Origin: Candidatus Cloacimonadota bacterium
GTDB taxonomy: Bacteria > Cloacimonadota > Cloacimonadia > Cloacimonadales > TCS61
Assembly (NCBI GenBank): GCA_021734245.1
Contig: JAIPJH010000002.1
Location: 1 to 64,000, forward strand
Length of the DNA stretch: 64,000 bases
Direction: 5' to 3'
Shown here: one piece after another, positions 1 to 64,000 of the stretch
Numbering within the stretch: the stretch's first letter is position 1
Layout of the letters: every line of letters starts with the position of its first letter
The notes under the pieces: model-generated
Databases searched by the model: none
What the model saw: only the letters and a program-made list of their open reading frames with translations
What the model was told of the DNA's origin: nothing
Translations under genes and position numbers: made by a program

Positions 1-108
1 CGTCCGCCACTCTACTCGTAAAACCGAAGCTCTACTTTCGCGTTCGACTTGCATGCCTAATCCACGCCGCCAGCGTTCGTCCTGAGCCAGGATCAAACTC
101 TTCGTTAT
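1..108 (-). rRNA. 16S ribosomal RNA, 5' end only (gene continues beyond the window start)
   Basis: Read on the minus strand, positions 101 to 82 give the universal bacterial 16S start (AGAGTTTGATCCTGGCTCAG, the 27F site). It continues into the conserved GACGAACGCTGGCGGCGTG stretch and the variable V1 region before running off at position 1. The mature 5' end is placed near 108 by analogy with the Escherichia coli molecule, where this motif begins at about nucleotide 8. Only about 108 nt are present, so precise taxonomy cannot be read from it. Confidence 0.97.
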
Positions 109-170
109 AAAAATATATCCTTACTCACTCACCATTCACATCTATCTAATTCGTTTCCTAAATTTCTCTC

Positions 171-179
171 TAAAGAACA
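171..179 (-). promoter_or_regulatory. boxA-like element in the 16S rRNA leader
   Basis: On the minus strand the leader carries TGTTCTTTA about 60 nt before the mature 16S start, close to the boxA antitermination core TGCTCTTTA. TTGACA-type hexamers occur further upstream on the same strand (241-236 and 299-294), but I could not pair either with a convincing -10 box. The 109-336 interval holds this leader and no gene. Confidence 0.35.
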
Positions 180-336
180 AAAAAAATTACCTCGCTAAAA
201 ACAAGGTTTGGCAAAATTGAAACCTACCCTCTCCATGTCAAATTAAAAATTACTTTTTATCTATCTTTTTTTTTAGCTTGCGACAATAAACATCGTCAAC
301 TTGCAGAAATTTAATAAGATATTGAATTTGTATGTT

Positions 337-1263
337 TTACAAATATTTTAACTTTGCTATATCGTTAAGAACTTTTCCAGAAGAAATATATGCCTTCCAA
401 ACCTGCAAAGTCTCTAATGACATCCTCTTTTTTGCACTTTTTGTAAAAGAGCCTACATGAGGTGTTATTAAAACATTTTCTGATTTAAAAAAATCCAGTG
501 AATCGGGTGGTTCATTTTCAAATACATCTGTTGCGAAACCTAAGATTTTATTTGAACGTAATCCTTGTTCGACTGCATTGATATCAACAATTTTTCCACG
601 TGCTGTATTGATCAGCCAAAGAGGATTCTGAAAAAAAGCAAGGATCGACCCACCAAACATATGAAATGATTTGGGGGTAAGCGGACAGTGAAATGAAAGT
701 AAATTACACCAGGAAAGACCTTCCTCAAAGGATATTGCATCTATTTGTTTATCATCCCATTCTTCCTTAGTTAAGTAAGGATCAACACCCTTTACATTTG
801 CACCAAAAAACCGAAGAGCTGTGGCAACTTTGGTTCCCACTCTGCCAACTCCAACGATCAGCGCTTTTAATTCTGACAATTCCCAATTATTCTGCAAGCC
901 AGATTTCCAATTTCCTGAAAGCAGATTATTCTCTGAGATCTGATGCTGTTTGAGTAGAGCAAAAATAAAAGACATCGTGTGTTCATAAGCAGAAATTGCA
1001 TTTGCTTCCGGTGTATTGCAGACAATAATATTTTTTCCTTTTGCTTCAGCCAAATCAATATTATCAAAACCGGTACCAGCTCGAATGATCATTTTCATTT
1101 TTGGGAATTGATCAAAAAAAACTGAATTTGCTTTCGTTTGAGTTCGGATAATTACTATTTCAGCTTCTTTTTTATTAAGTGTAGAAAAATAACTTTCCCA
1201 ACCATTTTGCTTGATTTCATGCCAGAATAGTTCCGGCATTTTCTCAGCTACAAAAGTTTTCAT
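337..1263 (-). CDS. D-isomer-specific 2-hydroxyacid dehydrogenase (3-phosphoglycerate dehydrogenase-like)
   Basis: A 308-residue cytosolic NAD-dependent dehydrogenase that should interconvert a 2-hydroxy acid and a 2-keto acid. The Rossmann glycine motif is visible as VGVGRVGTKVA near residue 137. The family's catalytic Arg, Glu and His are in NTARGKIVD, DVFENEPP and TPHVGS. It lacks the C-terminal ACT regulatory domain of long SerA forms, so substrate choice (3-phosphoglycerate, glyoxylate or another acid) is open. Its ATG overlaps the stop of the upstream carbonic-anhydrase-like gene by four bases. It is the last gene of a seven-gene minus-strand run, and its stop lies in the leader region of the 16S gene, which is transcribed in the same direction. 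Confidence 0.85.
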   Translation of the reverse strand: MKTFVAEKMPELFWHEIKQNGWESYFSTLNKKEAEIVIIRTQTKANSVFFDQFPKMKMIIRAGTGFDNIDLAEAKGKNIIVCNTPEANAISAYEHTMSFIFALLKQHQISENNLLSGNWKSGLQNNWELSELKALIVGVGRVGTKVATALRFFGANVKGVDPYLTKEEWDDKQIDAISFEEGLSWCNLLSFHCPLTPKSFHMFGGSILAFFQNPLWLINTARGKIVDINAVEQGLRSNKILGFATDVFENEPPDSLDFFKSENVLITPHVGSFTKSAKKRMSLETLQVWKAYISSGKVLNDIAKLKYL

Positions 1264-1796
1264 TTCTCTAAATTCAAGTAATCATTTTTAAAATTAACAT
1301 AATGTTGAGCAGATTGATAAATTCCCTGAACATCTTCATCGGAAAGTTGGCGTACAACTTTGGCTGGAACGCCCATAATTAGGCTTCGAGGTGGATAAGT
1401 TTTATTTGGAGGAACGACAGCTCCAGCAGCAACGATAGATTCCGTTCCAATTCTGCAACCATCCAGAAGCGTTGCACTCATTCCAATAAGGCAAGCATCT
1501 TCTACCGTGCAACCATGCAGCATAGCTTTATGACCTACAGTAACATCGTTTCCAATTTTCACCGGAAATCCGTCACTCATGTCTTTTTTCGTAAAGCGTG
1601 TAACATGAATCATAGAGAGATCTTGAATGCTGGTTCGTTCTCCGATCTTAATATAATGAATATCTCCACGGATAACAGCACCAAACCAGACAGAGCTATC
1701 CTCTCCAATTTCACACATTCCAATTATTTCCGCTGTTTTTGCTACAAATACTTTTTTTCCTAATTCAGGTTCATATTCTTTGAATTTTGAAATCAT
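1260..1796 (-). CDS. Gamma-carbonic anhydrase-like left-handed beta-helix protein (YrdA/PaaY family)
   Basis: A 178-residue protein built mostly of hexapeptide repeats (for example VWFGAVIRGD and GHKAMLHGC). The pattern forms a left-handed beta-helix trimer. Histidines expected to bind the interface metal are visible in SMIHVTR and in GHKAMLHGC. The family contains true gamma-carbonic anhydrases and relatives with no proven activity, so catalysis is not established. The C-terminal helix (YQSAQHYVNFKNDYLN) is typical. It overlaps the following dehydrogenase gene by four bases and sits 8 nt after RNase HIII, so co-transcription is likely. Confidence 0.85.
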   Translation of the reverse strand: MISKFKEYEPELGKKVFVAKTAEIIGMCEIGEDSSVWFGAVIRGDIHYIKIGERTSIQDLSMIHVTRFTKKDMSDGFPVKIGNDVTVGHKAMLHGCTVEDACLIGMSATLLDGCRIGTESIVAAGAVVPPNKTYPPRSLIMGVPAKVVRQLSDEDVQGIYQSAQHYVNFKNDYLNLEK

Positions 1797-1804
1797 TGTT
1801 TTTC

Positions 1805-2713
1805 CTATAAATTTAATTCGTTATAAGTTTTGAAATGGATCTTGGCAACTTCCTGAAGCCTTCCTTTACCATGAATCTTCGCAAATTGTTCTGCAGATTT
1901 CTTTACTTTGCCGCTGGCTCCTTTTGGAAAATCCATTTCGTATTTCTTCTCCATTTCTTCCATATTCCATATAAATAAATAGCGTGCAATAATCGAAGCT
2001 GCCGCTACAGCCAGATCATCTTCACCTTTGAACTTATGAAGTAGTTCGATCTGCTGAATTTCTTTCAAAGAGGTTTTCAAGGTCTTATCGCTGGCAAACT
2101 TATCTACCACTGCACCTTCAAATTTATGCTTAACTTTTAGATTCAATATAACTCTTGCATGCATCCAGGCAAGGAGCTCATTTAATTTTTTATTTTGGGA
2201 ACGGAACTTTTCATAAAGCTCATTATATTTGGAAGGCATTAACGAAATCGTTTCAATCTGCGGCATGAATTTGGCAAAAAGCTGCTTTGCAATCTTTGCA
2301 ATTTCTTTATCTTTGATCTGCTTTGAATCTCTAACTCCCAGTTTCTGTAAAGATGGAATCATCGCTGTTTTACAGATAAAACCACACACAACAAGAGGTC
2401 CAAAAAAATCACCTTTTCCAGATTCATCAGTTCCAGCCCAAATTTTCCATTTATGATCTGATGCTGTGGTTTCTACTTCTTGATTTAAAATTTGCTGAAT
2501 TATCGGTCGCAGTTTTGAAGTGGGAGAACCACCCACAACTGGGTTAATTCCTTTTTTTACAGAATTGTATACGTTTACCGGAATTTCATCATTTCCACTG
2601 GAAAACTTCAGCTGAACGCCATAATTTATCTCTCGTTCATCGATAAGTTTTAAACCTTTTTTTTCTGCTTCTGCAATAAATTCGGAGATATATTTTAGTA
2701 AAATTTTATTCAT
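1805..2713 (-). CDS. rnhC: Ribonuclease HIII
   Basis: A 302-residue ribonuclease expected to cleave the RNA strand of RNA/DNA hybrids during primer removal, R-loop processing and repair. The N-terminal ~85 residues match the substrate-binding extension (DUF3378-like) that separates HIII from HII. The catalytic domain opens with GTDESGKGDFFGPLVV, where the DE pair starts the acidic active site. A further acidic residue lies in GVRDSKQIKD. Length is normal for the family. Its start codon overlaps the stop of the upstream LiaF-like gene by one base, indicating one transcription unit. Confidence 0.93.
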   Translation of the reverse strand: MNKILLKYISEFIAEAEKKGLKLIDEREINYGVQLKFSSGNDEIPVNVYNSVKKGINPVVGGSPTSKLRPIIQQILNQEVETTASDHKWKIWAGTDESGKGDFFGPLVVCGFICKTAMIPSLQKLGVRDSKQIKDKEIAKIAKQLFAKFMPQIETISLMPSKYNELYEKFRSQNKKLNELLAWMHARVILNLKVKHKFEGAVVDKFASDKTLKTSLKEIQQIELLHKFKGEDDLAVAAASIIARYLFIWNMEEMEKKYEMDFPKGASGKVKKSAEQFAKIHGKGRLQEVAKIHFKTYNELNL

Positions 2714-3243
2714 CAGTATTCAATTATTGCATTCCCAAAAACAACGTCGACATTCAGTAATAGATAAGGTTCTCCTTCCACATAACCAGGTGTGTCATAA
2801 ATAAAATCACCAAACACAGAAACGGTCTTTTTTGGTAGTTTTGCTTCTGCAAAAACAGCATCGATCTTTATCCTGGCAGGAATATCTGGATTCAAATAGA
2901 TAACTCCGTTTCCGAAAATTACATTTATTTCAACTTTTGCTGTTTCATTTTGGAGATCAAAATCTCTGAGATCAATATTGCTCTTTCCAAATATCACATT
3001 GTATTCTTTTCCAGCTTGTACATGTTCGATATCAGCATTGTTAAACACAACATCATTATCTTTCTTTATGCTGAAAGATAGGCCGAACAGCAATTTTAAT
3101 CCCCAATATATCAGAATAACAGCAAACACAATTCTTATTATCGGTAAATCGATTTTGAAAACAATCTTTATGATCATCGATAATCCCAGTAACACCAGAA
3201 CTAAACCCCAAAAAACTCCGCTAAAAACAAAATGCATTTTCAC
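2713..3243 (-). CDS. LiaF-like membrane protein (cell-wall-active antibiotic response family)
   Basis: A 176-residue protein. The first ~55 residues form two hydrophobic segments (GVFWGLVLVLLGLSMI and IIRIVFAVILIYWGLKLL). The remainder is a beta-rich domain with repeated 'VxVVFG' strands (YNVIFGKSNID, INVIFGNGVI, IDAVFAEAKL, VDVVFGNAIIEY), as in the LiaF/YvqF C-terminal domain. In Firmicutes such proteins tune envelope-stress two-component systems. No LiaRS-like pair is visible here, so the role is unknown beyond a membrane-anchored envelope protein. Confidence 0.7.
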   Translation of the reverse strand: MKMHFVFSGVFWGLVLVLLGLSMIIKIVFKIDLPIIRIVFAVILIYWGLKLLFGLSFSIKKDNDVVFNNADIEHVQAGKEYNVIFGKSNIDLRDFDLQNETAKVEINVIFGNGVIYLNPDIPARIKIDAVFAEAKLPKKTVSVFGDFIYDTPGYVEGEPYLLLNVDVVFGNAIIEY

Positions 3244-3266
3244 TCCTCCCTCCTAATTATAAAAAA

Positions 3267-4304
3267 TCACTTCAATTTTTCCCAGATCAAATCGATCCTG
3301 GTTTTAATTTTCTTAAAAGTTTCACGATAATGGCCGATATCCAAGCCATAAGGATCATCGATATCCTGATTGAATCCGGCATATTCGGAAATCGTAAAAG
3401 TTTTTTTGGCTGCATTTGGAAAATTTTCAATCAACATCTCTTTATGTTTTTCCGTCATGGTTAAAATCAACCAGCTTCTGCGAACAACATCATCATTCAA
3501 TTGTGTAGAAATGTGGTCCGCTGCATTCATTCCATCTTCCGCAAGAATTGCTTTAGAATTTTCTGATATCTGAAAACCACCTCCCAAGAAACCTGCAGAT
3601 CTTACATCGTATTTCAATCCATCTTTTTCAATTTTATCTTTTAAATAGTAATCTGCCATTGGACTTCGGCAAATATTGGCAGTGCAAACAAACAATATTC
3701 TTGGCAATTCATAAGAATTCTTGATTTCATCAAATTTGATTTTTCCTTCTCTCACCAATTTAAGATCTTCTTTTTCATATTTTAGGATTATAGAAGGAAT
3801 TGCGTCTGCAACTTTGATATTTTTGGGTAAAATAGCAAAATCGAACCAACTTTCAAAATTTGCTTTTATCTTTTTTAGATCAACTTCTGGCTCTTTTCCA
3901 CTGATATTGATGCTGGTACTAACAATCGGTTTACCGAATTTCTTGATGAACTCACGTAAAAACGGATTGCTGGGAACTCTGAAAGCAACAAAATCATCCA
4001 CAGAAATATTTTTGAAATGTCCATTTGGATCGGGAAGAATAACTGTTAACTCTCCCGGCCAGTACTGCTGCAGAAGTCTCCTGATCTCCTGCGGAACAAA
4101 AACCTGATATTTTTCTAACCAATTTAATTCTGGAATTAAAACAATAAAACCTTTGTTTCCTTCGCGCTGTTTCAATTCATGAATTTTTATAATTGAATCT
4201 TGATCGAAAGCAGAGCAACCAATTCCAAACATATGACCTGTATAATGCAGAAATATAGCATCCGGTTTATTCATTTTTTCCGACCATTTATTGTATATCT
4301 TCAT
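3267..4304 (-). CDS. Fusion of a YrdC/Sua5-like domain with a low-molecular-weight protein-tyrosine phosphatase
   Basis: A 345-residue protein of two recognisable halves. Residues ~10-200 resemble the YrdC/Sua5 fold (threonylcarbamoyl-AMP synthase in tRNA t6A synthesis), with YWPGELTVIL, VAFRVPSNP and a STSINISG version of the usual SANISG motif. The canonical nucleotide motif KRP and the PTDTVYGLG opening are poorly kept (YTGHMFGIGCSA). Residues ~201-345 are an LMW phosphatase: P-loop CTANICRS (C-x5-R) at the start of the domain and the general-acid loop DDPYG near the end. The intact reading frame with no internal start signal supports a real fusion. An AAGGA sequence precedes the ATG by eight bases. 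Whether the YrdC half is catalytic is uncertain. Confidence 0.82.
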   Translation of the reverse strand: MKIYNKWSEKMNKPDAIFLHYTGHMFGIGCSAFDQDSIIKIHELKQREGNKGFIVLIPELNWLEKYQVFVPQEIRRLLQQYWPGELTVILPDPNGHFKNISVDDFVAFRVPSNPFLREFIKKFGKPIVSTSINISGKEPEVDLKKIKANFESWFDFAILPKNIKVADAIPSIILKYEKEDLKLVREGKIKFDEIKNSYELPRILFVCTANICRSPMADYYLKDKIEKDGLKYDVRSAGFLGGGFQISENSKAILAEDGMNAADHISTQLNDDVVRRSWLILTMTEKHKEMLIENFPNAAKKTFTISEYAGFNQDIDDPYGLDIGHYRETFKKIKTRIDLIWEKLK

Positions 4305-4306
4305 TA

Positions 4307-4702
4307 TTAATCTAATCCTTTTCTGAGAGCAAATTCGATAGCTTTTAAGATAGTTTGACTGCTTGCTGTTGCACCGGTAATCATATTCACTTCCAAACTT
4401 TGTTCATTCAAAACTTTTGCCAGAATAGCTTCACCAGAATAGCCTTTTCCATGATCGTGCTGAAGAAGTTTCAAATCGATTATCTTTCCCTTCTGTACTG
4501 TAACTTCCACTTTTGCATTTACCAGTGTAGCATCGAACCAGCCAGTATATACGCCATCTTGCACTTTTTTGACATCTACATTTTCCACCGGGTTTTCTCT
4601 CAGTTTTTTTTTGTATTCCAGGAAAGCACAGCTGGCAATTACGGCAAAAATCAATAAAATTATGATAAAAGTAATAATTGGATATTTAATGATTTTTTTC
4701 AT
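4307..4702 (-). CDS. Membrane-anchored FMN-binding domain protein
   Basis: A 131-residue protein with one N-terminal hydrophobic helix (~8-28) and an FMN-binding domain like those of NqrC/RnfG and PplA. The motif ITGATASSQ near residue 108 is the family's flavinylation site, where a Ser/Thr is covalently linked to FMN by ApbE; that modification is inferred. The sequence IASC at residue ~25 fits a lipobox, so it could be a lipoprotein rather than a simple membrane anchor. It probably shuttles electrons outside the cytoplasmic membrane. The gene lies 15 bp after the EnvC-like gene and 2 bp before the fusion gene. Confidence 0.82.
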   Translation of the reverse strand: MKKIIKYPIITFIIILLIFAVIASCAFLEYKKKLRENPVENVDVKKVQDGVYTGWFDATLVNAKVEVTVQKGKIIDLKLLQHDHGKGYSGEAILAKVLNEQSLEVNMITGATASSQTILKAIEFALRKGLD

Positions 4703-4717
4703 CTCTTCTCTCCTTTT

Positions 4718-5818
4718 CTACTCCAAATATTGTATCGGATCGACTGGAACTCCACGTCTGCGAATTTCAAAATGCAGGCTGGGAATTTGAGCTGAACCTG
4801 TTTGACCTGAAAGTGCAATAACCTGATTCTTTTTGACCTTGTCACCTTTGGAAACACGCAGCGTTCCGATATGAGAATATAACGTATGAAAACCATTTTT
4901 ATGATCGATAATGATAAGCTTTCCGGCACCATTATACCATTCTGCAAACGCCACTTCACCATCTTCCACTGAAACAATATTGCTGCCGGTTTCGGCAGAA
5001 ATATCGATGCCGTCGTTCATCGTGCTTACTTTGTATTCAGCATTATATTGTTCGCCATAAGGTTTAAAAATTTTACCCTGAACTGGCCAGATCAATTTAG
5101 CTGTGGGAAACACGTAAGAAAAATCTTCCTCGATGATCTCGGTTTGCAATTTTTTTATCAGATTATCAAGAGCAATCGCATTCTGTTCCAATTCCTTTTT
5201 TCTGGCTAAAGCTTTTGCTTTGTCCTGATCCAATTGCTGGATATTGGTTTGAATTGACGCGATTTCATTTGAATATTCTTTGCGTTTTTTATCGGCAACA
5301 ATGCGCGACCAGATAATATTTTCGTATTCTTTGTTCGCACTTTTCTTCTTCTTTTGCAGAGAATACCATTCAGAATCTACTTTAAAGATCTTTCGTGATG
5401 TCATATCGACCATGCTGGCAAGAAGCTTACATTCCAATTTCTTCTGAGGAAACAGCTGACTTTGATAATGAGCTAAAACCAGATTATTAACTTCCGTTTC
5501 ACATAAATTCAAAAGCTCCTGCAAATAGCTTGATGTGCTTTTTATTTCTTCTAAAGTCGTATCCAATTTCTTTTTGTGCTGTTTTTCGGTTGATCTAAGT
5601 TTCTGAACCTTTGATTCCGATTCTTTTTTCTTCTTTTCTGTGTTGTGAAGATCCTGCTGTTTCTGGCGTTTCTGCTCTTCAGTCAATTGGATAAATTCTT
5701 CCTGTTTATTGATCTGCTCGTTGATCTCTTCCAGCTGTTTCTGCTTTTCATCGAGATCCTGAGCTGCAAACGCAAACTGCATAAACAGCAGAATAAATAC
5801 TATCAAAACCTTTTTCAT
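4718..5818 (-). CDS. EnvC-like murein hydrolase activator (coiled coil plus degenerate LytM/M23 domain)
   Basis: A 366-residue secreted protein: signal peptide (1-18), a long Lys/Glu/Gln-rich coiled coil (~20-235) and a C-terminal LytM domain (~245-366). Catalytic M23 peptidases need an HxxxD motif and an HxH motif. Here the first His is replaced (NDGIDI) and the last motif reads SLHFEIRRRG, lacking the first His. This matches Escherichia coli EnvC, a non-catalytic activator of cell-wall amidases during septum splitting. It is therefore better called an activator than a peptidase. It is the first gene of the seven-gene minus-strand run, with a 167-bp divergent gap to the next gene. Confidence 0.85.
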   Translation of the reverse strand: MKKVLIVFILLFMQFAFAAQDLDEKQKQLEEINEQINKQEEFIQLTEEQKRQKQQDLHNTEKKKKESESKVQKLRSTEKQHKKKLDTTLEEIKSTSSYLQELLNLCETEVNNLVLAHYQSQLFPQKKLECKLLASMVDMTSRKIFKVDSEWYSLQKKKKSANKEYENIIWSRIVADKKRKEYSNEIASIQTNIQQLDQDKAKALARKKELEQNAIALDNLIKKLQTEIIEEDFSYVFPTAKLIWPVQGKIFKPYGEQYNAEYKVSTMNDGIDISAETGSNIVSVEDGEVAFAEWYNGAGKLIIIDHKNGFHTLYSHIGTLRVSKGDKVKKNQVIALSGQTGSAQIPSLHFEIRRRGVPVDPIQYLE

Positions 5819-5985
5819 TTTTCCTCTAAATTAATTTTCTGGAGTGTCTATTTTTGTGTCAAGCACAGAGAAGCAAAAATCAGTTTAATTTATTTTTGAT
5901 TTATTAATTTTATTTTATCAATTGACAACAAAAAGCAGAATCTTCAAATCCAAAAATAAAATTTAAAATATTTGTAGGAGAAAAG

Positions 5986-7200
5986 ATGTTATTTAAGAAA
6001 AAGAAAAAAATCAGCTGGAAAAAGAAAGGTGAATTTTTTTATGTTTATATCAATGGAAAAGAGATTTCAGGCGAAATCTCAAATCAGTGGTCAGGAAATG
6101 ATCTGCTGATCTATCTGGAAGTCATGAACAAATATTATCTTTTACAGGGATATGCATCAGCGCCGAAAGAGGAAGAATTTGAAGCAGTTTTTCTGGCAGA
6201 AGGTGAAGAAATCCTGTGGCAGAAATCGGGTGATGGCTATTTTCTTTATGAAAACGGAGAAGCTGTTCAAGATAATTCTACTCCATATTGGATCGATGAT
6301 ATTTTCATGGTCGCTTACAGAAATCAAGACTATTTACTGAAAGATTATGCAGAATCTGAAGAAAATATTCTATCTGCTGCCAGATTGATAAACGATGAAA
6401 TGCAGGTTTCCTGGATAAAAAAGGGTAAGTACTTTTATTTGATCGCTGATACACTTCTGGATTTGAATCATAATGCTCATCGCTGCAATGATGATCTGAT
6501 TGTTTACGTGGATGATCTGGAAGCAAATATGCTTCTACAGAATTACCACAACTGTCAGGAAAATACATTTTATGAAACTATCCGTTTGGCGGAGAAAGAT
6601 CAGCTGATCTATCGCAAAACCGGGAAGTCTAATTTTTCTATCTTCTACAACGAACTCGACATTAGTGCAGATGCAATTGGCACATTTGTCAATGATGATG
6701 TTCTGATTTATCTCCCCAAAATCAATTATACAATGCTTTTCCAGAATTTTAAAGGTGACAGCGGAGAAGATTATCAAAGGCCTCAAATTCTGGGCAATGA
6801 AGATACGGCATTCTGGAGTGCAGACAGCGATGGATTTTATCTTATCGACAAAGGAATGAATATTTCTCCTGAAGTTAGCAATAACAATTCAAGAATTGGG
6901 AATCATCTGCTTTTATTTCATCCGCAATCCTCTACTACTTATCTTTTTGAAGATTATCTGAATAGAAAAGACAACACTCTCCGACCGGCCTTTATTTTAT
7001 CTCGCACTGCTAATTTCGTCTGGGCAGCCAGCAATAACAGATATAAACTCTGGTATCAGGGAAAAAGAGTGGGAGAATGTGAACATCAGATGATCGGCAA
7101 TGATCTGATGGTTATGCCAAAATCATTAAAAAAAATGGTACAAATGAAAGATTTTGTAAATTGCCAGGATAATCGATTGCGAGCTGTAGAATCTATTTGA
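5986..7200 (+). CDS. Cytosolic protein of six ~66-residue tandem repeats, unknown function
   Basis: A 404-residue protein with no signal peptide or membrane helix and no family I recognise. It is a tandem array of six units starting near residues 8, 75, 140, 206, 274 and 343. Each unit has a Trp/Tyr-x3-G/N-x2-(F/Y)-x-L/I-(Y/W) opening (SWKKKGEFFYVY, LWQKSGDGYFLY, SWIKKGKYFYLI). A middle NDLLIY-like strand follows (GNDLLIYL, NDDLIVYV, NDDVLIYL, GNDLMVMP), then an aromatic YLLQxY-like segment (YYLLQGYA, DYLLKDYA, NMLLQNYH, YLFEDYL). The regular beta pattern suggests a propeller or solenoid; that is inference. TAGGAG precedes the ATG. It ends convergent with the next gene, overlapping it by 8 bp. 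Confidence 0.78.
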   Translation: MLFKKKKKISWKKKGEFFYVYINGKEISGEISNQWSGNDLLIYLEVMNKYYLLQGYASAPKEEEFEAVFLAEGEEILWQKSGDGYFLYENGEAVQDNSTPYWIDDIFMVAYRNQDYLLKDYAESEENILSAARLINDEMQVSWIKKGKYFYLIADTLLDLNHNAHRCNDDLIVYVDDLEANMLLQNYHNCQENTFYETIRLAEKDQLIYRKTGKSNFSIFYNELDISADAIGTFVNDDVLIYLPKINYTMLFQNFKGDSGEDYQRPQILGNEDTAFWSADSDGFYLIDKGMNISPEVSNNNSRIGNHLLLFHPQSSTTYLFEDYLNRKDNTLRPAFILSRTANFVWAASNNRYKLWYQGKRVGECEHQMIGNDLMVMPKSLKKMVQMKDFVNCQDNRLRAVESI

Positions 7201-7420
7201 CTTTCGTTCCGGAATAAATAAAACTATTCTGTTTCATGCGAATGCAGTTAGATTCCAGTTTACCGATCACATTTCCGCATTCGCATAAAACCTGATCGTT
7301 TTTTCTGATGGAGCGATCTTTGGAAATACGGGCAAAGTAACACCTGAGTACTTTGCCCGTTCCTACTTTATAATATTTAAAAAGTTTACTTTTACATTTT
7401 GCACATTTTAATGTCAGCAA
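7193..7420 (-). CDS. Small zinc-ribbon protein
   Basis: A 75-residue protein with paired knuckles CAKCKSK near the N terminus and CECGNVIG in the middle, a four-cysteine zinc ribbon. The spacing and the ending MKQNSFIYSG resemble a family of short hypothetical zinc-ribbon proteins found in anaerobic bacteria and archaea. The only available start is TTG at 7420, with a weak GAAAGG upstream. Function is unknown; nucleic-acid or protein binding is the usual guess. Its 3' end overlaps the convergent repeat-protein gene by 8 bp. Confidence 0.65.
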   Translation of the reverse strand: MLTLKCAKCKSKLFKYYKVGTGKVLRCYFARISKDRSIRKNDQVLCECGNVIGKLESNCIRMKQNSFIYSGTKVK

Positions 7421-7437
7421 AACCTTTCTTTCTTCCC

Positions 7438-7926
7438 TTATTCTGTATAATAGCCTGTCCCCACGACCCAGCTAAAAGGTTTGAAAAGCAGTGCATAAGA
7501 ACGCTTGGCAACAGGTTCTTCCTGTTTCAGTTTGGGAAACCAGTATTCCACGTAACCACCGCCCTTCTTACCTGCTGCGATAAGATCTTTAATGAAAAAA
7601 TTGCCATGATGATCTTGTGCTTCCAGTCGATTTTTTCCTTCTACATCTTTATTACCAAAGAGAACAACATTCACACCTTCTGTCGTGTCTGCCCAAAAAT
7701 AACCATCTTCACCATAACGCAGATCGCGCAGAAGATCGGCACCAAGTTTTTTTGCTTTATCAATAGACATTTCACCAGCTTCATACTTGTTGTAAATCGT
7801 CTGCAGCATACTGACGGCTGTTTCCACTTCACATTTTATCAGCATGTCTTTATCCTTGTGAACTTCTGCTGCTGAAAGATTTGCTAATCCTATCAATAAT
7901 AATAATACTACAAAAATTTTCTTCAT
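7438..7926 (-). CDS. Periplasmic single-Cache (sCache_2) ligand-sensing protein
   Basis: A 162-residue exported protein with a signal peptide (1-20, cutting near LSAAEV). A lone Cache domain follows, with the characteristic RYGEDGYFWADT motif and the late FSWVVGTGYY segment. Cache domains normally form the sensor part of chemoreceptors and kinases. Here the domain stands alone in the periplasm with no output domain, so it may bind a small molecule for a partner. It lies 9 bp after the polyferredoxin gene and is probably co-transcribed with it. Confidence 0.8.
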   Translation of the reverse strand: MKKIFVVLLLLIGLANLSAAEVHKDKDMLIKCEVETAVSMLQTIYNKYEAGEMSIDKAKKLGADLLRDLRYGEDGYFWADTTEGVNVVLFGNKDVEGKNRLEAQDHHGNFFIKDLIAAGKKGGGYVEYWFPKLKQEEPVAKRSYALLFKPFSWVVGTGYYTE

Positions 7927-7935
7927 GATTCCTCC

Positions 7936-9102
7936 TTATTTTTTATTCATCTCATCAAATTTACCAGCAGGTGGTTTTGTTCTTTTACCTTTGTCGAAGC
8001 TGATGGCATTTGTAGGGCAAACTTCCACACACGTTCCGCAAGAAAAACAATCGGGGATTATTCTGTCCCTTCTCAGGATCGCCTCCATCACTGAAGAAGG
8101 ACAGCTTTCAGCGCAATTTCCGCAGGCAATGCATTTTCGATAATTAACTTTAATCTTGTAGATACTGATCTTTTCCAACACCCAACCCAGCAAGCCAAAA
8201 GGACAGAAAAGATGACACCAGGGACGATAGACAAAGATAGACAACAGAAATAGAATTCCCAGAAAGAAAATTCCGTACGCTGCGAGAGTGGCTGGTTTAA
8301 ATATTTTGAAAGGATCGAATTCTTCCACCAGATCGAAAGCCCAGATAAAAGCAGCCGCTGTAAAAACAATAAAAAACACGATCCTGACTGTATTTGTGAA
8401 AGCAAACGACAATTTGAATTGAGGGATAATAGGTTCGTGTTTCCGGCGATTAATTCTAAAATTGAGGTCTTGAAGCGTTCCAACCTGACAACCCCAGGAA
8501 CAGATAAACTTATTTGCTAAAACCACAGTGATCAGAAAAAGCGTCATGGCAAATAATCTGGGTGGGAAAATAATCTTAACTTGTCCAAACAAAACGATAG
8601 TATCTTTTACCGTTCCCATCGGCCCTGGATCGGCTCCCAGAAAAATACCGAAAATAACAACTGCCACAAAATAAAGCCATTTTCTACGTTCGGAATCGAT
8701 GGCATTATTACGCAGTAAAAAGAAGATCAGAACCAGAAATATGAACCATAAAACAAATTTCACCAGAATCTTTTTCCAGTCTTTAGCTCCTTCTTCGGCA
8801 GCAAATATAATTTGCTTTTTCAAACTGTTTTCGGCTTCAGAAACAGTGAGCGAAAATTCTGAAAACTTCTTTTGCAGTTCTTCTTTTTTAGAAACATCAA
8901 AGACCTTTTTCATTACAGGATCTGGAATTTCATTTTGTTTTGCAATTTGTGCCAAAGTCATATCCCTGTCGATACTTATGTTCTCTGGCACTTCAATCTT
9001 TTCTTCTGAATTTGACCACATTTTTACAGAAATTATTGAACCAATAATGACGAAAGCAATCAACAAAAAAACACAAACCAATACTTTTACAGATGAATTC
9101 AT
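7936..9102 (-). CDS. Membrane-bound polyferredoxin (NapH/NosR/CcoG-like 4Fe-4S protein)
   Basis: A 388-residue membrane protein with an N-terminal helix and a soluble helical stretch (~30-105). Several transmembrane segments (~110-290) follow, with the family's cysteine motifs SWGCQVGT and CHLFCPFGLLGW. The C-terminal ferredoxin domain has two 4Fe-4S sites, CIACGNCAESCP and CFSCGTCVEVCP. Such proteins pass electrons across or along the membrane to periplasmic reductases. Which reductase is served is not visible here. The neighbours (Cache protein, DUF438-PAS protein) suggest a redox-sensing or electron-transfer module. The gap to the upstream DUF438 gene is 19 bp. Confidence 0.83.
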   Translation of the reverse strand: MNSSVKVLVCVFLLIAFVIIGSIISVKMWSNSEEKIEVPENISIDRDMTLAQIAKQNEIPDPVMKKVFDVSKKEELQKKFSEFSLTVSEAENSLKKQIIFAAEEGAKDWKKILVKFVLWFIFLVLIFFLLRNNAIDSERRKWLYFVAVVIFGIFLGADPGPMGTVKDTIVLFGQVKIIFPPRLFAMTLFLITVVLANKFICSWGCQVGTLQDLNFRINRRKHEPIIPQFKLSFAFTNTVRIVFFIVFTAAAFIWAFDLVEEFDPFKIFKPATLAAYGIFFLGILFLLSIFVYRPWCHLFCPFGLLGWVLEKISIYKIKVNYRKCIACGNCAESCPSSVMEAILRRDRIIPDCFSCGTCVEVCPTNAISFDKGKRTKPPAGKFDEMNKK

Positions 9103-9121
9103 AAACCTCCCCTATAGAATA

Positions 9122-10303
9122 TTAATCCCAATCCAACAACCTTTTCTCTCCATTCAACTTACGAATATCGGTAACATCCTGACTAACTTCCAATGTTCCG
9201 ATATATTTATCATTTTTGCGTAACGCAAAATATCTGATCTGAACAAATTTTCCTTTCAACTGAATGTGAAAAGATGCTTCATTCTTCTCGCCTGTTTTAA
9301 ATGAATTCAGAATTTTTTGCACCATGTGAACACTTTCCGGTGGATGGCAATTCTGCACTTTTCTGCCAATGATAGCCGGGGAACGCGGAAAAAATCTATC
9401 TTTGGGATTGGAAAAATATTTCACTTCATCATTGGCATCGATAAAGGTGATATCAATCGGCAGGTTATTAAATATACTCTCAATCTGCATATTAGATAAT
9501 CTGCCAGTTTCACAATTGAAATCTGTCAAATTCACTTTCTTTCTATTTTCAGGTTTTTCAAGGCTTATATGAATTTCGGGTGGATCGATAAAAGAATATC
9601 CTATCTCTTTGCTTTGAGCTGCAATCTTTTTCCAATGGCTTTCGGATAGAGTTTCCATGGCAACCGGAAAAACAACCAGATTTTCTTTGAAGATCATGCC
9701 ATACATCAAAAAGAAAAGCTCTCCAATTTCTTTGTACAGATCGCTATCGAAATCCTGCTTTTTTTTCAGAAGTTTTTTCAGCCATTTCAGTTTCATGCGA
9801 ATATCATCATCCAAAGACCACATCACAGCAAGCGGACGGCAGTTTTGCCAAACGCGTTCCAGATATGGAAAGAGAATATTTTCTTTTCGCAGAAAATGTT
9901 TTTCGATCTGGAGCAATTTATTTAAATTCTGATTGAGTTCTTCCAGGTTTTTTTTCTGCAAATTTTTTTTCATCTTTTGCAGGATAAGTTTAAGCTGTTC
10001 ATTTTCCTGCATGAAATGTGATAGAGCATGATCTTCTGCAGGTTTATCCCATTTATAATTTCGCAATGGTTCGTAGATCACGTTCATCACTTTTTCGATT
10101 TTTTCTTTTATCTGAGTTGCCGAAATACCCATTTTCAGCTGCTGTTCTTCCATGAAGATCATATCGTGGGGAGTAATGTTCTGGATTGATTCACCATATT
10201 TTTTCAGCAGTCTTTTTCCGTCTTTTCCCTGCAAAATTCCCTGAGAAAATTTTAGAAGATGTTCTCTCCTTTCCACCTGTTTCTGAACAAAATCAGACAT
10301 CAT
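9122..10303 (-). CDS. DUF438 / hemerythrin-like / PAS domain protein
   Basis: A 393-residue soluble protein. Residues ~10-75 match DUF438 (GKDGKRLLKKYGESIQNITP). Residues ~85-235 look like a hemerythrin-type helical domain, with AEDHALSHFMQEN, EKHFLRKENILFPYLE and VVFPVAMETL supplying His/Glu ligands. Residues ~265-390 form a PAS domain (NNLPIDITFIDANDEVKYFS, ending LEVSQDVTDI). The family is common in anaerobes and is thought to sense oxygen, nitric oxide or redox state through a diiron site and a PAS ligand. There is no output domain, so it may act through partners. It opens a three-gene minus-strand operon. Confidence 0.82.
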   Translation of the reverse strand: MMSDFVQKQVERREHLLKFSQGILQGKDGKRLLKKYGESIQNITPHDMIFMEEQQLKMGISATQIKEKIEKVMNVIYEPLRNYKWDKPAEDHALSHFMQENEQLKLILQKMKKNLQKKNLEELNQNLNKLLQIEKHFLRKENILFPYLERVWQNCRPLAVMWSLDDDIRMKLKWLKKLLKKKQDFDSDLYKEIGELFFLMYGMIFKENLVVFPVAMETLSESHWKKIAAQSKEIGYSFIDPPEIHISLEKPENRKKVNLTDFNCETGRLSNMQIESIFNNLPIDITFIDANDEVKYFSNPKDRFFPRSPAIIGRKVQNCHPPESVHMVQKILNSFKTGEKNEASFHIQLKGKFVQIRYFALRKNDKYIGTLEVSQDVTDIRKLNGEKRLLDWD

Positions 10304-10698
10304 CTCTCCAATATATTTTTCACTTTTCCGAAATTGATGATAAGAGTCTTCTACGTCAAGATAATGCTAAGAAATAAAAATTTGAGAATAAAAAAAATTT
10401 GGAAAATCACGACGCGGAGCAGCGAAGAATTTTATTTGATGAATAATTTATCCAAACTTCCAAAAGAATAATTGACTTTTTTCTGAACGACTATTCAATA
10501 AAGCAGTTAGAGATGATCAATTTTGATTTTCTATAACAAAAATTTATCCCTGTAAATGTTTTTAATTATTTATAGTTATGTGCATTCGCAGATTAAACTT
10601 GACTCAGTTTGTCAGATTAAAAATTTGACCATGTTTCTAAGGCAGTTATTTTCGATTGCATTTGGAACAAAAAAAAGAGAAAAGTGAAGGTAAAAAAA
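10304..10698. other. Intergenic region without a recognisable gene
   Basis: This 395-bp divergent gap separates the DUF438 gene (minus) from the deacetylase gene (plus). It is AT-rich. I see no RNA gene, no convincing ORF and no strong palindrome; it presumably holds both promoters. Confidence 0.5.
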
Positions 10699-11661
10699 AT
10701 GGAATTGATCTACAATCCAGTATTTTTGAAACATGATACAGGTATGCATCCAGAGAATAAGAAAAGACTATCTTCTTTGGGAGAATTGCCTGTCACTGAA
10801 CTGGAAAGTGGTGAGGAATATCTGGAATTAATTCATACAAAAGAATATATTAGAAGAATGAAAAAATTTAGTGAGAATGAAAGTGGGCACGTCGATCCTG
10901 AAACAATCATTTCCAAAGGAAGTTATGAGGCAGCTATATATGCTGTCGGTGCAACTATAATGGCTTCAAAAACCGGTGATTTTGCTCTTACACGTCCACC
11001 AGGCCATCATGCACATCCCGATCGTTCCAGCGGATTTTGTCTGTTCAATAATATCGCAATTGCAGCAAAATATCATGCAAACCAGGGCAAAAAGGTTCTC
11101 ATTATCGATATCGATGGTCATCTTGGCTGCGGAACAAATAGGATCTTCTACGATTCAGATCAGGTAATGTATTGGTCGCTCCATGAATATCCAGCTTTCC
11201 CTGGTGGTGGCGATGCAAACGAAATAGGAACCGGTAAAGGCGAAGGTTATACGATAAATGTTCCACTTCCTGCCGAAAGTGGTGATGAAATCTTTATGGA
11301 AGCATTTGAAACATTTCTGCCTGTTGCAAAAGAATTTAATCCTGATATTGTTGGTATTTCAGCTGGTTTTGACGCTCATCAATACGACTTACTTTTGAAT
11401 TTGAGAGTTTCTGTTAATCTTTTTCACAAGATCGGAAAAATGATCTCTCAGAATTTTGACAATGTTTTTGCTACTTTGGAAGGTGGTTATAATATTGAGA
11501 TGTTCCCACGTTGTTTATATAATTTCCTGGATGGAATAAACAATAAGAAAATGCGTTTTAAAGAAAGAAATACAGATTCCATGATTCAGACATTTTATGA
11601 ATATGAAGGACGTAAAGCTTTAGCAGTTCATAATCTTAAGAAATTTTGGAAATCAATTTAA
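10699..11661 (+). CDS. Histone-deacetylase-family (AcuC-like) deacetylase
   Basis: A 320-residue zinc-dependent deacylase of the arginase/HDAC fold. Visible motifs are PPGHHAHPD (the HH charge-relay pair), DIDGHLGCGT (zinc ligands Asp and His of DxH; the second His of the usual DxHHG is Leu here), GISAGFDAHQ (the third zinc Asp) and LEGGYN. A GTG at 10684 would add five residues, but ATG 10699 is preferred because GAAGGT lies eight bases before it. It is 32 bp upstream of an acyl-CoA synthetase fused to an acetyltransferase. This recalls AcuC reversing AcuA/Pat acetylation of acetyl-CoA synthetase, so the role in lysine deacetylation is inferred from context. Confidence 0.87.
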   Translation: MELIYNPVFLKHDTGMHPENKKRLSSLGELPVTELESGEEYLELIHTKEYIRRMKKFSENESGHVDPETIISKGSYEAAIYAVGATIMASKTGDFALTRPPGHHAHPDRSSGFCLFNNIAIAAKYHANQGKKVLIIDIDGHLGCGTNRIFYDSDQVMYWSLHEYPAFPGGGDANEIGTGKGEGYTINVPLPAESGDEIFMEAFETFLPVAKEFNPDIVGISAGFDAHQYDLLLNLRVSVNLFHKIGKMISQNFDNVFATLEGGYNIEMFPRCLYNFLDGINNKKMRFKERNTDSMIQTFYEYEGRKALAVHNLKKFWKSI

Positions 11662-11693
11662 TTATAAAATAAAAAAATAAAAAGGAAGTAAAA

Positions 11694-14369
11694 ATGATCG
11701 TAAAGAACTTAACCAAAATGTTCAATCCCAAAGTTGTAGCAATTTTTGGTGCTTCAGCTCGTAAGGGAAGTGTTGGGTTTGCCCTGATGGACAACATCAT
11801 TGGCTCTGGTTTTGACGGAATCGTTTATCCGGTCAATCCCAAAAGAACCAATGTTTTGGGTGTGAAAGCTTACAAGAGAATTGAAGACATTCCCGACAAA
11901 GTAGATCTGGCAATTATTGCTACTCCGGCAAAAACAGCTCCGGCTATCGTGGAAGATTGTGGAATTGCTGGTGTTTCCAGTGTTCTTCTGATTTCTGCCG
12001 GCTTTGCTGAAGCAGGAGAAGAAGGTAAAGAACTGATGAATCAGATCCATACTTCTATCAGAAAGTACAACATGAGTTTAATTGGACCCAACTGTCTGGG
12101 ATTTATAAAACCTTCCATCAAGTTTAATGCCAGTTTTGCCAGTAAAATGGCACGTCCTGGTAAAATCGCATTTATCTCTCAAAGCGGGGCGCTTTGTACT
12201 GCAATTCTGGATTGGTCGATTGAACAGAATGTTGGCTTCAGTCATTTCGTATCTATCGGCTCGATGATGGATATCAGCTTCAATGATCTGATCGATTATT
12301 TTGGAACTGATTCTCAAACCAACAGCATTGTGATCTACATGGAATCTTTGAAAGATGCACGCAGTTTCTTGAGTGCAGCGAGAGCTTTCGCAAGAAACAA
12401 ACCTATCATTATTTTGAAAGCAGGAAAGAGCAGTGAAGGTGCTCAGGCAGCAATGTCTCACACCGGAAGTCTGGCAGGAAATGATTTCGTTTTCGATGCT
12501 GCCTTCAAACGTGCAGGTGTAATTCGAGTGGACACGATTGAAGAACTTTTCAATATCGCCCAAGCTCTGGCCATGCAGCCAAGACCAAACAACAACCGTT
12601 TGGCAATTGTTACAAATGCAGGTGGACCTGGTGTGATCGCTACAGATACTTTGATTGCAAATGGTGGAAAGCTGGCAAAACTTTCTGATGAAATAATTGA
12701 AGAATTAAATCAGCATCTTTCTCCGCATTGGAGTAAAGGAAATCCACTGGATGTTTTGGGAGATGCCGGACCGGAGCAATACGCTAAAACTCTGGAAGTT
12801 TGTGCCAAAGACAAAAATGTGGATGGAATTTTAGTAATCCTTACTCCGCAATCTATGACAGATCCTACTGCTGTTGCCATAGAACTGGCAAAAATCGAGA
12901 AGAAGTGTAATAAAACAGTTCTGGCTTGCTGGATGGGAGCTGAAGATGTTCGTGAAGGAAAGAAAGTTCTGGAACAAAACAATATTCCGGTTTACCAGGC
13001 TCCTGAAGATGCTGTGAAAGCTTTTATGGTAATGTACAATTATTCTCGAAACCTGCAAATATTGCATGAAACTCCATCGCACATTCCAAGCCAGTTCAAG
13101 CCAGACAAAGAATCTAACAAGAAATTGATCCAAACAGTTATGAAAGATAACAGATCCGTGATGACTGAATATGAAGCAAAACAATTTTTGGATAATTATC
13201 AGATACCGGTAATAAAAAATGGACTTGCTTCATCAGAAAAAAAGGCTATTGAATTAGCAGAAGAAATCGGTTATCCCCTGGTTATGAAAATCGCTTCTCC
13301 AGATATTCTTCACAAAACCGATGTGGGTGGTGTTATCTTGAACATAACCAGCAAAGAAGAAGCTAAAAAATCATATAACAAAATAATGAAATCTGCTAAA
13401 GAAAAAAAGCCAACCGCAGATATTAAAGGTGTTTTCGTTGAGCAGATGATGAAACGTAAGTATGAACTTATTATCGGTTGTAAAAAAGATCCTATCTTTG
13501 GTCCCACCATCGTATTTGGAATGGGTGGAGTTGCTGTTGAGATCTTCAAAGATACACGAGTTGGCCTTCCGCCCTTGAACATGGCTCTGGCAATGCGCAT
13601 CATAGAAGATACAAAAATATATAAATTAATTAAAGGTTATCGTGGAATGCCTGGTGCTGATATTCAAGCAATTCAATTCCTGCTTTATAAATTTGCTTAT
13701 CTGTTGATGGACTTCCCGCAGATCAGCGAAATAGATATCAATCCCTTTGGTGTGGATGAACGTGGCGGAGTGGTTCTGGATGCAAAAGTTCTGCTCGATA
13801 CTACCATCAAAGAAGTTGATGATAATTATAGCAAGCACCTGGTTATCTCTCCTTATCCATCCGAATATACAACTGACTTTGTAATGACTAACGGCAAAAA
13901 AGTTGTACTTCGTGCTATCAAGCCAGAAGATGAAATGATGGAAAAAGAAATGTTCTCAAATTTCAGTGAACGTACTCAAAGATTCCGTTTCTTCCAGCTC
14001 ATAAAAGAAATCTCTCACGAACAACTGGTTCGCTATACACAGATCGATTATGATCGTGAAATTGCTATCATTGCCGAAGTGGAAGAAAATGGTAAAAAGA
14101 AAATGGCCGGCGTTGTTCGTTTAATTGCCGATCAGTATAACGAAACTGCTGAATTCGCTATTGTTGTAGCAGATCCGTGGCATAATCAGGGATTGGGCAA
14201 CAAATTCACCGACTACATTCATGAAATTGCTAAAGAACGCGGAATCAAAAAGATCACAGCAAATGTTTTAGCTGTAAATCACATCATGCTGCACATGTTC
14301 AAAATCCGTGGTTTTAAGTTGGAAAAACGAGAAGACAGTTACTACGCTGAATTGGTGATTAACGATTAA
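11694..14369 (+). CDS. ADP-forming acyl-CoA synthetase fused to a GNAT acetyltransferase (Pat-like architecture)
   Basis: An 891-residue protein. The CoA-binding domain (~1-130) begins VVAIFGASARKGSVG. The succinyl-CoA-ligase-like domains follow, with the phosphorylated His in AAMSHTGSLAG (~256). An ATP-grasp domain occupies ~480-705 (GYPLVMKIASPDILHKTDVGG region, EIDINPFGVDERGG). The C-terminal ~160 residues are a GNAT domain (VVADPWHNQGLGNKF is the acetyl-CoA motif). ADP-forming synthetases make ATP from acetyl-CoA in fermenters; the same layout with an inactive synthetase part is the lysine acetyltransferase Pat. The phospho-His is kept, so synthetase activity is plausible. AAGGAAG precedes the ATG. 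Confidence 0.88.
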   Translation: MIVKNLTKMFNPKVVAIFGASARKGSVGFALMDNIIGSGFDGIVYPVNPKRTNVLGVKAYKRIEDIPDKVDLAIIATPAKTAPAIVEDCGIAGVSSVLLISAGFAEAGEEGKELMNQIHTSIRKYNMSLIGPNCLGFIKPSIKFNASFASKMARPGKIAFISQSGALCTAILDWSIEQNVGFSHFVSIGSMMDISFNDLIDYFGTDSQTNSIVIYMESLKDARSFLSAARAFARNKPIIILKAGKSSEGAQAAMSHTGSLAGNDFVFDAAFKRAGVIRVDTIEELFNIAQALAMQPRPNNNRLAIVTNAGGPGVIATDTLIANGGKLAKLSDEIIEELNQHLSPHWSKGNPLDVLGDAGPEQYAKTLEVCAKDKNVDGILVILTPQSMTDPTAVAIELAKIEKKCNKTVLACWMGAEDVREGKKVLEQNNIPVYQAPEDAVKAFMVMYNYSRNLQILHETPSHIPSQFKPDKESNKKLIQTVMKDNRSVMTEYEAKQFLDNYQIPVIKNGLASSEKKAIELAEEIGYPLVMKIASPDILHKTDVGGVILNITSKEEAKKSYNKIMKSAKEKKPTADIKGVFVEQMMKRKYELIIGCKKDPIFGPTIVFGMGGVAVEIFKDTRVGLPPLNMALAMRIIEDTKIYKLIKGYRGMPGADIQAIQFLLYKFAYLLMDFPQISEIDINPFGVDERGGVVLDAKVLLDTTIKEVDDNYSKHLVISPYPSEYTTDFVMTNGKKVVLRAIKPEDEMMEKEMFSNFSERTQRFRFFQLIKEISHEQLVRYTQIDYDREIAIIAEVEENGKKKMAGVVRLIADQYNETAEFAIVVADPWHNQGLGNKFTDYIHEIAKERGIKKITANVLAVNHIMLHMFKIRGFKLEKREDSYYAELVIND

Positions 14370-14385
14370 TCACAAATTATAATCT

Positions 14386-14421
14386 TAAAAAGGCTCGATT
14401 TGATTTTCGAGCCTTTTTTGT
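14386..14421 (+). terminator. Rho-independent terminator after the acyl-CoA synthetase gene
   Basis: AAAAAGGCTCGA and TCGAGCCTTTTTT form a strong stem with a short AT-rich loop followed by T residues, 17 bp after the stop codon. The A-run on the other side would let it work in both directions. Confidence 0.88.
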
Positions 14422-14506
14422 TTGATTAATCAATTGACATCCAGAATACAGGAAATATTTTACTAATTATGGAAAAATTATTATCAATAATATAGAAGGT
14501 GAAAAT

Positions 14507-15205
14507 ATGGTAAATATATCAGGAAAATGGGCACTTGTAACCGGTTCCAGTCGCGGAATTGGAATGCGTGTGGCCACGGCTCTTGCCGAAAATGGCTGCA
14601 AAGTTATATTGCATTCCCGCAAATTGGAAAGTACAAAACCAATAATGGAAAAGCTGCAAGGAAAAGGCTTTGATGTTTATGCACTTGAAGCAGAATTATC
14701 AAATATCGATGAAGTTGAAAAATTGATAACTGAAGTGAAATCAATAACAAATGATCAGCTGGATATTTTGTACAATAATGCAGCTATCATGACTACATAT
14801 CGAAATTTATATGAACCTGCTTTCGAAGAATATCAGCAAAGTTTTCTAATTAATTCCATAGTTCCAGCAAAACTCTGTGATGCTTTTTTGCCGGGAATGA
14901 TATTTAGAAACTGGGGTCGTATCGTAAATGTTACATCAGGAATTAAAGAAGAACCGCAACTAATGCCTTATAGCTGTTCCAAAGCTGCTTTAGATAGATA
15001 CGTGCGAGACATGGTTCCCACTTTAAAAGGAACAAATGTATTGATGAATCTTCTCGATCCTGATTGGCTGAGAACAGACTTGGGCGGACCTCATGCTCCA
15101 AATCATCCTGATTCTGTATTACCGGGCGCACTGGTTCCTGTTCTTCTGGAACAAAAAGAGGGAAGCGGTAAACTATACAAAGCACAAGATTATAGAAGTA
15201 AATAA
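14507..15205 (+). CDS. Short-chain dehydrogenase/reductase (SDR)
   Basis: A 232-residue classical SDR. It has the NAD(P) motif TGSSRGIG near residue 13, NNAAIM (NNAG equivalent), the catalytic Ser in NVTSGIKEE and YSCSKAALDRY supplying the Tyr-x3-Lys pair. The substrate cannot be told from the sequence. An AGAAGGTG-type ribosome site lies before the ATG, and an independent promoter is likely because a terminator lies upstream. The stop codon is 40 bp before the preferred start of the sigma54-activator gene. Confidence 0.85.
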   Translation: MVNISGKWALVTGSSRGIGMRVATALAENGCKVILHSRKLESTKPIMEKLQGKGFDVYALEAELSNIDEVEKLITEVKSITNDQLDILYNNAAIMTTYRNLYEPAFEEYQQSFLINSIVPAKLCDAFLPGMIFRNWGRIVNVTSGIKEEPQLMPYSCSKAALDRYVRDMVPTLKGTNVLMNLLDPDWLRTDLGGPHAPNHPDSVLPGALVPVLLEQKEGSGKLYKAQDYRSK

Positions 15206-15218
15206 ATATATTGACCAA

Positions 15219-15231
15219 AACTGTATCATTT
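15219..15231. promoter_or_regulatory. Copy 1 of a repeated AACTGTATCATTT motif (candidate activator-binding site)
   Basis: The 13-mer AACTGTATCATTT lies 14 bp before the ATG of the sigma54-activator gene. An identical 13-mer overlaps that gene's stop codon, and a near copy lies at 19490. Such spacing suits an autoregulated upstream activating site, but no binding data exist. Confidence 0.4.
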
Positions 15232-15245
15232 TTGATTCTTTACAC

Positions 15246-18200
15246 ATGAAAAATGAATATAAGAAATTAGACCAAATCGGAAAAGGCTCATTTGCTAAAG
15301 TTTGGCTGGCAGAAGATAAAGATAAGAAAAAGGTTGTTTTAAAAGAATACAATTCTTCCTCGCTTTCGGAAGCAAGAAGGGAATTCCTTTTCCTTAATGC
15401 TATCGATTCACCAAATATTGTAAAAGCAATTGAATTCCAGAGCGATCCACCAGTACTTTTTCAAGAGTACATAGAAGGAACAAGTTTATTACCTGGAAAT
15501 CTTAAAACAAAAAAACAGAAAAACAAATTTCTGGCTGCTTTAAGCCGAACGCTCTCCCATCTTCATTCAGCAGGAATATGTTTCAACGACCTGAAACCGG
15601 AGAACATTCTCATCAGGAATGGTGAACCTGTACTTATAGATTTAGGATTAGCAACACCTAACTTCTTTTATGATAACATATTCCGCGGTACACCTGCTTA
15701 TTCTGCACCAGAAAAACTAAGTCGAAGGATCAATTCTTATGTTGCTGATGTTTTTTCATTCGGATTGCTTGCTTTCCAAGTGATGCAGGAGTTTCTTCCT
15801 GCCGATAATTTCGAGTATGAAGATTATAAAAAACTACTTCTTTCAGAAGATAGTTGGCAAAAATTTCTGGATGATAATGTTGATGACAATTTCCTCCAGT
15901 CGATGCTGGCATTTCGTCCTACAAAGCGACCAACGATGCCAAAGATCGCCCGGCATTATGCTGAAGTGAGTGGTATTAAGATTTATGAAAATAAAATTGA
16001 TATTATCAAACAACATCTTTTTGAGTGCCAGACAAAAAGTGTAAGTAAACTATTGCAGAATAAATTTTTAACCTGCTCTTTAGAAGATGAACCAGATAGA
16101 ATAGCTGAGAATGCTTTATTATGGTTGGAATCTGAAAATCGTCACCCGATCCTGCTTAAAGAATCAGATTTTATCTGGCAACCTCAGGAATTCTTCAAGC
16201 AATTTGAAAATAAGATTAGTTCAAAACATGAAATTGTAGATTCAATAAAAAACTCTCAATTAACTTATCTTCTTCAAAGAGACTTGATCGACGTGAAAAC
16301 TAAATTATTCAAGGAGTTATCAGATTTTGAGAACACTCTGATCATTAATTACAAAAAAAAGAGTCAACTTCCAAATGTGGATTCAAAAGAAGTACAAAAT
16401 CTTGTTCAAGAATATCAATTAGAAAATGTACAAATGGAATCCGATTTTAGCGCTAAACCATTTCTTGCCAGAATCCATATATTAAGTTTACTTACCGAAG
16501 AAAAAACAGAAAATATTCCAGAGGATATTGTAACTTTACTGGCAGCTATAAAATTATCTATTCCTATATATTTATTGAAATACGTTTTTACAAACATTTC
16601 AAACATACTTCCTGATCTTTTATTACATCCGAATATAAACATAAAGAATGATGGTTTGTATTTTAATTCCGATTCCGATAAAACAAAACCTAAAAAAGAT
16701 CAATTAGAGAAACTATTTTCTGCTTCCGAAGAACAAGGATTTTACGCAATTGCTTTGCAATGTTCAATTCTTCTGGATAAAAAAACTAAAACTATCGAAT
16801 TGTTGGAAAAGTATATTAACGACCTGGTTTCGCAACAATACTATTCATCTGCCTTTGAAATTTTGCAATTGTATTCCAGGGAAATAAAATTGTCGTTATC
16901 ACTTCAAAAAAAACAGGCTTTTCTGCTTCGAAAAAATGGCAATTTGAAAGAATCGTTGAAAAAATACGAAGAAATCCAAGTTGATAATTCCAGTTTGGAT
17001 TATGCTGTAATTGCATCTGATCGAGCTGTAATTCTGCAGGAATTAGATCAATTGGATAAAGCCAGAAAAATCTATGAAGAAGTTTTACCGATATTTCAAA
17101 ATCAGGAAAATAAAAATTCATATCTTCGCACCATAAATAATATGGGAGTAATTGATGTTCAATCAAATCAATTCCAGAAAGCAGAAGGAACTTTTTTGAA
17201 ACTACTGGACGAAGCTCAAAAGTTTGGTAACAAACAGTTTACGACCATGTCTCATTTGAACCTGGCAGACGTTTACCTGCGCAAAGGAGAATGGAAAAAA
17301 AGTCTTTATCAAGCTCAAACTGCCGCCGAGTTTGGACGTAAATTTAATAGAAAAAATATCGAAGTATGGGCTCAGATCTATGGGATTCAGGCGCAATGGG
17401 CTATTGGATCAGCCGAAAATCTGGATGAAATTATTCTGCAGATTTTTGCAGATGACAAACTTCAGGAACAAGCTCAATTATTAGAAAATTTTGCAATGAG
17501 TATGATGCCGGTTTTAATTCATTCTAATAATAATAAAACTGATGATTTGTATAAAATCTTAATTACCTCTCAAAACGTAGGCGATGAAAAAAATCAGGCA
17601 CTTTTCTGGTATTACTATTACAGCAGTAACTATATACAAGCTGCAGAGATATCCAAACAATTTAAAGATAAATTGTTTCAGAATTTTGCTAAAGCTTTTC
17701 TTACTGCAGATGCTCGAATGTTAACCGCAATTTTCAGAGAGTTTGGCCTTCGGAACGACTGTTTTGGTTATCTTCAAAACGCTGTTATGATCAATCAAAA
17801 TTTAGATTTTCTTAAATTTGAAGAGCTGCAGAATGAAATCAAAAATTTTGCCACATTACATCCATTTCATCCACTTACAAGCGTAAAAATAAACACTGAA
17901 ACACAACCAGAACAGCAGCATTTGGACATTTTGTGGGAAATTATTTCGATAATTCACAGCAATGAATCATTCGATTCTTCGATGCAATCCATATTGGCAG
18001 GTGTTATTCGAATTGCAGAACTGGAACGTGCTGTTTATTATAAATTCGACAATGGTGAAATGCTAGCTCAGATAGGTATGAATAGAGATTTAAATCCTCT
18101 CGACCTGGAAAAGATCAGGATCAGTAGAACAATTCTGCAGGAAACCATAAAACTAGGTCATATCAGGTTTTTTGAAAGCCTTCAGGAAGAAACTCCGTTT

Positions 18201-19382
18201 GATATTCATTCCAGTATTTTTGGCTTAGGTCTCAGGACGGCAGTTTGTTATCCCATCATCGTAAACAACGAAATTCGCGGAGTTATTTATGCTGATGCAA
18301 CCGACGCCAAGGAGTTTAGTCAACAGGAACAAAATCTTCTGGAAACGCTTTTTGTGCAATCTCGAGCAGCTTTGGAAAAAGCAGAAAAAATTGAGACCTT
18401 ATTAAAAGAAAGAGAACATTTCGTAGATACTGAAAAGAGTTCCTTTCCAGAAATTATCGGTAACAGCAAACCAATGCGAAATATATTTTCCCTGATGAAG
18501 ACTGTGGGTTCACATAACGTTAATGTTTTGATTACCGGTCCCACGGGAAGTGGAAAAGAGCTCATCGCCAAAGCACTGCATCGTGAATATAATTCTCGTG
18601 CTCCATTCATCGCTGTAAATTGTGCTGCAATACCAGAAAACTTATTGGAAAGCGAACTGTTTGGTTACACCAAAGGTGCCTTTACAGGTGCAATAAAAGA
18701 TACAAAAGGAAAAATAGAAGCAGCCAATAACGGTACCCTTTTTCTGGATGAAATCGGTGATATGCCGCCAGCTTTGCAGGCAAAACTTTTGCGCGTTCTG
18801 CAGGATCGCATCATTACTCCTCTTGGTTCAAATAAGGAAATACCCGTTTCTTTCCGAATTATTACAGCAACCAATCAGAATCTGGATCAACTTGTAGCTA
18901 AGGGAACGTTTCGTGAAGACCTCTACTTTAGGTTAAATGTAGTAGAAATTGAACTTCCTCCACTTTCCAAAAGAAGGGATGACATACTTCCTCTTGCTGA
19001 ATATTTTCTGCAAAAGTTTAATAAAAAATTTGGAAAACAAATTACTCAAATCAACCCCAAAACTGCTAACAAGCTGCTACAAAAAGACTGGCGTGGCAAT
19101 GTGCGGGAACTGGAAAACACCTTGGAGAAGGCTGTATTACTATCTTCAGGAGATGACTTAGAAGCCGATTCTTTAGATATAAATGATGAAGATTTTAATC
19201 TCAATTCAATTGAACAACTTCCTTTGGAATGGAATGAATATCGTAAGTATAGAAAAAGAATAATCTCTCAACTTGATAAAAAATATGCAAATCAACTGAT
19301 AGCAAAAACAGACGGCAATGTTAATAAAGCCAGTAAGCTGGGCAAGATTCCCAGACCACAAATCTATCGAATCTTAAGATAA
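15246..19382 (+). CDS. Ser/Thr kinase - TPR - GAF - sigma54-interacting AAA+ regulator with Fis-type HTH
   Basis: A 1378-residue cytosolic regulator. Residues 1-~255 are a Hanks-type kinase: GKGSFAKVW, catalytic loop NDLKPENIL (HRD reduced to FND but the Asp kept), IDLGLA in place of DFG, and GTPAYSAPEKL. Residues ~300-880 contain TPR-like helices. Residues ~895-1055 are a GAF domain. Residues ~1075-1310 are the AAA+ domain, with Walker A GPTGSGKE (~1098), the sigma54-contact loop GAFTGA (~1144) and LFLDEIGDMP as Walker B. The last ~40 residues form a Fis-like HTH. It should open sigma54 promoters. The start at 15246 is chosen because the kinase begins there; no Shine-Dalgarno is evident. Two sigma54-type promoters lie downstream. 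Confidence 0.9.
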   Translation: MKNEYKKLDQIGKGSFAKVWLAEDKDKKKVVLKEYNSSSLSEARREFLFLNAIDSPNIVKAIEFQSDPPVLFQEYIEGTSLLPGNLKTKKQKNKFLAALSRTLSHLHSAGICFNDLKPENILIRNGEPVLIDLGLATPNFFYDNIFRGTPAYSAPEKLSRRINSYVADVFSFGLLAFQVMQEFLPADNFEYEDYKKLLLSEDSWQKFLDDNVDDNFLQSMLAFRPTKRPTMPKIARHYAEVSGIKIYENKIDIIKQHLFECQTKSVSKLLQNKFLTCSLEDEPDRIAENALLWLESENRHPILLKESDFIWQPQEFFKQFENKISSKHEIVDSIKNSQLTYLLQRDLIDVKTKLFKELSDFENTLIINYKKKSQLPNVDSKEVQNLVQEYQLENVQMESDFSAKPFLARIHILSLLTEEKTENIPEDIVTLLAAIKLSIPIYLLKYVFTNISNILPDLLLHPNINIKNDGLYFNSDSDKTKPKKDQLEKLFSASEEQGFYAIALQCSILLDKKTKTIELLEKYINDLVSQQYYSSAFEILQLYSREIKLSLSLQKKQAFLLRKNGNLKESLKKYEEIQVDNSSLDYAVIASDRAVILQELDQLDKARKIYEEVLPIFQNQENKNSYLRTINNMGVIDVQSNQFQKAEGTFLKLLDEAQKFGNKQFTTMSHLNLADVYLRKGEWKKSLYQAQTAAEFGRKFNRKNIEVWAQIYGIQAQWAIGSAENLDEIILQIFADDKLQEQAQLLENFAMSMMPVLIHSNNNKTDDLYKILITSQNVGDEKNQALFWYYYYSSNYIQAAEISKQFKDKLFQNFAKAFLTADARMLTAIFREFGLRNDCFGYLQNAVMINQNLDFLKFEELQNEIKNFATLHPFHPLTSVKINTETQPEQQHLDILWEIISIIHSNESFDSSMQSILAGVIRIAELERAVYYKFDNGEMLAQIGMNRDLNPLDLEKIRISRTILQETIKLGHIRFFESLQEETPFDIHSSIFGLGLRTAVCYPIIVNNEIRGVIYADATDAKEFSQQEQNLLETLFVQSRAALEKAEKIETLLKEREHFVDTEKSSFPEIIGNSKPMRNIFSLMKTVGSHNVNVLITGPTGSGKELIAKALHREYNSRAPFIAVNCAAIPENLLESELFGYTKGAFTGAIKDTKGKIEAANNGTLFLDEIGDMPPALQAKLLRVLQDRIITPLGSNKEIPVSFRIITATNQNLDQLVAKGTFREDLYFRLNVVEIELPPLSKRRDDILPLAEYFLQKFNKKFGKQITQINPKTANKLLQKDWRGNVRELENTLEKAVLLSSGDDLEADSLDINDEDFNLNSIEQLPLEWNEYRKYRKRIISQLDKKYANQLIAKTDGNVNKASKLGKIPRPQIYRILR

Positions 19383-19393
19383 CTGTATCATTT
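19381..19393. promoter_or_regulatory. Copy 2 of the AACTGTATCATTT motif
   Basis: Identical over 13 bp to the motif at 15219. It starts at the regulator gene's stop codon, about 240 bp upstream of the sigma54-type promoter at 19630, a usual distance for an enhancer-like site. Confidence 0.42.
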
Positions 19394-19489
19394 ATGGTTT
19401 TGTGTAACATTTTATTAACTATTTTATAAATACCTGCCTATCAAGACTTTATGATAGTAGATAACACTAATAATATTTCTTAAAATAAT

Positions 19490-19499
19490 ACTGTAGCAT
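19490..19499. promoter_or_regulatory. Copy 3 of the motif (ACTGTAGCAT, one mismatch)
   Basis: ACTGTAGCAT differs by one base from the ACTGTATCAT core. An inverted TATCAT core is also present at 19450-19455. Several sites in one 320-bp gap before a sigma54-type promoter fit oligomeric activator binding. The rest of the 19383-19706 gap shows no gene. Confidence 0.35.
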
Positions 19500-19629
19500 A
19501 ATTGTTTCAGATTTGATTGTGCGAATTTTATTTTTATGCAACTATGAAAATATTTTGTCCGTCTCTAACATTCCATCTTTCATGCAGTTACGAATAGTGA
19601 ACAAACATATTTCCGTGGTTTTTGTGGTT

Positions 19630-19645
19630 TGGCACAGGTAATGCA
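19630..19645 (+). promoter_or_regulatory. Sigma54 (-24/-12) promoter for the first large secreted protein
   Basis: TGGCACAGGTAATGCA matches the consensus TGGCACGN4TTGCW, with the invariant GG (19631-19632) and GC (19643-19644) correctly spaced. Transcription would start near 19656, about 50 bp before the ATG at 19707. The gene immediately upstream encodes a sigma54 activator. Confidence 0.72.
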
Positions 19646-19706
19646 TATTAATAGGGCGTGAGTTTTGAAAAGTGAAAAAATAAAAAATTTGAAAATGGAG
19701 GTAAAC

Positions 19707-22577
19707 ATGAAAAAAACTCTCACACTTTTTGCCCTGATGTTATTAGTATCTCAAATTCTATTTGCAGGTTCTATATCGGGTACAGTAAATGGAAACCCGG
19801 CCAATGGCTACATAGTAGAAGCATTTGAACCGGGTAATCCACAAGTTCATTATGAAGCTTTTGTTGAAAATGGAGCGTACACAATTACAGATGTCGATCT
19901 TGGTACTTATGTTGTCAAGTTATCTGGTATGGGATTTCACATATTTTATGATGGTGTAACTTCAGTGCAGCAGGCAACTCCTGTGGAAGTAACAGATGTA
20001 AATCCTGATGTGACAGGAATCGATTTTACTCTTAATGCAATCCCGCAAGGTATTATAATGGGAAGCGTAATGAGTAATGGTGGACCTGGAGGTCCTGGTG
20101 GACCTGGAGGTCCTGGTGGACCTGGAGGTCCTGGTGGACCTGGAGGTCCTGGTGGACCTGGAGGTCCTGGTGGTCCTGGCATGCTGGATGCTACTGTAAA
20201 ATTGTATGATCAACTTCCTGTTGATCCATCTGTCTTACCAATTCAGGAACAGGATGTGATGGGAATGATGTTTATGTTTGAGTGTCTGGAATTTGGCACA
20301 TATTATGTTTCACTGGAAATTCCCGATGAGCCTACCTTATATTATAATATGGTAGAAGATCCCAGCTTAGCTGATGCAATTGTGCTGGATGAAAATAATC
20401 CTGCAGCAGTGGATATCGATTTTTTCATTCAAGGAACTGGTCCTGGAACTGCCGAAATAAACGGAGTTGTTACAGATAACACAGGTGCAGCTGTAGAAAA
20501 TGCCTATGTTGACCTGATTACTCAAAATGGTGGAATGCCCTGGTTCCAATTCTTTGCCGAAACAGATGAGAACGGCAACTTCATTATTTCAGAAATTCCC
20601 GCCGGAGAATATTATCTTTCTATAATGGCAGATGGTTATCTTCCCTATTTTTATGATGGAGTAACAAATTGGCAGGATGCTACGCTTATAACGATAGAAG
20701 ACGATGATGTAATAACTATAGATCCAATTCTGCAACCACTTATTCTATATCAAGTTACAGGAATTGTATTGGATGATGAAGGAAATCCGATCGAAGACTG
20801 TTTTGTAACAGCATTTGAAGATGGAAATGGACCTGGACCTGGAGGTCCTGGTGGAATGATGGGTGAATGGTTTGCAAATACTACTGCTGATGGTACATTT
20901 GAACTCAATATTCCAGAAGGCGATTACTATTTTGCTGCTCATCTGATGGATTGGATGAATATGCAGGTTCAATATTACGATCACAAAACAAACTGGCAGG
21001 AAGCTGATCTGGTAACAGTAAATGCACCAGTTTCCGGAATCGATTTTGATTTTATTGTAGTTTCCTACAATTCAGTAGTTTCCGGTACAATTACCGATGT
21101 GGATGCACTTCCTGTAGAAGGCGCAAATGCTTTCCTCTATCCTGTAGATCCAAGTCAATGGTTCTTTGCTCACAGCTTCTCCGACGAAAACGGAATTTAT
21201 GAAATAGATAATATTCCTCCCGGAGATTATTATTTCTCAGTGAATGCGCAAGGTTATCTTCCTTATTTCTTTGATGGTGTAACAAACTGGGAAGATGCAA
21301 CAATCATCACAATCGCAGAAGACGATATGATCACGATAGATCCTGTTTTGCAATTACCTGTACTGTATACAGTTAGTGGTTATGTACTGGATGATGCTGG
21401 CAATCCGATTTCCGATGCAATCGTGTTTGCCCATTCCAACAACTGGAATCCCGGCAATCCCGGTGGACCTGGAAATCCTGGAAATCCTGGTGGAAACGGC
21501 TGTAACGGTGGAATTGGCAACTTGAATGCAAGTCCAGATGCAACCGGTTATTTTGAATTGGAAGTTCCCGAAGGAGAATACATTTTTGGAGCTCAAACTC
21601 TCGATCTATTCAATACTCAAATCCAATTTTACGATCATAAACCAAGTCCTGATGTAGCCGATGTTGTTCTGGTGGAAGATAATGTAACCGGAATCAACTT
21701 CGATTTCACAGCACCCGCTAATTATGATAACTCAATTTCAGGTGTTGTTACATTAGCAACATTGCCAGTTGAGAATGCAATGGTGACCTGTGTATCAGTA
21801 GATCAAACATTCAGTACAGCTAGTTTTACAAACGAACTTGGACAATATGAACTTACAAACCTTCCCGAAAATGATTATTACATTTTCGCTATCAGCGATG
21901 GCGGAGTTCCTACTTATTATCCAGGTGTAATCGACTTTGAAGATGCTGTTACAGTAAATGCTCTTGGCATTGTAACTGGAATCGATTTCGAGATCATTCC
22001 AATAAATGGCAGTGGCTATCTTGGTTTGAACGGTTATGTAACGAATAGTCAAAATGAACCTTTGGCTAACTCTACAATTTCTATCAGTGACAATGAAGGA
22101 AATATTGTGGCAGTAGCTCAAACCAATGGCGACGGTTATTATGAAGTAAATACCGTAAACACAGGTGAAGTAACCGTTTATGCTACTAAAATGTTCTACA
22201 ATACTTCCAGCACAAGCACAACGATGAACAATAATACCAGCATCGACTTTACTCTGGAACCAACCGGACCAACCGGAACAGATGATACTCCGGAAATTGG
22301 AGATCTTCTTTCAATCAACAATTATCCAAATCCGTTTAATCCTTCAACTACTATCAGCTTTAACCTTCCAGTTTCTGGAAAAGTAGACCTGGAAGTTTAT
22401 AACGTGAAAGGTCAGATGGTAACCAGACTGATTGATGATCAAATGGAAGCCGGAGTTCACAGTGTAGTTTGGAATGGAGTTGATTCCAATCAGAAATCAG
22501 TATCCAGCGGCATCTATTTCTACAAGATCAAAGCTGCAAATCAAAGCAGAACAAATAAGATGATCTTGATGAAATAA
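19707..22577 (+). CDS. Large secreted multi-domain protein with Gly-Pro repeats and a C-terminal T9SS-type sorting domain
   Basis: A 956-residue exported protein with signal peptide MKKTLTLFALMLLVSQILFAG (cut after FAG). The body is at least six carboxypeptidase-regulatory-like beta-sandwich domains with repeated phrases such as YFYDGVTNWQDATLITI, GNPIEDCFVTAF and GEYYLSIMADGYLPY. A (GGP)n stretch lies at residues ~125-156 and shorter GPG/NPG tracts later. The last ~85 residues (YPNPFNPSTTISF ... GIYFYKIKA ... MILMK) are a type A sorting domain for type IX secretion or surface attachment. ATG 19707 is chosen for its GGAGG site and signal peptide. A surface or extracellular structural role is inferred. 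Confidence 0.88.
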   Translation: MKKTLTLFALMLLVSQILFAGSISGTVNGNPANGYIVEAFEPGNPQVHYEAFVENGAYTITDVDLGTYVVKLSGMGFHIFYDGVTSVQQATPVEVTDVNPDVTGIDFTLNAIPQGIIMGSVMSNGGPGGPGGPGGPGGPGGPGGPGGPGGPGGPGGPGMLDATVKLYDQLPVDPSVLPIQEQDVMGMMFMFECLEFGTYYVSLEIPDEPTLYYNMVEDPSLADAIVLDENNPAAVDIDFFIQGTGPGTAEINGVVTDNTGAAVENAYVDLITQNGGMPWFQFFAETDENGNFIISEIPAGEYYLSIMADGYLPYFYDGVTNWQDATLITIEDDDVITIDPILQPLILYQVTGIVLDDEGNPIEDCFVTAFEDGNGPGPGGPGGMMGEWFANTTADGTFELNIPEGDYYFAAHLMDWMNMQVQYYDHKTNWQEADLVTVNAPVSGIDFDFIVVSYNSVVSGTITDVDALPVEGANAFLYPVDPSQWFFAHSFSDENGIYEIDNIPPGDYYFSVNAQGYLPYFFDGVTNWEDATIITIAEDDMITIDPVLQLPVLYTVSGYVLDDAGNPISDAIVFAHSNNWNPGNPGGPGNPGNPGGNGCNGGIGNLNASPDATGYFELEVPEGEYIFGAQTLDLFNTQIQFYDHKPSPDVADVVLVEDNVTGINFDFTAPANYDNSISGVVTLATLPVENAMVTCVSVDQTFSTASFTNELGQYELTNLPENDYYIFAISDGGVPTYYPGVIDFEDAVTVNALGIVTGIDFEIIPINGSGYLGLNGYVTNSQNEPLANSTISISDNEGNIVAVAQTNGDGYYEVNTVNTGEVTVYATKMFYNTSSTSTTMNNNTSIDFTLEPTGPTGTDDTPEIGDLLSINNYPNPFNPSTTISFNLPVSGKVDLEVYNVKGQMVTRLIDDQMEAGVHSVVWNGVDSNQKSVSSGIYFYKIKAANQSRTNKMILMK
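20079..20168 (+). repeat. Five exact 18-bp tandem units encoding (GGPGGP)n
   Basis: The unit GGTGGACCTGGAGGTCCT is repeated five times without change, then a partial unit follows. It encodes a collagen-like Gly-Gly-Pro run inside the secreted protein. Exact DNA repetition suggests recent expansion and possible length variation by slippage. Confidence 0.95.
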
Positions 22578-22589
22578 AATATAGATAAT

Positions 22590-22616
22590 CAGTCGGCGGC
22601 TTTTGGCCGTCGGCTG
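22590..22616 (+). terminator. Hairpin between the two secreted-protein genes
   Basis: CAGTCGGCGGC and GCCGTCGGCTG form an 11-bp stem (two G-U pairs in RNA) around TTTTG, 13 bp after the stop codon. There is no following T-run, so it may stabilise mRNA or attenuate rather than terminate cleanly. Confidence 0.55.
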
Positions 22617-22623
22617 GTATTTG

Positions 22624-22639
22624 TGGAATGAAAAATGCT
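22624..22639 (+). promoter_or_regulatory. Possible second sigma54 (-24/-12) promoter
   Basis: TGGAATGAAAAATGCT keeps GG and GC with the same 10-bp separation as the 19630 promoter but departs from the TGGCAC half. Transcription would start near 22650, just before the GGGAGG ribosome site and ATG 22666 of the second secreted protein. Confidence 0.5.
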
Positions 22640-22665
22640 AACTTATTTTGTTATGGGAGGATAAG

Positions 22666-24522
22666 ATGAAAAAGATCATCTTGATTTTGTTTTTAGTTTT
22701 TAGCTATTTAGTTCTTAATGCATACTCGATAAGTGGATATACAAACCTTCTGGATTCACCGGTGGAAGATGCGATCATAGAATTACATTCACAACAACCT
22801 GGAATGAATTTCTTTCCAGTTGATATGACCATCAGTAATGAAGATGGATATTATCAGTTTGATATAGATTCTCCTGGAATGTATTTTGTAAGCGCAATGA
22901 TTCAGGCTCCTTATTGTCAATTCCTCTTTTATGATAATGTTTTCATACCCACAAATGCAACTTCCATCCACATCTCCAATATGAATCCCGATCAGGAAAA
23001 TATAAATTTTGATTTTCAGGCTAACTTCCCTGGTGGAGATAACTCAGTTACAGGTTTAGTAGCCGATATTTCCAATCAGCCGATAGAAAATGTTCTGATC
23101 GATTTATTTCCAGAACAATATAGCGCTCCTTGGCTAGCAACTTTTTCAACCAATTCTGACGAGAATGGAATTTATAATTTGGAAAATATTCCAGATGGAA
23201 ATTATCTTTTGACTGCAATTCATCCAAACTATCTTCCCTATTTTTATAATGGAACACCCGCCTGGCCACAAGCTGAGATAATAACTCTGGAAAATGGAAC
23301 GATTGAAGAAATAAATATCACACTTGAATCTAACAACATATACACAATTTCCGGTTATGTTTATGATGAACCATCTGGCAATCCAATTTTTGGAGCAGAG
23401 ATTTATGCCTTTTCTCTGAGTGGATCAAATCCGCAAGGAAATGGCATGGGTGGAATGGGAATACCAATCAGTTTTTCAGATCAAAATGGATATTATGAGT
23501 TATTTGTAACTGAAAATGAATATCTTGTAATGGCAAAAGATATCCAGACAAACAGTGTGGAATTTTATGATGATGCTGCTACACCATTGGATGCAACCTG
23601 GATTCAATTAAATCAGAATGTTGACAATATCGATTTTGATTTGAACGAAGATATGGGGGGGGATTATTCTGTCAGTGGTACTCTAAGTATCGATGGATCT
23701 GCAGGACAAGGTGTTCCCATGCTTGCTGTTGCAGTTTCCAGTGATGAAGAATGGGAAAAAACTGTTTCTGCTGATGCTATAAATGGTGGTTATGTAATTC
23801 CAGACCTTCCCGGTGGAGAATATTACATTTATGGTTTTTCTCCTATCTCGATTCCTACTTTTTTTGAAGATGCCATCAATTATGAAGATGCTGTTTTGCT
23901 GGAAGTTGTATCAAATGTTAACGATATAGATATCGATATGCATATTGCTCAGGAAACAGGTTATCTGGGTTGCAACGGCTTTGTGTTGGATGAAACGGGT
24001 GAACCTGTTGCCAATGCCACTGTAGCTTTTATTGATCCCTTTGGAAATGTGCAGGATTATGCTTATACTGATGGCAATGGCGAATATAATCTTCCTTCTT
24101 TGAACAACTTGAATTACACTGCATTCGCAACAAAAGTATTCTATAGTTCCGATGAAGCTCAATTGCCTGTAAACGGTAATTTAACCTGGAATTTCACTTT
24201 AACAGATCCCAATACAGAAGCTGGAGAAGAATTACCGCAACAGCAAAGTAATTTAAGAATTTTTCCCAATCCCTTCAATCCTTCCACAACGATCAGCTTT
24301 GATACAACGCAAACATCCGCGTTTGCGACGATCGAAATCTACAATCTGAAAGGACAGAAAGTGAAATCCTTTGCAAATCTTCCAGTCAGCCAATCATCAA
24401 ATCACAAAATAGTCTGGAATGGTGATGATGATAATCAAAGACCCGTTTCCACTGGAGTTTATCTTGTTAGAATCAGATCTGGAAATTATCAGGAAACTGG
24501 GAAATTACTTCTTCTTAAATAA
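22666..24522 (+). CDS. Second secreted multi-domain protein with T9SS-type sorting domain (paralogue of the preceding gene)
   Basis: A 618-residue exported protein with signal peptide MKKIILILFLVFSYLVLNAY. Four to five carboxypeptidase-regulatory-like beta domains share phrases with the upstream protein (YDDAATPLDATWIQL, NYLLTAIHPNYLPYFYNG, GNPIFGAEIYAFSL, GYLGCNGFVLDETGEPVANA). The Gly-Pro run is missing; only a GNGMGGMG stretch is present. The C terminus (FPNPFNPSTTISF ... STGVYLVRI ... KLLLLK) is a type A sorting domain. The start is set by GGGAGG six bases upstream. Tandem arrangement and shared promoter style suggest the pair is made together under the sigma54 activator. Confidence 0.87.
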   Translation: MKKIILILFLVFSYLVLNAYSISGYTNLLDSPVEDAIIELHSQQPGMNFFPVDMTISNEDGYYQFDIDSPGMYFVSAMIQAPYCQFLFYDNVFIPTNATSIHISNMNPDQENINFDFQANFPGGDNSVTGLVADISNQPIENVLIDLFPEQYSAPWLATFSTNSDENGIYNLENIPDGNYLLTAIHPNYLPYFYNGTPAWPQAEIITLENGTIEEINITLESNNIYTISGYVYDEPSGNPIFGAEIYAFSLSGSNPQGNGMGGMGIPISFSDQNGYYELFVTENEYLVMAKDIQTNSVEFYDDAATPLDATWIQLNQNVDNIDFDLNEDMGGDYSVSGTLSIDGSAGQGVPMLAVAVSSDEEWEKTVSADAINGGYVIPDLPGGEYYIYGFSPISIPTFFEDAINYEDAVLLEVVSNVNDIDIDMHIAQETGYLGCNGFVLDETGEPVANATVAFIDPFGNVQDYAYTDGNGEYNLPSLNNLNYTAFATKVFYSSDEAQLPVNGNLTWNFTLTDPNTEAGEELPQQQSNLRIFPNPFNPSTTISFDTTQTSAFATIEIYNLKGQKVKSFANLPVSQSSNHKIVWNGDDDNQRPVSTGVYLVRIRSGNYQETGKLLLLK

Positions 24523-24540
24523 TCTCAGTAACCTCTGATA

Positions 24541-24582
24541 AAAAAAACCTGCCAGGTTTGGAAAAAACTGGCAGGTTTTTTA
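24541..24582. terminator. Bidirectional terminator between secreted-protein and thioredoxin genes
   Basis: An A-run, the stem CCTGCCAG / CTGGCAGG and a T-run lie between two convergent genes, 18 bp after the plus-strand stop. It fits termination on both strands. Confidence 0.85.
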
Positions 24583-24647
24583 ATCGAAAGAATTCCTCGC
24601 TGCTCTACATCGGGGTTTCCAAATTTTCTTCCCTGTTTGAGGGGAGA

Positions 24648-24663
24648 TCCGGCAGTTGCCGGA
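24648..24663. repeat. Short palindrome related to one at 39932
   Basis: TCCGGCAGTTGCCGGA has 7-bp arms. The same core recurs as a perfect 20-bp palindrome at 39932-39951. The surrounding 24583-24780 gap shows no gene. Confidence 0.5.
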
Positions 24664-24780
24664 GAGGGATAAATAATGAAAATTCGATTTTCAGCTTGCT
24701 GAAATAAATTTAGCGAAATACACCTTGGCTCTGCCACGGTGATAGTCAAATTTAAGAATTTTCTTTATTTTTTATTTATC

Positions 24781-25206
24781 TTATTCCACACCCAAAACTT
24801 CATTGATGATCTTAACCATCTCTGCTTTTGGATAGGCACCGGAAAACATTCTGGGCTGGCCTTCTGTGGGAATGAATAAAATCGAGGGAATGCTGCGAAT
24901 TCCAAACATTCCAGCCAACTGCTGCTGCTCATCTGTATCTACTTTATAAATTATCAGCTTATTTTCATATTCTTCGGAAAGTTCCACCATGATCGGTGCA
25001 ACCTGTTTACAAGGTCCGCACCAGTCGGCATAAAAATCGATAATTGCCGGCAGTTCGCCTTCATAATTCCATTCTGCCGAATTTTCATAATCAAAAATTT
25101 TTGTTTTAAAAGATTCAAGATTCAAATGTTCAATTTCCCGGGAATCGCCTGCAGTGAGAAAGATGACTGCAGAAAGTAATAGTATTGGTAAAAATATTTT
25201 TTTCAT
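24781..25206 (-). CDS. Secreted thioredoxin
   Basis: A 141-residue thioredoxin-fold protein with an N-terminal signal peptide (1-20, ending FLTAG). The active site FYADWCGPCKQVAP (CGPC) is intact and the cis-Pro is in IRSIPSILFIP. Export points to thiol-disulfide exchange in the periplasm. It follows the glutaredoxin-like gene by 12 bp on the same strand, so the two form a small redox operon. Confidence 0.9.
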   Translation of the reverse strand: MKKIFLPILLLSAVIFLTAGDSREIEHLNLESFKTKIFDYENSAEWNYEGELPAIIDFYADWCGPCKQVAPIMVELSEEYENKLIIYKVDTDEQQQLAGMFGIRSIPSILFIPTEGQPRMFSGAYPKAEMVKIINEVLGVE

Positions 25207-25218
25207 TGTAAAGAACTC

Positions 25219-25467
25219 CTACTGTCTGATTTCTAATAATTTATCGATTTTCTTCTGATCAAATCCCACCACCGGAACATTGTTGATCCACATCTGCGGA
25301 ACACCCTGCTGACCGGTTTTACGCATCATATCCTGAGCTGCTTTCTGATCTCTGGAAACATCGATATCTTTAAATTTGATCTTGTTTTCTTTCAGGTAGC
25401 TTTTCAATTTTCTGCACCAGCTGCAGGTTGGCGTGCTGAAAACAATAACTTTTTTCATTTTCTTCAT
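25219..25467 (-). CDS. Glutaredoxin-like protein (NrdH / YruB type)
   Basis: An 82-residue glutaredoxin-fold protein with active site TPTCSWCRKL (CSWC), the cis-Pro motif GVPQMWINNVPVVG and a short C-terminal helix. It lacks a signal peptide and so acts in the cytosol, unlike the thioredoxin encoded next to it. A second Met three codons in is an alternative start. It likely reduces protein disulfides; the specific partner is unknown. Confidence 0.88.
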   Translation of the reverse strand: MKKMKKVIVFSTPTCSWCRKLKSYLKENKIKFKDIDVSRDQKAAQDMMRKTGQQGVPQMWINNVPVVGFDQKKIDKLLEIRQ

Positions 25468-25665
25468 CTCCTTTATTTTTTCATCTTTTATCTTTAATAT
25501 AATTCAATATTACACAATGTCAAATAGTTTGCTGAAAGTAAGGAATTTTGCTTTTAAATATTTTCGGAATATCAGTTTGGGATTGAAAATGATATTTCAT
25601 TATAAATATTCAATTTCATAAAAATTATGATTGACTTTCCCTGCTATTATATTGATTTCTCGATC

Positions 25666-26994
25666 ATGAAAAAGAAATTAATTGAAATTGATCTGCTGAT
25701 CCAAAACGGATTGCTGTTAACTTATAATCAAAAACCCCGAATCGGCAGTGTTGCCATCCAAGATAACAAGATCATGGAAATTGGGGAAAACGCGACTTTA
25801 GAAAGAAAATACAATTGGAAAAATCTGCTGGATGCCACCGGAAAGATCGTGATGCCGGGATTTGTGAACACCCATACTCATGCAGCCATGAGCTATTTCA
25901 AGGGCTTGGCGGACGATCTGCCATTAATGGATTGGCTTACCAATTTCATCTGGCCGGCAGAAAAACATTTTCTGACTGCTGAATTCGTGTATGATGCAGT
26001 TCTACATGGATGCGCCGAAATGATCCGTCACGGTATAACCTGTTTTAACGACATGTATTTTTTTGGTGATGAAGCGGCACAAGCTGCTCAAAAAGTAGGC
26101 ATTCGAGCAGTTTTGGGTGAAGGAGTTCTGGATTATCCGGCGGTAAAATATCAAAATGCAGATGAGATTTTTGCCTATATTTCGGAAATGCATGCCAAAT
26201 ATAAAGATCATGGTCTGATAGATTTTGCTGTGGCTCCTCATGCAATTTACACTTGTGGAAAAACCAATCTGATCAAAGCAAAAGAGCTGGCGGCAAAACT
26301 GGGAATTCTTCTGCATCTGCATCTTTCGGAAACCAGACAGGAAGTTGAAGATTGCCTGAAAGAACACAGCGTGCGCCCCACAGAATATTTGAATCAGCTG
26401 GGAATTTTCGAGCAACCTGTCGTTGCTGCTCATGCCATCTGGCTGAGTAGAGAGGAACATGATATTCTGGCGGAAAAAAATGTCTCTATTGCCATCAATA
26501 CCAGTAGTAATCTGAAGCTGGCTTCCGGTTTCGATTCCTTTGCCTATTATCTGAAAGAAGGCATCAACCTGAGCCTGGGAACAGATGGCGTAGCCAGCAA
26601 CAACAATCTGAGTATGCTGCAGGAGATCAGTTTAACGGCAAAATTGCAGAAAGCGCTCAATAATGATCCGACCATTCTGCCAGCCCGGCAGATGATCGAA
26701 ATAGCCACGCTGGGCGGTGCAAAAGCTCTGCAGAAGCAGAACTCGATCGGCTCATTGCAGGAAGGCAGACTTGCCGATCTGATCACAATCGATATTAACA
26801 GTCTGGAAGCTCTTCCCATCTACGATCCTTTTTCGCATCTTGTCTATTCGCTTTCTTCCGAACATATTAAAGACGTGGTGATTAATGGCAATATCGTGAT
26901 GAAAGATCGCCAACTGCAATTTGTGGAAGAAGCCGAATTGCTTGCAAAAGCCCGCTATCACCAGCAAAAAATTACAGAATTTGTGGCAAAGTGA
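25666..26994 (+). CDS. Amidohydrolase, MtaD-like (5-methylthioadenosine / S-adenosylhomocysteine deaminase family)
   Basis: A 442-residue metal-dependent deaminase. Motifs include the metal-binding NTHTHAAMSYFKGLADDLPL, HLSETRQEVEDC, VAAHAIWLS and GTDGVASNNNLSM, all typical of MtaD/TrzA enzymes that deaminate adenosine-like compounds in methionine salvage. An earlier in-frame ATG at 25627 would add 13 residues of non-conserved sequence (MIDFPCYYIDFSI), so 25666 is preferred. Neither start has a clear Shine-Dalgarno. Exact substrate not provable from sequence alone. Confidence 0.87.
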   Translation: MKKKLIEIDLLIQNGLLLTYNQKPRIGSVAIQDNKIMEIGENATLERKYNWKNLLDATGKIVMPGFVNTHTHAAMSYFKGLADDLPLMDWLTNFIWPAEKHFLTAEFVYDAVLHGCAEMIRHGITCFNDMYFFGDEAAQAAQKVGIRAVLGEGVLDYPAVKYQNADEIFAYISEMHAKYKDHGLIDFAVAPHAIYTCGKTNLIKAKELAAKLGILLHLHLSETRQEVEDCLKEHSVRPTEYLNQLGIFEQPVVAAHAIWLSREEHDILAEKNVSIAINTSSNLKLASGFDSFAYYLKEGINLSLGTDGVASNNNLSMLQEISLTAKLQKALNNDPTILPARQMIEIATLGGAKALQKQNSIGSLQEGRLADLITIDINSLEALPIYDPFSHLVYSLSSEHIKDVVINGNIVMKDRQLQFVEEAELLAKARYHQQKITEFVAK

Positions 26995-27006
26995 TCTGTC
27001 AGTGTA

Positions 27007-27723
27007 TCAGATAGTTTTTGTGGTATCTGTTCCTGAAGTCTTGTTTTTTCTTCTTTTAAGATGATTCAAGATCGAAGGCAGAAGTGCCAGCAGTCCCAGC
27101 AGAATAAAAGCCAGTAGAATGTTCCATGAGAAAATATCTTTCAGTGAATTGATCGTATTCAATTGATTTCCGGTATAAGTATAAACCAGCGAACCCGGTA
27201 AAATGCCAAAAGCCGTGGTCCAGGCATAAGTACGCAATGGAATTTTGGTTAGCCCGGCAAAGAGGTTGATCATCCAGAAGGGAAAAAGCGGAATGAACCG
27301 CAAAGAAAGCAGATAGCTATAGCCATTGATCTTTAGTTCTTTATTGAATTTCGCCAGTTTATCAGCATATTTTTCCTGCAGCTTTGTTCCCAGCAGATAG
27401 CGTGCAAACAGAAAAACTCCGATAGCACCGGAAGTTGCTCCCACATTCACATACAAAGCTCCCAAAATGGTGCCGAAAACCAAACCGCCTGTAAGAGTGA
27501 GAATGGTAGCACCCGGAATGGAAAAAGCCACCGAGACTGCATAGATCAAAATGAATAGAATAACGGCTAAAAGATAGTTGGCATCAACATATTCCTGCAA
27601 AATACTTTTCTGTTCCTGCAGATTTTCGAAGGTAAGATATTTGTGAATGCCGGTAAATCTGATTGCCGCAATGATCAGGATTATCACCAGCAGGATAAGC
27701 AGTTTTTTCTGGTATGATTTCAT
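27007..27723 (-). CDS. TVP38/TMEM64-family (DedA-like, VTT domain) membrane protein
   Basis: A 238-residue protein with about five transmembrane segments. The SNARE-associated/VTT signature is in GATILTLTGGLVFG, VFLFARYLLG and RFIPLFPFWMINLFAGLTKI, followed by AFGILPGSLVYTYTGNQL. Members are putative lipid scramblases or transporters. It is the last gene of the eight-gene rSAM/arsenosugar-type operon, 8 bp after the VOC gene. TVP38 genes are often linked to flavin disulfide oxidoreductases like the one two genes upstream, which supports a shared pathway. Confidence 0.85.
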   Translation of the reverse strand: MKSYQKKLLILLVIILIIAAIRFTGIHKYLTFENLQEQKSILQEYVDANYLLAVILFILIYAVSVAFSIPGATILTLTGGLVFGTILGALYVNVGATSGAIGVFLFARYLLGTKLQEKYADKLAKFNKELKINGYSYLLSLRFIPLFPFWMINLFAGLTKIPLRTYAWTTAFGILPGSLVYTYTGNQLNTINSLKDIFSWNILLAFILLGLLALLPSILNHLKRRKNKTSGTDTTKTI

Positions 27724-27731
27724 AACTGATC

Positions 27732-28904
27732 CTATTGTTTCTCAGTTGATTTTGTCAGTAGCGTCACGTTGTCTTTGGTGAAGAAGCCGGTGAAATCTCC
27801 GTAACGATGAATGTATTCATTCACCAGCAAAGTAGTTGGCGAAGCTTCTGTAAAAGTTTGTTTCAAACCTGCGGCAGGCGAACCGATCAATTCAACCAGA
27901 AATTCCATTTTGTCTTCTTTCAGTTTTTCATAAACAGTTTCTATTTCATCAGTTACGAATGCCATGTGATGCGTTCTCGTACCATAATTATAGATGAATT
28001 TTTCGGTGGGACCGGATTCTTCCAGATTTTTGAAAGGAACAATTCCGGAAGTGAAAACCATGGCAAAATCCTGGCTGGAAAGCCGGGCAACGTTGGTGAT
28101 AGAATTGAAGCTTTTCACATAGATGGCGAAATCGAAATGATAATTGGTGAGTTCCATAAATTCGATGATAGCAGCATCACGATCTTCGGCTCGCACGCGA
28201 GTAGCTGTATGATCCAATAAACCGATCCTGCCGAGATATTGACGGGCTGGTTTTGATAAATTCCAATTAAGTGGTTTGGAGTCGGCAGTCTGATATTTTC
28301 CTGATCCTTTTTTCCATTCGATGACACCGATGGAAATGCCGGTATATTGCGAAGGAACAGATTGGATGAATTTGAAATTTTCTGTTTCCAGCGGCTTTTT
28401 CTGCAGGAATTTTGTGCTCCGTTTTGTTTGAATTTCAAAATATCGGGCGACATCTTTTGCTTTAAATACAAAGCTCTCTAATCTGGTATTGGGCAGATGT
28501 TGCGATTTGGGATTAAGATTGAATTCCCGAAATGGATTTTCCGCATTTTTTCTGCTGCGCAATAGAATATCGGCAGAACCTTTTTGCATCAGCAGGCAAT
28601 TCACAAAATTTTCATCCTCAAATGCAGAATCAAATTTATAGCCGGTATAATCCAGAAATTCCTGAGCTGCCGGTTCTAGATTTTGCGGTTCGGTATTAAT
28701 GATGACCGCCTGCAGGCCATCCACCAATTCTTGCAATCCCAATTCAGTCTGTTCCAGTGCGACGCGTTTCACCTCTTTCTGCAAAAATTCATCGCTGTTT
28801 TTAAAATCATAAAAGGAATCTTTGTGTTCTGGATGTACCGGACACTTGCCATTCTCTATTTCATCATGTACTTCCTGGCATATTGAACATACAATTTTTG
28901 GCAT
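27732..28904 (-). CDS. VOC-superfamily (HPPD/glyoxalase-like) protein with N-terminal zinc ribbon
   Basis: A 390-residue protein I cannot assign to a named function. The first ~30 residues carry a Cys/His cluster (CSICQEVHDEIENGKCPVHPEH) likely to bind zinc. The C-terminal half (~225-375) is a vicinal-oxygen-chelate domain resembling 4-hydroxyphenylpyruvate dioxygenase. It has LLDHTATRVRAEDRD, THHMAFVTDEI and LLVNEYIHRYGDF, whose His, His and Glu would form the iron facial triad. The middle segment may be a second, degenerate VOC half. It lies inside the rSAM/arsenosugar-type operon, 9 bp after the oxidoreductase gene. A dioxygenase or metal-dependent role in that pathway is inference. Confidence 0.7.
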   Translation of the reverse strand: MPKIVCSICQEVHDEIENGKCPVHPEHKDSFYDFKNSDEFLQKEVKRVALEQTELGLQELVDGLQAVIINTEPQNLEPAAQEFLDYTGYKFDSAFEDENFVNCLLMQKGSADILLRSRKNAENPFREFNLNPKSQHLPNTRLESFVFKAKDVARYFEIQTKRSTKFLQKKPLETENFKFIQSVPSQYTGISIGVIEWKKGSGKYQTADSKPLNWNLSKPARQYLGRIGLLDHTATRVRAEDRDAAIIEFMELTNYHFDFAIYVKSFNSITNVARLSSQDFAMVFTSGIVPFKNLEESGPTEKFIYNYGTRTHHMAFVTDEIETVYEKLKEDKMEFLVELIGSPAAGLKQTFTEASPTTLLVNEYIHRYGDFTGFFTKDNVTLLTKSTEKQ

Positions 28905-28913
28905 CTTCTCTCC

Positions 28914-30329
28914 TTACAAAAAAAGTTTTTCGATCAATTTTTTCATCCAGTCTTTGAATGAGCGTTTCATATATTCAAAACTGAGTCGCTGGAAGATCTC
29001 TGCCTGGGTGGGATAGGAAAAAATAACCGAAGCAAAGGCAGAAGCTTTCATACCTCTGGCAATTGCTAAACTGGCTATCGGGATCATCTCACCTGCTTTT
29101 TCACCAACCAGTGTAGCCCCGATGATTTTGCCTTTTTTACCGAGGATCAGCTTCAAAAATCCGTCTCGGTCGTTATCAGCTTTGGCTCGATCAATTTCCG
29201 CTAATCGGAAGATCAGAGCATCTCGATAGATACCCAGTTTTTCTGCCCAGGGCTGCGTGTAACCGATATGAGCTACTTCCGGCTTGGTATAAGTCGTCCA
29301 GGGAACCATCTTGTAGCTGGCTTTACAACCAAAACCCAGAATGGCATTAGGCACGACCTTTCCAGCCTGATATCCCGCCATGTGGGTAAACTGGAAGGGA
29401 CCTGTCACATCGCCGGCAGCAAAGATATTTTTTATCGATGTTTTCATTTTATTATCGCTGATGATGTAACCGCGCTTATCTGTTTTTACCCCGAGTTTAT
29501 CCAAGTTCAAACCGGTTGTATTGGGAAGGCGTCCGGCAGAAACCAGAAGTGCGTCACCGGAAATTTTAATTTCTTTTCCGGCACTTTCCACCAATACAGT
29601 TTTCAGCTTATCCTGCTGTGAAACCGCTTTAACTTTGCACTGCAAACACAGCTCCACTCCATCGCGATCAAAAACCTCTTTCATCACTTGCCAAACTTCC
29701 GGATCATCTTTGGGGAAGAGATGATCGTTATGATCGATGATGGTAACTTTTGCTCCTAAATGCCGAAACCCTTGCCCCAATTCCAAACCGATCGGTCCGC
29801 CACCGATTATCACCAGATGATCTGGCAGCTCACTTAGATCGAAGATCGTTTTATTGGTAAGGAAATCTACTTTTCCCAAACCGGGAATGGGCGGAATGCG
29901 AGCCGTGGAACCAGTGGCAATAACAATTTTCTTGCCGCTTATTTGCTTGTCTCCAAGCTGCACAGTGTGCGGGTCGATAAGAGTTGCTTCAACCAGAAAT
30001 ACATCTACTCCCAATCCTTCAAATCTCTCTTTGGAATCATGGGGTTCGATCTCGGCGATCACCGATTTTACCCGCTGCATCACTTTTTTCAGATCAACTT
30101 TTTGTAAATCCGCAGCCAGGGCAAATTCATCTGAATTTGTAATATCCTTTGCCAGATGGGCAGTCCTTAAAAAAGTTTTGCTGGGAACGCAGCCGTAGTT
30201 CAGGCAGTCGCCACCCATTTTATGATTTTCGATCAGAGCTACTTTGGCACCCAATCCCGCTGCACCGGAAGCAACTGTAAGACCGGCGCTGCCTGCCCCC
30301 AGAACAATTACATGATAATCATATTTCAT
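28914..30329 (-). CDS. FAD/NAD(P)-dependent disulfide oxidoreductase (mercuric reductase / dihydrolipoyl dehydrogenase-like)
   Basis: A 471-residue flavoenzyme. It has FAD-binding VLGAGSAGLTVASGAAGLG, redox disulfide GGDCLNYGCVPSK, NAD-binding VIIGGGPIGLELGQGFRHLG and the second FAD motif NIFAAGDVTG. In true lipoamide dehydrogenases the C terminus holds HPTxxE. Here the equivalent is SYPTQAE: the His is Tyr, so it is probably not a standard E3. A C-terminal basic helix replaces the usual end. It overlaps the DUF547 gene upstream by four bases. The partner substrate is unknown. Confidence 0.85.
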   Translation of the reverse strand: MKYDYHVIVLGAGSAGLTVASGAAGLGAKVALIENHKMGGDCLNYGCVPSKTFLRTAHLAKDITNSDEFALAADLQKVDLKKVMQRVKSVIAEIEPHDSKERFEGLGVDVFLVEATLIDPHTVQLGDKQISGKKIVIATGSTARIPPIPGLGKVDFLTNKTIFDLSELPDHLVIIGGGPIGLELGQGFRHLGAKVTIIDHNDHLFPKDDPEVWQVMKEVFDRDGVELCLQCKVKAVSQQDKLKTVLVESAGKEIKISGDALLVSAGRLPNTTGLNLDKLGVKTDKRGYIISDNKMKTSIKNIFAAGDVTGPFQFTHMAGYQAGKVVPNAILGFGCKASYKMVPWTTYTKPEVAHIGYTQPWAEKLGIYRDALIFRLAEIDRAKADNDRDGFLKLILGKKGKIIGATLVGEKAGEMIPIASLAIARGMKASAFASVIFSYPTQAEIFQRLSFEYMKRSFKDWMKKLIEKLFL

Positions 30330-31069
30330 CTTCTTTCTTCCTTTGGAATGTTCAGATTCCAGTTATAATCCAGATACTTGATTTTGTAAGCACTAATATC
30401 AACCTCAGAATATTTCTCGATAAATTTCGGCACGCTTTCAAAATCGTCTTTGAACCATTTGAAAATATTGGAGATTTCTGCCGTTTTTTTGATTCGATTC
30501 ACTTTCATACCTTTTGTTTTGTTCTGCAAAAAGCGTTTGGTATTTTCTTCCAGTTGGCCGATCACAGTTTCAGGTCGATAGGCTTGTTTGATCAGATCGG
30601 GACAGGAAAGAGATGCACAAACTATACCGAAATGGATAAGCGGCTGGTTCATCGGCCGCAGTATTTCATGCTCGATCTCGCCCAGTGAGTAAATCCTGCC
30701 ACCAACATCTATTGCCTCATTCTTCCAAACCGGTTTGAACAGATTACCGCCATCTTTAATGCTGGCTGGGATATTATTATCCAATACAACTTTGACGGCT
30801 GCGATGTTGTAAATATTGATCCAGAATGCCAGTTTCTTTTCGTGATTTGACAAATGGGAAATATCAAACTTTTGCAGTGAAAGAATGATTTCGGCAAATA
30901 TAGTATCGTTTTCTAATTTTCGATAGTCCAGACTATGAAATGCGATGCCCTCTTTCGTTTCTGCTTGAATATATTTATTACTCAGCTTATCCCATTTATC
31001 ATAAATTTCGGTCTGCGCTGCCAGATTTAAAATTATTAGCAACAATATTGTTATCAGTGCTGTTTTCAT
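30326..31069 (-). CDS. DUF547 domain protein, exported
   Basis: A 247-residue protein with a signal peptide (MKTALITILLLIILNLAAQT). The DUF547 core includes KLAFWINIYNIAAVKVVL, IYSLGEIEHEILRP and HFGIVCASLSCPDL. The family, of papain-like fold by some predictions, has no proven activity. The conserved Cys in ASLSCP and His in LIHFGIV could be catalytic; this is inference. Its start lies 71 bp inside the end of the upstream transferase gene and its end overlaps the oxidoreductase gene. It is thus tightly coupled within the operon. It is a frequent neighbour of ArsS-type genes. Confidence 0.83.
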   Translation of the reverse strand: MKTALITILLLIILNLAAQTEIYDKWDKLSNKYIQAETKEGIAFHSLDYRKLENDTIFAEIILSLQKFDISHLSNHEKKLAFWINIYNIAAVKVVLDNNIPASIKDGGNLFKPVWKNEAIDVGGRIYSLGEIEHEILRPMNQPLIHFGIVCASLSCPDLIKQAYRPETVIGQLEENTKRFLQNKTKGMKVNRIKKTAEISNIFKWFKDDFESVPKFIEKYSEVDISAYKIKYLDYNWNLNIPKEERR

Positions 31070-31730
31070 CGATCACCTCGCTATTTAAGATACGCCTGAT
31101 TTCTTGAGCAATTCGTTCATTGCGGCTTACTTTACCCAGGAATTCTTTGACATCATCAAAATTATCGAAATCACATCTTTTGCTAATAATATATAGTTTA
31201 TTTTTGTTATCCAAAACTTTTTCTGTGGTTTGCTGGAAGACCTGATCTGTGCTCCAGGAGATTCTTTGAAAATATTGCGGATCAAAACTCTTTCTGGTAA
31301 AGCCGATCAGATAATATCCGCCATCTTCGGCAGGACCCAGGACAACATCATGTTTTTTCAGAGAAGCGGCAGCTTCCAGAATCAACTCTGCGGAAAGTTC
31401 GGGCACATCGGCTCCGATAAGTACAGCGGCATCGAATGGCTGCCGAAAACAGCCGGCAAAAGCATTTGCCATTCGCCCACCCATGCCGTTTCCAGACTGC
31501 AGATTAAATTCCTGCTCCAGCCCCAGAAGTTGCTGAAAATTTTTCAGAGAAGCGGCAGGCGAATATTCGATGCCCACCGGCAAGCCACTTTCGATAACAC
31601 GCTGCCAGTTATCCAGTAATAAAACTTTATAGATCTCTGCTGCTTTTTCTGCCCCTATCGTTCGGGCTAATCTGGATTTCACCTGACCCGCTTGAGGGTA
31701 TTTGGTAAAAAAAATAAGTTTGCATTTCAT
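30999..31730 (-). CDS. TIGR04282-type glycosyltransferase (arsenosugar / rSAM-selenodomain-associated transferase)
   Basis: A 243-residue protein with the family's N terminus KLIFFTKYPQAGQVKSRLAR, the GT-A type metal motif GADVPELS and the signature GPAEDGGYYLIGF. Members sit beside ArsS radical SAM genes and are presumed nucleotide-sugar-type transferases; the reaction is unproven. The last ~25 residues (from ENSTDNN) are poorly conserved and overlap the start of the DUF547 gene. Its ATG lies 18 bp after the extended (selenocysteine) reading frame of ArsS. Confidence 0.87.
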   Translation of the reverse strand: MKCKLIFFTKYPQAGQVKSRLARTIGAEKAAEIYKVLLLDNWQRVIESGLPVGIEYSPAASLKNFQQLLGLEQEFNLQSGNGMGGRMANAFAGCFRQPFDAAVLIGADVPELSAELILEAAASLKKHDVVLGPAEDGGYYLIGFTRKSFDPQYFQRISWSTDQVFQQTTEKVLDNKNKLYIISKRCDFDNFDDVKEFLGKVSRNERIAQEIRRILNSEVIDENSTDNNIVANNFKSGSADRNL

Positions 31731-31739
31731 TTCGTTCAG

Positions 31740-31772
31740 CGGAATAAACTATTCCGAGATTTCGCCCCCTCA
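31740..31772 (-). promoter_or_regulatory. Candidate UGA selenocysteine codon and bacterial SECIS stem-loop
   Basis: On the minus strand the ArsS frame meets TGA at 31772-31770. Thirteen bases later a hairpin CGGAAT-AGTTT-ATTCCG (31756-31740) follows, with a GU in its apical loop about 21 bases after the UGA. Bacterial SECIS elements place a GU-containing apical loop about 16-37 nt downstream of UGA, so the geometry fits. The frame then codes G-G-E-I-S-E and a TAG at 31751-31749. Confidence 0.68.
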
Positions 31773-32735
31773 GCTGGATCCGCTGCCGGCTGTGCAGCCA
31801 TAGCAGTGATTGGCAACAGCGATCATTCTGGCCAGAATCTTATCCAGATCGAAATCTCTGATGTGACCAATGGGAAAAGCTTTGAGCTCCAGCATTTGAT
31901 TAAAATCACAATCATAAATATAGCCGTCGTAACTCACCGAGATCTGATGACGGCACATCAAATTATCTATAGTACAGGAATTATGAGCATCAACCAGCAT
32001 ATCCATGTAATCCTGCAATTTATCTGCCCGTACCAGGGTTTCCAGATAACGGTTGATCGGAAAATTATTTAAGCAGAACAGATTGTTGAAAACAATGTTG
32101 TAATTTTTATGCAAATTTTCTTTGAATTCCCTTTCCAACTGTGCCTGATCTGAACTTAAAAAAAGTCCGGTGGGATTATAGACCAGATTCAAGTTCAGCG
32201 TTTTTCCATAGCCTCGTTGATTCAATTTCTGCAAAGCCAGAATTGATTTCCGAAAAACGCCATCGCCCCGCTGCCTTTCAGTGGAGCTGGCTCTAAAATG
32301 CGGCAGTGATGCCACGATCTGCACCTGATTCGCCGCCAGAAATTCATAGAGATATTCATAACCGGGTTCTTCCAGAATGGTTAGATTGCTGCGAACGATG
32401 ACCTGTTTGCCGGCCTTCCGCGCTTCTGTAACAAAATAAGGGAAGTTTTCATTCATTTCCGGAGCTCCGCCCGTAATATCTACCGTTTCGATCTGGGCAG
32501 TATTCCTGATCACATCCAGACACAGATCCACAGTTTCACGATCCATTTCACGTTCATCATTTGGAGAAGAATTCACATGACAATGCCGGCAGGTTTGATT
32601 GCATTTTCTACCGATATTGACCTGAAAAGTTTTGATGCTGACCGTTTTTAACGGATATGAACCAACTTCCTCCAGTTTTTCTTCAAAAGGTGATGCCTTC
32701 TGCCGCAGCAGCTTCAGCTGTTCTTTCGTTTCCAT
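31749..32735 (-). CDS. arsS: ArsS-type radical SAM protein, probable selenoprotein (UGA read through)
   Basis: A 328-residue protein if the UGA at 31772-31770 encodes selenocysteine (321 residues otherwise). The radical SAM cluster motif is CNQTCRHC (Cys 45, 49, 52) and the SAM-binding DITGGAPEMN follows. The C-terminal DUF3641-like half ends NHCYGCTAGSGSS-U-GG-EISE. Family members end in a Cys-rich GSSCGG tail in which Cys or Sec occupies exactly this position, so TGA here looks like Sec rather than a stop. ArsS converts a methylated arsenical to an arsenosugar precursor in characterised systems. Here the arsenical substrate is inferred only from the operon. Confidence 0.88.
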
Positions 32736-32740
32736 CTATT

Positions 32741-33088
32741 TCAAATCAGCGTCTCATCGATCTTATTCATCATCTGGGTGCTGTGAACCAGAGTTATGCC
32801 GGCAAGCATGGCAGAAGCCACGTGCACAGCTTCATTCATCTGCTCTTCGTCCGCACCTTTGGCCAGACAGGCATCGGTATAGGCTTCGATGCAATAGGGA
32901 CACTTCTGAGCATGAGCCACTGCCAGGGCGATCAAAGCTTTTTCCCTTTCGCTGAGCGCTCCTGCCGCCATCACGCTATTATAATAATCAAAATACTTAT
33001 CGCCCAATTTCTTGTTCACGCGGGTAATATTGCCGAATTTCTTCAGATCTTCCGATTTGTAATATACATCCATTTCGTCTCTCCTCAA
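32741..33088 (-). CDS. Arsenosugar-associated peroxidase-like protein (AhpD / carboxymuconolactone decarboxylase fold)
   Basis: A 115-residue protein matching the short AhpD-like family linked to ArsS genes. The redox motif is AHAQKCPYCIEAYTDACL (CPYC, with a following His/Glu environment) and the helix HVASAMLAGITLVHS follows. A thiol-peroxidase or alkylhydroperoxidase-like activity is plausible from the CxxC but unproven. It lies 5 bp before ArsS and its start overlaps the stop of the upstream glycosyltransferase by four bases. Confidence 0.87.
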   Translation of the reverse strand: MRRDEMDVYYKSEDLKKFGNITRVNKKLGDKYFDYYNSVMAAGALSEREKALIALAVAHAQKCPYCIEAYTDACLAKGADEEQMNEAVHVASAMLAGITLVHSTQMMNKIDETLI

Positions 33089-33774
33089 CTTTTATCTTTT
33101 GCTCTTGGATAAAATCTAATCAATTTCTCTGCCGGCACACCCAAAAAAAATAATCCCGACAAAATTGGATTTCTCAGCATCACAAAAAAAATACCTTCTT
33201 CTTCCCAACGTCTTGCCGATGTTCTTACTTTATGCGGAATAATGAACACTTTCTCTTTTTTACTTCTTACTCTCTTCATTATTTGAATGTCTTCCATTAT
33301 TGGAATTTCAGCATAGCCACCCAATTCATGAAAAAAAAACCTGCTGAAAAACTGACCTTGATCTCCGTAGGGAATTCTGAAAAGGCGGCTGCGCAACGAT
33401 GCTGTTCGAGAGATCACTTCTCGGATCAGCCAATTCCTGCTTTCAAACCAGATATCAAAAGCACCTGCTTTGAAACCGCTTTTGATTATCTGATCGATCA
33501 TTTTCAGTCCATTCTCGGGCAGCAAACTATCGGCATGCAGAAAAAGCAGGACGTCTCCTTTTGCCTTTTTCGCTCCGGCATTCATTTGGACAGCTCTGCC
33601 AGGTCGGGAAGCAATTTTGATTACGTTATCGTCTTCTATCAAATTCAAAGTTTTTGCATTTTCATCCCCATCTACTACTATTATTTCAAGATGTTTGTAT
33701 TCCTGACTCCTGAGTTTCGCTAGCGATGAATTGATTTGAGGTTCATCGTAAACTGGTATTATTATTGATATCAT
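33085..33774 (-). CDS. TIGR04283-type glycosyltransferase family 2 (arsenosugar / rSAM-selenodomain-associated)
   Basis: A 229-residue GT-A glycosyltransferase. ISIIIPVYDEP and EIIVVDGDENA lead to the metal-binding FLHADSLLPENG, and the family signature RIPYGDQGQFFSR and PIMEDIQIMKRV follow. The reading frame is open 14 codons further upstream, but the family begins at MISIIIP, so 33774 is chosen. It is the first gene of the eight-gene minus-strand operon. An inverted repeat (33807-33830) sits in its promoter region. The sugar and acceptor are unknown. Confidence 0.88.
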   Translation of the reverse strand: MISIIIPVYDEPQINSSLAKLRSQEYKHLEIIVVDGDENAKTLNLIEDDNVIKIASRPGRAVQMNAGAKKAKGDVLLFLHADSLLPENGLKMIDQIIKSGFKAGAFDIWFESRNWLIREVISRTASLRSRLFRIPYGDQGQFFSRFFFHELGGYAEIPIMEDIQIMKRVRSKKEKVFIIPHKVRTSARRWEEEGIFFVMLRNPILSGLFFLGVPAEKLIRFYPRAKDKS

Positions 33775-33806
33775 TAATCCCTCTTTCACTTTGTTTATAA
33801 AAATAA

Positions 33807-33830
33807 TTATTGCCAAAAGATGGGCAATAA
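33807..33830. promoter_or_regulatory. Inverted repeat between divergent genes, candidate operator
   Basis: TTATTGCC and GGCAATAA are perfect 8-bp arms around AAAAGATG. It lies between the start of the rSAM operon (33774) and the start of the YD-like protein gene (33870), where a repressor could control either. Confidence 0.45.
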
Positions 33831-33869
33831 CTTTCTTGAATTAAATTCAAAATAGGTGGGGTTAGAAAA

Positions 33870-34844
33870 ATGAAGATAAGATTACTTATACTCGTTTTAA
33901 TACTTTCATTAGCGCTCATTTCCGAGACAGATCTGGCAAAGGAAGATTTAGAGGGAAAAGTTAAAGCAATTACCAGCTCCACGTTTAAAGCAGATACCGA
34001 TTCTGAAGAGCTTGTGTGGGAATTGAAAAGTACAATTTCAGCAAAAACTATCAAAATCTTCGATGTTAAGGGAAATCTGATAGAAGAAAAAAATTTCATG
34101 GAAGATGGTACAATTTTCAGCAGCTCAGTTTACGAATATGACGAATCTGGCAACAATTCCAAAATAATAGATTCAGACGGTGCTGGAATAAAATATTGTT
34201 ATAAATACGATTATGATGAAGACGGCAATATGCTGGAAGAAAAACAGTTTGGTGCAAACGATGATCTTCTGGGAAAATATATTTTTGAATACGATGAAAA
34301 GGGCTACAAAATTAAATCGCAGGAAATCGATACTGATGGGAACGTGACTACTACTTACAAATATGTAAATAATAACGATGGAAAACCCGTCGAGCAAAAG
34401 ATCTTCGATGGAGATGAACAGCGAAATCATACAAAGATCGAATATGATGAAAACGGAAATCTGACAAAAAGCTGGCTTTACGATGAAGATGATAACTTGA
34501 AGGAAACAAACATACTAACTTACAACGAGAATGATAAACCTGTGACAATGATTTCAGAAAATAAGATCGATGAAGTAATCAAAAAATATGATTACGTTTA
34601 CAACGACATCGATAAGGTAAGCCAGGTAGAATTGTATGAGAACGCTGTTTTAGTTCGCTCCGAAGATTACGAATACAATGAACACGGCGATGACAAGTGG
34701 ATGAAATTTGATCTGGAAGGCACGATAACAACTTACAGATATGAATATAAATATGACGATCAGGGAAATTGGGCAGAAAAAATTGAATACAAAAACGATG
34801 AGCCAGACATAAAATATATCAGGGAAATAACTTATTACGAATAA
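33870..34844 (+). CDS. Secreted YD/RHS-like repeat protein, function unknown
   Basis: A 324-residue protein with a signal peptide (1-~18, MKIRLLILVLILSLAL). A run of ~25-35-residue repeats containing YEYDESGN, YDYDEDGN, FEYDEKGY, IEYDENGN, YEYNEHGD and YKYDDQGN follows. These resemble the YD repeats of RHS proteins and Bacteroidetes 'toxin-wrapping' hypotheticals but without an RHS core or toxin tip. The composition is very rich in Asp, Glu, Tyr and Lys. The next gene begins at or near this gene's stop codon, suggesting translational coupling. An extracellular or periplasmic beta structure is the likely form. Confidence 0.75.
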   Translation: MKIRLLILVLILSLALISETDLAKEDLEGKVKAITSSTFKADTDSEELVWELKSTISAKTIKIFDVKGNLIEEKNFMEDGTIFSSSVYEYDESGNNSKIIDSDGAGIKYCYKYDYDEDGNMLEEKQFGANDDLLGKYIFEYDEKGYKIKSQEIDTDGNVTTTYKYVNNNDGKPVEQKIFDGDEQRNHTKIEYDENGNLTKSWLYDEDDNLKETNILTYNENDKPVTMISENKIDEVIKKYDYVYNDIDKVSQVELYENAVLVRSEDYEYNEHGDDKWMKFDLEGTITTYRYEYKYDDQGNWAEKIEYKNDEPDIKYIREITYYE

Positions 34845-35916
34845 AGAAGATAAAACTAAAAAGATTCTAAAAGATCTGGAAAAGAAGGTAAAATCCAATC
34901 CAGATCAATATATTTTTGCTCCGCCAGCTTCGGCTGCAGAAATCGACAAGATCGAACTGATAACCGGAATTGAACTACCTGATTCTTACCAGAAATTCCT
35001 GTTGAAATTCAATGGCGGATTCATCTGCCCTGCTTATTTCAAAGGTCAGACAAATTTACAGGAAAGACTTGAGACTGCCAAATGGAATTCACTCACAATT
35101 TTCAGCTTACAGGAAATGTATCAAAAATATCAGGAATTAGAATTGTGGAGTTGGAAATTGTTCAATGACTGGCAGGGCGTTTATCCGATAATTCCGATAG
35201 CCAGAGCGATCAACAACGAACTGCTGGTAATTGTCAATCCGCTGCAAAGTGGAGAATCACCTGTTTTCGATGCTTTTCATGAAGATCCTATTTGCGATTG
35301 GGGAATTTTGTATGACAGTTTTGCTGATTTTCTGGAAAGTTACCTGGAACTGGATGGAAAAATTTCTACTATTTCATCAGCCGATAAAACCGCCGAAAAT
35401 TACATTCCAGAAACGGGGTGGAAATTCGTTCCCAATGATGATTTCAGTGACGAAGATTATCTGAGATATTTTTCTCTGAAATTGGAAATGGAACCGGATG
35501 ATTTTATCACTTTGTGTGATTGTTCACGTTTCTATCTGAATAAAAAAGATACAAATTCTGCCCTGTTTTATGCCAGTAAAGCTATCGTTTCTTCCCCCGA
35601 AAGTGATTGGGGTTATTATCATCGATTTATGGTTTATCGCGAGATGAATAAAAACGAATTGGCATTAAAAGATATTTTACGGGTAAACAAGATCGATCCC
35701 GAAAGATCTTTATATCTGGCAGAGATTGGTGATGTTTATTTTGATTTGAAAGAATATGAAAAAGCTATCGAATTTTCCCAAAGAGCGCTTGATGCAAACC
35801 CTACTTTTGCCGTTCCTTATATGACTTTGGAAAAGATTTACAGGAAAATTGGAGATCAAGAATCAGCAGACAAATATGCCGATCTGGCAACTGATTTTTT
35901 GAACGAAGATTTTTAA
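34834..35916 (+). CDS. SMI1/KNR4-like domain plus TPR protein with non-canonical start
   Basis: A protein of up to 360 residues with two parts. An SMI1/KNR4-like domain has LPDSYQKFLLKFNGG as its hallmark, and a C-terminal set of TPR repeats includes NSALFYASKAIVSSP, ELALKDILRVNKIDPE and EKAIEFSQRALDANP. The frame opens at 34831 and has no ATG, GTG or TTG until TTG 35002, which lies inside the hallmark SMI1 motif and would cut the domain. An ATT at 34834, preceded by AGGGA and overlapping the previous gene's end, is the most plausible start but unusual. SMI1 proteins often act as immunity proteins to polymorphic toxins; that role here is speculation. Confidence 0.68.
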   Translation: MTNKEDKTKKILKDLEKKVKSNPDQYIFAPPASAAEIDKIELITGIELPDSYQKFLLKFNGGFICPAYFKGQTNLQERLETAKWNSLTIFSLQEMYQKYQELELWSWKLFNDWQGVYPIIPIARAINNELLVIVNPLQSGESPVFDAFHEDPICDWGILYDSFADFLESYLELDGKISTISSADKTAENYIPETGWKFVPNDDFSDEDYLRYFSLKLEMEPDDFITLCDCSRFYLNKKDTNSALFYASKAIVSSPESDWGYYHRFMVYREMNKNELALKDILRVNKIDPERSLYLAEIGDVYFDLKEYEKAIEFSQRALDANPTFAVPYMTLEKIYRKIGDQESADKYADLATDFLNEDF

Positions 35917-35933
35917 CAGTATTCAATAATAGT

Positions 35934-35950
35934 CTCCCTTCGTAAGGGAG
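35934..35950 (+). terminator. Small hairpin after the SMI1-TPR gene
   Basis: CTCCCTT and AAGGGAG pair around CGT, 17 bp after the stop codon. No clean T-run follows, so terminator activity is uncertain. The remainder of the gap to 36088 shows nothing. Confidence 0.4.
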
Positions 35951-36087
35951 AATTTAAGAGGGTCTATTTTAAAAGTTCAGGATTTCAGCTTATCAGCAAA
36001 TGAGCGCTATGGGTACGACACTACAAGAATCCAGTGCTTCACTGGGTAAAATAACAAAAAATAATTTGTTCCAAAGATTATATTCAG

Positions 36088-37560
36088 TTATCTTTCAAAC
36101 TCAACTGTCAGCTCTCTCATGCTTTCAATCAATTTCTCATCAAACTGCTCTTCTTTAATTCGCCACTGCCAGTTGCCAGCAGCTTTACCGGGAGTGTTCA
36201 TTCTGGCTTCATTTCCCAGTTCCAACCAATCCTGCATCGGTGCAACGGCGATATTTGCCTTACTCTGCCAGATCGCTTCTATCATTGCCTTGCATATTTC
36301 ATTTTCCCTGCAACTCAGATAATCACAAACTTGTTTTTTTTGTTCCTCACTCAATTTCTGAAACCAGCCCAAAGTTGTATCGTTATCATGAGTTCCAGTA
36401 TAAGCTGCGCAATTTTCTTCATAATTCTGCGGTAAATAAGGATTATCATCTCCCCCACCAAAAGCAAACTGCAAAATCTTCATGCCGGGAAAACCAAACT
36501 TTTCTTTTAATGCTATCACATCATCGGTGATCACGCCCAGATCTTCCGCTACGATCGGCATGGAACCGTAAGTAGAATTTAGGACAGAAAACAGCTCTTC
36601 TCCCAAAGCCGGCTGCCAGCTGCCTTTAATTGCAGTTTCTTCGCCAAATGGAACAGCCCAGTATCCGGCAAATCCACGGAAATGATCAACTCGGATCAGA
36701 TCGAACATTTTGAGCGAATGACCAAATCTCTGTTTCCACCAGGCAAAATCGTTTTCCTGCATCTTTTGCCAGTTATAAAGCGGATTTCCCCACAATTGTC
36801 CGGTTACAGAAAAATAATCCGGCGGAACTCCGGCAACAAAAGTGGGATTGCCATTTTCATCAAACAGAAACAAATGCCGATTCGACCAGGCATCAGCACT
36901 ATCCAAAGCTACAAAAATGGGAATATCACCAAAAATCTCAATGCCATTTTGTCTGGCATAATCATGAAGTCTGCTCCATTGCTGCCAGAAGATGAACTGC
37001 AAAAATTTATAATAATCGATCTCATCTACCAGATTGATACTGAACTTTTCCATTTCCAGAGATGAACGCAGTTTTACATCTTGCGGCCAATCAATCCAGG
37101 ACTTACCACCAAAATGATCTTTTATTGCCATAAAAAGTGCATATTCATGCAGCCAGAATTCATTCTGCTGGCAAAATTTATCATAATCTGCATCTTTTTG
37201 AAAACTGTAATAAGCTTTCTTCAGCAGTTTATTTTTCTCGATGAACAAGCGACCATAATCTACATTTTCCTGTGATAAATTCTCCAGGCTTTCCAGGTCA
37301 GATAACTGTAATAATTCTTTTTGAACCAGATCGTTCATATCCAATAAAAGCGGATTTCCAGCAAAAGCTGAAAACGTCTGATAAGGTGAATCGCCGTAAC
37401 CTGTGGGACCCAGCGGACAGATCTGCCAGATCTTCTGATCTGCCCTGGAAAGTTTATCTACAAATTCAAAAGCTTCTTTTCCCAAAGTGCCAATTCCCTG
37501 AATGTTTGGAAGAGAAGTAACGTGTAACAAAGCTCCACTTTGTCTCTCTTTAAAATTCAA
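36088..37560 (-). CDS. malQ: 4-alpha-glucanotransferase (amylomaltase)
   Basis: A 490-residue GH77 enzyme that moves glucan segments between maltodextrins. Catalytic motifs are IRVDHFRGFAGYW (nucleophile Asp), MPIVAEDLGVI (acid/base Glu) and YTGTHDNDTTLGW (transition-state Asp). N-terminal LLHVTSLPNIQGIGTLG is typical. It appears to start with TTG at 37560, preceded by AGGAAGGTG, since the nearby GTG frame stops after five codons. It is separate from, but functionally joins, the glycogen genes at 40001-49949. Confidence 0.93.
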   Translation of the reverse strand: MNFKERQSGALLHVTSLPNIQGIGTLGKEAFEFVDKLSRADQKIWQICPLGPTGYGDSPYQTFSAFAGNPLLLDMNDLVQKELLQLSDLESLENLSQENVDYGRLFIEKNKLLKKAYYSFQKDADYDKFCQQNEFWLHEYALFMAIKDHFGGKSWIDWPQDVKLRSSLEMEKFSINLVDEIDYYKFLQFIFWQQWSRLHDYARQNGIEIFGDIPIFVALDSADAWSNRHLFLFDENGNPTFVAGVPPDYFSVTGQLWGNPLYNWQKMQENDFAWWKQRFGHSLKMFDLIRVDHFRGFAGYWAVPFGEETAIKGSWQPALGEELFSVLNSTYGSMPIVAEDLGVITDDVIALKEKFGFPGMKILQFAFGGGDDNPYLPQNYEENCAAYTGTHDNDTTLGWFQKLSEEQKKQVCDYLSCRENEICKAMIEAIWQSKANIAVAPMQDWLELGNEARMNTPGKAAGNWQWRIKEEQFDEKLIESMRELTVEFER

Positions 37561-37629
37561 AATTCACCTTCCTAAAAAATTTTGACAGCATTGAGAATGA
37601 CCTTCCCAAAAAGGCAAGAAAAAAAATAT

Positions 37630-37647
37630 CTTGATTGATGAATCAAG
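37630..37647. promoter_or_regulatory. Inverted repeat upstream of the secreted LamG-like gene
   Basis: CTTGATT and AATCAAG form perfect 7-bp arms around GATG, between malQ (minus) and the next plus-strand gene. It may be an operator for either gene. Confidence 0.35.
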
Positions 37648-37721
37648 TTCATAAAGATGGATTTTGTGTTAATTTGAAATCATATTCAAAAAGTGAAAAA
37701 AATAAAAAAAAGGAGCGAATG

Positions 37722-38405
37722 ATGAAAAATTTATTGGTCGTCTGTTTTATTCTTATTTTTGCTTTTCCGCTGTTTTCGCAAAGTTCTTCCGAGCAATCTG
37801 TCACAGAGCAACAAGTAGAAATGGTGGAGTTACTTTATGACACTTTTGAAGACAACTCGGAAGAATGGCCTCTGGGAGATAATGAAGATTACCTGCTGAA
37901 GATCGAAAACGGTAAATTGATTTTTCGCCATAAGAATACAGAAGGTAGTTATTATATCTGGCAATGGTCATGTCTGAATGGGGATGAACCTTTTTTGATC
38001 GAATCTACCATGAATCATACTGCCGGGGCAGAGAATTACGGTTTTGGTTTACTCTGGGGACTTGATAACGCAGAAAATTATTTCACCTTCAATATCACCG
38101 ATAATGGTTATTATCGGATTGGACGAAAAAAAGAGGGAGAATGGCATGCTTATGTAGATTGGACGCAATCTTCCCGCATAAATACAAATGGCATTAGAAA
38201 TTCTCTGCAGCTGGAAAAGGAAGGAGACAAAATCAAATTTTATATCAACGGCAGTTATGTTGATCAGATAGATTTTGAGACCATTTTCGCCGATGGAGTT
38301 GGTTTCGTGATCTGGGGAGATCAAACGATTGAAATTGATCACCTCACAGTGAAGGGAAGCGGGGACTGGGAATGGATGATGGAAGATTTAATGTTGGATT
38401 ATTAA
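37722..38405 (+). CDS. Secreted LamG/DUF1080-like beta-sandwich protein (copy A)
   Basis: A 227-residue exported protein with signal peptide MKNLLVVCFILIFAFPLFSQ. A linker and a concanavalin-like domain follow: YDTFEDNSEEWPLGDNED, GSYYIWQW, GFGLLWGLDNAENYFTFN, GYYRIG, LEKEGDKIKFYING and FADGVGFVIWGDQTIEIDHL. This layout matches the 3-keto-disaccharide hydrolase-like / DUF1080 sandwich but no catalytic residues can be claimed. ATG 37722 is chosen for its six-base spacing to AGGAG. An almost collinear paralogue lies 300 bp downstream, so a tandem duplication has occurred. Role unknown; extracellular glycan binding is a guess. Confidence 0.78.
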   Translation: MKNLLVVCFILIFAFPLFSQSSSEQSVTEQQVEMVELLYDTFEDNSEEWPLGDNEDYLLKIENGKLIFRHKNTEGSYYIWQWSCLNGDEPFLIESTMNHTAGAENYGFGLLWGLDNAENYFTFNITDNGYYRIGRKKEGEWHAYVDWTQSSRINTNGIRNSLQLEKEGDKIKFYINGSYVDQIDFETIFADGVGFVIWGDQTIEIDHLTVKGSGDWEWMMEDLMLDY

Positions 38406-38424
38406 CTAGATTCTTCCTCGGATA

Positions 38425-38538
38425 TTTCATTGAAATCGGGTGATAATCCTTCTATTATTAGACATAATGGATTCCTTTTATAAGCGGTAAAAGAGATTCT
38501 TCCAACCTGTACCGGCGTAGTGGGCACGAAGCTGTAAG
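38425..38538. repeat. Intergenic repeat, copy 1
   Basis: About 110 bp that recurs at 39533-39651. Both copies share TTCATTGAAATCGGGTGATA and, ~60 bp further on, AAAGAGATTCTTCCAACCTG then GTGGGCACGAAGC. Each copy follows one of the two paralogous secreted-protein genes, so gene and repeat may have been duplicated together. Confidence 0.85.
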
Positions 38539-38602
38539 ATGGAGATGTGAAAAATGTGGAACAGAATTGGTAAATTGCATCAAAGAAGAAGAGAACTTGT
38601 AG

Positions 38603-38684
38603 GGGCAATTCGTGAATTGCCCAAAAGTATATCGACCTGGCAGGTCGATAAATAAATAAGTTAGCAGCAAGCAAGCTGCTTGCT
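38603..38684. repeat. Three consecutive perfect hairpins upstream of copy B
   Basis: GGGCAATTC-GT-GAATTGCCC (38603-38622), TATCGACCT-GGC-AGGTCGATA (38630-38650) and AGCAAGCA-AGC-TGCTTGCT (38666-38684) stand head to tail, ending 17 bp before the ATG. They look like REP-type palindromes and could affect mRNA stability or translation of the next gene. Confidence 0.85.
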
Positions 38685-38701
38685 ATACAAGGAGAGAAGA
38701 A

Positions 38702-39420
38702 ATGAAAAAAATTTTTGTATTTTTTTTATACTTTTAGTTGCATGTTCACTTTTTGCTCAAAGGGCTGCAAAACCTGCTAATAAAACTTCCACCGACACAG
38801 AAGAAACCACAGAAGAAACCACAGAAGAATCGTCAGAATTAATGAATCTTCTGGTCGATTCGTTCGACAACAACGATAACAGCTGGACTACGGGTGACGA
38901 CGATGAGCGTTCAATCGAAATTCAAAATGGAAAGATGACCTTCCAACACAAAAGAACAGAAGGTAGTTATTTGGTATGGAACTGGAGTTACATGGATGGT
39001 GATTATCCTTTTACTATCGAGACTTCGATGAAACAAACCGGTGGAGTGGATGATCGTGGTTATGGGGTGATGTGGGGAGTTGATAATGCGGATAATTTCT
39101 ACACATTCAATATCTCCGATAATGGCTTTTATCGAATTGGTAAAATGAAAGAAGGTGAATGGACAGAATATGTTGGTTGGACCGAAAGCTATCTAATAAA
39201 TACCTACGGCAGTACAAATACACTGAAATTGGTGAAAGAAGGAAATAAAATCAATTTCTACATCAACGGAACTTATGTGAATCAAATAACCTATGAAGAT
39301 ATTTTTGCCGATGGCGTCGGTTATGTTATCTGGAGAAATCAAACTTTAGATATTGATTATCTGAACGTTTACGGATCAGACGACTGGGAACTTTGGTGGG
39401 ATATGCTTGACGATTATTAG
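38702..39420 (+). CDS. Secreted LamG/DUF1080-like protein (copy B), signal peptide broken by a homopolymer frameshift
   Basis: Paralogue of the 37722 gene: FDNNDNSWTTGDDDERS, GSYLVWNWSYMDGDYPF, GYGVMWGVDNADNFYTFN, LVKEGNKINFYING and FADGVGYVIWRNQTLDIDYL align along its length. An ATG at 38702 with AAGGAGAGAAGA before it starts a signal peptide (MKKIFVFF) that stops after 11 codons. The rest of the protein continues in another frame as ILLVACSLFAQR. One extra base in the A7 run (38705-38711) or T8 run (38720-38727) would restore a complete lipoprotein-like leader. Either a sequencing error, a real mutation, or phase variation explains this. An acidic TEETTEETTEESSE linker follows the leader. 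Confidence 0.72.
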
Positions 39421-39532
39421 AAACATAAATTCTATAAACCTTCTAGGCTTTCTTTAGCTTGGAAGGCCTTGTGTTACTGAATCTTATGCAAGAACAGAAG
39501 ATAAAATGAAAATAACTGATATTATGGCAATT

Positions 39533-39651
39533 TTTCATTGAAATCGGGTGATAATCCTACTATTATTAAATTTTAATGTGGTGACTTCCTTCATAAGCGG
39601 CAAAAGAGATTCTTCCAACCTGTGCCGGCGAAGTGGGCACGAAGCCGTAAG
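39533..39651. repeat. Intergenic repeat, copy 2
   Basis: Second copy of the element at 38425-38538; the 50-bp 3' part differs at only a few positions. It contains GTGCC / GGCAC that can pair. It is not preceded by any ORF I recognise. Confidence 0.85.
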
Positions 39652-40000
39652 AACAACGTGCATGAGACGTCCAGCCTTCACCCAGCTTTGGCTTGGCAGG
39701 CAGAATGACAGTACTTCTCGATGCACAACAAGTTTTCTCGTTCCAAAACTCCAGTTTTGGAACGCAATTTCTAACGAAACTCCGTTTCGAGATTCTTCAT
39801 GAGAACAACCTTTGCAAGATGCTTCCGGTCTTCGTCTCGAAAGAATTCGGGACTACGCCTTGGCTGGCAGAATGACGGAAACCAAAGCTGTCATCCTGTT
39901 CGTTCTTCGTAGTACTACGAAGGATGAAAGTGATCCGGCAGCTGCCGGATCGTATCGAAGGATATGGAATGATTAATGATTAATCTTTCCGACAGCAATT
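39652..40000. repeat. Palindrome-rich intergenic region
   Basis: No gene is seen. It holds CGTTCCAAAACT-CC-AGTTTTGGAACG (39739-39764), CGAAAC-TCC-GTTTCG (39775-39789), the 18-bp perfect palindrome CTTCGTAGTACTACGAAG (39905-39922) and the 20-bp perfect palindrome GATCCGGCAGCTGCCGGATC (39932-39951). The phrase GGCAGAATGAC is repeated twice. These look like interspersed palindromic repeats rather than transcription signals. Confidence 0.8.
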
Positions 40001-41608
40001 TCAAGAATTTTCGAAAGAAGCTGACGGAAAGAATCGAACTCTACCATCCCGCTTTTCTCGAATCAATTTATGGTAGATCTGCATGTAATTCTCAGCTGTA
40101 TTTTTAAGATTGAATCTGCGTTTCGATTCGCTCATAATGCGCTGTAATTGCTTTTCTTTTAGTTCGGTTGGCAAAGCATAAAAATTCATAGCTTCCCGAA
40201 TTCCAAATTCCAAACCTTCTTTATCGGCAATCAGAAAACTGAAGCCATTTCCTGTATTATTCACTACATCCAGGTGTTCAACTGTATCTTTCAAACCTCC
40301 CGTGGAGCGCACGATGGGCAGCGTTCCAAAACGGGGAGCTTCCATCTGCGGCAATCCGCAAGGTTCGTAGCGCGACGGCATCAAAATGAAATCGGCAGCA
40401 GCTTTTCCCAGATTACTGAGAGATTCATCAAAATTCATGTAAGAAATGTTCTTGTATTTGGCATCGTATTTATCCAGGATCTTTTCCAGTTTTTTATCAC
40501 CATTTGCCACCACAGCGATTTGCATTCGGAATTTCTTCATAAAGTAATCCAGATTTTCTATCAAAAGATCGGGACCTTTCTGAAAATATAATCGGTTCGG
40601 CCAGAAGAAAATAGGAATATCAGGATCGATGGGTAATTTCATTTTTTCCTGGAATTGTTTTTTATTTTCTGCCTTTTTCTCCATCATGTTGTATTTATTG
40701 AAGTTGATGATATCCCGCATTACTTTGGAGTTCACTGTGTCGTTTGGTGCATTTAAAATTCCAGCTGCTCTGCCGCTGTCGCATTTCATTTTTATCATTT
40801 CAAAGATTGGTTTTGACACGATTTCGGGGAACATATTTTCTCTTAATTCCTGCAGGAATGTTTCACTTACTGTATTAAAAAAATCAGAAGCAAAAATCGC
40901 GGTAGCGGTAAAATCAATATAATTGGTTTTGAAATGCTGCGGCCAGGTTTCTTTTATATTTTCAGGATAATTTCCAAAATACAACCATTCCACAAAATCT
41001 ACAGGGCGAATTCCGCTGCTTTCGATTTCCATCATCGTTTGCTTTTCTGTGAAAATATTGTGTAATGTAAACAGCGTCTTAATTCCTTTTGCTTTGGCAG
41101 CTGCCGGAATTAGACCTGTCATCCAATCGTTACAATGGATCACATCGGGTTGAATATAATCCAGCAGTAAATTTATTACATGCCTCTGCAAAGCCAGAGA
41201 ACGTTTGATCGGTGAATGAAAAGGATTTTCTTCATAAGGATTTTTCAGGTATGAAAAAGCGCTGTCATTTACCAGATGAATTCCACGTCCACTCAATACA
41301 ACTGCCAGCTTATCGATTTTCTGGCTGGTAATATCCGCCATTTGCTTCACGGTGCGATCGTATTTGGGCAGCACGATATGCAGTTCAAACTCCTGGCTAT
41401 CATTCAGGTGACGAACCAAACTGGCAGAGATATCGCCCATTCCACCGCCTTTGGCAGCAAACAGATTGGCAGCATTTCCCATACCTTCAGGCAGTTCTGT
41501 GATCTCAGGGGTGCAAAGCAAAATCTTGGGTTTACTGCTTTTCGTTACTACGTTTTCGTACTGCCGGCTGATCTCCTGATTTACAGCATTGGCATTTCTA
41601 TTTCTCAT
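40001..41608 (-). CDS. glgA: Glycogen/starch synthase (GT5)
   Basis: A 535-residue glucosyltransferase adding glucose from ADP- or UDP-glucose to glycogen. The GT5 N-terminal signature is AAKGGGMGDISASL (KxGGLGD variant), DVIHCNDWMTGLIP follows, and the C-terminal domain shows PNRLYFQKGPDLL, MPSRYEPCGLPQMEA and RFGTLPIVRSTGGLKDTV. The start is placed at ATG 41608 because GGGGAGG lies upstream and the sequence before it is not conserved. It overlaps the end of the large GH13 gene by 11 bp, so the two are translationally coupled. Confidence 0.92.
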   Translation of the reverse strand: MRNRNANAVNQEISRQYENVVTKSSKPKILLCTPEITELPEGMGNAANLFAAKGGGMGDISASLVRHLNDSQEFELHIVLPKYDRTVKQMADITSQKIDKLAVVLSGRGIHLVNDSAFSYLKNPYEENPFHSPIKRSLALQRHVINLLLDYIQPDVIHCNDWMTGLIPAAAKAKGIKTLFTLHNIFTEKQTMMEIESSGIRPVDFVEWLYFGNYPENIKETWPQHFKTNYIDFTATAIFASDFFNTVSETFLQELRENMFPEIVSKPIFEMIKMKCDSGRAAGILNAPNDTVNSKVMRDIINFNKYNMMEKKAENKKQFQEKMKLPIDPDIPIFFWPNRLYFQKGPDLLIENLDYFMKKFRMQIAVVANGDKKLEKILDKYDAKYKNISYMNFDESLSNLGKAAADFILMPSRYEPCGLPQMEAPRFGTLPIVRSTGGLKDTVEHLDVVNNTGNGFSFLIADKEGLEFGIREAMNFYALPTELKEKQLQRIMSESKRRFNLKNTAENYMQIYHKLIREKRDGRVRFFPSASFENS

Positions 41609-44600
41609 GCGGTTTTTCCTCCCCGAGACTTTCCAAAAGCACTTCAACCTGATATTCTGAACTAATTAAATTTTGTTTGATTTTTTTGAAAAACTTCAAC
41701 CATTTATTTTGAGATCTTTTCTTTGTGATAAACAATAAAATCAAGCTTTCCATCAATTTGATATATTCTGCAAATGACTCAAGATTGAACCAAATTTTTT
41801 CTTCAAATTCATTAATTGCCAGGAACTTGATTATTCGAGGTTTCTGTAGAATCATCTTTAGCCATTCCAATTGATCTTCTGCATCTCTGATCTTTGTTAT
41901 GGAATCTAAAATCACACCAATCTGGAAAGCAAAATCTTCTTCAAGTTCGGGAATAAATTTTTCTGATATTGAATTGATCTCGGAATCAATTAGGGAATCA
42001 TGATACCAATTTTTACCAAACTTATTTTGGAAGATCTCGATCAGGGGTTCTAACATAGAAACCAATAAAATTGAAAGTTTTTCTTTTTCGGAAAGGTCAT
42101 CGGAATTCAGCAGCACAACATTTTGGATATTTTCACAAATCGATTTTGAAATTTTATCTGATTTTTTTACTTCAAAATTCCCAACCAATTCAGAAATATT
42201 TTTGCTGATCCTGAAATTCAACTCTTTCTGCCAGGAAGCATTATCTTTAATTTTTTTGGCCTTCCATTTAAGGATAAGCTGCTTCAAAAATTCTTTAGAA
42301 ATTAGTTTAGCAAAACTGTCCAGCAGATCAGCATATTCCATTCTCTTCAATTCCCGATTGATATTCTTCGTTCCTTCCAGATGCAGATGATCGTGAAGTC
42401 TGGCATATATTCCCGCGGTATCATAAACCTCGACCACTTCCCAGAAAACGTGATATTTGAAGGCAGATAATTTCAGGAACATTCCTCTATCGTATAGATC
42501 TTTAGATCTTCGTATGTAAGAAAGTCCGGTTATGGCATCTTTAAAGATCGTTATCCAGTTATCTTCATTGTGCAAATTCCATAATTCGGCCAGTGTGACC
42601 TGTTGCCATTCAATATTGTCTTCCACGAAGACCGGTTTTTTGGCATGATGAACATTTCCCCACGTTTCCTGAAATACATTATGGTATACTACCAAAGATC
42701 GCTGACCTTGAAACTCGTTGCTGTAGGCAAAAACATTTTCATTCAGATGGCCATCGGTATTTACAAAATCGTAGAGAACAAATTTTTCTACATCGCTGAA
42801 CAATTCCCGTTTTTTCAATAATGGGAAGATCTCTTTTTGATGTCTTTCCACCATATATCTATTAGGATTTTCCCACATTTTTGGTTTGGAAAATTCCATG
42901 CCGTAACGCTCAGTAAATCCCTCGATCTGACCGTGGGCAAACATGGGAAGTCCCGGCATTGTTGCCATCAAAATGCAAACTCCGAAGTATTTATCATCCG
43001 TGCCAAATTGTGAGATCGCAGTTTCTTCATCGGGATTGCTCATGAAGTTCACAAATCGTTTTAGGATTTGTGGATTGAACTCCAGCACATTCTTTATCGA
43101 TTCGCGATATTTTTGATTTTCTTCTGCTTTCAGCATATTCATAAAAGCGCTGTTATATACCCGATGCATTCCCAGTGTACGCACAAAATAACCTTCCATC
43201 ATCCAGAAAGCTTCAGCTAAAAGCAATGTATCAGGAGCTTCTTGTGCCACGCGATCGACTACTTCCCGCCAGAATTCGTTGGGAATATGATAATTAAATT
43301 CTTCTCTGCTCATCGCATGTCGAGATCGTCCGGGAATTGCTCCGCCACTTCCCCGTTCTGGAAACCACAAACGCTGAATATGCTTTTTCGCCAGCGTCAT
43401 AGCAGCATCGAAGCGGATCACCGGAAATCTTTTTGCAATCGAGATTATTTCTTTGATAACAGCTTCCCGCACTTCCGGCAGCAGATAATTCAATTGAGCT
43501 GTATCGTTCCAGGGAATGCTGGTTCCGTCGTTTCCATGATAAATATAACGCGATCTGCCATCTCTTTTGTCATAAAGCTTGAAAACAACTGCTGCATCAC
43601 TTTCGTCAAAATAATGATCTTCCAGAAAAATCTCGATTTCTCCTCGATCAGATAGATTTTGACTATGGAAATTATAGGAAGGAAATGGGGGTTCATTTTC
43701 CTGTAGAAACCAGTCGGGATGCTGCACGATCCAATCGGAATCGATCCCCATGTGATTGGGAACCATATCGCAGCCGATCCGCATTCCAAAATGCCAGGCT
43801 TTTTTCTGCAGTTCATGCATTGCTCCATTGCCACCCAGCTCGTGTGCCACATGATAATTTTTGAGCGAATAAGCACTGGCAATAGCTTCCTGATCTCCTT
43901 TCTGCTGCTTGAACTTTCGGGAAGCATCGCTGCGTTCCCAAATTCCAATCAGCCAGATTCCAGAAAAACCTCTATCGGAAATTTCCTGCAATTCTTCTGG
44001 TGGAACCTGATCGAGTCTGCTGATTTCCCGATCATATTTTCTGCTGAGTTGCGCCAGCCACACATAAGTAGATTTTGCCAGCAGAACCAGCTTACTCATC
44101 CAATCCTGATCTTCGGAAAATCTTTCATATTCTTCATCGGAAAAATCGTAAATCTGAGTTGGACCGGGTCCGCCACCACGGAAAGTTGTTTCTTCATTCA
44201 GAATGTCCAAACCTTCCAGAAGCTGCCAGAGCAGATCACCCAGAAGTTCACCAAAATGAGTTCGGATAAATTCCAGCTGCTGCTGAATAGAACCTTTTTT
44301 CATGGCTATCAGAATTAATTCCAGCAAACTGTAGTTCTGTGCTATTTTGGGTTTTTCGGAAAAATATTTTTTAGAAAATTCTATCAGTTTATGATACGTT
44401 TTTTGCTTTTTTAACTTTTTATCATCAAAGAAAATACTAAATTTCTGGAAGGCTTCGTTTTGGTTGCAAAACCAGATAATAAGAGATTCAAAGATAATTT
44501 CATCTTCATTGATTGCATAGTTCTTCTGTATTTGATCTTTGAACTGATTAAAATCATTTTGATCAGAATTGTGCAGGATATGCTCGTAAATATCTTTCCA

Positions 44601-44852
44601 GGCTGAAGGAGCATTTTTGATTGTGTAAGCAGAAATAATCTGCCTGTAGATCTTTATGAGCAGCTGCAAGCCGTTTAATTCACCGGCCGAAATATTTTTT
44701 ATATTTTCGCTGCTTAATTTCTCGATTATTTTGTATAACGCCTTGCTGTCTTTAAAAGCAAGTGAACCATCTGACTGCAGAAATTCTTCTAGATGCAGTT
44801 TCTGTAACACTGATTTTTTTACTGGAATATTTCTCAATTTCTTACCAATCAA
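41598..44852 (-). CDS. Very large GH13 alpha-amylase-family protein with helical N- and C-terminal extensions
   Basis: A 1084-residue cytosolic protein. The N-terminal ~240 residues are helical with no known domain. The GH13 barrel spans ~270-720: region I DMVPNHMG, region II PVIRFDAAMTLAK (Asp ~482), region III LLLAEAFW (Glu ~547) and region IV NFMSNPDEETA, where the usual NHD is NPD. The Glu/Asp catalytic pair is kept. About 300 helical residues follow. The gene lies between glycogen phosphorylase and glycogen synthase on one transcript. It may be a glucan-debranching, branching or maltosyl-transferring enzyme; the specificity cannot be read. Confidence 0.8.
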   Translation of the reverse strand: MIGKKLRNIPVKKSVLQKLHLEEFLQSDGSLAFKDSKALYKIIEKLSSENIKNISAGELNGLQLLIKIYRQIISAYTIKNAPSAWKDIYEHILHNSDQNDFNQFKDQIQKNYAINEDEIIFESLIIWFCNQNEAFQKFSIFFDDKKLKKQKTYHKLIEFSKKYFSEKPKIAQNYSLLELILIAMKKGSIQQQLEFIRTHFGELLGDLLWQLLEGLDILNEETTFRGGGPGPTQIYDFSDEEYERFSEDQDWMSKLVLLAKSTYVWLAQLSRKYDREISRLDQVPPEELQEISDRGFSGIWLIGIWERSDASRKFKQQKGDQEAIASAYSLKNYHVAHELGGNGAMHELQKKAWHFGMRIGCDMVPNHMGIDSDWIVQHPDWFLQENEPPFPSYNFHSQNLSDRGEIEIFLEDHYFDESDAAVVFKLYDKRDGRSRYIYHGNDGTSIPWNDTAQLNYLLPEVREAVIKEIISIAKRFPVIRFDAAMTLAKKHIQRLWFPERGSGGAIPGRSRHAMSREEFNYHIPNEFWREVVDRVAQEAPDTLLLAEAFWMMEGYFVRTLGMHRVYNSAFMNMLKAEENQKYRESIKNVLEFNPQILKRFVNFMSNPDEETAISQFGTDDKYFGVCILMATMPGLPMFAHGQIEGFTERYGMEFSKPKMWENPNRYMVERHQKEIFPLLKKRELFSDVEKFVLYDFVNTDGHLNENVFAYSNEFQGQRSLVVYHNVFQETWGNVHHAKKPVFVEDNIEWQQVTLAELWNLHNEDNWITIFKDAITGLSYIRRSKDLYDRGMFLKLSAFKYHVFWEVVEVYDTAGIYARLHDHLHLEGTKNINRELKRMEYADLLDSFAKLISKEFLKQLILKWKAKKIKDNASWQKELNFRISKNISELVGNFEVKKSDKISKSICENIQNVVLLNSDDLSEKEKLSILLVSMLEPLIEIFQNKFGKNWYHDSLIDSEINSISEKFIPELEEDFAFQIGVILDSITKIRDAEDQLEWLKMILQKPRIIKFLAINEFEEKIWFNLESFAEYIKLMESLILLFITKKRSQNKWLKFFKKIKQNLISSEYQVEVLLESLGEEKPHEK

Positions 44853-44856
44853 TCCT

Positions 44857-47400
44857 TTAATAATACCACTTTATATAATCTTCAAATTGCTGGAAGAAAC
44901 ATGGTTTTGGTCGAATTCTAACATTGATACTCTGCTTTCCGGCACCAATGATATTTGTTTTCAGTTCATAATGAGCAATGTCCTTTTCTTTACCAGTGAA
45001 ATCCAACGGAATTACCTGCCAGTCGGTTTCGTTTTCCATATAAAATGCTTCCACTTTTATCAGGTCTTCCGAAGCACTATCGATAAATAATTCCACTTTA
45101 ACATTAAGATCCAAACCACTCTCAACATGCTCGTCTGGATAAATATTCATCTCCACTTTCTGGAATTTGATCTTATTCCAATACTGCTTTATCATATCCT
45201 GAGTTTTTTGTAATTTTTTCAGATTTACAAATTCATTTTCAGAAAGCTGCAAATTGTTATGGTAACTCGGTAAATAAGATTTGTTCAAGTAATCACGCAG
45301 AACTCGTTGCATATTGAATTGACTTCCCACATCTTGAATAGAATTCTTCATCATTTTGATCCAATTTTTTGGAAGACCATTTCTATCCTGATCATAGTAA
45401 ATTTTAGTAATCTCATTTTCCAGGATATCATAAATTTCATTAGCTTCCAATGTGTCTCTCACACTGGGATCAAAAATGTTGTCTCCGCTGGTTATCGACC
45501 AGCCGTTGCCTTCGTTATAGCATTCCGGCCACCAACCATCTGGAACACTGAGGTTCAAAGCTCCATTCATTCCAGCTTTCATGCCCGAAGTTCCGCTGGC
45601 TTCATGTGGTTTGATCGGATTATTCAGCCACACATCTACACCTTGCACCAGATGACGAGCAATATTAATATCATAATTTTCCAGAAATACGAAGCGGTGT
45701 TCCATTCCAATATCTTTCGCGAAATCGATCAGAGATTTGATGACAGCTTTTCCTTTTTCATCTGCAGGATGTGCTTTACCAGCATAAATAAACTGGATTG
45801 GCCTTTCTTCATTGGAAAGCAACTTCAACAATCTTTCCTTGTTGTGCAGAATCAGCGAACCACGTTTGTAAGAAGCAAATCTGCGTGCAAATCCTACCAG
45901 AAGATGATTGGGATTTAAAACTGAACCGACTCGAATTGCCGAAGCTCCCCGATAAACCAGAGTATGCAGAAGACGTCTTCGTACAAAAGAGATCAATTGT
46001 TCTTTGCGCTCTTGATGAGCATGCCAGATTTCCACATTGGGAATCGTATGAATATTTTTCCAGGTGTTTTCATCATCTGCCCGATGCTGATAATCCGTTC
46101 CCAGATAACGATCAAACAAGCGAGCCATCTGCCTGCTGATCCAGCTTTGAACATGAACACCATTCGTGATGGCGGAAAATGGAAATTCATCTTCGTAAAG
46201 GTTTGGATAAATAGGATGCCACATTTCACGGGCTACTTCACTGTGTATTTTGGAAACACCATTTACAAATTTGGAAAATCTTATAGCCAAAGCAGAAAGA
46301 TTGAAATTGTTGTTCCCTGGCATTTTAGCATATTCGCTGAAACGCTCAAAACTTATTCCGCACGATGTAACTTCTTTTTCCAGATACAATTTTACAAGTT
46401 GAGAATCAAATTCCTCATTTCCAGCTGGAACTGGAGTATGAGTGGTAAATACCGTGCTACCCTTTATAAGATTCATAGCTTCATCGAAGCTGAATTTGTT
46501 TTCTGTTATCAAATTCTGTAATCTTTTTATAATCAGGAAAGCAGAATGTCCTTCATTCAAATGATACACATTAGGCTGCAATTCCAAAGCTTTTATCAAT
46601 TCCAGCGAACCAAATGCCAACACTATTTCCTGCAGCATTCGCATGGTTCTGTCGGCCACGTAAAGGTGATCGGTTATGGCACGAAATTGCGGTTTATTCT
46701 GTTCCAGATCGGTATCCAGAAGGTAAAGCGGAACCTTTCCCACAAAAGCATTGTAAACTTTTAAATAAACTTTTTCATCACGTAAGTTTATAGAAAGTAA
46801 GAGATCCTTGCCATCTTTATCTTTCAGTTTCTGAATCGGTTTATTGTACCATTCATTTTCGGTGTAAACTTCCTGCTGTTTTCCTTCCAGATCGATGCGT
46901 TGATTGAAATAGCCATAACGATACAAAAGTCCAAAAGCTGTTAATGGAATTCCCAGATCGGAAGCTGCTTTCAGATGATCTCCGCTCAACACTCCCAAAC
47001 CTCCGGAATAAACCGGTAAAGATTCATGAATTCCAAATTCCATCGAGAAATAGGCAATTTTAAACTCGGGATCAAACTTCTTTTTTTCTCCGTTTTCATC
47101 CAGAAAGAAACCTTCATATTGCTGGAATGTTTCGAATTTTTCATACACCGAGTTCATCTCGTTCATAAATCCGGAATTCTGTGAAAGTTCTTCCAGTTTT
47201 TCATTAGGAACATCTTGAAGAACTTTGAGCGGATTATGATCAAATTTTCTGAACAGTACCGGATCGATTCGATTAAATAAGCGAAATGCATCTGGATCCC
47301 AGGTTGACCAGAGATTACGAGCAAGTTTTAATAGCGGTTCCATGTCTTTGGGAACTTGCGGATTCACATAAAAATTTTTGAATTTTATATTATCTTTCAT
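44857..47400 (-). CDS. glgP: Alpha-glucan phosphorylase
   Basis: An 847-residue GT35 enzyme releasing glucose-1-phosphate from glycogen or maltodextrins. It is of the shorter bacterial/archaeal alpha-glucan phosphorylase subfamily: N-terminal LARNLWSTWDPDAFRLF, IAYFSMEFGIHESLPVYSGG and C-terminal pyridoxal-phosphate motif EASGTSGMKAGMNGALN (the Lys binds PLP). ATG 47400 is preferred over a GTG/ATG a few codons earlier because GGAGG stands five bases upstream. The 16-bp palindrome at 47417 lies just upstream. It is first of the three-gene glycogen operon. Confidence 0.93.
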   Translation of the reverse strand: MKDNIKFKNFYVNPQVPKDMEPLLKLARNLWSTWDPDAFRLFNRIDPVLFRKFDHNPLKVLQDVPNEKLEELSQNSGFMNEMNSVYEKFETFQQYEGFFLDENGEKKKFDPEFKIAYFSMEFGIHESLPVYSGGLGVLSGDHLKAASDLGIPLTAFGLLYRYGYFNQRIDLEGKQQEVYTENEWYNKPIQKLKDKDGKDLLLSINLRDEKVYLKVYNAFVGKVPLYLLDTDLEQNKPQFRAITDHLYVADRTMRMLQEIVLAFGSLELIKALELQPNVYHLNEGHSAFLIIKRLQNLITENKFSFDEAMNLIKGSTVFTTHTPVPAGNEEFDSQLVKLYLEKEVTSCGISFERFSEYAKMPGNNNFNLSALAIRFSKFVNGVSKIHSEVAREMWHPIYPNLYEDEFPFSAITNGVHVQSWISRQMARLFDRYLGTDYQHRADDENTWKNIHTIPNVEIWHAHQERKEQLISFVRRRLLHTLVYRGASAIRVGSVLNPNHLLVGFARRFASYKRGSLILHNKERLLKLLSNEERPIQFIYAGKAHPADEKGKAVIKSLIDFAKDIGMEHRFVFLENYDINIARHLVQGVDVWLNNPIKPHEASGTSGMKAGMNGALNLSVPDGWWPECYNEGNGWSITSGDNIFDPSVRDTLEANEIYDILENEITKIYYDQDRNGLPKNWIKMMKNSIQDVGSQFNMQRVLRDYLNKSYLPSYHNNLQLSENEFVNLKKLQKTQDMIKQYWNKIKFQKVEMNIYPDEHVESGLDLNVKVELFIDSASEDLIKVEAFYMENETDWQVIPLDFTGKEKDIAHYELKTNIIGAGKQSINVRIRPKPCFFQQFEDYIKWYY

Positions 47401-47416
47401 AATTACCTCCATATAA

Positions 47417-47432
47417 TATGTAAATTTACATA
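47417..47432. promoter_or_regulatory. Perfect 16-bp palindrome before glgP, candidate operator
   Basis: TATGTAAATTTACATA is a perfect palindrome 17 bp upstream of the glgP start and in the divergent gap to the next GH13 gene. It could bind a sugar-responsive dimeric repressor. I saw no second copy in the window. Confidence 0.45.
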
Positions 47433-47564
47433 AGTCGAATATGTGTCAACTCTCTTAGTCGACTATTTTAATATGATGACCATTAAAACTTTTTTATTTT
47501 TTTCGGCTGCAGGTTTTGTTTGACGGAATTACTGTCATAAAAAGATTCAGATAAGGATAAAATT

Positions 47565-49949
47565 ATGATAGAAAAATATAGAACAAAGTTCAATTACACA
47601 CCTCCCATCGGGGGAGTGAAAAAAGTTTTCATTTGTGGTTCATTCAACGATTGGAAACCAGATGAATACGAGCTGAAAAAACAAGCTGATAACTATGAAA
47701 TTGAGTTGGAACTTCCAGCTGGAAAATATTCTTATAAATTTATCGTGGATGGACATTGGCTGGCCGATGAAACTGCAAATTACTATGAAGATGACAACAG
47801 AGGTGGTAGAAACAGCATAGTTTATGTGGGAACAGAATCTTCCGATCTTTATGTGATACCAATTGAATTTGTATCTGAAACTAATATCAAGAATTGCTAC
47901 ATTGCCGGAAGTTTTAATGATTGGAATCCGAAGAAAAATAAACTAGAAAAAATTGATAAAAATAAATTCAAACTGAATCTTCTTTTACCCAAAGGAGAGC
48001 ATGAATACAAGCTGATCGTGAATAATGAAAAATGGATAACTGATCCAAAAAATAGTAATTTGAAACCAGATGATCGGGGTGGAAAAAATTCGGTTTTGAG
48101 CGTAGATGAAAACTCAACCAGATTCACAGGAAATGAAGCGGAAATATTTACTTTTGGCTTGGTTGATGATCATTTTCCGATCGGTGAAGAGATTGGAAAT
48201 AATTTTGTTCGCTTTGCCTGCAAAACTTATCGCAATAATGTAGATTCGGTTCAGCTTATCTGGAATGAAGAAACATATTCTTTAAACAAATATTTTTCCA
48301 ATTCAAATCAAGATTTTTATTCTTTGATCCTAAATTGCAAAAAAAATTCAGAGAATTTTCAATTGAAGTTCATCAAAAAATCCAAAACTAAATATCTAAA
48401 TATAAATGATAATTTTTTCCACATAAAAAAGCAACCGCAAGATCTTGGTTGGATCAGAAAAAGTGTGATCTATCAGATATTCTGCGATCGCTTTAAAAAT
48501 GGAAATCCAAAATTGAACCAGAATTTTAGAGAATGGTATTACGATCCCAAACAAAATCCGCTTTCGGAAGGTGCTCGTAAAAAATTATTCAAGTATGAAG
48601 AAGACTGGAGCAACTGGCAGATTTTGAAAGATGATCCGCAAAAACATTTTACATTTTTTGGTGGTGATCTGATCGGTGTAATTCAGAAAATTCCTTACCT
48701 GAAAGAGCTTGGTGTGAATTGTATTTACTTCAATCCCCTGGTAGAATCTGCTTCCAATCATAAATACGATACTTACGATTATTTTCAAATCGATCCCCAT
48801 TTTGGTGGAAATTCAGAATTTATGAAATTGGTCGAAGAATGTCATCAAATTGGAATAAAAGTAATTTTGGATTTTGCCTTCAATCATGTAGGGCTTGGGT
48901 TCTTCGCGTTTCAGGACTGTTTAAAACATGGAAAGAAATCGAACTATTTCAACTGGTTCGATTGGTACAAGTTCCCGTTACCAAAAAAGATTTCCAATGA
49001 ATTCAGAGCTTCCGATTATTATCAATGCTGGTGGGGGCATGCCGATCTTCCCGATTTGAATTTTGATCTTTCACGTTTTCATCCTGAGGAAAATTATCTG
49101 CATGATGAAAAAGATGCAGAAGTGAATGAACCGCTGGTTGATCATCTTTTGGATGTTGCTGAATTCTGGATTAAAGATATGCAGATCGACGGCTTCAGGC
49201 TGGATGTTCCCAACGAAGTTCCTTTCTGGTTCTGGAAGCAATTTCGAGCCAAAGTGAAAGAGCTGAAACCTGATGCATACCTGGTTGGAGAGATCTGGCA
49301 TAATGCCGAAGAATGGCTGGATAAATACTTCGATGCCGTGATGAACTACTCCTATTTTCGCGAGCCGATGCTGCAGTTTTTTGCTCTGCATAATTGGGAT
49401 TCAGGAAAATTCCTGCAGGAAATGCTGAATGGCCTGCATCATTATGGATTTGCCGGTTTGAGCTTGATGATGAATCTTTTGGACAGCCACGACACACATC
49501 GTTTTCTGGAAGCTGTAAGTGGTGACATTAGAAAATTGAAACTGGCAGTTCTCTTTCAGATGAGCTGGATTGGAGTTCCGCATATTTTTTATGGAGATGA
49601 AGTCGGTTTGCGTGGTGGCGATGATCCAGATAATCGCCGACCGATGAATTGGAATTACAAAGAAGAAAATACACTGCAAAAACTGCATGATTTCTATTCT
49701 GAAATTATAAAAATAAGAAATGAAAATGAATGTTTGATCTATGGAGATCTAAAAATAGTTTCACAGAATCATCTTGTTGCTTTTGAAAGAGTTTTAGGTA
49801 GAAATACAATTTTGGTTTTGATCAATAATTCGGATGAGATCAAAGAATTTAAATTGAAAGAAAATTATTGTGATTTGATCTCTGAAAGTGAAGAGTCAGA
49901 TATCATAATTATCAAGGAATATGAAGGAAGAATTCTAAAAAGAATTTAG
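47565..49949 (+). CDS. GH13 amylase (cyclomaltodextrinase/neopullulanase-like) with two N-terminal CBM48 domains
   Basis: A 794-residue cytosolic glycosidase. Two tandem glycogen-binding (CBM48/E-set) domains open the protein: KKVFICGSFNDWKPDEYEL at ~20 and NCYIAGSFNDWNPKKNKL at ~110. After a linker the GH13 barrel has region I DFAFNHVG, region II DGFRLDVPNEV, region III YLVGEIWHNA and region IV NLLDSHDTHRF, all catalytic residues intact. YGDEVGLRGGDDPDNRRPM is typical of cyclomaltodextrinase-like enzymes. It should hydrolyse maltodextrins. It is transcribed divergently from glgP and its stop overlaps the lipocalin gene by four bases. Confidence 0.88.
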   Translation: MIEKYRTKFNYTPPIGGVKKVFICGSFNDWKPDEYELKKQADNYEIELELPAGKYSYKFIVDGHWLADETANYYEDDNRGGRNSIVYVGTESSDLYVIPIEFVSETNIKNCYIAGSFNDWNPKKNKLEKIDKNKFKLNLLLPKGEHEYKLIVNNEKWITDPKNSNLKPDDRGGKNSVLSVDENSTRFTGNEAEIFTFGLVDDHFPIGEEIGNNFVRFACKTYRNNVDSVQLIWNEETYSLNKYFSNSNQDFYSLILNCKKNSENFQLKFIKKSKTKYLNINDNFFHIKKQPQDLGWIRKSVIYQIFCDRFKNGNPKLNQNFREWYYDPKQNPLSEGARKKLFKYEEDWSNWQILKDDPQKHFTFFGGDLIGVIQKIPYLKELGVNCIYFNPLVESASNHKYDTYDYFQIDPHFGGNSEFMKLVEECHQIGIKVILDFAFNHVGLGFFAFQDCLKHGKKSNYFNWFDWYKFPLPKKISNEFRASDYYQCWWGHADLPDLNFDLSRFHPEENYLHDEKDAEVNEPLVDHLLDVAEFWIKDMQIDGFRLDVPNEVPFWFWKQFRAKVKELKPDAYLVGEIWHNAEEWLDKYFDAVMNYSYFREPMLQFFALHNWDSGKFLQEMLNGLHHYGFAGLSLMMNLLDSHDTHRFLEAVSGDIRKLKLAVLFQMSWIGVPHIFYGDEVGLRGGDDPDNRRPMNWNYKEENTLQKLHDFYSEIIKIRNENECLIYGDLKIVSQNHLVAFERVLGRNTILVLINNSDEIKEFKLKENYCDLISESEESDIIIIKEYEGRILKRI

Positions 49950-50464
49950 TCGTGCTTAACTTTGATGATCTCTTCTTTATTAAATCCCCATAATCCAGCT
50001 TTTTCAATAAGTCGATTGTAATATTCCTCGGCAATCTGCGGAGTTCGGCTTAGAATCCAGAAATAATTGAATGATTTGCTGGTTACGATTGCCAGAGAAT
50101 AATCTTCTTCCAGATAAATGATGCGATAAGCTGATGAGAAGGGCCAGAAGAAACTTACTTTCAGTTCTGATGGCTTAGTTTCATCAGGAATCCAGGCTTT
50201 TCCTTTGGATTCGCTCCATTTCTGTTTCTTGGTGTTATATCCTCTATTCAAAACTTCTATTTTACCATTTTCCAAAAGTGTGTAAGTTGCAGTAACCTGT
50301 TGCAGATTTTTCTCAAAAAAATGCGGTAATCTGGCAATTTCATACCACTTTCCCAGATATCTTTCCAACTTAAAATCTTCAACCACTTTTATTCCTGTTG
50401 TTTTGGGAGCAGCAAAACAATTAGAAGCTGCAAGAATTATCACGAATAGTCCAATTGATTTCAT
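49946..50464 (-). CDS. Lipocalin family protein (Blc-like)
   Basis: A 172-residue exported lipocalin with signal peptide MKSIGLFVIILAASNCFAA. The family motif YLGKWYEIARLPHFFEKNLQ is followed by the beta-barrel strands and a C-terminal YFWILSRTPQI. A Cys lies near the end of the leader, but ASNC is a poor lipobox, so membrane anchoring is uncertain. Bacterial lipocalins bind lipids or hydrophobic ligands in the envelope. Confidence 0.9.
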   Translation of the reverse strand: MKSIGLFVIILAASNCFAAPKTTGIKVVEDFKLERYLGKWYEIARLPHFFEKNLQQVTATYTLLENGKIEVLNRGYNTKKQKWSESKGKAWIPDETKPSELKVSFFWPFSSAYRIIYLEEDYSLAIVTSKSFNYFWILSRTPQIAEEYYNRLIEKAGLWGFNKEEIIKVKHD

Positions 50465-50648
50465 TATATCACCTTTTTTGTTTTATAAATTAAAGCTAAT
50501 ATTGCCTAAGGCAAAGAGAATTTAATATGTGAAGTTTTCTCTCCGACTACACCTAATATTTTTTCTTTTTAATGATTTACCCTTTGACAGATAGACCACA
50601 CCTCACAGGTTGACACGCAAATTAAAAAAAAAATAAAAAGGATAAGAC

Positions 50649-51395
50649 ATGCAAAACAAAGTTTTAGCTAAAGTGAATGGAAAAGAAATAACCCAATTTG
50701 ATGTAGATCATTTCTTGCGCAGTATGGGGCAGGAACGAGCAGCTCAATTCAACAATGAAGAAGGTAGAAAACGCATTCTGGACGAATTAGTTAATCAGAA
50801 CCTCTTTCTGGCAGATGCCATCGACAGCAAAGTCGAAGAAACAGCCGAATTCCAGAATGAAATGAACAGAATGAAAGATGTGATATTAACTCAAGTGAAC
50901 ATAAATTCCACGATGCGTCAGGTGGGAATTGTAGAAGATGAAATTGAAAAATATTTCCAGGAAAATAAAAGCAAATACGATCTTCCGGCCTCGGCAAATA
51001 CTAGTCACATTCTGGTGGAAGACGAAGCCAAATGTAATGAAATTTATGACAAATTAATGAAGCAGGAAATCGATTTTGCTGAGGCTGCAAAAGACCATTC
51101 CAAATGCCCTTCCAGCCAGAAAGGCGGTGAACTGGGAATGTATCCTCGCGGCCAGATGGTTCCCGAATATGAAGCTGTAGCTTTCGATATGAAAGTTGGT
51201 GATATCAGCAAACCTGTAAAAACTCAGTTCGGTTATCACATCATCAAGCTTAACGACAAAGAAGAAGCTAAAGAAGCAGATTTTGCCGAATTAAAAGATA
51301 AAGTAGCTCAAGACCTGAAAGCCAAAAAACAGCACGAAGTATACTTTAATAAACTGCAGGATTTGAAAGGAAAATATAATGTGGAAATGATGTAG
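50649..51395 (+). CDS. Parvulin-type peptidyl-prolyl isomerase
   Basis: A 248-residue protein with a SurA/trigger-factor-like N-terminal helical domain (~1-115) and a parvulin (PpiC) domain (~117-212). The latter has ASANTSHILVEDEAK, ADGGELG-type loop KGGELGMYPRGQMVPEYEAV, and the end VKTQFGYHIIKL. It lacks a signal peptide, so a cytosolic PrsA/SurA-like folding helper is more likely than a periplasmic one. It has its own terminator downstream. Confidence 0.9.
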   Translation: MQNKVLAKVNGKEITQFDVDHFLRSMGQERAAQFNNEEGRKRILDELVNQNLFLADAIDSKVEETAEFQNEMNRMKDVILTQVNINSTMRQVGIVEDEIEKYFQENKSKYDLPASANTSHILVEDEAKCNEIYDKLMKQEIDFAEAAKDHSKCPSSQKGGELGMYPRGQMVPEYEAVAFDMKVGDISKPVKTQFGYHIIKLNDKEEAKEADFAELKDKVAQDLKAKKQHEVYFNKLQDLKGKYNVEMM

Positions 51396-51442
51396 GTTTT
51401 ATAAACCACGAATTTTCAAGTATTTACTCGAATTTGAAAATA

Positions 51443-51480
51443 AACCTGTTGGAATTTAAATTCCGGCAGGTTTTTTTTTT
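51443..51480 (+). terminator. Terminator after the parvulin gene
   Basis: AACCTGTTGGAATTT and AAATTCCGGCAGGTT form a long stem (with two G-U pairs) and are followed by ten T residues. Confidence 0.92.
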
Positions 51481-51577
51481 AGTTGTACTTCACGTCTCGA
51501 AAGCCATGAAATCAAAGCTGATCGGAGTTGATCGGTAAAAACAGCGAGTTCGCTCGTGACGAGAGAAACAACATTTT

Positions 51578-51841
51578 TCAATACACTTCTCTGCGATGAG
51601 CAATTCTAATTATGATGATGATTAAATCGTTTTCTTTCTTCTGAAAAATGATTCGATAGGAGCCAACTCGTAGTCGAAACAAATCCTGTAAATTCCCTTT
51701 CAAGGCTTTCAAATTGTGTTTCAAAGATGCCGGATTTTCGGCTAATTGCAGGATTTTTGCTTTGATCCTTCTCTGCCAGACAGGATCGATCCGTTTAAAT
51801 TCTTCAACTGCTTTCTTATGAAATTTGACGCCGTATTTCAC
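51578..51841 (-). CDS. RelE/ParE-family toxin
   Basis: An 87-residue protein of the RelE/ParE fold. Typical features are VEEFKRIDPVWQRRIKAKIL in the N-terminal helices, LKGNLQDLFRLRVGSYRIIF in the core and the basic C-terminal RIAHRREVY, where RelE-type toxins keep catalytic His/Arg/Tyr. It should cleave ribosome-bound mRNA or inhibit gyrase. It overlaps its antitoxin gene by four bases, the usual type II arrangement with the antitoxin first. Confidence 0.9.
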   Translation of the reverse strand: MKYGVKFHKKAVEEFKRIDPVWQRRIKAKILQLAENPASLKHNLKALKGNLQDLFRLRVGSYRIIFQKKENDLIIIIIRIAHRREVY

Positions 51842-52059
51842 AAGCTTAGTTCTTTCCAGATTTTCTCAGCCGGAACGAGTTCTTCACCGTTTTCTATCAT
51901 TCTTTTTTCTGCTAATTCTGCATCCATTTCATCAAAGTAAAGTTCCAGGGCATCTGCAATGATGCGGCTCTTTTTATTGTTCATCTCTTCTGCCAGTTTA
52001 CTCAATTCCAGAGCAATTCCGGCCGGAAGCGTAATATTCAATCTTTCGTGCTTTTCCAT
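51838..52059 (-). CDS. Ribbon-helix-helix antitoxin (RelB/CopG-like)
   Basis: A 73-residue protein starting MEKHERLNITLPAGIALEL, a classic RHH DNA-binding N terminus. An acidic C-terminal tail (ENGEELVPAEKIWKEL) would wrap around the toxin. The start at 52059 is set by GGAGG upstream; the frame is open further but unconserved. It should neutralise the toxin and repress the operon through the repeat at 52085-52105. Confidence 0.88.
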   Translation of the reverse strand: MEKHERLNITLPAGIALELSKLAEEMNNKKSRIIADALELYFDEMDAELAEKRMIENGEELVPAEKIWKELSL

Positions 52060-52084
52060 TTTTCCTCCAAATACAGAAAGTAAT

Positions 52085-52105
52085 GTGTATTTTACAGTGT
52101 ATTTT
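52085..52105 (-). promoter_or_regulatory. Direct repeat in the toxin-antitoxin promoter, candidate operator
   Basis: GTGTATTTT occurs twice with a 12-bp period (52085-52093 and 52097-52105). A TTGACA hexamer lies just upstream on the minus strand. RHH antitoxins commonly bind such tandem sites. Confidence 0.5.
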
Positions 52106-52125
52106 GTCAAGCATGATTTGTTTTT

Positions 52126-52160
52126 AACCTGCCTGGTTTCCAAAAATCAAGCAGGTTTTT
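52126..52160. terminator. Hairpin upstream of the OLD nuclease gene
   Basis: AACCTGC and GCAGGTT are perfect 7-bp arms, followed by T residues. The stem resembles those at 24541 and 51443. It may insulate the toxin-antitoxin and OLD genes. Confidence 0.5.
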
Positions 52161-52270
52161 AATTTTTAATATTGGGTTTAATATCTATGAGAGTATTGGA
52201 ATTTCTAAAATTATTTTATAAACTATAACAATTTTTCTTTTACTCTTTTAATATTGAAATATTTATTGGA

Positions 52271-52324
52271 AAAAATTGCAGCTTGACTAACAAATGAAAA
52301 TTGCAATTTTTGATAATCATCAAA
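52271..52324. promoter_or_regulatory. Two inverted repeats upstream of the OLD gene
   Basis: AAAAATTGCA (52271-52280) and TGCAATTTTT (52302-52311) are perfect arms. TTTGAT and ATCAAA (52309-52324) flank AATC. They lie 21-75 bp before the OLD start and could be control sites. No structured RNA is evident in the 52160-52344 gap. Confidence 0.4.
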
Positions 52325-52344
52325 TTTAATTTTGAGGGGATAGC

Positions 52345-54402
52345 ATGAAAGTTATTACAAAAATCCACATCGAAAACTTTAGATCTTTTTGTGGAACTAG
52401 GAAAGATGATACTGCTGAAGTTGTTGATGTAGCCGATTTAAATATATTTTCTGGAGCAAATGATTCTGGTAAATCGAATGTACTAAGAGCTTTAAATCTA
52501 TTTTTCAACAATGAAGTCAATAGAGGTCAATCATTCAATCATATATCTGATCTAAATATTCAAAAAAGAAAATCTGGAAATCGAGTTGTAAAAATTCAAT
52601 TAGATTTTGATATTTCATGGGATAATAAAAGAGATAAATTTTTACCATCAAGATTTTCAATATCAAAATTCTATGATGTTAACGGTTTTAGAAATTATTG
52701 GTATGAATTTAAAATAAAAAATATTAGTAAAACTATTAGAATAGATTCCAGAGCTGATAAAAATAGATTAGTATATCACGTATTTTTACCTGACAATTTT
52801 GAGAAATTAGATGATAAGACTAAATCAAATCTGGAAGAAAGAGCAAAGAAAAGAGAATGGAATTATAGAGTTAAATTCTCAGGTTTTTTAAACCGATCTG
52901 TTTCATTTCAATATGTACCAGCAATAAAAGATGAATCTTTTTTTTCATACTTATATGGTAAGACTATTTTACAGTTGCTTTCTAATGAGGAGAATTCAGT
53001 TAATAAATTGTTGAGTAAAAAAGATGAAATTGAAAACTGGCAATCATTTATAAAAAAGAAAAAACTAAAACCTGAAAAAAGAAAAAATTTGAAAGACAAA
53101 AAATGGCGTATAAAAGAACTCAATGATATTGAATCTCGAATAAAAGCAACTTCAAAGATGCAATCAGCAATAAGATCTCTTGAAAACCAAATAAACAAAT
53201 TTTCAGATTCACTTTTTTCATCTACTACATTTTTATCATCAGAATTCAAAGTAGGTGACGATCTAAGAGATTTTTTTGAGAATTTTGATATTGGAACAGG
53301 TACAAATAAAACCCTTTCTTTGAAACTAAGAGGTGATGGTATTAGAGCTCGATTTATTCCCCAAATTTTGGATTTTGTTGATTCAATACAGAATGATAAA
53401 AAATATTTTTTATGGGGATTTGAAGAGCCTGAAAATTCATCTGAGTATAGAAATCAAAAAGCTTTAGCTGATATCCTTAAAAAAGATTTTTCAAGAAATA
53501 AGCAAATCTTTGTAACTACTCATTCAGAAGAGTTTCTATCCATTTACGATGGAAAAGAAATTGAAAACAGTGAAAGGAAAGCAAACTTGTACCACGTTAA
53601 GAAAGCATCCAGTGATAAATTTTCGGATTTTTCAGTTATTAAGATTTTTGATGTTGAAAATCAGACTTTCGAATTTAGCACAACAAAATCAGATATAGAA
53701 GATGACTTAGGAACATCACTAATACGTGCAAAATATTCAAAAGAACTAAAAGAAAAAGAAAAACAATTTTTGAAAGAAAAAGAGGTTTTAGAAAAACAAA
53801 ATGGACCAATATTATATGTTGAAGGTTTATTTGAAGAGTGTGTATTTAAAAAAATATTAGGTGATAACATAAATTTTGAGATTAAATCTGCCAATAGTGC
53901 AAATGGTGTTGCAAAAAAAATTATTGGTAGTTCATTTAAGGATTCAAGACATAAAGTCTTAGGTCTATTTGATCACGACAGTGCTGGAAAAAATGCTGTT
54001 TCTTTTATTAAAGATAATCGTAATGAAAATAATTTAGTTAAAAATGAATATATAAAACCTAACAATAGATTGATTGAAATTCTTCAAAAACAAGGAATAG
54101 AATATTCGATTGACGAATTACTTCCAGATTTTATTTGGGATTATTTGTATAATAATGACTTTTTAGAAGATGCTAACAAATTTGAAATTAGAGCTATTCC
54201 AAATAATTTATCTTTAGATGAATATTTGAGAGGAAAGTTCATTGAAGACAATATTGCTATAATAAAGGTTTCAAAGAAAATAAAAAGAGTTAAAAAGGAT
54301 GATTTCAGAAATTACATTATTGATTTAAATGAAACCCATTTTCAAGAAATAATTATTTCTTTACAACCCACTTTACAGATAATAAAAGATTATTTTTCAT
54401 AA
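52345..54402 (+). CDS. OLD-family ATP-dependent endonuclease (AAA15 ATPase plus TOPRIM)
   Basis: A 685-residue protein. The N-terminal SMC/RecF-like ATPase has Walker A GANDSGKSN (~37-45) and a Walker-B-like LWGFEEPENSS, then FVTTHSEEFLSIYD. A long coiled-coil insert (~225-300) is rich in Lys. The C-terminal TOPRIM domain has PILYVEGLFEE (Glu ~493) and LGLFDHDSAGKNA (Asp-x-Asp ~543-545). Such proteins nick or cut DNA and often serve anti-phage defence. No GajB helicase partner is next to it, so it is a stand-alone class 1 type. It is visibly more AT-rich than its neighbours, suggesting transfer. Confidence 0.9.
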   Translation: MKVITKIHIENFRSFCGTRKDDTAEVVDVADLNIFSGANDSGKSNVLRALNLFFNNEVNRGQSFNHISDLNIQKRKSGNRVVKIQLDFDISWDNKRDKFLPSRFSISKFYDVNGFRNYWYEFKIKNISKTIRIDSRADKNRLVYHVFLPDNFEKLDDKTKSNLEERAKKREWNYRVKFSGFLNRSVSFQYVPAIKDESFFSYLYGKTILQLLSNEENSVNKLLSKKDEIENWQSFIKKKKLKPEKRKNLKDKKWRIKELNDIESRIKATSKMQSAIRSLENQINKFSDSLFSSTTFLSSEFKVGDDLRDFFENFDIGTGTNKTLSLKLRGDGIRARFIPQILDFVDSIQNDKKYFLWGFEEPENSSEYRNQKALADILKKDFSRNKQIFVTTHSEEFLSIYDGKEIENSERKANLYHVKKASSDKFSDFSVIKIFDVENQTFEFSTTKSDIEDDLGTSLIRAKYSKELKEKEKQFLKEKEVLEKQNGPILYVEGLFEECVFKKILGDNINFEIKSANSANGVAKKIIGSSFKDSRHKVLGLFDHDSAGKNAVSFIKDNRNENNLVKNEYIKPNNRLIEILQKQGIEYSIDELLPDFIWDYLYNNDFLEDANKFEIRAIPNNLSLDEYLRGKFIEDNIAIIKVSKKIKRVKKDDFRNYIIDLNETHFQEIIISLQPTLQIIKDYFS

Positions 54403-54526
54403 AACTTATCCTATTACTTTTATTTATATAACTGATAGAATCTTATTTTCACGTTAAAAACATCTAGATTTGCGTGGAAGCTTTTTTTGGCAAGAATGTC
54501 TTCTTTTTTTGGAGCATCGAATCTAC

Positions 54527-54576
54527 AATAAAGGGCGATTATGAACTTGTAAGCCCATGAATTATCGCCCTTTATT
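54527..54576. terminator. Hairpin between convergent OLD and hcp genes
   Basis: AATAAAGGGCGAT and ATCGCCCTTTATT are perfect 13-bp arms around a 24-nt loop. The stem resembles the REP-like GGGCAATTC/GAATTGCCC at 38603. It may be a terminator or an interspersed repeat. Confidence 0.6.
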
Positions 54577-54587
54577 CGTTGCTAATC

Positions 54588-56255
54588 CTACTTCCCAGCC
54601 GTCATCGCTGCCACATCGGCTTGCACCTCTCCGATCGGTTTAATATCGAAGTTTTCCACCAGAACTTTGGCCACGTTTGGAGATAAGAAAGCCGGCAGAG
54701 TCGGGCCCAGACGAATTCCTTTCACACCGAGATAAAGTAGAGCCAGTAGCACTGTTACAGCTTTCTGCTCATACCAGGCAATATCGAAAGAGATCGGCAG
54801 ATCATTGATGTCATCCAGGCCAAAAACTTCCTTCAATTTTAAAGCTATTACAGCCAGCGAATAACTATCGTTGCATTGACCGGCATCCAGCACACGGGGA
54901 ATGCCACCAATGTCGCCCAGATCAAGTTTGTTGTAACGATATTTGGCGCAACCGGCAGTAAGAATAACCGTATCTTGCGGCAATTCTTCGGCTACTTCCG
55001 TGAAATAATCACGGGTTTTGTGACGCCCATCGCAGCCTGCCATCACGATGAAACGTTTGATAGCACCGGATTTGACGGCATCCACCACTTTATCTGCCAA
55101 TGCAATTACTTGATTATGAGCAAATCCGCCCACTATCTTTCCGGTTTCAATCTCAATTGGCGGATCGCAGGTTTTTGCCAGTTCAATGATTTCACTAAAA
55201 TCCTTGGCTTCGCCTTTTTCTGGTCTGGCAATGTGTGGCACACCGGGATAGCCAGCCATACCGGTGGTAAAAATCCTGTCTTTGTAAGAATCTTTAACGG
55301 GAGTGATGCAGTTCGTGGTCATCAGAATGGGTCCGTTGAAGCTGGCAAATTCCTTATCCTGCTTCCACCAGGCATTTCCATAGTTTCCTACAAAATGTTC
55401 ATACTTTTTAAAGGCTGGATAATAATTAGCCGGCAGCATTTCACTGTGGGTATAAACGTCCACGCCCGTACCTTCGGTCTGCTTCAGCAGTTCTTCCATA
55501 TCTTTCAGATCGTGGCCTGAAATGAGAATAGCCGGATTATTGCGAACACCAATATTAACTTCTGTAATTTCAGGATTGCCGTAAGTTTCGGTATTTGCAG
55601 CATCCAGAACAGCCATTGTATCCACGGCAACTTTTCCGCATTCCAGCACAAGTTTCACCAGATCATCGGCAGAAAGTCCATCATCCAGCGTGGCGATGAG
55701 CGCTTTTTCTGTGAACATCACAATTTCCTTGATCTCCTTGCCCAATTGCCTGGCATGATGAGCATAAGCAGCGATTCCTTTTAAACCATAAGTCAGCAGT
55801 TCACGCAGGGAGCGGATATCTTCGTTGTCGGTTTGCAACACGCCCACCTGCTGGGCTTTGGCATCGACGTTTTCATCTGTGATCGTAAAACTGGCAGCAT
55901 CATGATCGGCAAACTTGATGTCCTTTATTCCCATTTCGGCAACTTTTTCTTTGCCCATATCCCGCATTTTGATGGTTTCCTTGATGGCCTTCACGAAAAA
56001 ATCCCGATCAAAATTGGCATTCGTGATGGTGGAAAACAGCATTCCCACGATAAAATCATCCAGTTCATTGCAGGTATCGGCATATTGTTTTCGTACTTCC
56101 AGGCTGGCTGTGGAACGGAAAATCACCAGTCCTTTCAAAGCATAGATCAAAAGATCCTGCAAATTTGCCACATCAGCTGGTTTACCGCAAACTCCATTCA
56201 CGGTGCAGCCTTTGTTGCCCAGAGCTTCCTGACATTGATAACAAAACATACTCAT
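54588..56255 (-). CDS. hcp: Hybrid cluster protein (hydroxylamine reductase)
   Basis: A 555-residue cytosolic iron-sulfur protein. The N-terminal [21 protein letters not shown] carries the Cys set of the cubane cluster. Later Cys/Glu/His residues for the hybrid 4Fe-2S-2O cluster include [19 protein letters not shown] and [11 protein letters not shown]. It reduces hydroxylamine and nitric oxide and counters nitrosative stress. It follows the flavodiiron gene in a minus-strand gene set headed by an Rrf2 regulator, which fits joint control. Confidence 0.96.
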
Positions 56256-56280
56256 TAATTCATCCTCCTGTTATTTTTTT

Positions 56281-57471
56281 TTAAATTTTACTTATTATAT
56301 TTTTTCCAAATTCAAAACACTCTTTTTTTGCCTGTTCATCGGGATTCCATTTTGCTTTCAGCGGCTCTGCAATGATCTCAAAATCAGCTTCTGCCAGTTT
56401 TTCTGAAAGCAGTTTGGGCGATTCACCACTCCAGCCATAAGTTCCAAAGGCAGCAGCTTTTTTGCCAGTGAAACTCAGGCCTTTGACCTCTTCCAGAAGA
56501 GCTGCGATACTGGTAAGAATTCCTTTGTTGATCGTGGGCGAGCCCAGTAGAACCAGCTTGGATCTGAAGATTTCCGTGATGACATCATTCTTGTCGGAAT
56601 GCGCCACGTTGAAGAGCTTAATATTGATCGCAGGATCGGCATTTTTGATACCGGCTGCTATTGTTTCAGCCATTATTCTGGTGCCATTCCACATGGTGTC
56701 GTAAACTATTGTCACCTGATCTTCCTGATAGGCATCAGCCCAAGCCAGATATTTTTCAACGATTTGAGCCGGATTGTCTCTCCAGATAACGCCATGACTG
56801 GTACAGATCATATCCAGAGGTAATTTCAGTTCCAGGAATTGCTGGATTTTTTTTATGACAAATTTACTGAAAGGGGTTAGAATATTTGCGTAATATTTGA
56901 TGCATTCCCGCCATAATTCATCCTGATCGACCAGATCGTTGAACATGAATTCGCTGGCATAATGCTGGCCAAAAGCATCGTTGCTGAACAGCACATTATC
57001 CTCAGTCAAATATTCAAACATACTGTCTGGCCAGTGCAGCATGGGAGCTTCTACAAAGATCAGTTTTTTGCCGTTGCCGATTTCCAGAGCATCACCTGTT
57101 TTCACGACTTTAAAATTCCAGTCCTGATGATAATGTCCTTTGATCGAATCGAGTGCATTTTTGGTGCAGTAAATTGGTGTGTCTGGTATTTCTTTCATCA
57201 GTTCAGGCAAGGCACCGCTGTGATCTATCTCGGCATGATTGGCGATGATGAAATCGATTTTTTTCAGATCGATCTCTTTTTTCAGATTTTCCACGAATTC
57301 TTTAGCAAAAGGCTGCCACACTGTGTCGATCAATACATTCTTTTCTTCTCGGATCAGATAGGAATTGTAAGTAGATCCCTTATGTGTGGAATATTCCTCG
57401 CCATGAAATTTTCTCAATTCCCAGTCAATTTTACCTACCCAGTAAATGTTGTTCTTCACATTAAAACTCAT
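56281..57471 (-). CDS. Flavodiiron protein (FprA, O2/NO reductase)
   Basis: A 396-residue protein with an N-terminal metallo-beta-lactamase-like diiron domain ([14 protein letters not shown] gives the H-x-E-x-D-H ligands; [12 protein letters not shown] and TSHGVIW add His) and a C-terminal flavodoxin domain ([15 protein letters not shown]). It reduces oxygen to water or nitric oxide to nitrous oxide with electrons from rubredoxin or ferredoxin. The adjacent ferredoxin gene may be the donor. No rubredoxin is fused or adjacent. Confidence 0.94.
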
Positions 57472-57501
57472 TTTATGCCTCCTATTTGGCTTTTTTTAAA
57501 A

Positions 57502-58323
57502 TTAAATAATCTCACCCTGAATCGATACGACATTCACACGCGGCATGATAATCTTTCCTGCTTTCTCCATCGCTTTCTGCACGATCCATTCAGTGCCGCC
57601 GCAGCAGGGAACTTCCATGCGCACGATAGTGAGAGATTTGATATCCTGATTAATGAAGATCTCAGCCAGTTTATCTATATATTTATCAATATCCTTATCA
57701 AGCTTTGGACATAAATTTATCACAATTTTGCCTTTCATGAATCTTTGATGGAAATTGGGATAGGCAAATGGTACACAATCGGCTGCAATAAGCAGGTCAG
57801 CATTTTTCAAATATGGTGCATTGGGATTCACTAAATGCAGCTGTACCGGCCATTGACGCAGTTCTGATTTTAATTGAACATTATGATTTTCTTGTGGTTT
57901 TTCTTCTCGTTGGATCGCCTGCGCAGCAGTTCCCGGACATCCACCGCTGGGACAGGCATCCTCATCTACTTTTGGGATCGGAAGACCTTTCTTCATCAGG
58001 ATTGCCACAGCTTGTTCAAAATATTCAGTCTCGCCATGATCTTTCAAATGCTTCAGATGAGCTTTGATAGTATTCTTTCCTTTGGGAATGATGTTTTCTT
58101 CCATCACCCTTGCTTCATCATAAGCTTCTGCTTCTCGCTCAATTGTATTGATAGCACCTTCGGGACATTCTCCCAAACAAGCTCCCAAACCATCACAAAA
58201 CAGATCACTTACAAGTCTTACTTTACCGTCGATGATCTGCAAGGCTCCTTCCGGGCAGCCGGGAATGCACAACCCGCAACCGTTACATTTTTTTTCATCG
58301 ATCTCTATTATTTGTCGCTTCAT
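57502..58323 (-). CDS. Ferredoxin-type 4Fe-4S protein of the Hcp cluster
   Basis: A 273-residue protein. The first ~65 residues are a two-cluster ferredoxin: CNGCGLCIPGCPEGAL and CDGLGACLGECPEGAI. A later region holds CPSGGCPG, and the C-terminal half includes ADLLIAADCVPFAYPNF and EVPCCGGTEWIVQKA. It is the type often found beside hcp and flavodiiron genes in anaerobes and probably feeds them electrons. It is separated from the cupin gene by a 223-bp repeat-bearing gap, so it may have its own promoter. Confidence 0.87.
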   Translation of the reverse strand: MKRQIIEIDEKKCNGCGLCIPGCPEGALQIIDGKVRLVSDLFCDGLGACLGECPEGAINTIEREAEAYDEARVMEENIIPKGKNTIKAHLKHLKDHGETEYFEQAVAILMKKGLPIPKVDEDACPSGGCPGTAAQAIQREEKPQENHNVQLKSELRQWPVQLHLVNPNAPYLKNADLLIAADCVPFAYPNFHQRFMKGKIVINLCPKLDKDIDKYIDKLAEIFINQDIKSLTIVRMEVPCCGGTEWIVQKAMEKAGKIIMPRVNVVSIQGEII

Positions 58324-58378
58324 TTTTTACCTCATATTTAACCGCAGATGTTCGCAGATGAACTCTGATAATTTGCCT

Positions 58379-58545
58379 CAGACTTTCGCAAACTTACCCT
58401 GACGTTCTATAATCCGTGTTATCCGTGAGCTCATTTTTTTCATTGTCTTTCTGATGTGCCCTTGACATGCTCCACATTGCCACAGACTTTCTCAGACTGA
58501 CACTGACTATCTAATCCGAGTTATCCGTGTAAATCCGTGAGCTAC
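58379..58545. repeat. Imperfect ~55-60-bp direct repeat
   Basis: CAGACTTTCGCAAACTTACC...TTATCCGTGAGCT (58379-58432) recurs, with changes and one inserted ATCCGTG unit, at 58483-58545. Both end in ATCCGTGAGCT. The gap between the ferredoxin and cupin genes otherwise shows no gene. Confidence 0.75.
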
Positions 58546-58546
58546 T

Positions 58547-58885
58547 TTACACCATCACCGTTTTTGTAGCCGGTTTCGGCATTTTCATTACCAGCACTCT
58601 CACATCAGTATCAGATTCATTGTAAATGCAATGTATAATATCTTTTGGGCTTTCAATGATATCATCTTTTTTAACCTGAACTTTTTCATCTCCCACCATG
58701 ATCGCGGGTTTGCCTTCTAATACATAAAAAGCTACATCAACGGGCGTGATATGCGGCTTCAGGCTCTCTCCCGCTTTCAGCAGCAGATGCATGATAATCG
58801 CATGATCTTTGTCGTAAAGCTTGAAAGATTGAATTCCATGCGGATTTTTGCTTTGTTCTAAATTTTGAAAATTCCTAATCTTCAT
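58547..58885 (-). CDS. Cupin domain protein
   Basis: A 112-residue single-cupin protein: LLLKAGESLKPHITPVDVAFYV and IIESPKDIIHCIYNES show the two cupin motifs, where His and Glu-like residues could bind a metal. In the gene set with Rrf2, ferredoxin, flavodiiron protein and Hcp it may sense or process a small molecule under oxidative or nitrosative stress; this is inference. A 13-bp motif shared with the Rrf2 promoter lies 17 bp upstream. Confidence 0.87.
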   Translation of the reverse strand: MKIRNFQNLEQSKNPHGIQSFKLYDKDHAIIMHLLLKAGESLKPHITPVDVAFYVLEGKPAIMVGDEKVQVKKDDIIESPKDIIHCIYNESDTDVRVLVMKMPKPATKTVMV

Positions 58886-58901
58886 TTTTATCTCCTATTC
58901 T

Positions 58902-58914
58902 GGTACTTTAATAC
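58902..58914 (-). promoter_or_regulatory. Candidate Rrf2 operator before the cupin gene
   Basis: On the minus strand GTATTAAAGTACC precedes the cupin gene by about 17 bp. The related GTATTTGAGTACC precedes the Rrf2 gene; 11 of 13 bases agree. It may be the binding site of that regulator. Confidence 0.5.
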
Positions 58915-58934
58915 TATTTTATTTTAAAAAAATT

Positions 58935-59336
58935 TTAACTAAACTCCGATAATTTCATATTCTTAAAAGTATTATAAATTTCCTGAGAAATTCTGTTCAA
59001 TTCTGTATTGAAAATGCAGGTTTTAAAAGCACAATTTACTTTACCGAATGGACAACCGTTCAGCCGCACTTTGCTTTCGATCGTTTCCAGGATTTCCAGA
59101 AAATTTATCTCTTCCGGGGCTCGATTCAGGGTAAAACCACCAGCCGGACCTCTGACAGAATTAACCAGTTCCGCTTTACTAAGCTTTTGGAAAACTTTGG
59201 CCAGATGTGCTTCTGAAGCCTGCAGAACTTCTGCCAGCTTTTTCACACTAACCCTCTGGGGAGTTTGCTGTGCCATATAAGCCAAACCATGGAACGCCAG
59301 AAAAGCTCCTTCCGAAATATTCACTAGACTATTCAT
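58935..59336 (-). CDS. Rrf2-family transcriptional regulator with Fe-S ligand cysteines
   Basis: A 133-residue winged-helix regulator: VSVKKLAEVLQASEAHLAKV is the recognition region and LVNSVRGPAGGFTLNRAPEEI the wing. Three cysteines in GCPFGKVNCAFKTC fit the Fe-S cluster site of IscR/NsrR/RsrR proteins. It likely senses nitric oxide, oxygen or redox state and controls the genes after it (cupin, ferredoxin, flavodiiron, hcp) and itself. Confidence 0.9.
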   Translation of the reverse strand: MNSLVNISEGAFLAFHGLAYMAQQTPQRVSVKKLAEVLQASEAHLAKVFQKLSKAELVNSVRGPAGGFTLNRAPEEINFLEILETIESKVRLNGCPFGKVNCAFKTCIFNTELNRISQEIYNTFKNMKLSEFS

Positions 59337-59358
59337 TTCACTTCCTTATTCTTATTTT

Positions 59359-59371
59359 GGTACTCAAATAC
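59359..59371 (-). promoter_or_regulatory. Candidate autoregulatory operator before the Rrf2 gene
   Basis: GTATTTGAGTACC on the minus strand, 23 bp before the Rrf2 start, matches the site before the cupin gene at 11 of 13 bases. Confidence 0.5.
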
Positions 59372-59402
59372 CTAAATACTTGTTTATCTGTCAACAACTT
59401 TC

Positions 59403-60611
59403 TCAAAAATCATACCGGACCTTCAAAAAGACCATATCATTCTCATCATACTGTCCAAAATTTCCTTCTTCTCCCACAAAGATATTTGCTCCCAATTGAG
59501 CTTCAAATCCATCCGCCAGATCATAAACTACTTTCGGGCGCAGAAGAGCATCTTCGTTGTTTATGCCGTAATATGTGAAAAATTCAAGCCGCAGCGTTTC
59601 ACGCAGAAAATCTTCTGTCACCAGAAAAGTCATGGTGCTGGAAAATTCATCATTGCGAATATCGTCTTCATAATCCAGAATATATTCCTGAATAAATTGC
59701 CAGCTCACATTCAATCCAAACCAGTTATGATCGTAACCCACAAGATAGTGCACATAGTTCTTTTCTTTTATGCCATTTACGTTCAGATTTTCAGCAGCAA
59801 ATTTCTTATCAAAATACCAGGCACCTTCTCCGCGCACAACTGCCCCGCCGAGTGATTTGCTGAAACTGGCACCAGCCAGAGGTAGTCTGTGTTGCTCAGG
59901 TTTGATCAAAAGCGTTGAATCTGGCTGAGTATATATATGCATGGCAGGATTATCATCCCACATCCAGGCAGCCATCAATTCAAAATCGATCGCACTTCCC
60001 AGATAAGAATATTTGAACGCAAGTTCGCTATTTGAAAGTTTATTTTCTACTTCAGCAATGGAATAATCGTAAGAAACCGGCATCGGAAAATCCGGCATCT
60101 GCGGAGCCCAGATCGAGTTCTCAGCCGGCTGAATAGTAGATTGAAATATGGGAAGCCAAACAGCCTCGAAAGTTGAATTTCCCAGATAATAATCTAATTT
60201 TACAGCATTCACACCGATTCGGATCTCCTCAAAATTTGGTAAAATAAATTCCATTAGATTGCGAGGAGAGATCACATCAGTGATGAAAACTCCATCTGCT
60301 TTTCCCCAGATTATCTGCTGTTTTCCCACCCGCAGATCAAAATTATCAAAATAGATATCCAGATAGGCCTGCCGCAGCGAAATATCTATCTCATTATTAA
60401 GTGCATTATGGTCGAAAACCGGATTTACAAAAAGCCCCACATCTCCTTTACCGTAATCCAGACGCCAGTCAAAAGTATTTTGCAAAACGGAATAATCTCC
60501 ATCCTGCTGGGAAAGTGCACCCAGATATAAACGTACAAAACCGTGATGAACGATTTGGGCGTTCAGCAAGAAGGCGGAAAGCAGTATCGTGATCATAAAT
60601 ATTTTTTTCAT
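59403..60611 (-). CDS. Outer-membrane beta-barrel protein (DUF1302-like)
   Basis: A 402-residue exported protein with signal peptide MKKIFMITILLSAFLLNA. Alternating beta strands end in a C-terminal Phe (VFLKVRYDF), the outer-membrane targeting signature. The phrase DLRVGKQQIIWGKADGVFITD is characteristic of the DUF1302 family. These barrels accompany RND/MMPL exporters and LolA-like proteins, as here. It is the last gene of the RND operon, 67 bp after the LolA-like gene. It may form the outer-membrane part of a lipid or hydrophobic-molecule export route. Confidence 0.8.
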   Translation of the reverse strand: MKKIFMITILLSAFLLNAQIVHHGFVRLYLGALSQQDGDYSVLQNTFDWRLDYGKGDVGLFVNPVFDHNALNNEIDISLRQAYLDIYFDNFDLRVGKQQIIWGKADGVFITDVISPRNLMEFILPNFEEIRIGVNAVKLDYYLGNSTFEAVWLPIFQSTIQPAENSIWAPQMPDFPMPVSYDYSIAEVENKLSNSELAFKYSYLGSAIDFELMAAWMWDDNPAMHIYTQPDSTLLIKPEQHRLPLAGASFSKSLGGAVVRGEGAWYFDKKFAAENLNVNGIKEKNYVHYLVGYDHNWFGLNVSWQFIQEYILDYEDDIRNDEFSSTMTFLVTEDFLRETLRLEFFTYYGINNEDALLRPKVVYDLADGFEAQLGANIFVGEEGNFGQYDENDMVFLKVRYDF

Positions 60612-60678
60612 GTTTTCTCCTTTGTTCTCAAAGCAGAGCTTTGAGTTACTTGTATCGTAAACATCCTTGTTTGCGAAT

Positions 60679-61485
60679 CTACAATCCTCTTTTCATCATT
60701 CTTTCCGTGAAGTTATTATCATCAATGCCGATATCCAATCTCACTTCTTGCAGATACATTCTGGTAGTGTGATCTTTCTGCACATTATGCATCTCCGATA
60801 ATGTGATGATGAAGTAATCTTTAATCGTTTTAACTTCTTTTACTTTGAGGATTTTCAGCAGATCTCCGTCCTCATCATAAAATTCCTTTTTTTTGCCGAT
60901 CCATTTATCTTTGATGACCCAGGTAATTGTTTTGGAATACATATATCCTTCTTCCTTGGGAATGCTTTCCACCACCAAACACAGCTCTCCATCGATGTTT
61001 TCTTCCCGCAGAAGTTTATGCTTATCCGCTTTGGGATGGCGGTCGCCCAGGTCATCATAAGTGAAGTCGGATCCCATAAAATAATCACTTTTACTATCTG
61101 AAGAAATTCTTTTTACTTTTTTTAAGGCAGGAAGATAAATCCACTGATCATCATCCTTACCTTCTTCTTCGTAGCTCCAGTTCATAAAAGAAGTATTGCG
61201 TACATCTGCCGGAGCCAGGAAGAACATGATCTTCTTTTCCATCTCGCCATAATCTTTCAGGAACTGCCTGATCTCGCGAACTCGCTGCTCGCCGCGAGAA
61301 TTTATCAGCGACATTGTCAGATTACCCTCCTGATCTTCGCCGGTGGAACGGTTATAAACATTTTCGATTATCTGCTGACCCGTAATATCCTGTGCCAGCA
61401 TGGCAGCAGGAAGCAGCAAAACTGCCATCAGAATAAGTGAAACCTTTCCATTTGAAAGGCTGGTGAATTTGATTTTTTTAAACAT
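60679..61485 (-). CDS. Outer-membrane lipoprotein-sorting-like (LolA-like) protein
   Basis: A 268-residue exported protein with an N-terminal hydrophobic segment (~15-32) cleaved near MLAQD. The LolA-like fold is marked by ENVYNRSTGEDQEGNL, DDQWIYLPALKKVKRI and FMGSDFTYDDLGDR. The family binds lipid-like ligands in its half-barrel. Partner genes (RND pump, DUF1302 barrel) imply a periplasmic shuttle for the exported substrate. Confidence 0.85.
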   Translation of the reverse strand: MFKKIKFTSLSNGKVSLILMAVLLLPAAMLAQDITGQQIIENVYNRSTGEDQEGNLTMSLINSRGEQRVREIRQFLKDYGEMEKKIMFFLAPADVRNTSFMNWSYEEEGKDDDQWIYLPALKKVKRISSDSKSDYFMGSDFTYDDLGDRHPKADKHKLLREENIDGELCLVVESIPKEEGYMYSKTITWVIKDKWIGKKKEFYDEDGDLLKILKVKEVKTIKDYFIITLSEMHNVQKDHTTRMYLQEVRLDIGIDDNNFTERMMKRGL

Positions 61486-61509
61486 TATTTCCTCCTGTTT
61501 TTGTTTTTT

Positions 61510-62445
61510 TTAGAATCCAAATGGATCTGCGATCATGCCAATTCGAAGCACGCTCAATGTATTTTTAAAATGGATGTTATAATAATCCTGGCCATAGTAA
61601 TACTGCATGAAGAAACGAACATCTTCGAGGAATTTCGGATTGTATGACAATAAGATTGAACCGCTGAATCGCTTAGAAAAATCGAATACATCAGCACCTT
61701 CCATCTCACCAAAGATAAAAGTGGAATTTACGATTGCTCTTAAATGCGGTCGCTCTTTCAGATTTTCAGTTTTGTTTTCCAGTTCGCTTTTTCCGGAAAA
61801 TATGGACGTGAATGCATCCCTGGTAAATTTGAAAATTTGTATATCATTGTGCCACCGAATGTTACCGTACATATCGTTCAACACCTTATCTTGCATACTC
61901 TCGGGATGATATTCGATGGAAGACCTGAAAAATTCAGTAGCATTGGGATGAAACGAGAACAGCTTGGCATAAAAAAAACCCAGCTCCAGATAGTTCGTGG
62001 AAAAAGAACCATTTTCCGTATTGATACTGCCGTCGGGATTAAAAAATTCACCATCCTGCCCATTGGAATGATGAACGATCCTGCCGAAAAGATAGAAGAT
62101 ATTGGATTTCATGGGATTAAAATTTTTTAGTTGATTATAAAATGTGATCTGAGGTAAGTAGCTGGGAGTGGCAACGGGTTCGGATTCTTCTCGATACATC
62201 CGCACGATCACTTTCGGCGTCAAAACCGCACCAGTGCGTGAGTTTCCCCTGATCCTGATTAAATAATTCGGCACCATTTTCGCTTCAAACCACAGCGGTT
62301 TCAAATTACCGAATCCACCCAGAATAGTTATGTACCCCAGTTCACTGTTTGCCAGTATATAACGAGAAAATCTCTGCTGATCGTTTTGGGCAAAAATCGT
62401 TGCTGAAACTGCAATTATCAGCAGAATCATTAAGATTTTTTTCAT
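61510..62445 (-). CDS. Outer-membrane barrel resembling phospholipase A1 (PldA-like)
   Basis: A 311-residue exported protein with signal peptide MKKILMILLIIAVSATIFAQ. Beta-rich strands and the C-terminal FGF suggest an outer-membrane barrel. The segment IVHHSNGQDGEF matches the HxSNG active-site motif of OMPLA (His and Ser). A later STNYLELGF may supply the catalytic Asn, with a longer loop than in Escherichia coli. The homology is inferred from a short motif only. Its start immediately follows the RND gene's stop. Confidence 0.6.
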   Translation of the reverse strand: MKKILMILLIIAVSATIFAQNDQQRFSRYILANSELGYITILGGFGNLKPLWFEAKMVPNYLIRIRGNSRTGAVLTPKVIVRMYREESEPVATPSYLPQITFYNQLKNFNPMKSNIFYLFGRIVHHSNGQDGEFFNPDGSINTENGSFSTNYLELGFFYAKLFSFHPNATEFFRSSIEYHPESMQDKVLNDMYGNIRWHNDIQIFKFTRDAFTSIFSGKSELENKTENLKERPHLRAIVNSTFIFGEMEGADVFDFSKRFSGSILLSYNPKFLEDVRFFMQYYYGQDYYNIHFKNTLSVLRIGMIADPFGF

Positions 62446-64000
62446 TTACTTTTTCCTGAAAAATAAATTCGTTTTATAAAGTAGCAGATACATAATCGTT
62501 ACCGTTCCCAGAAAACTGGTGAACATATTCAGGGAAACCAGAGCTCCCAGGCTTCTGTTGGGTGGGAAGACAGAGAATAACAATACCAGGAATCCGGCAA
62601 TTACAACAGTCGCATTGAAGATAATTGCTCTACCCGAATGATGCATTGTTTTCTGCATGGTCAGCAGTTTATCACCTGTTGCTGCGGCATTGATCTTGTA
62701 TCTTTCAATGAAGTGTACGGCATAATCTATCCCGATCCCGATTGCGATACTGGAGATGAGGGCAGTAGTTGTGCTGAGCGGAATTTTCAAAAGTCCCATC
62801 ACGCCAAATCCGATTACAGCTGTGATGACGATGGGCACCGAACCGATAAGACCAGCCAGCAAATTCTTGAACATAAGGGTAAGCAAGATAATGATGATGA
62901 ATAGTGACATGATCAGGCTTTTGATCTGTCCTTCCAGAATGAGATCGGTAAAAACCAGACCTTTATAACCAGAGCCGGCATAATTCACTGTTATTCCCAG
63001 TTTTTCAAAATCCTCACTATATTCTTCCACAACTGCAATGGCGCTGTTTATTGCTTTGGAGTTATCGCTTTTCAATTGAATCGTTACATTTACAGTTTTA
63101 TAATCATAATCCACAACTTTCCAGAGGTTTTCCGGATCTCCGCTCATTTCATAAAGGAGAAGATATTGAGCATTTAGTTCTTTGGAATCCGGGATAGTTT
63201 CAAATTCCTGCTTATCGGCATGCATAACTTTGTTCATGCGTTTCAAATAATCTGCCAGAGAAAAGGAATTTCCCACAACTTCCAACCTGCTTTCCACCTC
63301 GTCCTGCAACTTATCGATCAGTTTCATGGCAGCGGGAGATTTCATGACATCTTCGGCTCCTTCCAGAATTACATTCAGATTGCTGGTCCCACCGAAGTTT
63401 TCGTTGATGAAAGCATCGGTAAGCACAATGTCGCTGTCCTTTTCAAATTTATCCAGAAAGCTGGAATTGATCCAGACCTTGGTGATGCCGTAAACAGATG
63501 TAGCCACTATGATAATCGTTAGAAACAGGGTGATCGTTTTATGTTTGATCACACCTTCGGCAAATCTGCTTGATAAAGTATTTTCTGCTGGATTCTGTCT
63601 GGAATTGACTTTTCGTTTTCTTTTGGGAAAACCAAACACCAATATGGTAGATGGGATGAGGATCAGTGAAAACAGCATGGCAGCTATTACACCAAAAGCA
63701 GTGAATACCCCGAAATATTTGATGGAGAAAACTTCGGATGTGAGCAGCGAAATAAAACCAACCGAAGTTGTAACAGACGTCATTACAACCGGTTTCCACA
63801 TATTTTTCAGCATATCTGTTACAGCTTCCCGTCTGCTTGCCTTCGGATTTTTTTTCAGAAACAGATCAAGATGGCTGTAGAGATGAATTCCATCTGCCAC
63901 GCCAATAGCGATCAACATCACCGGGATCATGGTGGAAACAGCATAAATCGGAATATGAAGAGCAGCCATCAAACCAAAAGCCCAGACAACACTGAAGGTA
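62446..64000 (-). CDS. RND-superfamily (HAE3/MMPL) exporter, C-terminal part; 5' end beyond the window
   Basis: At least 517 residues; the frame stays open to the window edge, with TFSVVWAFGL upstream of a possible internal start, so the gene is partial. Features are the sterol-sensing-like bundle VMLIAIGVADGIHLYSHL, the repeat IAIGIGIDYAVHFIERY in the second half and multiple transmembrane helices around a ~200-residue periplasmic loop. RND pumps of this class export lipids or hopanoids. It is followed directly by the PldA-like, LolA-like and DUF1302-like genes. Confidence 0.92.
   Translation of the reverse strand, partial: TFSVVWAFGLMAALHIPIYAVSTMIPVMLIAIGVADGIHLYSHLDLFLKKNPKASRREAVTDMLKNMWKPVVMTSVTTSVGFISLLTSEVFSIKYFGVFTAFGVIAAMLFSLILIPSTILVFGFPKRKRKVNSRQNPAENTLSSRFAEGVIKHKTITLFLTIIIVATSVYGITKVWINSSFLDKFEKDSDIVLTDAFINENFGGTSNLNVILEGAEDVMKSPAAMKLIDKLQDEVESRLEVVGNSFSLADYLKRMNKVMHADKQEFETIPDSKELNAQYLLLYEMSGDPENLWKVVDYDYKTVNVTIQLKSDNSKAINSAIAVVEEYSEDFEKLGITVNYAGSGYKGLVFTDLILEGQIKSLIMSLFIIIILLTLMFKNLLAGLIGSVPIVITAVIGFGVMGLLKIPLSTTTALISSIAIGIGIDYAVHFIERYKINAAATGDKLLTMQKTMHHSGRAIIFNATVVIAGFLVLLFSVFPPNRSLGALVSLNMFTSFLGTVTIMYLLLYKTNLFFRKK

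Follow-up and report, generated by a model that had tools for sequence, protein, structure and literature searches.

The radical SAM enzyme ArsS, to which papers citing the original work ascribe arsenic adenosylation in concert with ArsM (PMC12159101, PMC8552651), belongs to a family already recorded as containing selenoproteins: as rSAM_SeCys (TIGR04167) it is catalogued among predicted selenoproteins, with AAR34688.1 as an example (PMC9312934, PMC13188914), and the NCBIfam family name itself reads '(seleno)protein ArsS'. The catalogued proteins unite a radical SAM domain with DUF3641 and carry a tail of the form CxxCxAGxG[SF][ST](U/C), with either Cys or Sec at the last position of this motif. 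The Cys-type enzymes of Synechocystis and other organisms, as cited in the same two papers (PMC8552651, PMC12159101), are the same family by name and reported function; Cys-type homologs differ in having Cys at the Sec position. The selenocysteine insertion sequence (SECIS) of bacteria typically lies within coding regions, per recent reviews, and the published bacterial model (bSECIS) has a loop of 3-9 nt with a G in its first two positions, a stem of 4-16 bp and a distance of 16-37 nt from the UGA (PMC13188914). In the DUF466 selenoproteins of Campylobacterales, Sec is the last residue, so close to the extreme C-terminus that the SECIS has to reach past the stop codon (PMC4607533).

We analyzed the first 64,000 nucleotides of contig JAIPJH010000002.1 of a Candidatus Cloacimonadota bacterium (hereinafter the window), where a minus-strand gene resembles the catalogued ArsS proteins in domain composition and tail. 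From its sequence and that of its relatives, this gene almost certainly codes for an ArsS radical SAM enzyme in which Sec322 would be inserted at a UGA by means of a bSECIS hairpin, with the true UAG stop lying within that hairpin. Like the DUF466 element, the hairpin extends past the stop; the two proteins are unrelated, and in DUF466 the stop directly follows the UGA, whereas here it lies six codons further on, at the apical loop. The gene is unlike the large GFTU clade of Sec-type ArsS in its GSSU context and in that its Sec group is nested among Cys-type genes. Sec-containing ArsS as such being already known, the added interest of the locus lies in the stop within the hairpin and in a probable separate origin of Sec.

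Table 1. Features of the arsS locus (window positions).
Feature	Positions	Strand	Basis
arsS read through UGA, 328 aa and stop	31749..32735	-	TIGR04167 (407 bits), PF04055, PF12345, translation
UGA codon predicted to be read as Sec, residue 322	31770..31772	-	Opposite invariant Cys in 91 homologs; UGA in two relatives from the phylum
Predicted bSECIS hairpin CGGAAUA-GUU-UAUUCCG, loop GUU at 31747-31749	31740..31756	-	Geometry scan with null, compensatory change, recurrence
Predicted true stop UAG within the SECIS, UA in stem, G the first loop base	31749..31751	-	Sequence and family pattern
TIGR04169 AhpD-like peroxidase-like gene, partner upstream of arsS; CPYC motif with both Cys	32741..33088	-	170 bits, cut-off 120
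TIGR04283 arsenosugar-type glycosyltransferase gene	33085..33816	-	230 bits, cut-off 182
TIGR04282 arsenosugar-type glycosyltransferase gene	30999..31730	-	179 bits, cut-off 134
DUF547 protein gene, same run as arsS	30326..31069	-	PF04784, 90 bits
FAD/pyridine-nucleotide disulfide oxidoreductase gene, same run as arsS	28914..30329	-	PF07992, PF02852; best NCBIfam NF004991, 509 bits, below cut-off of 620

The ArsS gene and its in-frame UGA

A 321-codon ORF (32735-31773, minus strand) runs into the UGA, after which the frame continues as GGEISE up to the TAG. Its product matches TIGR04167 ('arsenosugar biosynthesis radical SAM (seleno)protein ArsS') with 407.3 bits against a cut-off of 300, and comprises the radical SAM domain (PF04055) and a C-terminal DUF3641 part (PF12345). 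The CX3CX2C motif occupies residues 45-52; its cysteines (C45, C49 and C52) are invariant, along with C311, C314 and position 322 (Sec written as C), in alignments of 9 and of 40 ArsS sequences, and alignment likewise finds C261 and C276 invariant beside C311 and C314.

In the 94 ArsS genes whose C-terminal motif could be read, the codon at the Sec position is TGC or TGT in 91 and TGA in three, with no other codon represented. The 91 Cys codons account for all the checked homologs from outside the phylum, and the three TGA codons belong to the window gene and its two relatives within the phylum. These were the only further ArsS genes recovered from 125 genomes of the phylum; they share 74% and 67% protein identity with the window gene, and both carry the UGA. 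The tail that follows the Cys codon in the 91 homologs is similar to that of the window gene, mostly beginning with GG or QG, and none has an ordinary stop at this position. The family is thus very patchy in the phylum (3/125 genomes, with two examined congeners lacking it), which suggests horizontal gain or repeated loss.

The Sec machinery is encoded in the same genome: a tRNA-Sec with anticodon UCA (selC) adjoins selB on contig C61, both of them complete, and selD (contig C93:8215-9138; locus L018 of genome G000) is complete and has an in-frame UGA of its own at residue 10 (AAGUAGK), suggesting that it is itself likely a selenoprotein. Of selA there is only the N-terminal part, its first 148 positions, cut off where contig C50 ends; full-length copies occur in two congeneric genomes and in both ArsS-bearing relatives from the phylum (G006 and G050), which also possess selB.

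These results bear out the original prediction of an ArsS-type radical SAM selenoprotein with a TGA-encoded Sec, including the minus-strand frame, the GGEISE-TAG tail and the presence of a hairpin, as well as its statement that a gene caller would truncate the protein by seven residues (Sec plus GGEISE; 321 versus 328 aa). Two observations had been named in advance as refuting it, the absence of selB/selC from the genome and homologs that end at this position in an ordinary stop; both were looked for, and neither was encountered. That prediction missed that the TAG is part of the hairpin and that ArsS selenoproteins are an already recorded family.

The predicted SECIS hairpin

The hairpin downstream of the UGA consists of seven Watson-Crick pairs capped by a GUU loop, which begins with the G after 20 nt, and thus falls within the published bSECIS geometry. 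It had been proposed as a 6-bp stem with a 5-nt loop; the structure is present, and it is better drawn with 7 bp and the 3-nt loop. The window contains 2766 UGAs, counting both strands, and just 0.83% of them are followed by a Watson-Crick stem of at least 7 bp in SECIS geometry. An unsupervised scan of all window ORFs of at least 60 aa that end in UGA retrieved stems of at least 6 bp in only two, arsS and a 60-aa ORF. The latter (UGA at 39873-39875, plus strand) is followed by a SECIS-like CTTCGTA-GTAC-TACGAAG whose loop lies 36 nt after the UGA and which is probably a chance occurrence.

The folding energy is unexceptional, at -7.1 kcal/mol for the 50 nt that follow it and -7.6 kcal/mol for the 35 nt from the UGA (published bSECIS limit, at or below -7.5), with shuffle z values of +0.4 and -0.5, i.e., not below those of shuffled sequences. 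Support for the SECIS hence comes from geometry and comparison, not from stability. Against Rfam, the region around the arsS tail gives only weak, chance-level hits that score well under the gathering thresholds; no curated family is of use for it. Comparison is more informative: the hairpin of G050 is that of the window with one extra pair, and that of G006 (AAUGGAAU-AGUU-AUUCCAUU) shows a compensatory change of a C-G pair to U-A.

Two other interpretations of the UGA have to be weighed against these observations. It might be an ordinary stop, created by a recent nonsense mutation or marking a naturally shorter ArsS that ends in GSS; this is how a gene caller would read it, and the tail beyond it amounts to just six codons. 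Set against that are the retention of the UGA in three genomes of the phylum (67-74% identity) together with the GG tail, an equal distance to the stop and a compensated hairpin, the Cys in every other homolog, and the presence of Sec machinery, which render an ordinary stop very improbable. A UGA read as Cys or Trp, through another code or misreading, or a sequencing error for TGC or TGT, from each of which TGA is one substitution away, is scarcely credible: the UGA is common to three separate genomes, all of which have a SECIS-like hairpin after it, the window genome encodes a tRNA-Sec whose anticodon is UCA, and UGA serves as an ordinary stop elsewhere, ending 15 of the 56 long ORFs of the window. 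We therefore reject the ordinary stop, the alternative code and the sequencing error on the three-genome conservation of the UGA, the hairpins and the Sec machinery, and retain the reading of the UGA as Sec.

The Sec reading implies the following course of translation. On reaching the UGA at codon 322, the ribosome would meet SelB with Sec-tRNA(UCA), held by the hairpin, the loop of which begins 20 nt further on; Sec would be inserted as the seventh residue from the end of ArsS, six further codons (GGEISE) would be decoded, and termination would occur at the UAG, whose bases contribute to both the stem and the loop of the SECIS. If no Sec were inserted, the protein would stop short at residue 321, without the selenol.

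The stop codon as a proposed part of the SECIS

In the phylum to which a Desulfuromonadales relative (L063/G196) belongs, 119 of the 395 genomes that we searched have ArsS, many with one in-frame UGA. Together with the window group these supplied 42 Sec-type tails. For loop starts of +18 to +21 relative to the UGA, all 42 have a stem of at least 4 bp; stems of at least 5 bp are found in 88% of them, as against 5.8% of shuffled tails and few Cys homologs, which serve as the controls here since the stem was picked as the longest per tail. In the 19 tails that end in a UGA stop, 81% of cells are paired, as against a mean of 77% after partner shuffling, this weak covariation being due to the similarity of the sequences. 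The register test is the better support for the hairpin in these tails: 81% of cells are paired in the true register versus 16-64% when the loop position or length is changed.

In 32 of the 42 Sec-type genes the first stop lies exactly 18 nt past the UGA, at the top of the hairpin; 13 of these stops are UAG, 19 are UGA and none is UAA. In contrast, the usual stop distance in 114 Cys-type genes is 15 nt (78 genes), and of the 17 with 18 nt, 11 end in UAA. The two types thus differ in stop position (Fisher p ~1e-12) and in the use of UAA (4e-7), p values that ignore kinship. The same trend is seen in the Desulfuromonadales-side sample alone, with UAA stops in 11/31 Cys-type versus 3/38 Sec-type genes. 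Tails of 18 nt also occur in L136, the Cys-type gene closest to the window clade, though with UAA as the stop, and in the three Cys-type rows within the large Sec clade; tail length may therefore be inherited in places, and stop identity is more telling.

In the UAG-type tails, the G of the stop is the loop guanosine itself; in the UGA-type tails, the U and G of the stop close the stem and the loop guanosine comes right after it. We propose that UAA is excluded because the stop has to provide the loop G, as UAG does, or else to top the stem and, with the G after it, provide the first loop base, as UGA does. We consider it fairly likely that the stop codon has a function within the SECIS in Sec-type ArsS, one short hairpin thus specifying both recoding and termination, and that this arrangement arose more than once during the change from Cys-type to Sec-type, at least in the phylum of the window and in the large GFTU clade. 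Our literature search for bacterial SECIS elements overlapping a stop codon found none among openly available papers; the pattern may already be described.

Structure and predicted function

The AlphaFold model of ArsS has a mean pLDDT of 90.5, dropping below 50 for residues 321-328. Its best structural matches are SkfB and EpeE, which we take to be twitch/SPASM-type radical SAM enzymes. A search of solved structures by sequence recovered no ArsS, only distant radical SAM proteins (YydG/EpeE, lysine 2,3-aminomutase and one other). The invariant C261, C276, C311 and C314 could hold an auxiliary cluster, which would leave Sec322 free on a mobile arm. A functional selenol, as originally predicted, is a reasonable inference; on its flexible C-terminal arm it would most likely act as an arsenic ligand or as a redox partner with C311/C314. 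Going by its family, ArsS probably uses a trivalent (methylated) arsenical as the acceptor of a 5'-deoxyadenosyl group.

The TIGR04169, TIGR04282 and TIGR04283 genes are all adjacent to arsS, score above their cut-offs and are named by NCBI for arsenosugar biosynthesis. The TIGR04282 gene starts 18 nt past the arsS stop and 9 nt past the hairpin, and a TIGR04169 gene is found near arsS in 72/80 named loci. Adjoining the cluster is a plus-strand gene (25627-26994) for a TRZ/ATZ-group amidohydrolase related to 5'-deoxyadenosine and SAH/MTA deaminases, which might have a bearing on the by-products of radical SAM chemistry.

That an ArsS genome should also encode ArsM, as the source of the methylated arsenical, is an expectation of the pathway, not a defining feature of ArsS. 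Canonical ArsM (NF008823) has no match above cut-off in the window genome (best, 32 bits) and none at 1e-30 in G006 and G050; it has a match in 14 of 16 other ArsS genomes. The arsenosugar part of the assignment is accordingly weakened for the three Sec-type genomes of the phylum: either a methylated arsenical is taken up from outside, or another methyltransferase operates, or the substrate is different, and the arsenosugar label may not fit these genomes.

Evolution of Sec in ArsS

In a 163-row tree of ArsS, Sec rows fall in three places, with the window group forming three Sec rows beside the Cys-type L136, nested among Cys-type genes. A single clade of all Sec rows is rejected (AU p 2.9e-11, on a quick tree). 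The simplest reading is that Sec was gained independently in this phylum, as is probable for the window lineage; on such a quick tree, many losses of Sec may instead account for what look like several gains. Within the large Sec clade, the Cys-type L202/L241 (G340) has a weak hairpin-like remnant (stop context GCC-UGA-GGU) and may have reverted from Sec to Cys, leaving a fossil SECIS.

Conclusions

Standard annotation would drop the selenol of ArsS, which the Sec reading restores, and the phylum is added as a lineage with its own Sec-type ArsS. The simple rule of UAG or UGA, never UAA, where the stop overlaps the SECIS loop may be of use in detecting C-terminal selenoproteins, a class that could escape SECIS searches restricted to coding sequence. 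Sec-type ArsS offers a natural system for asking how termination can go together with SelB-driven recoding at a spacing of 18 nt.
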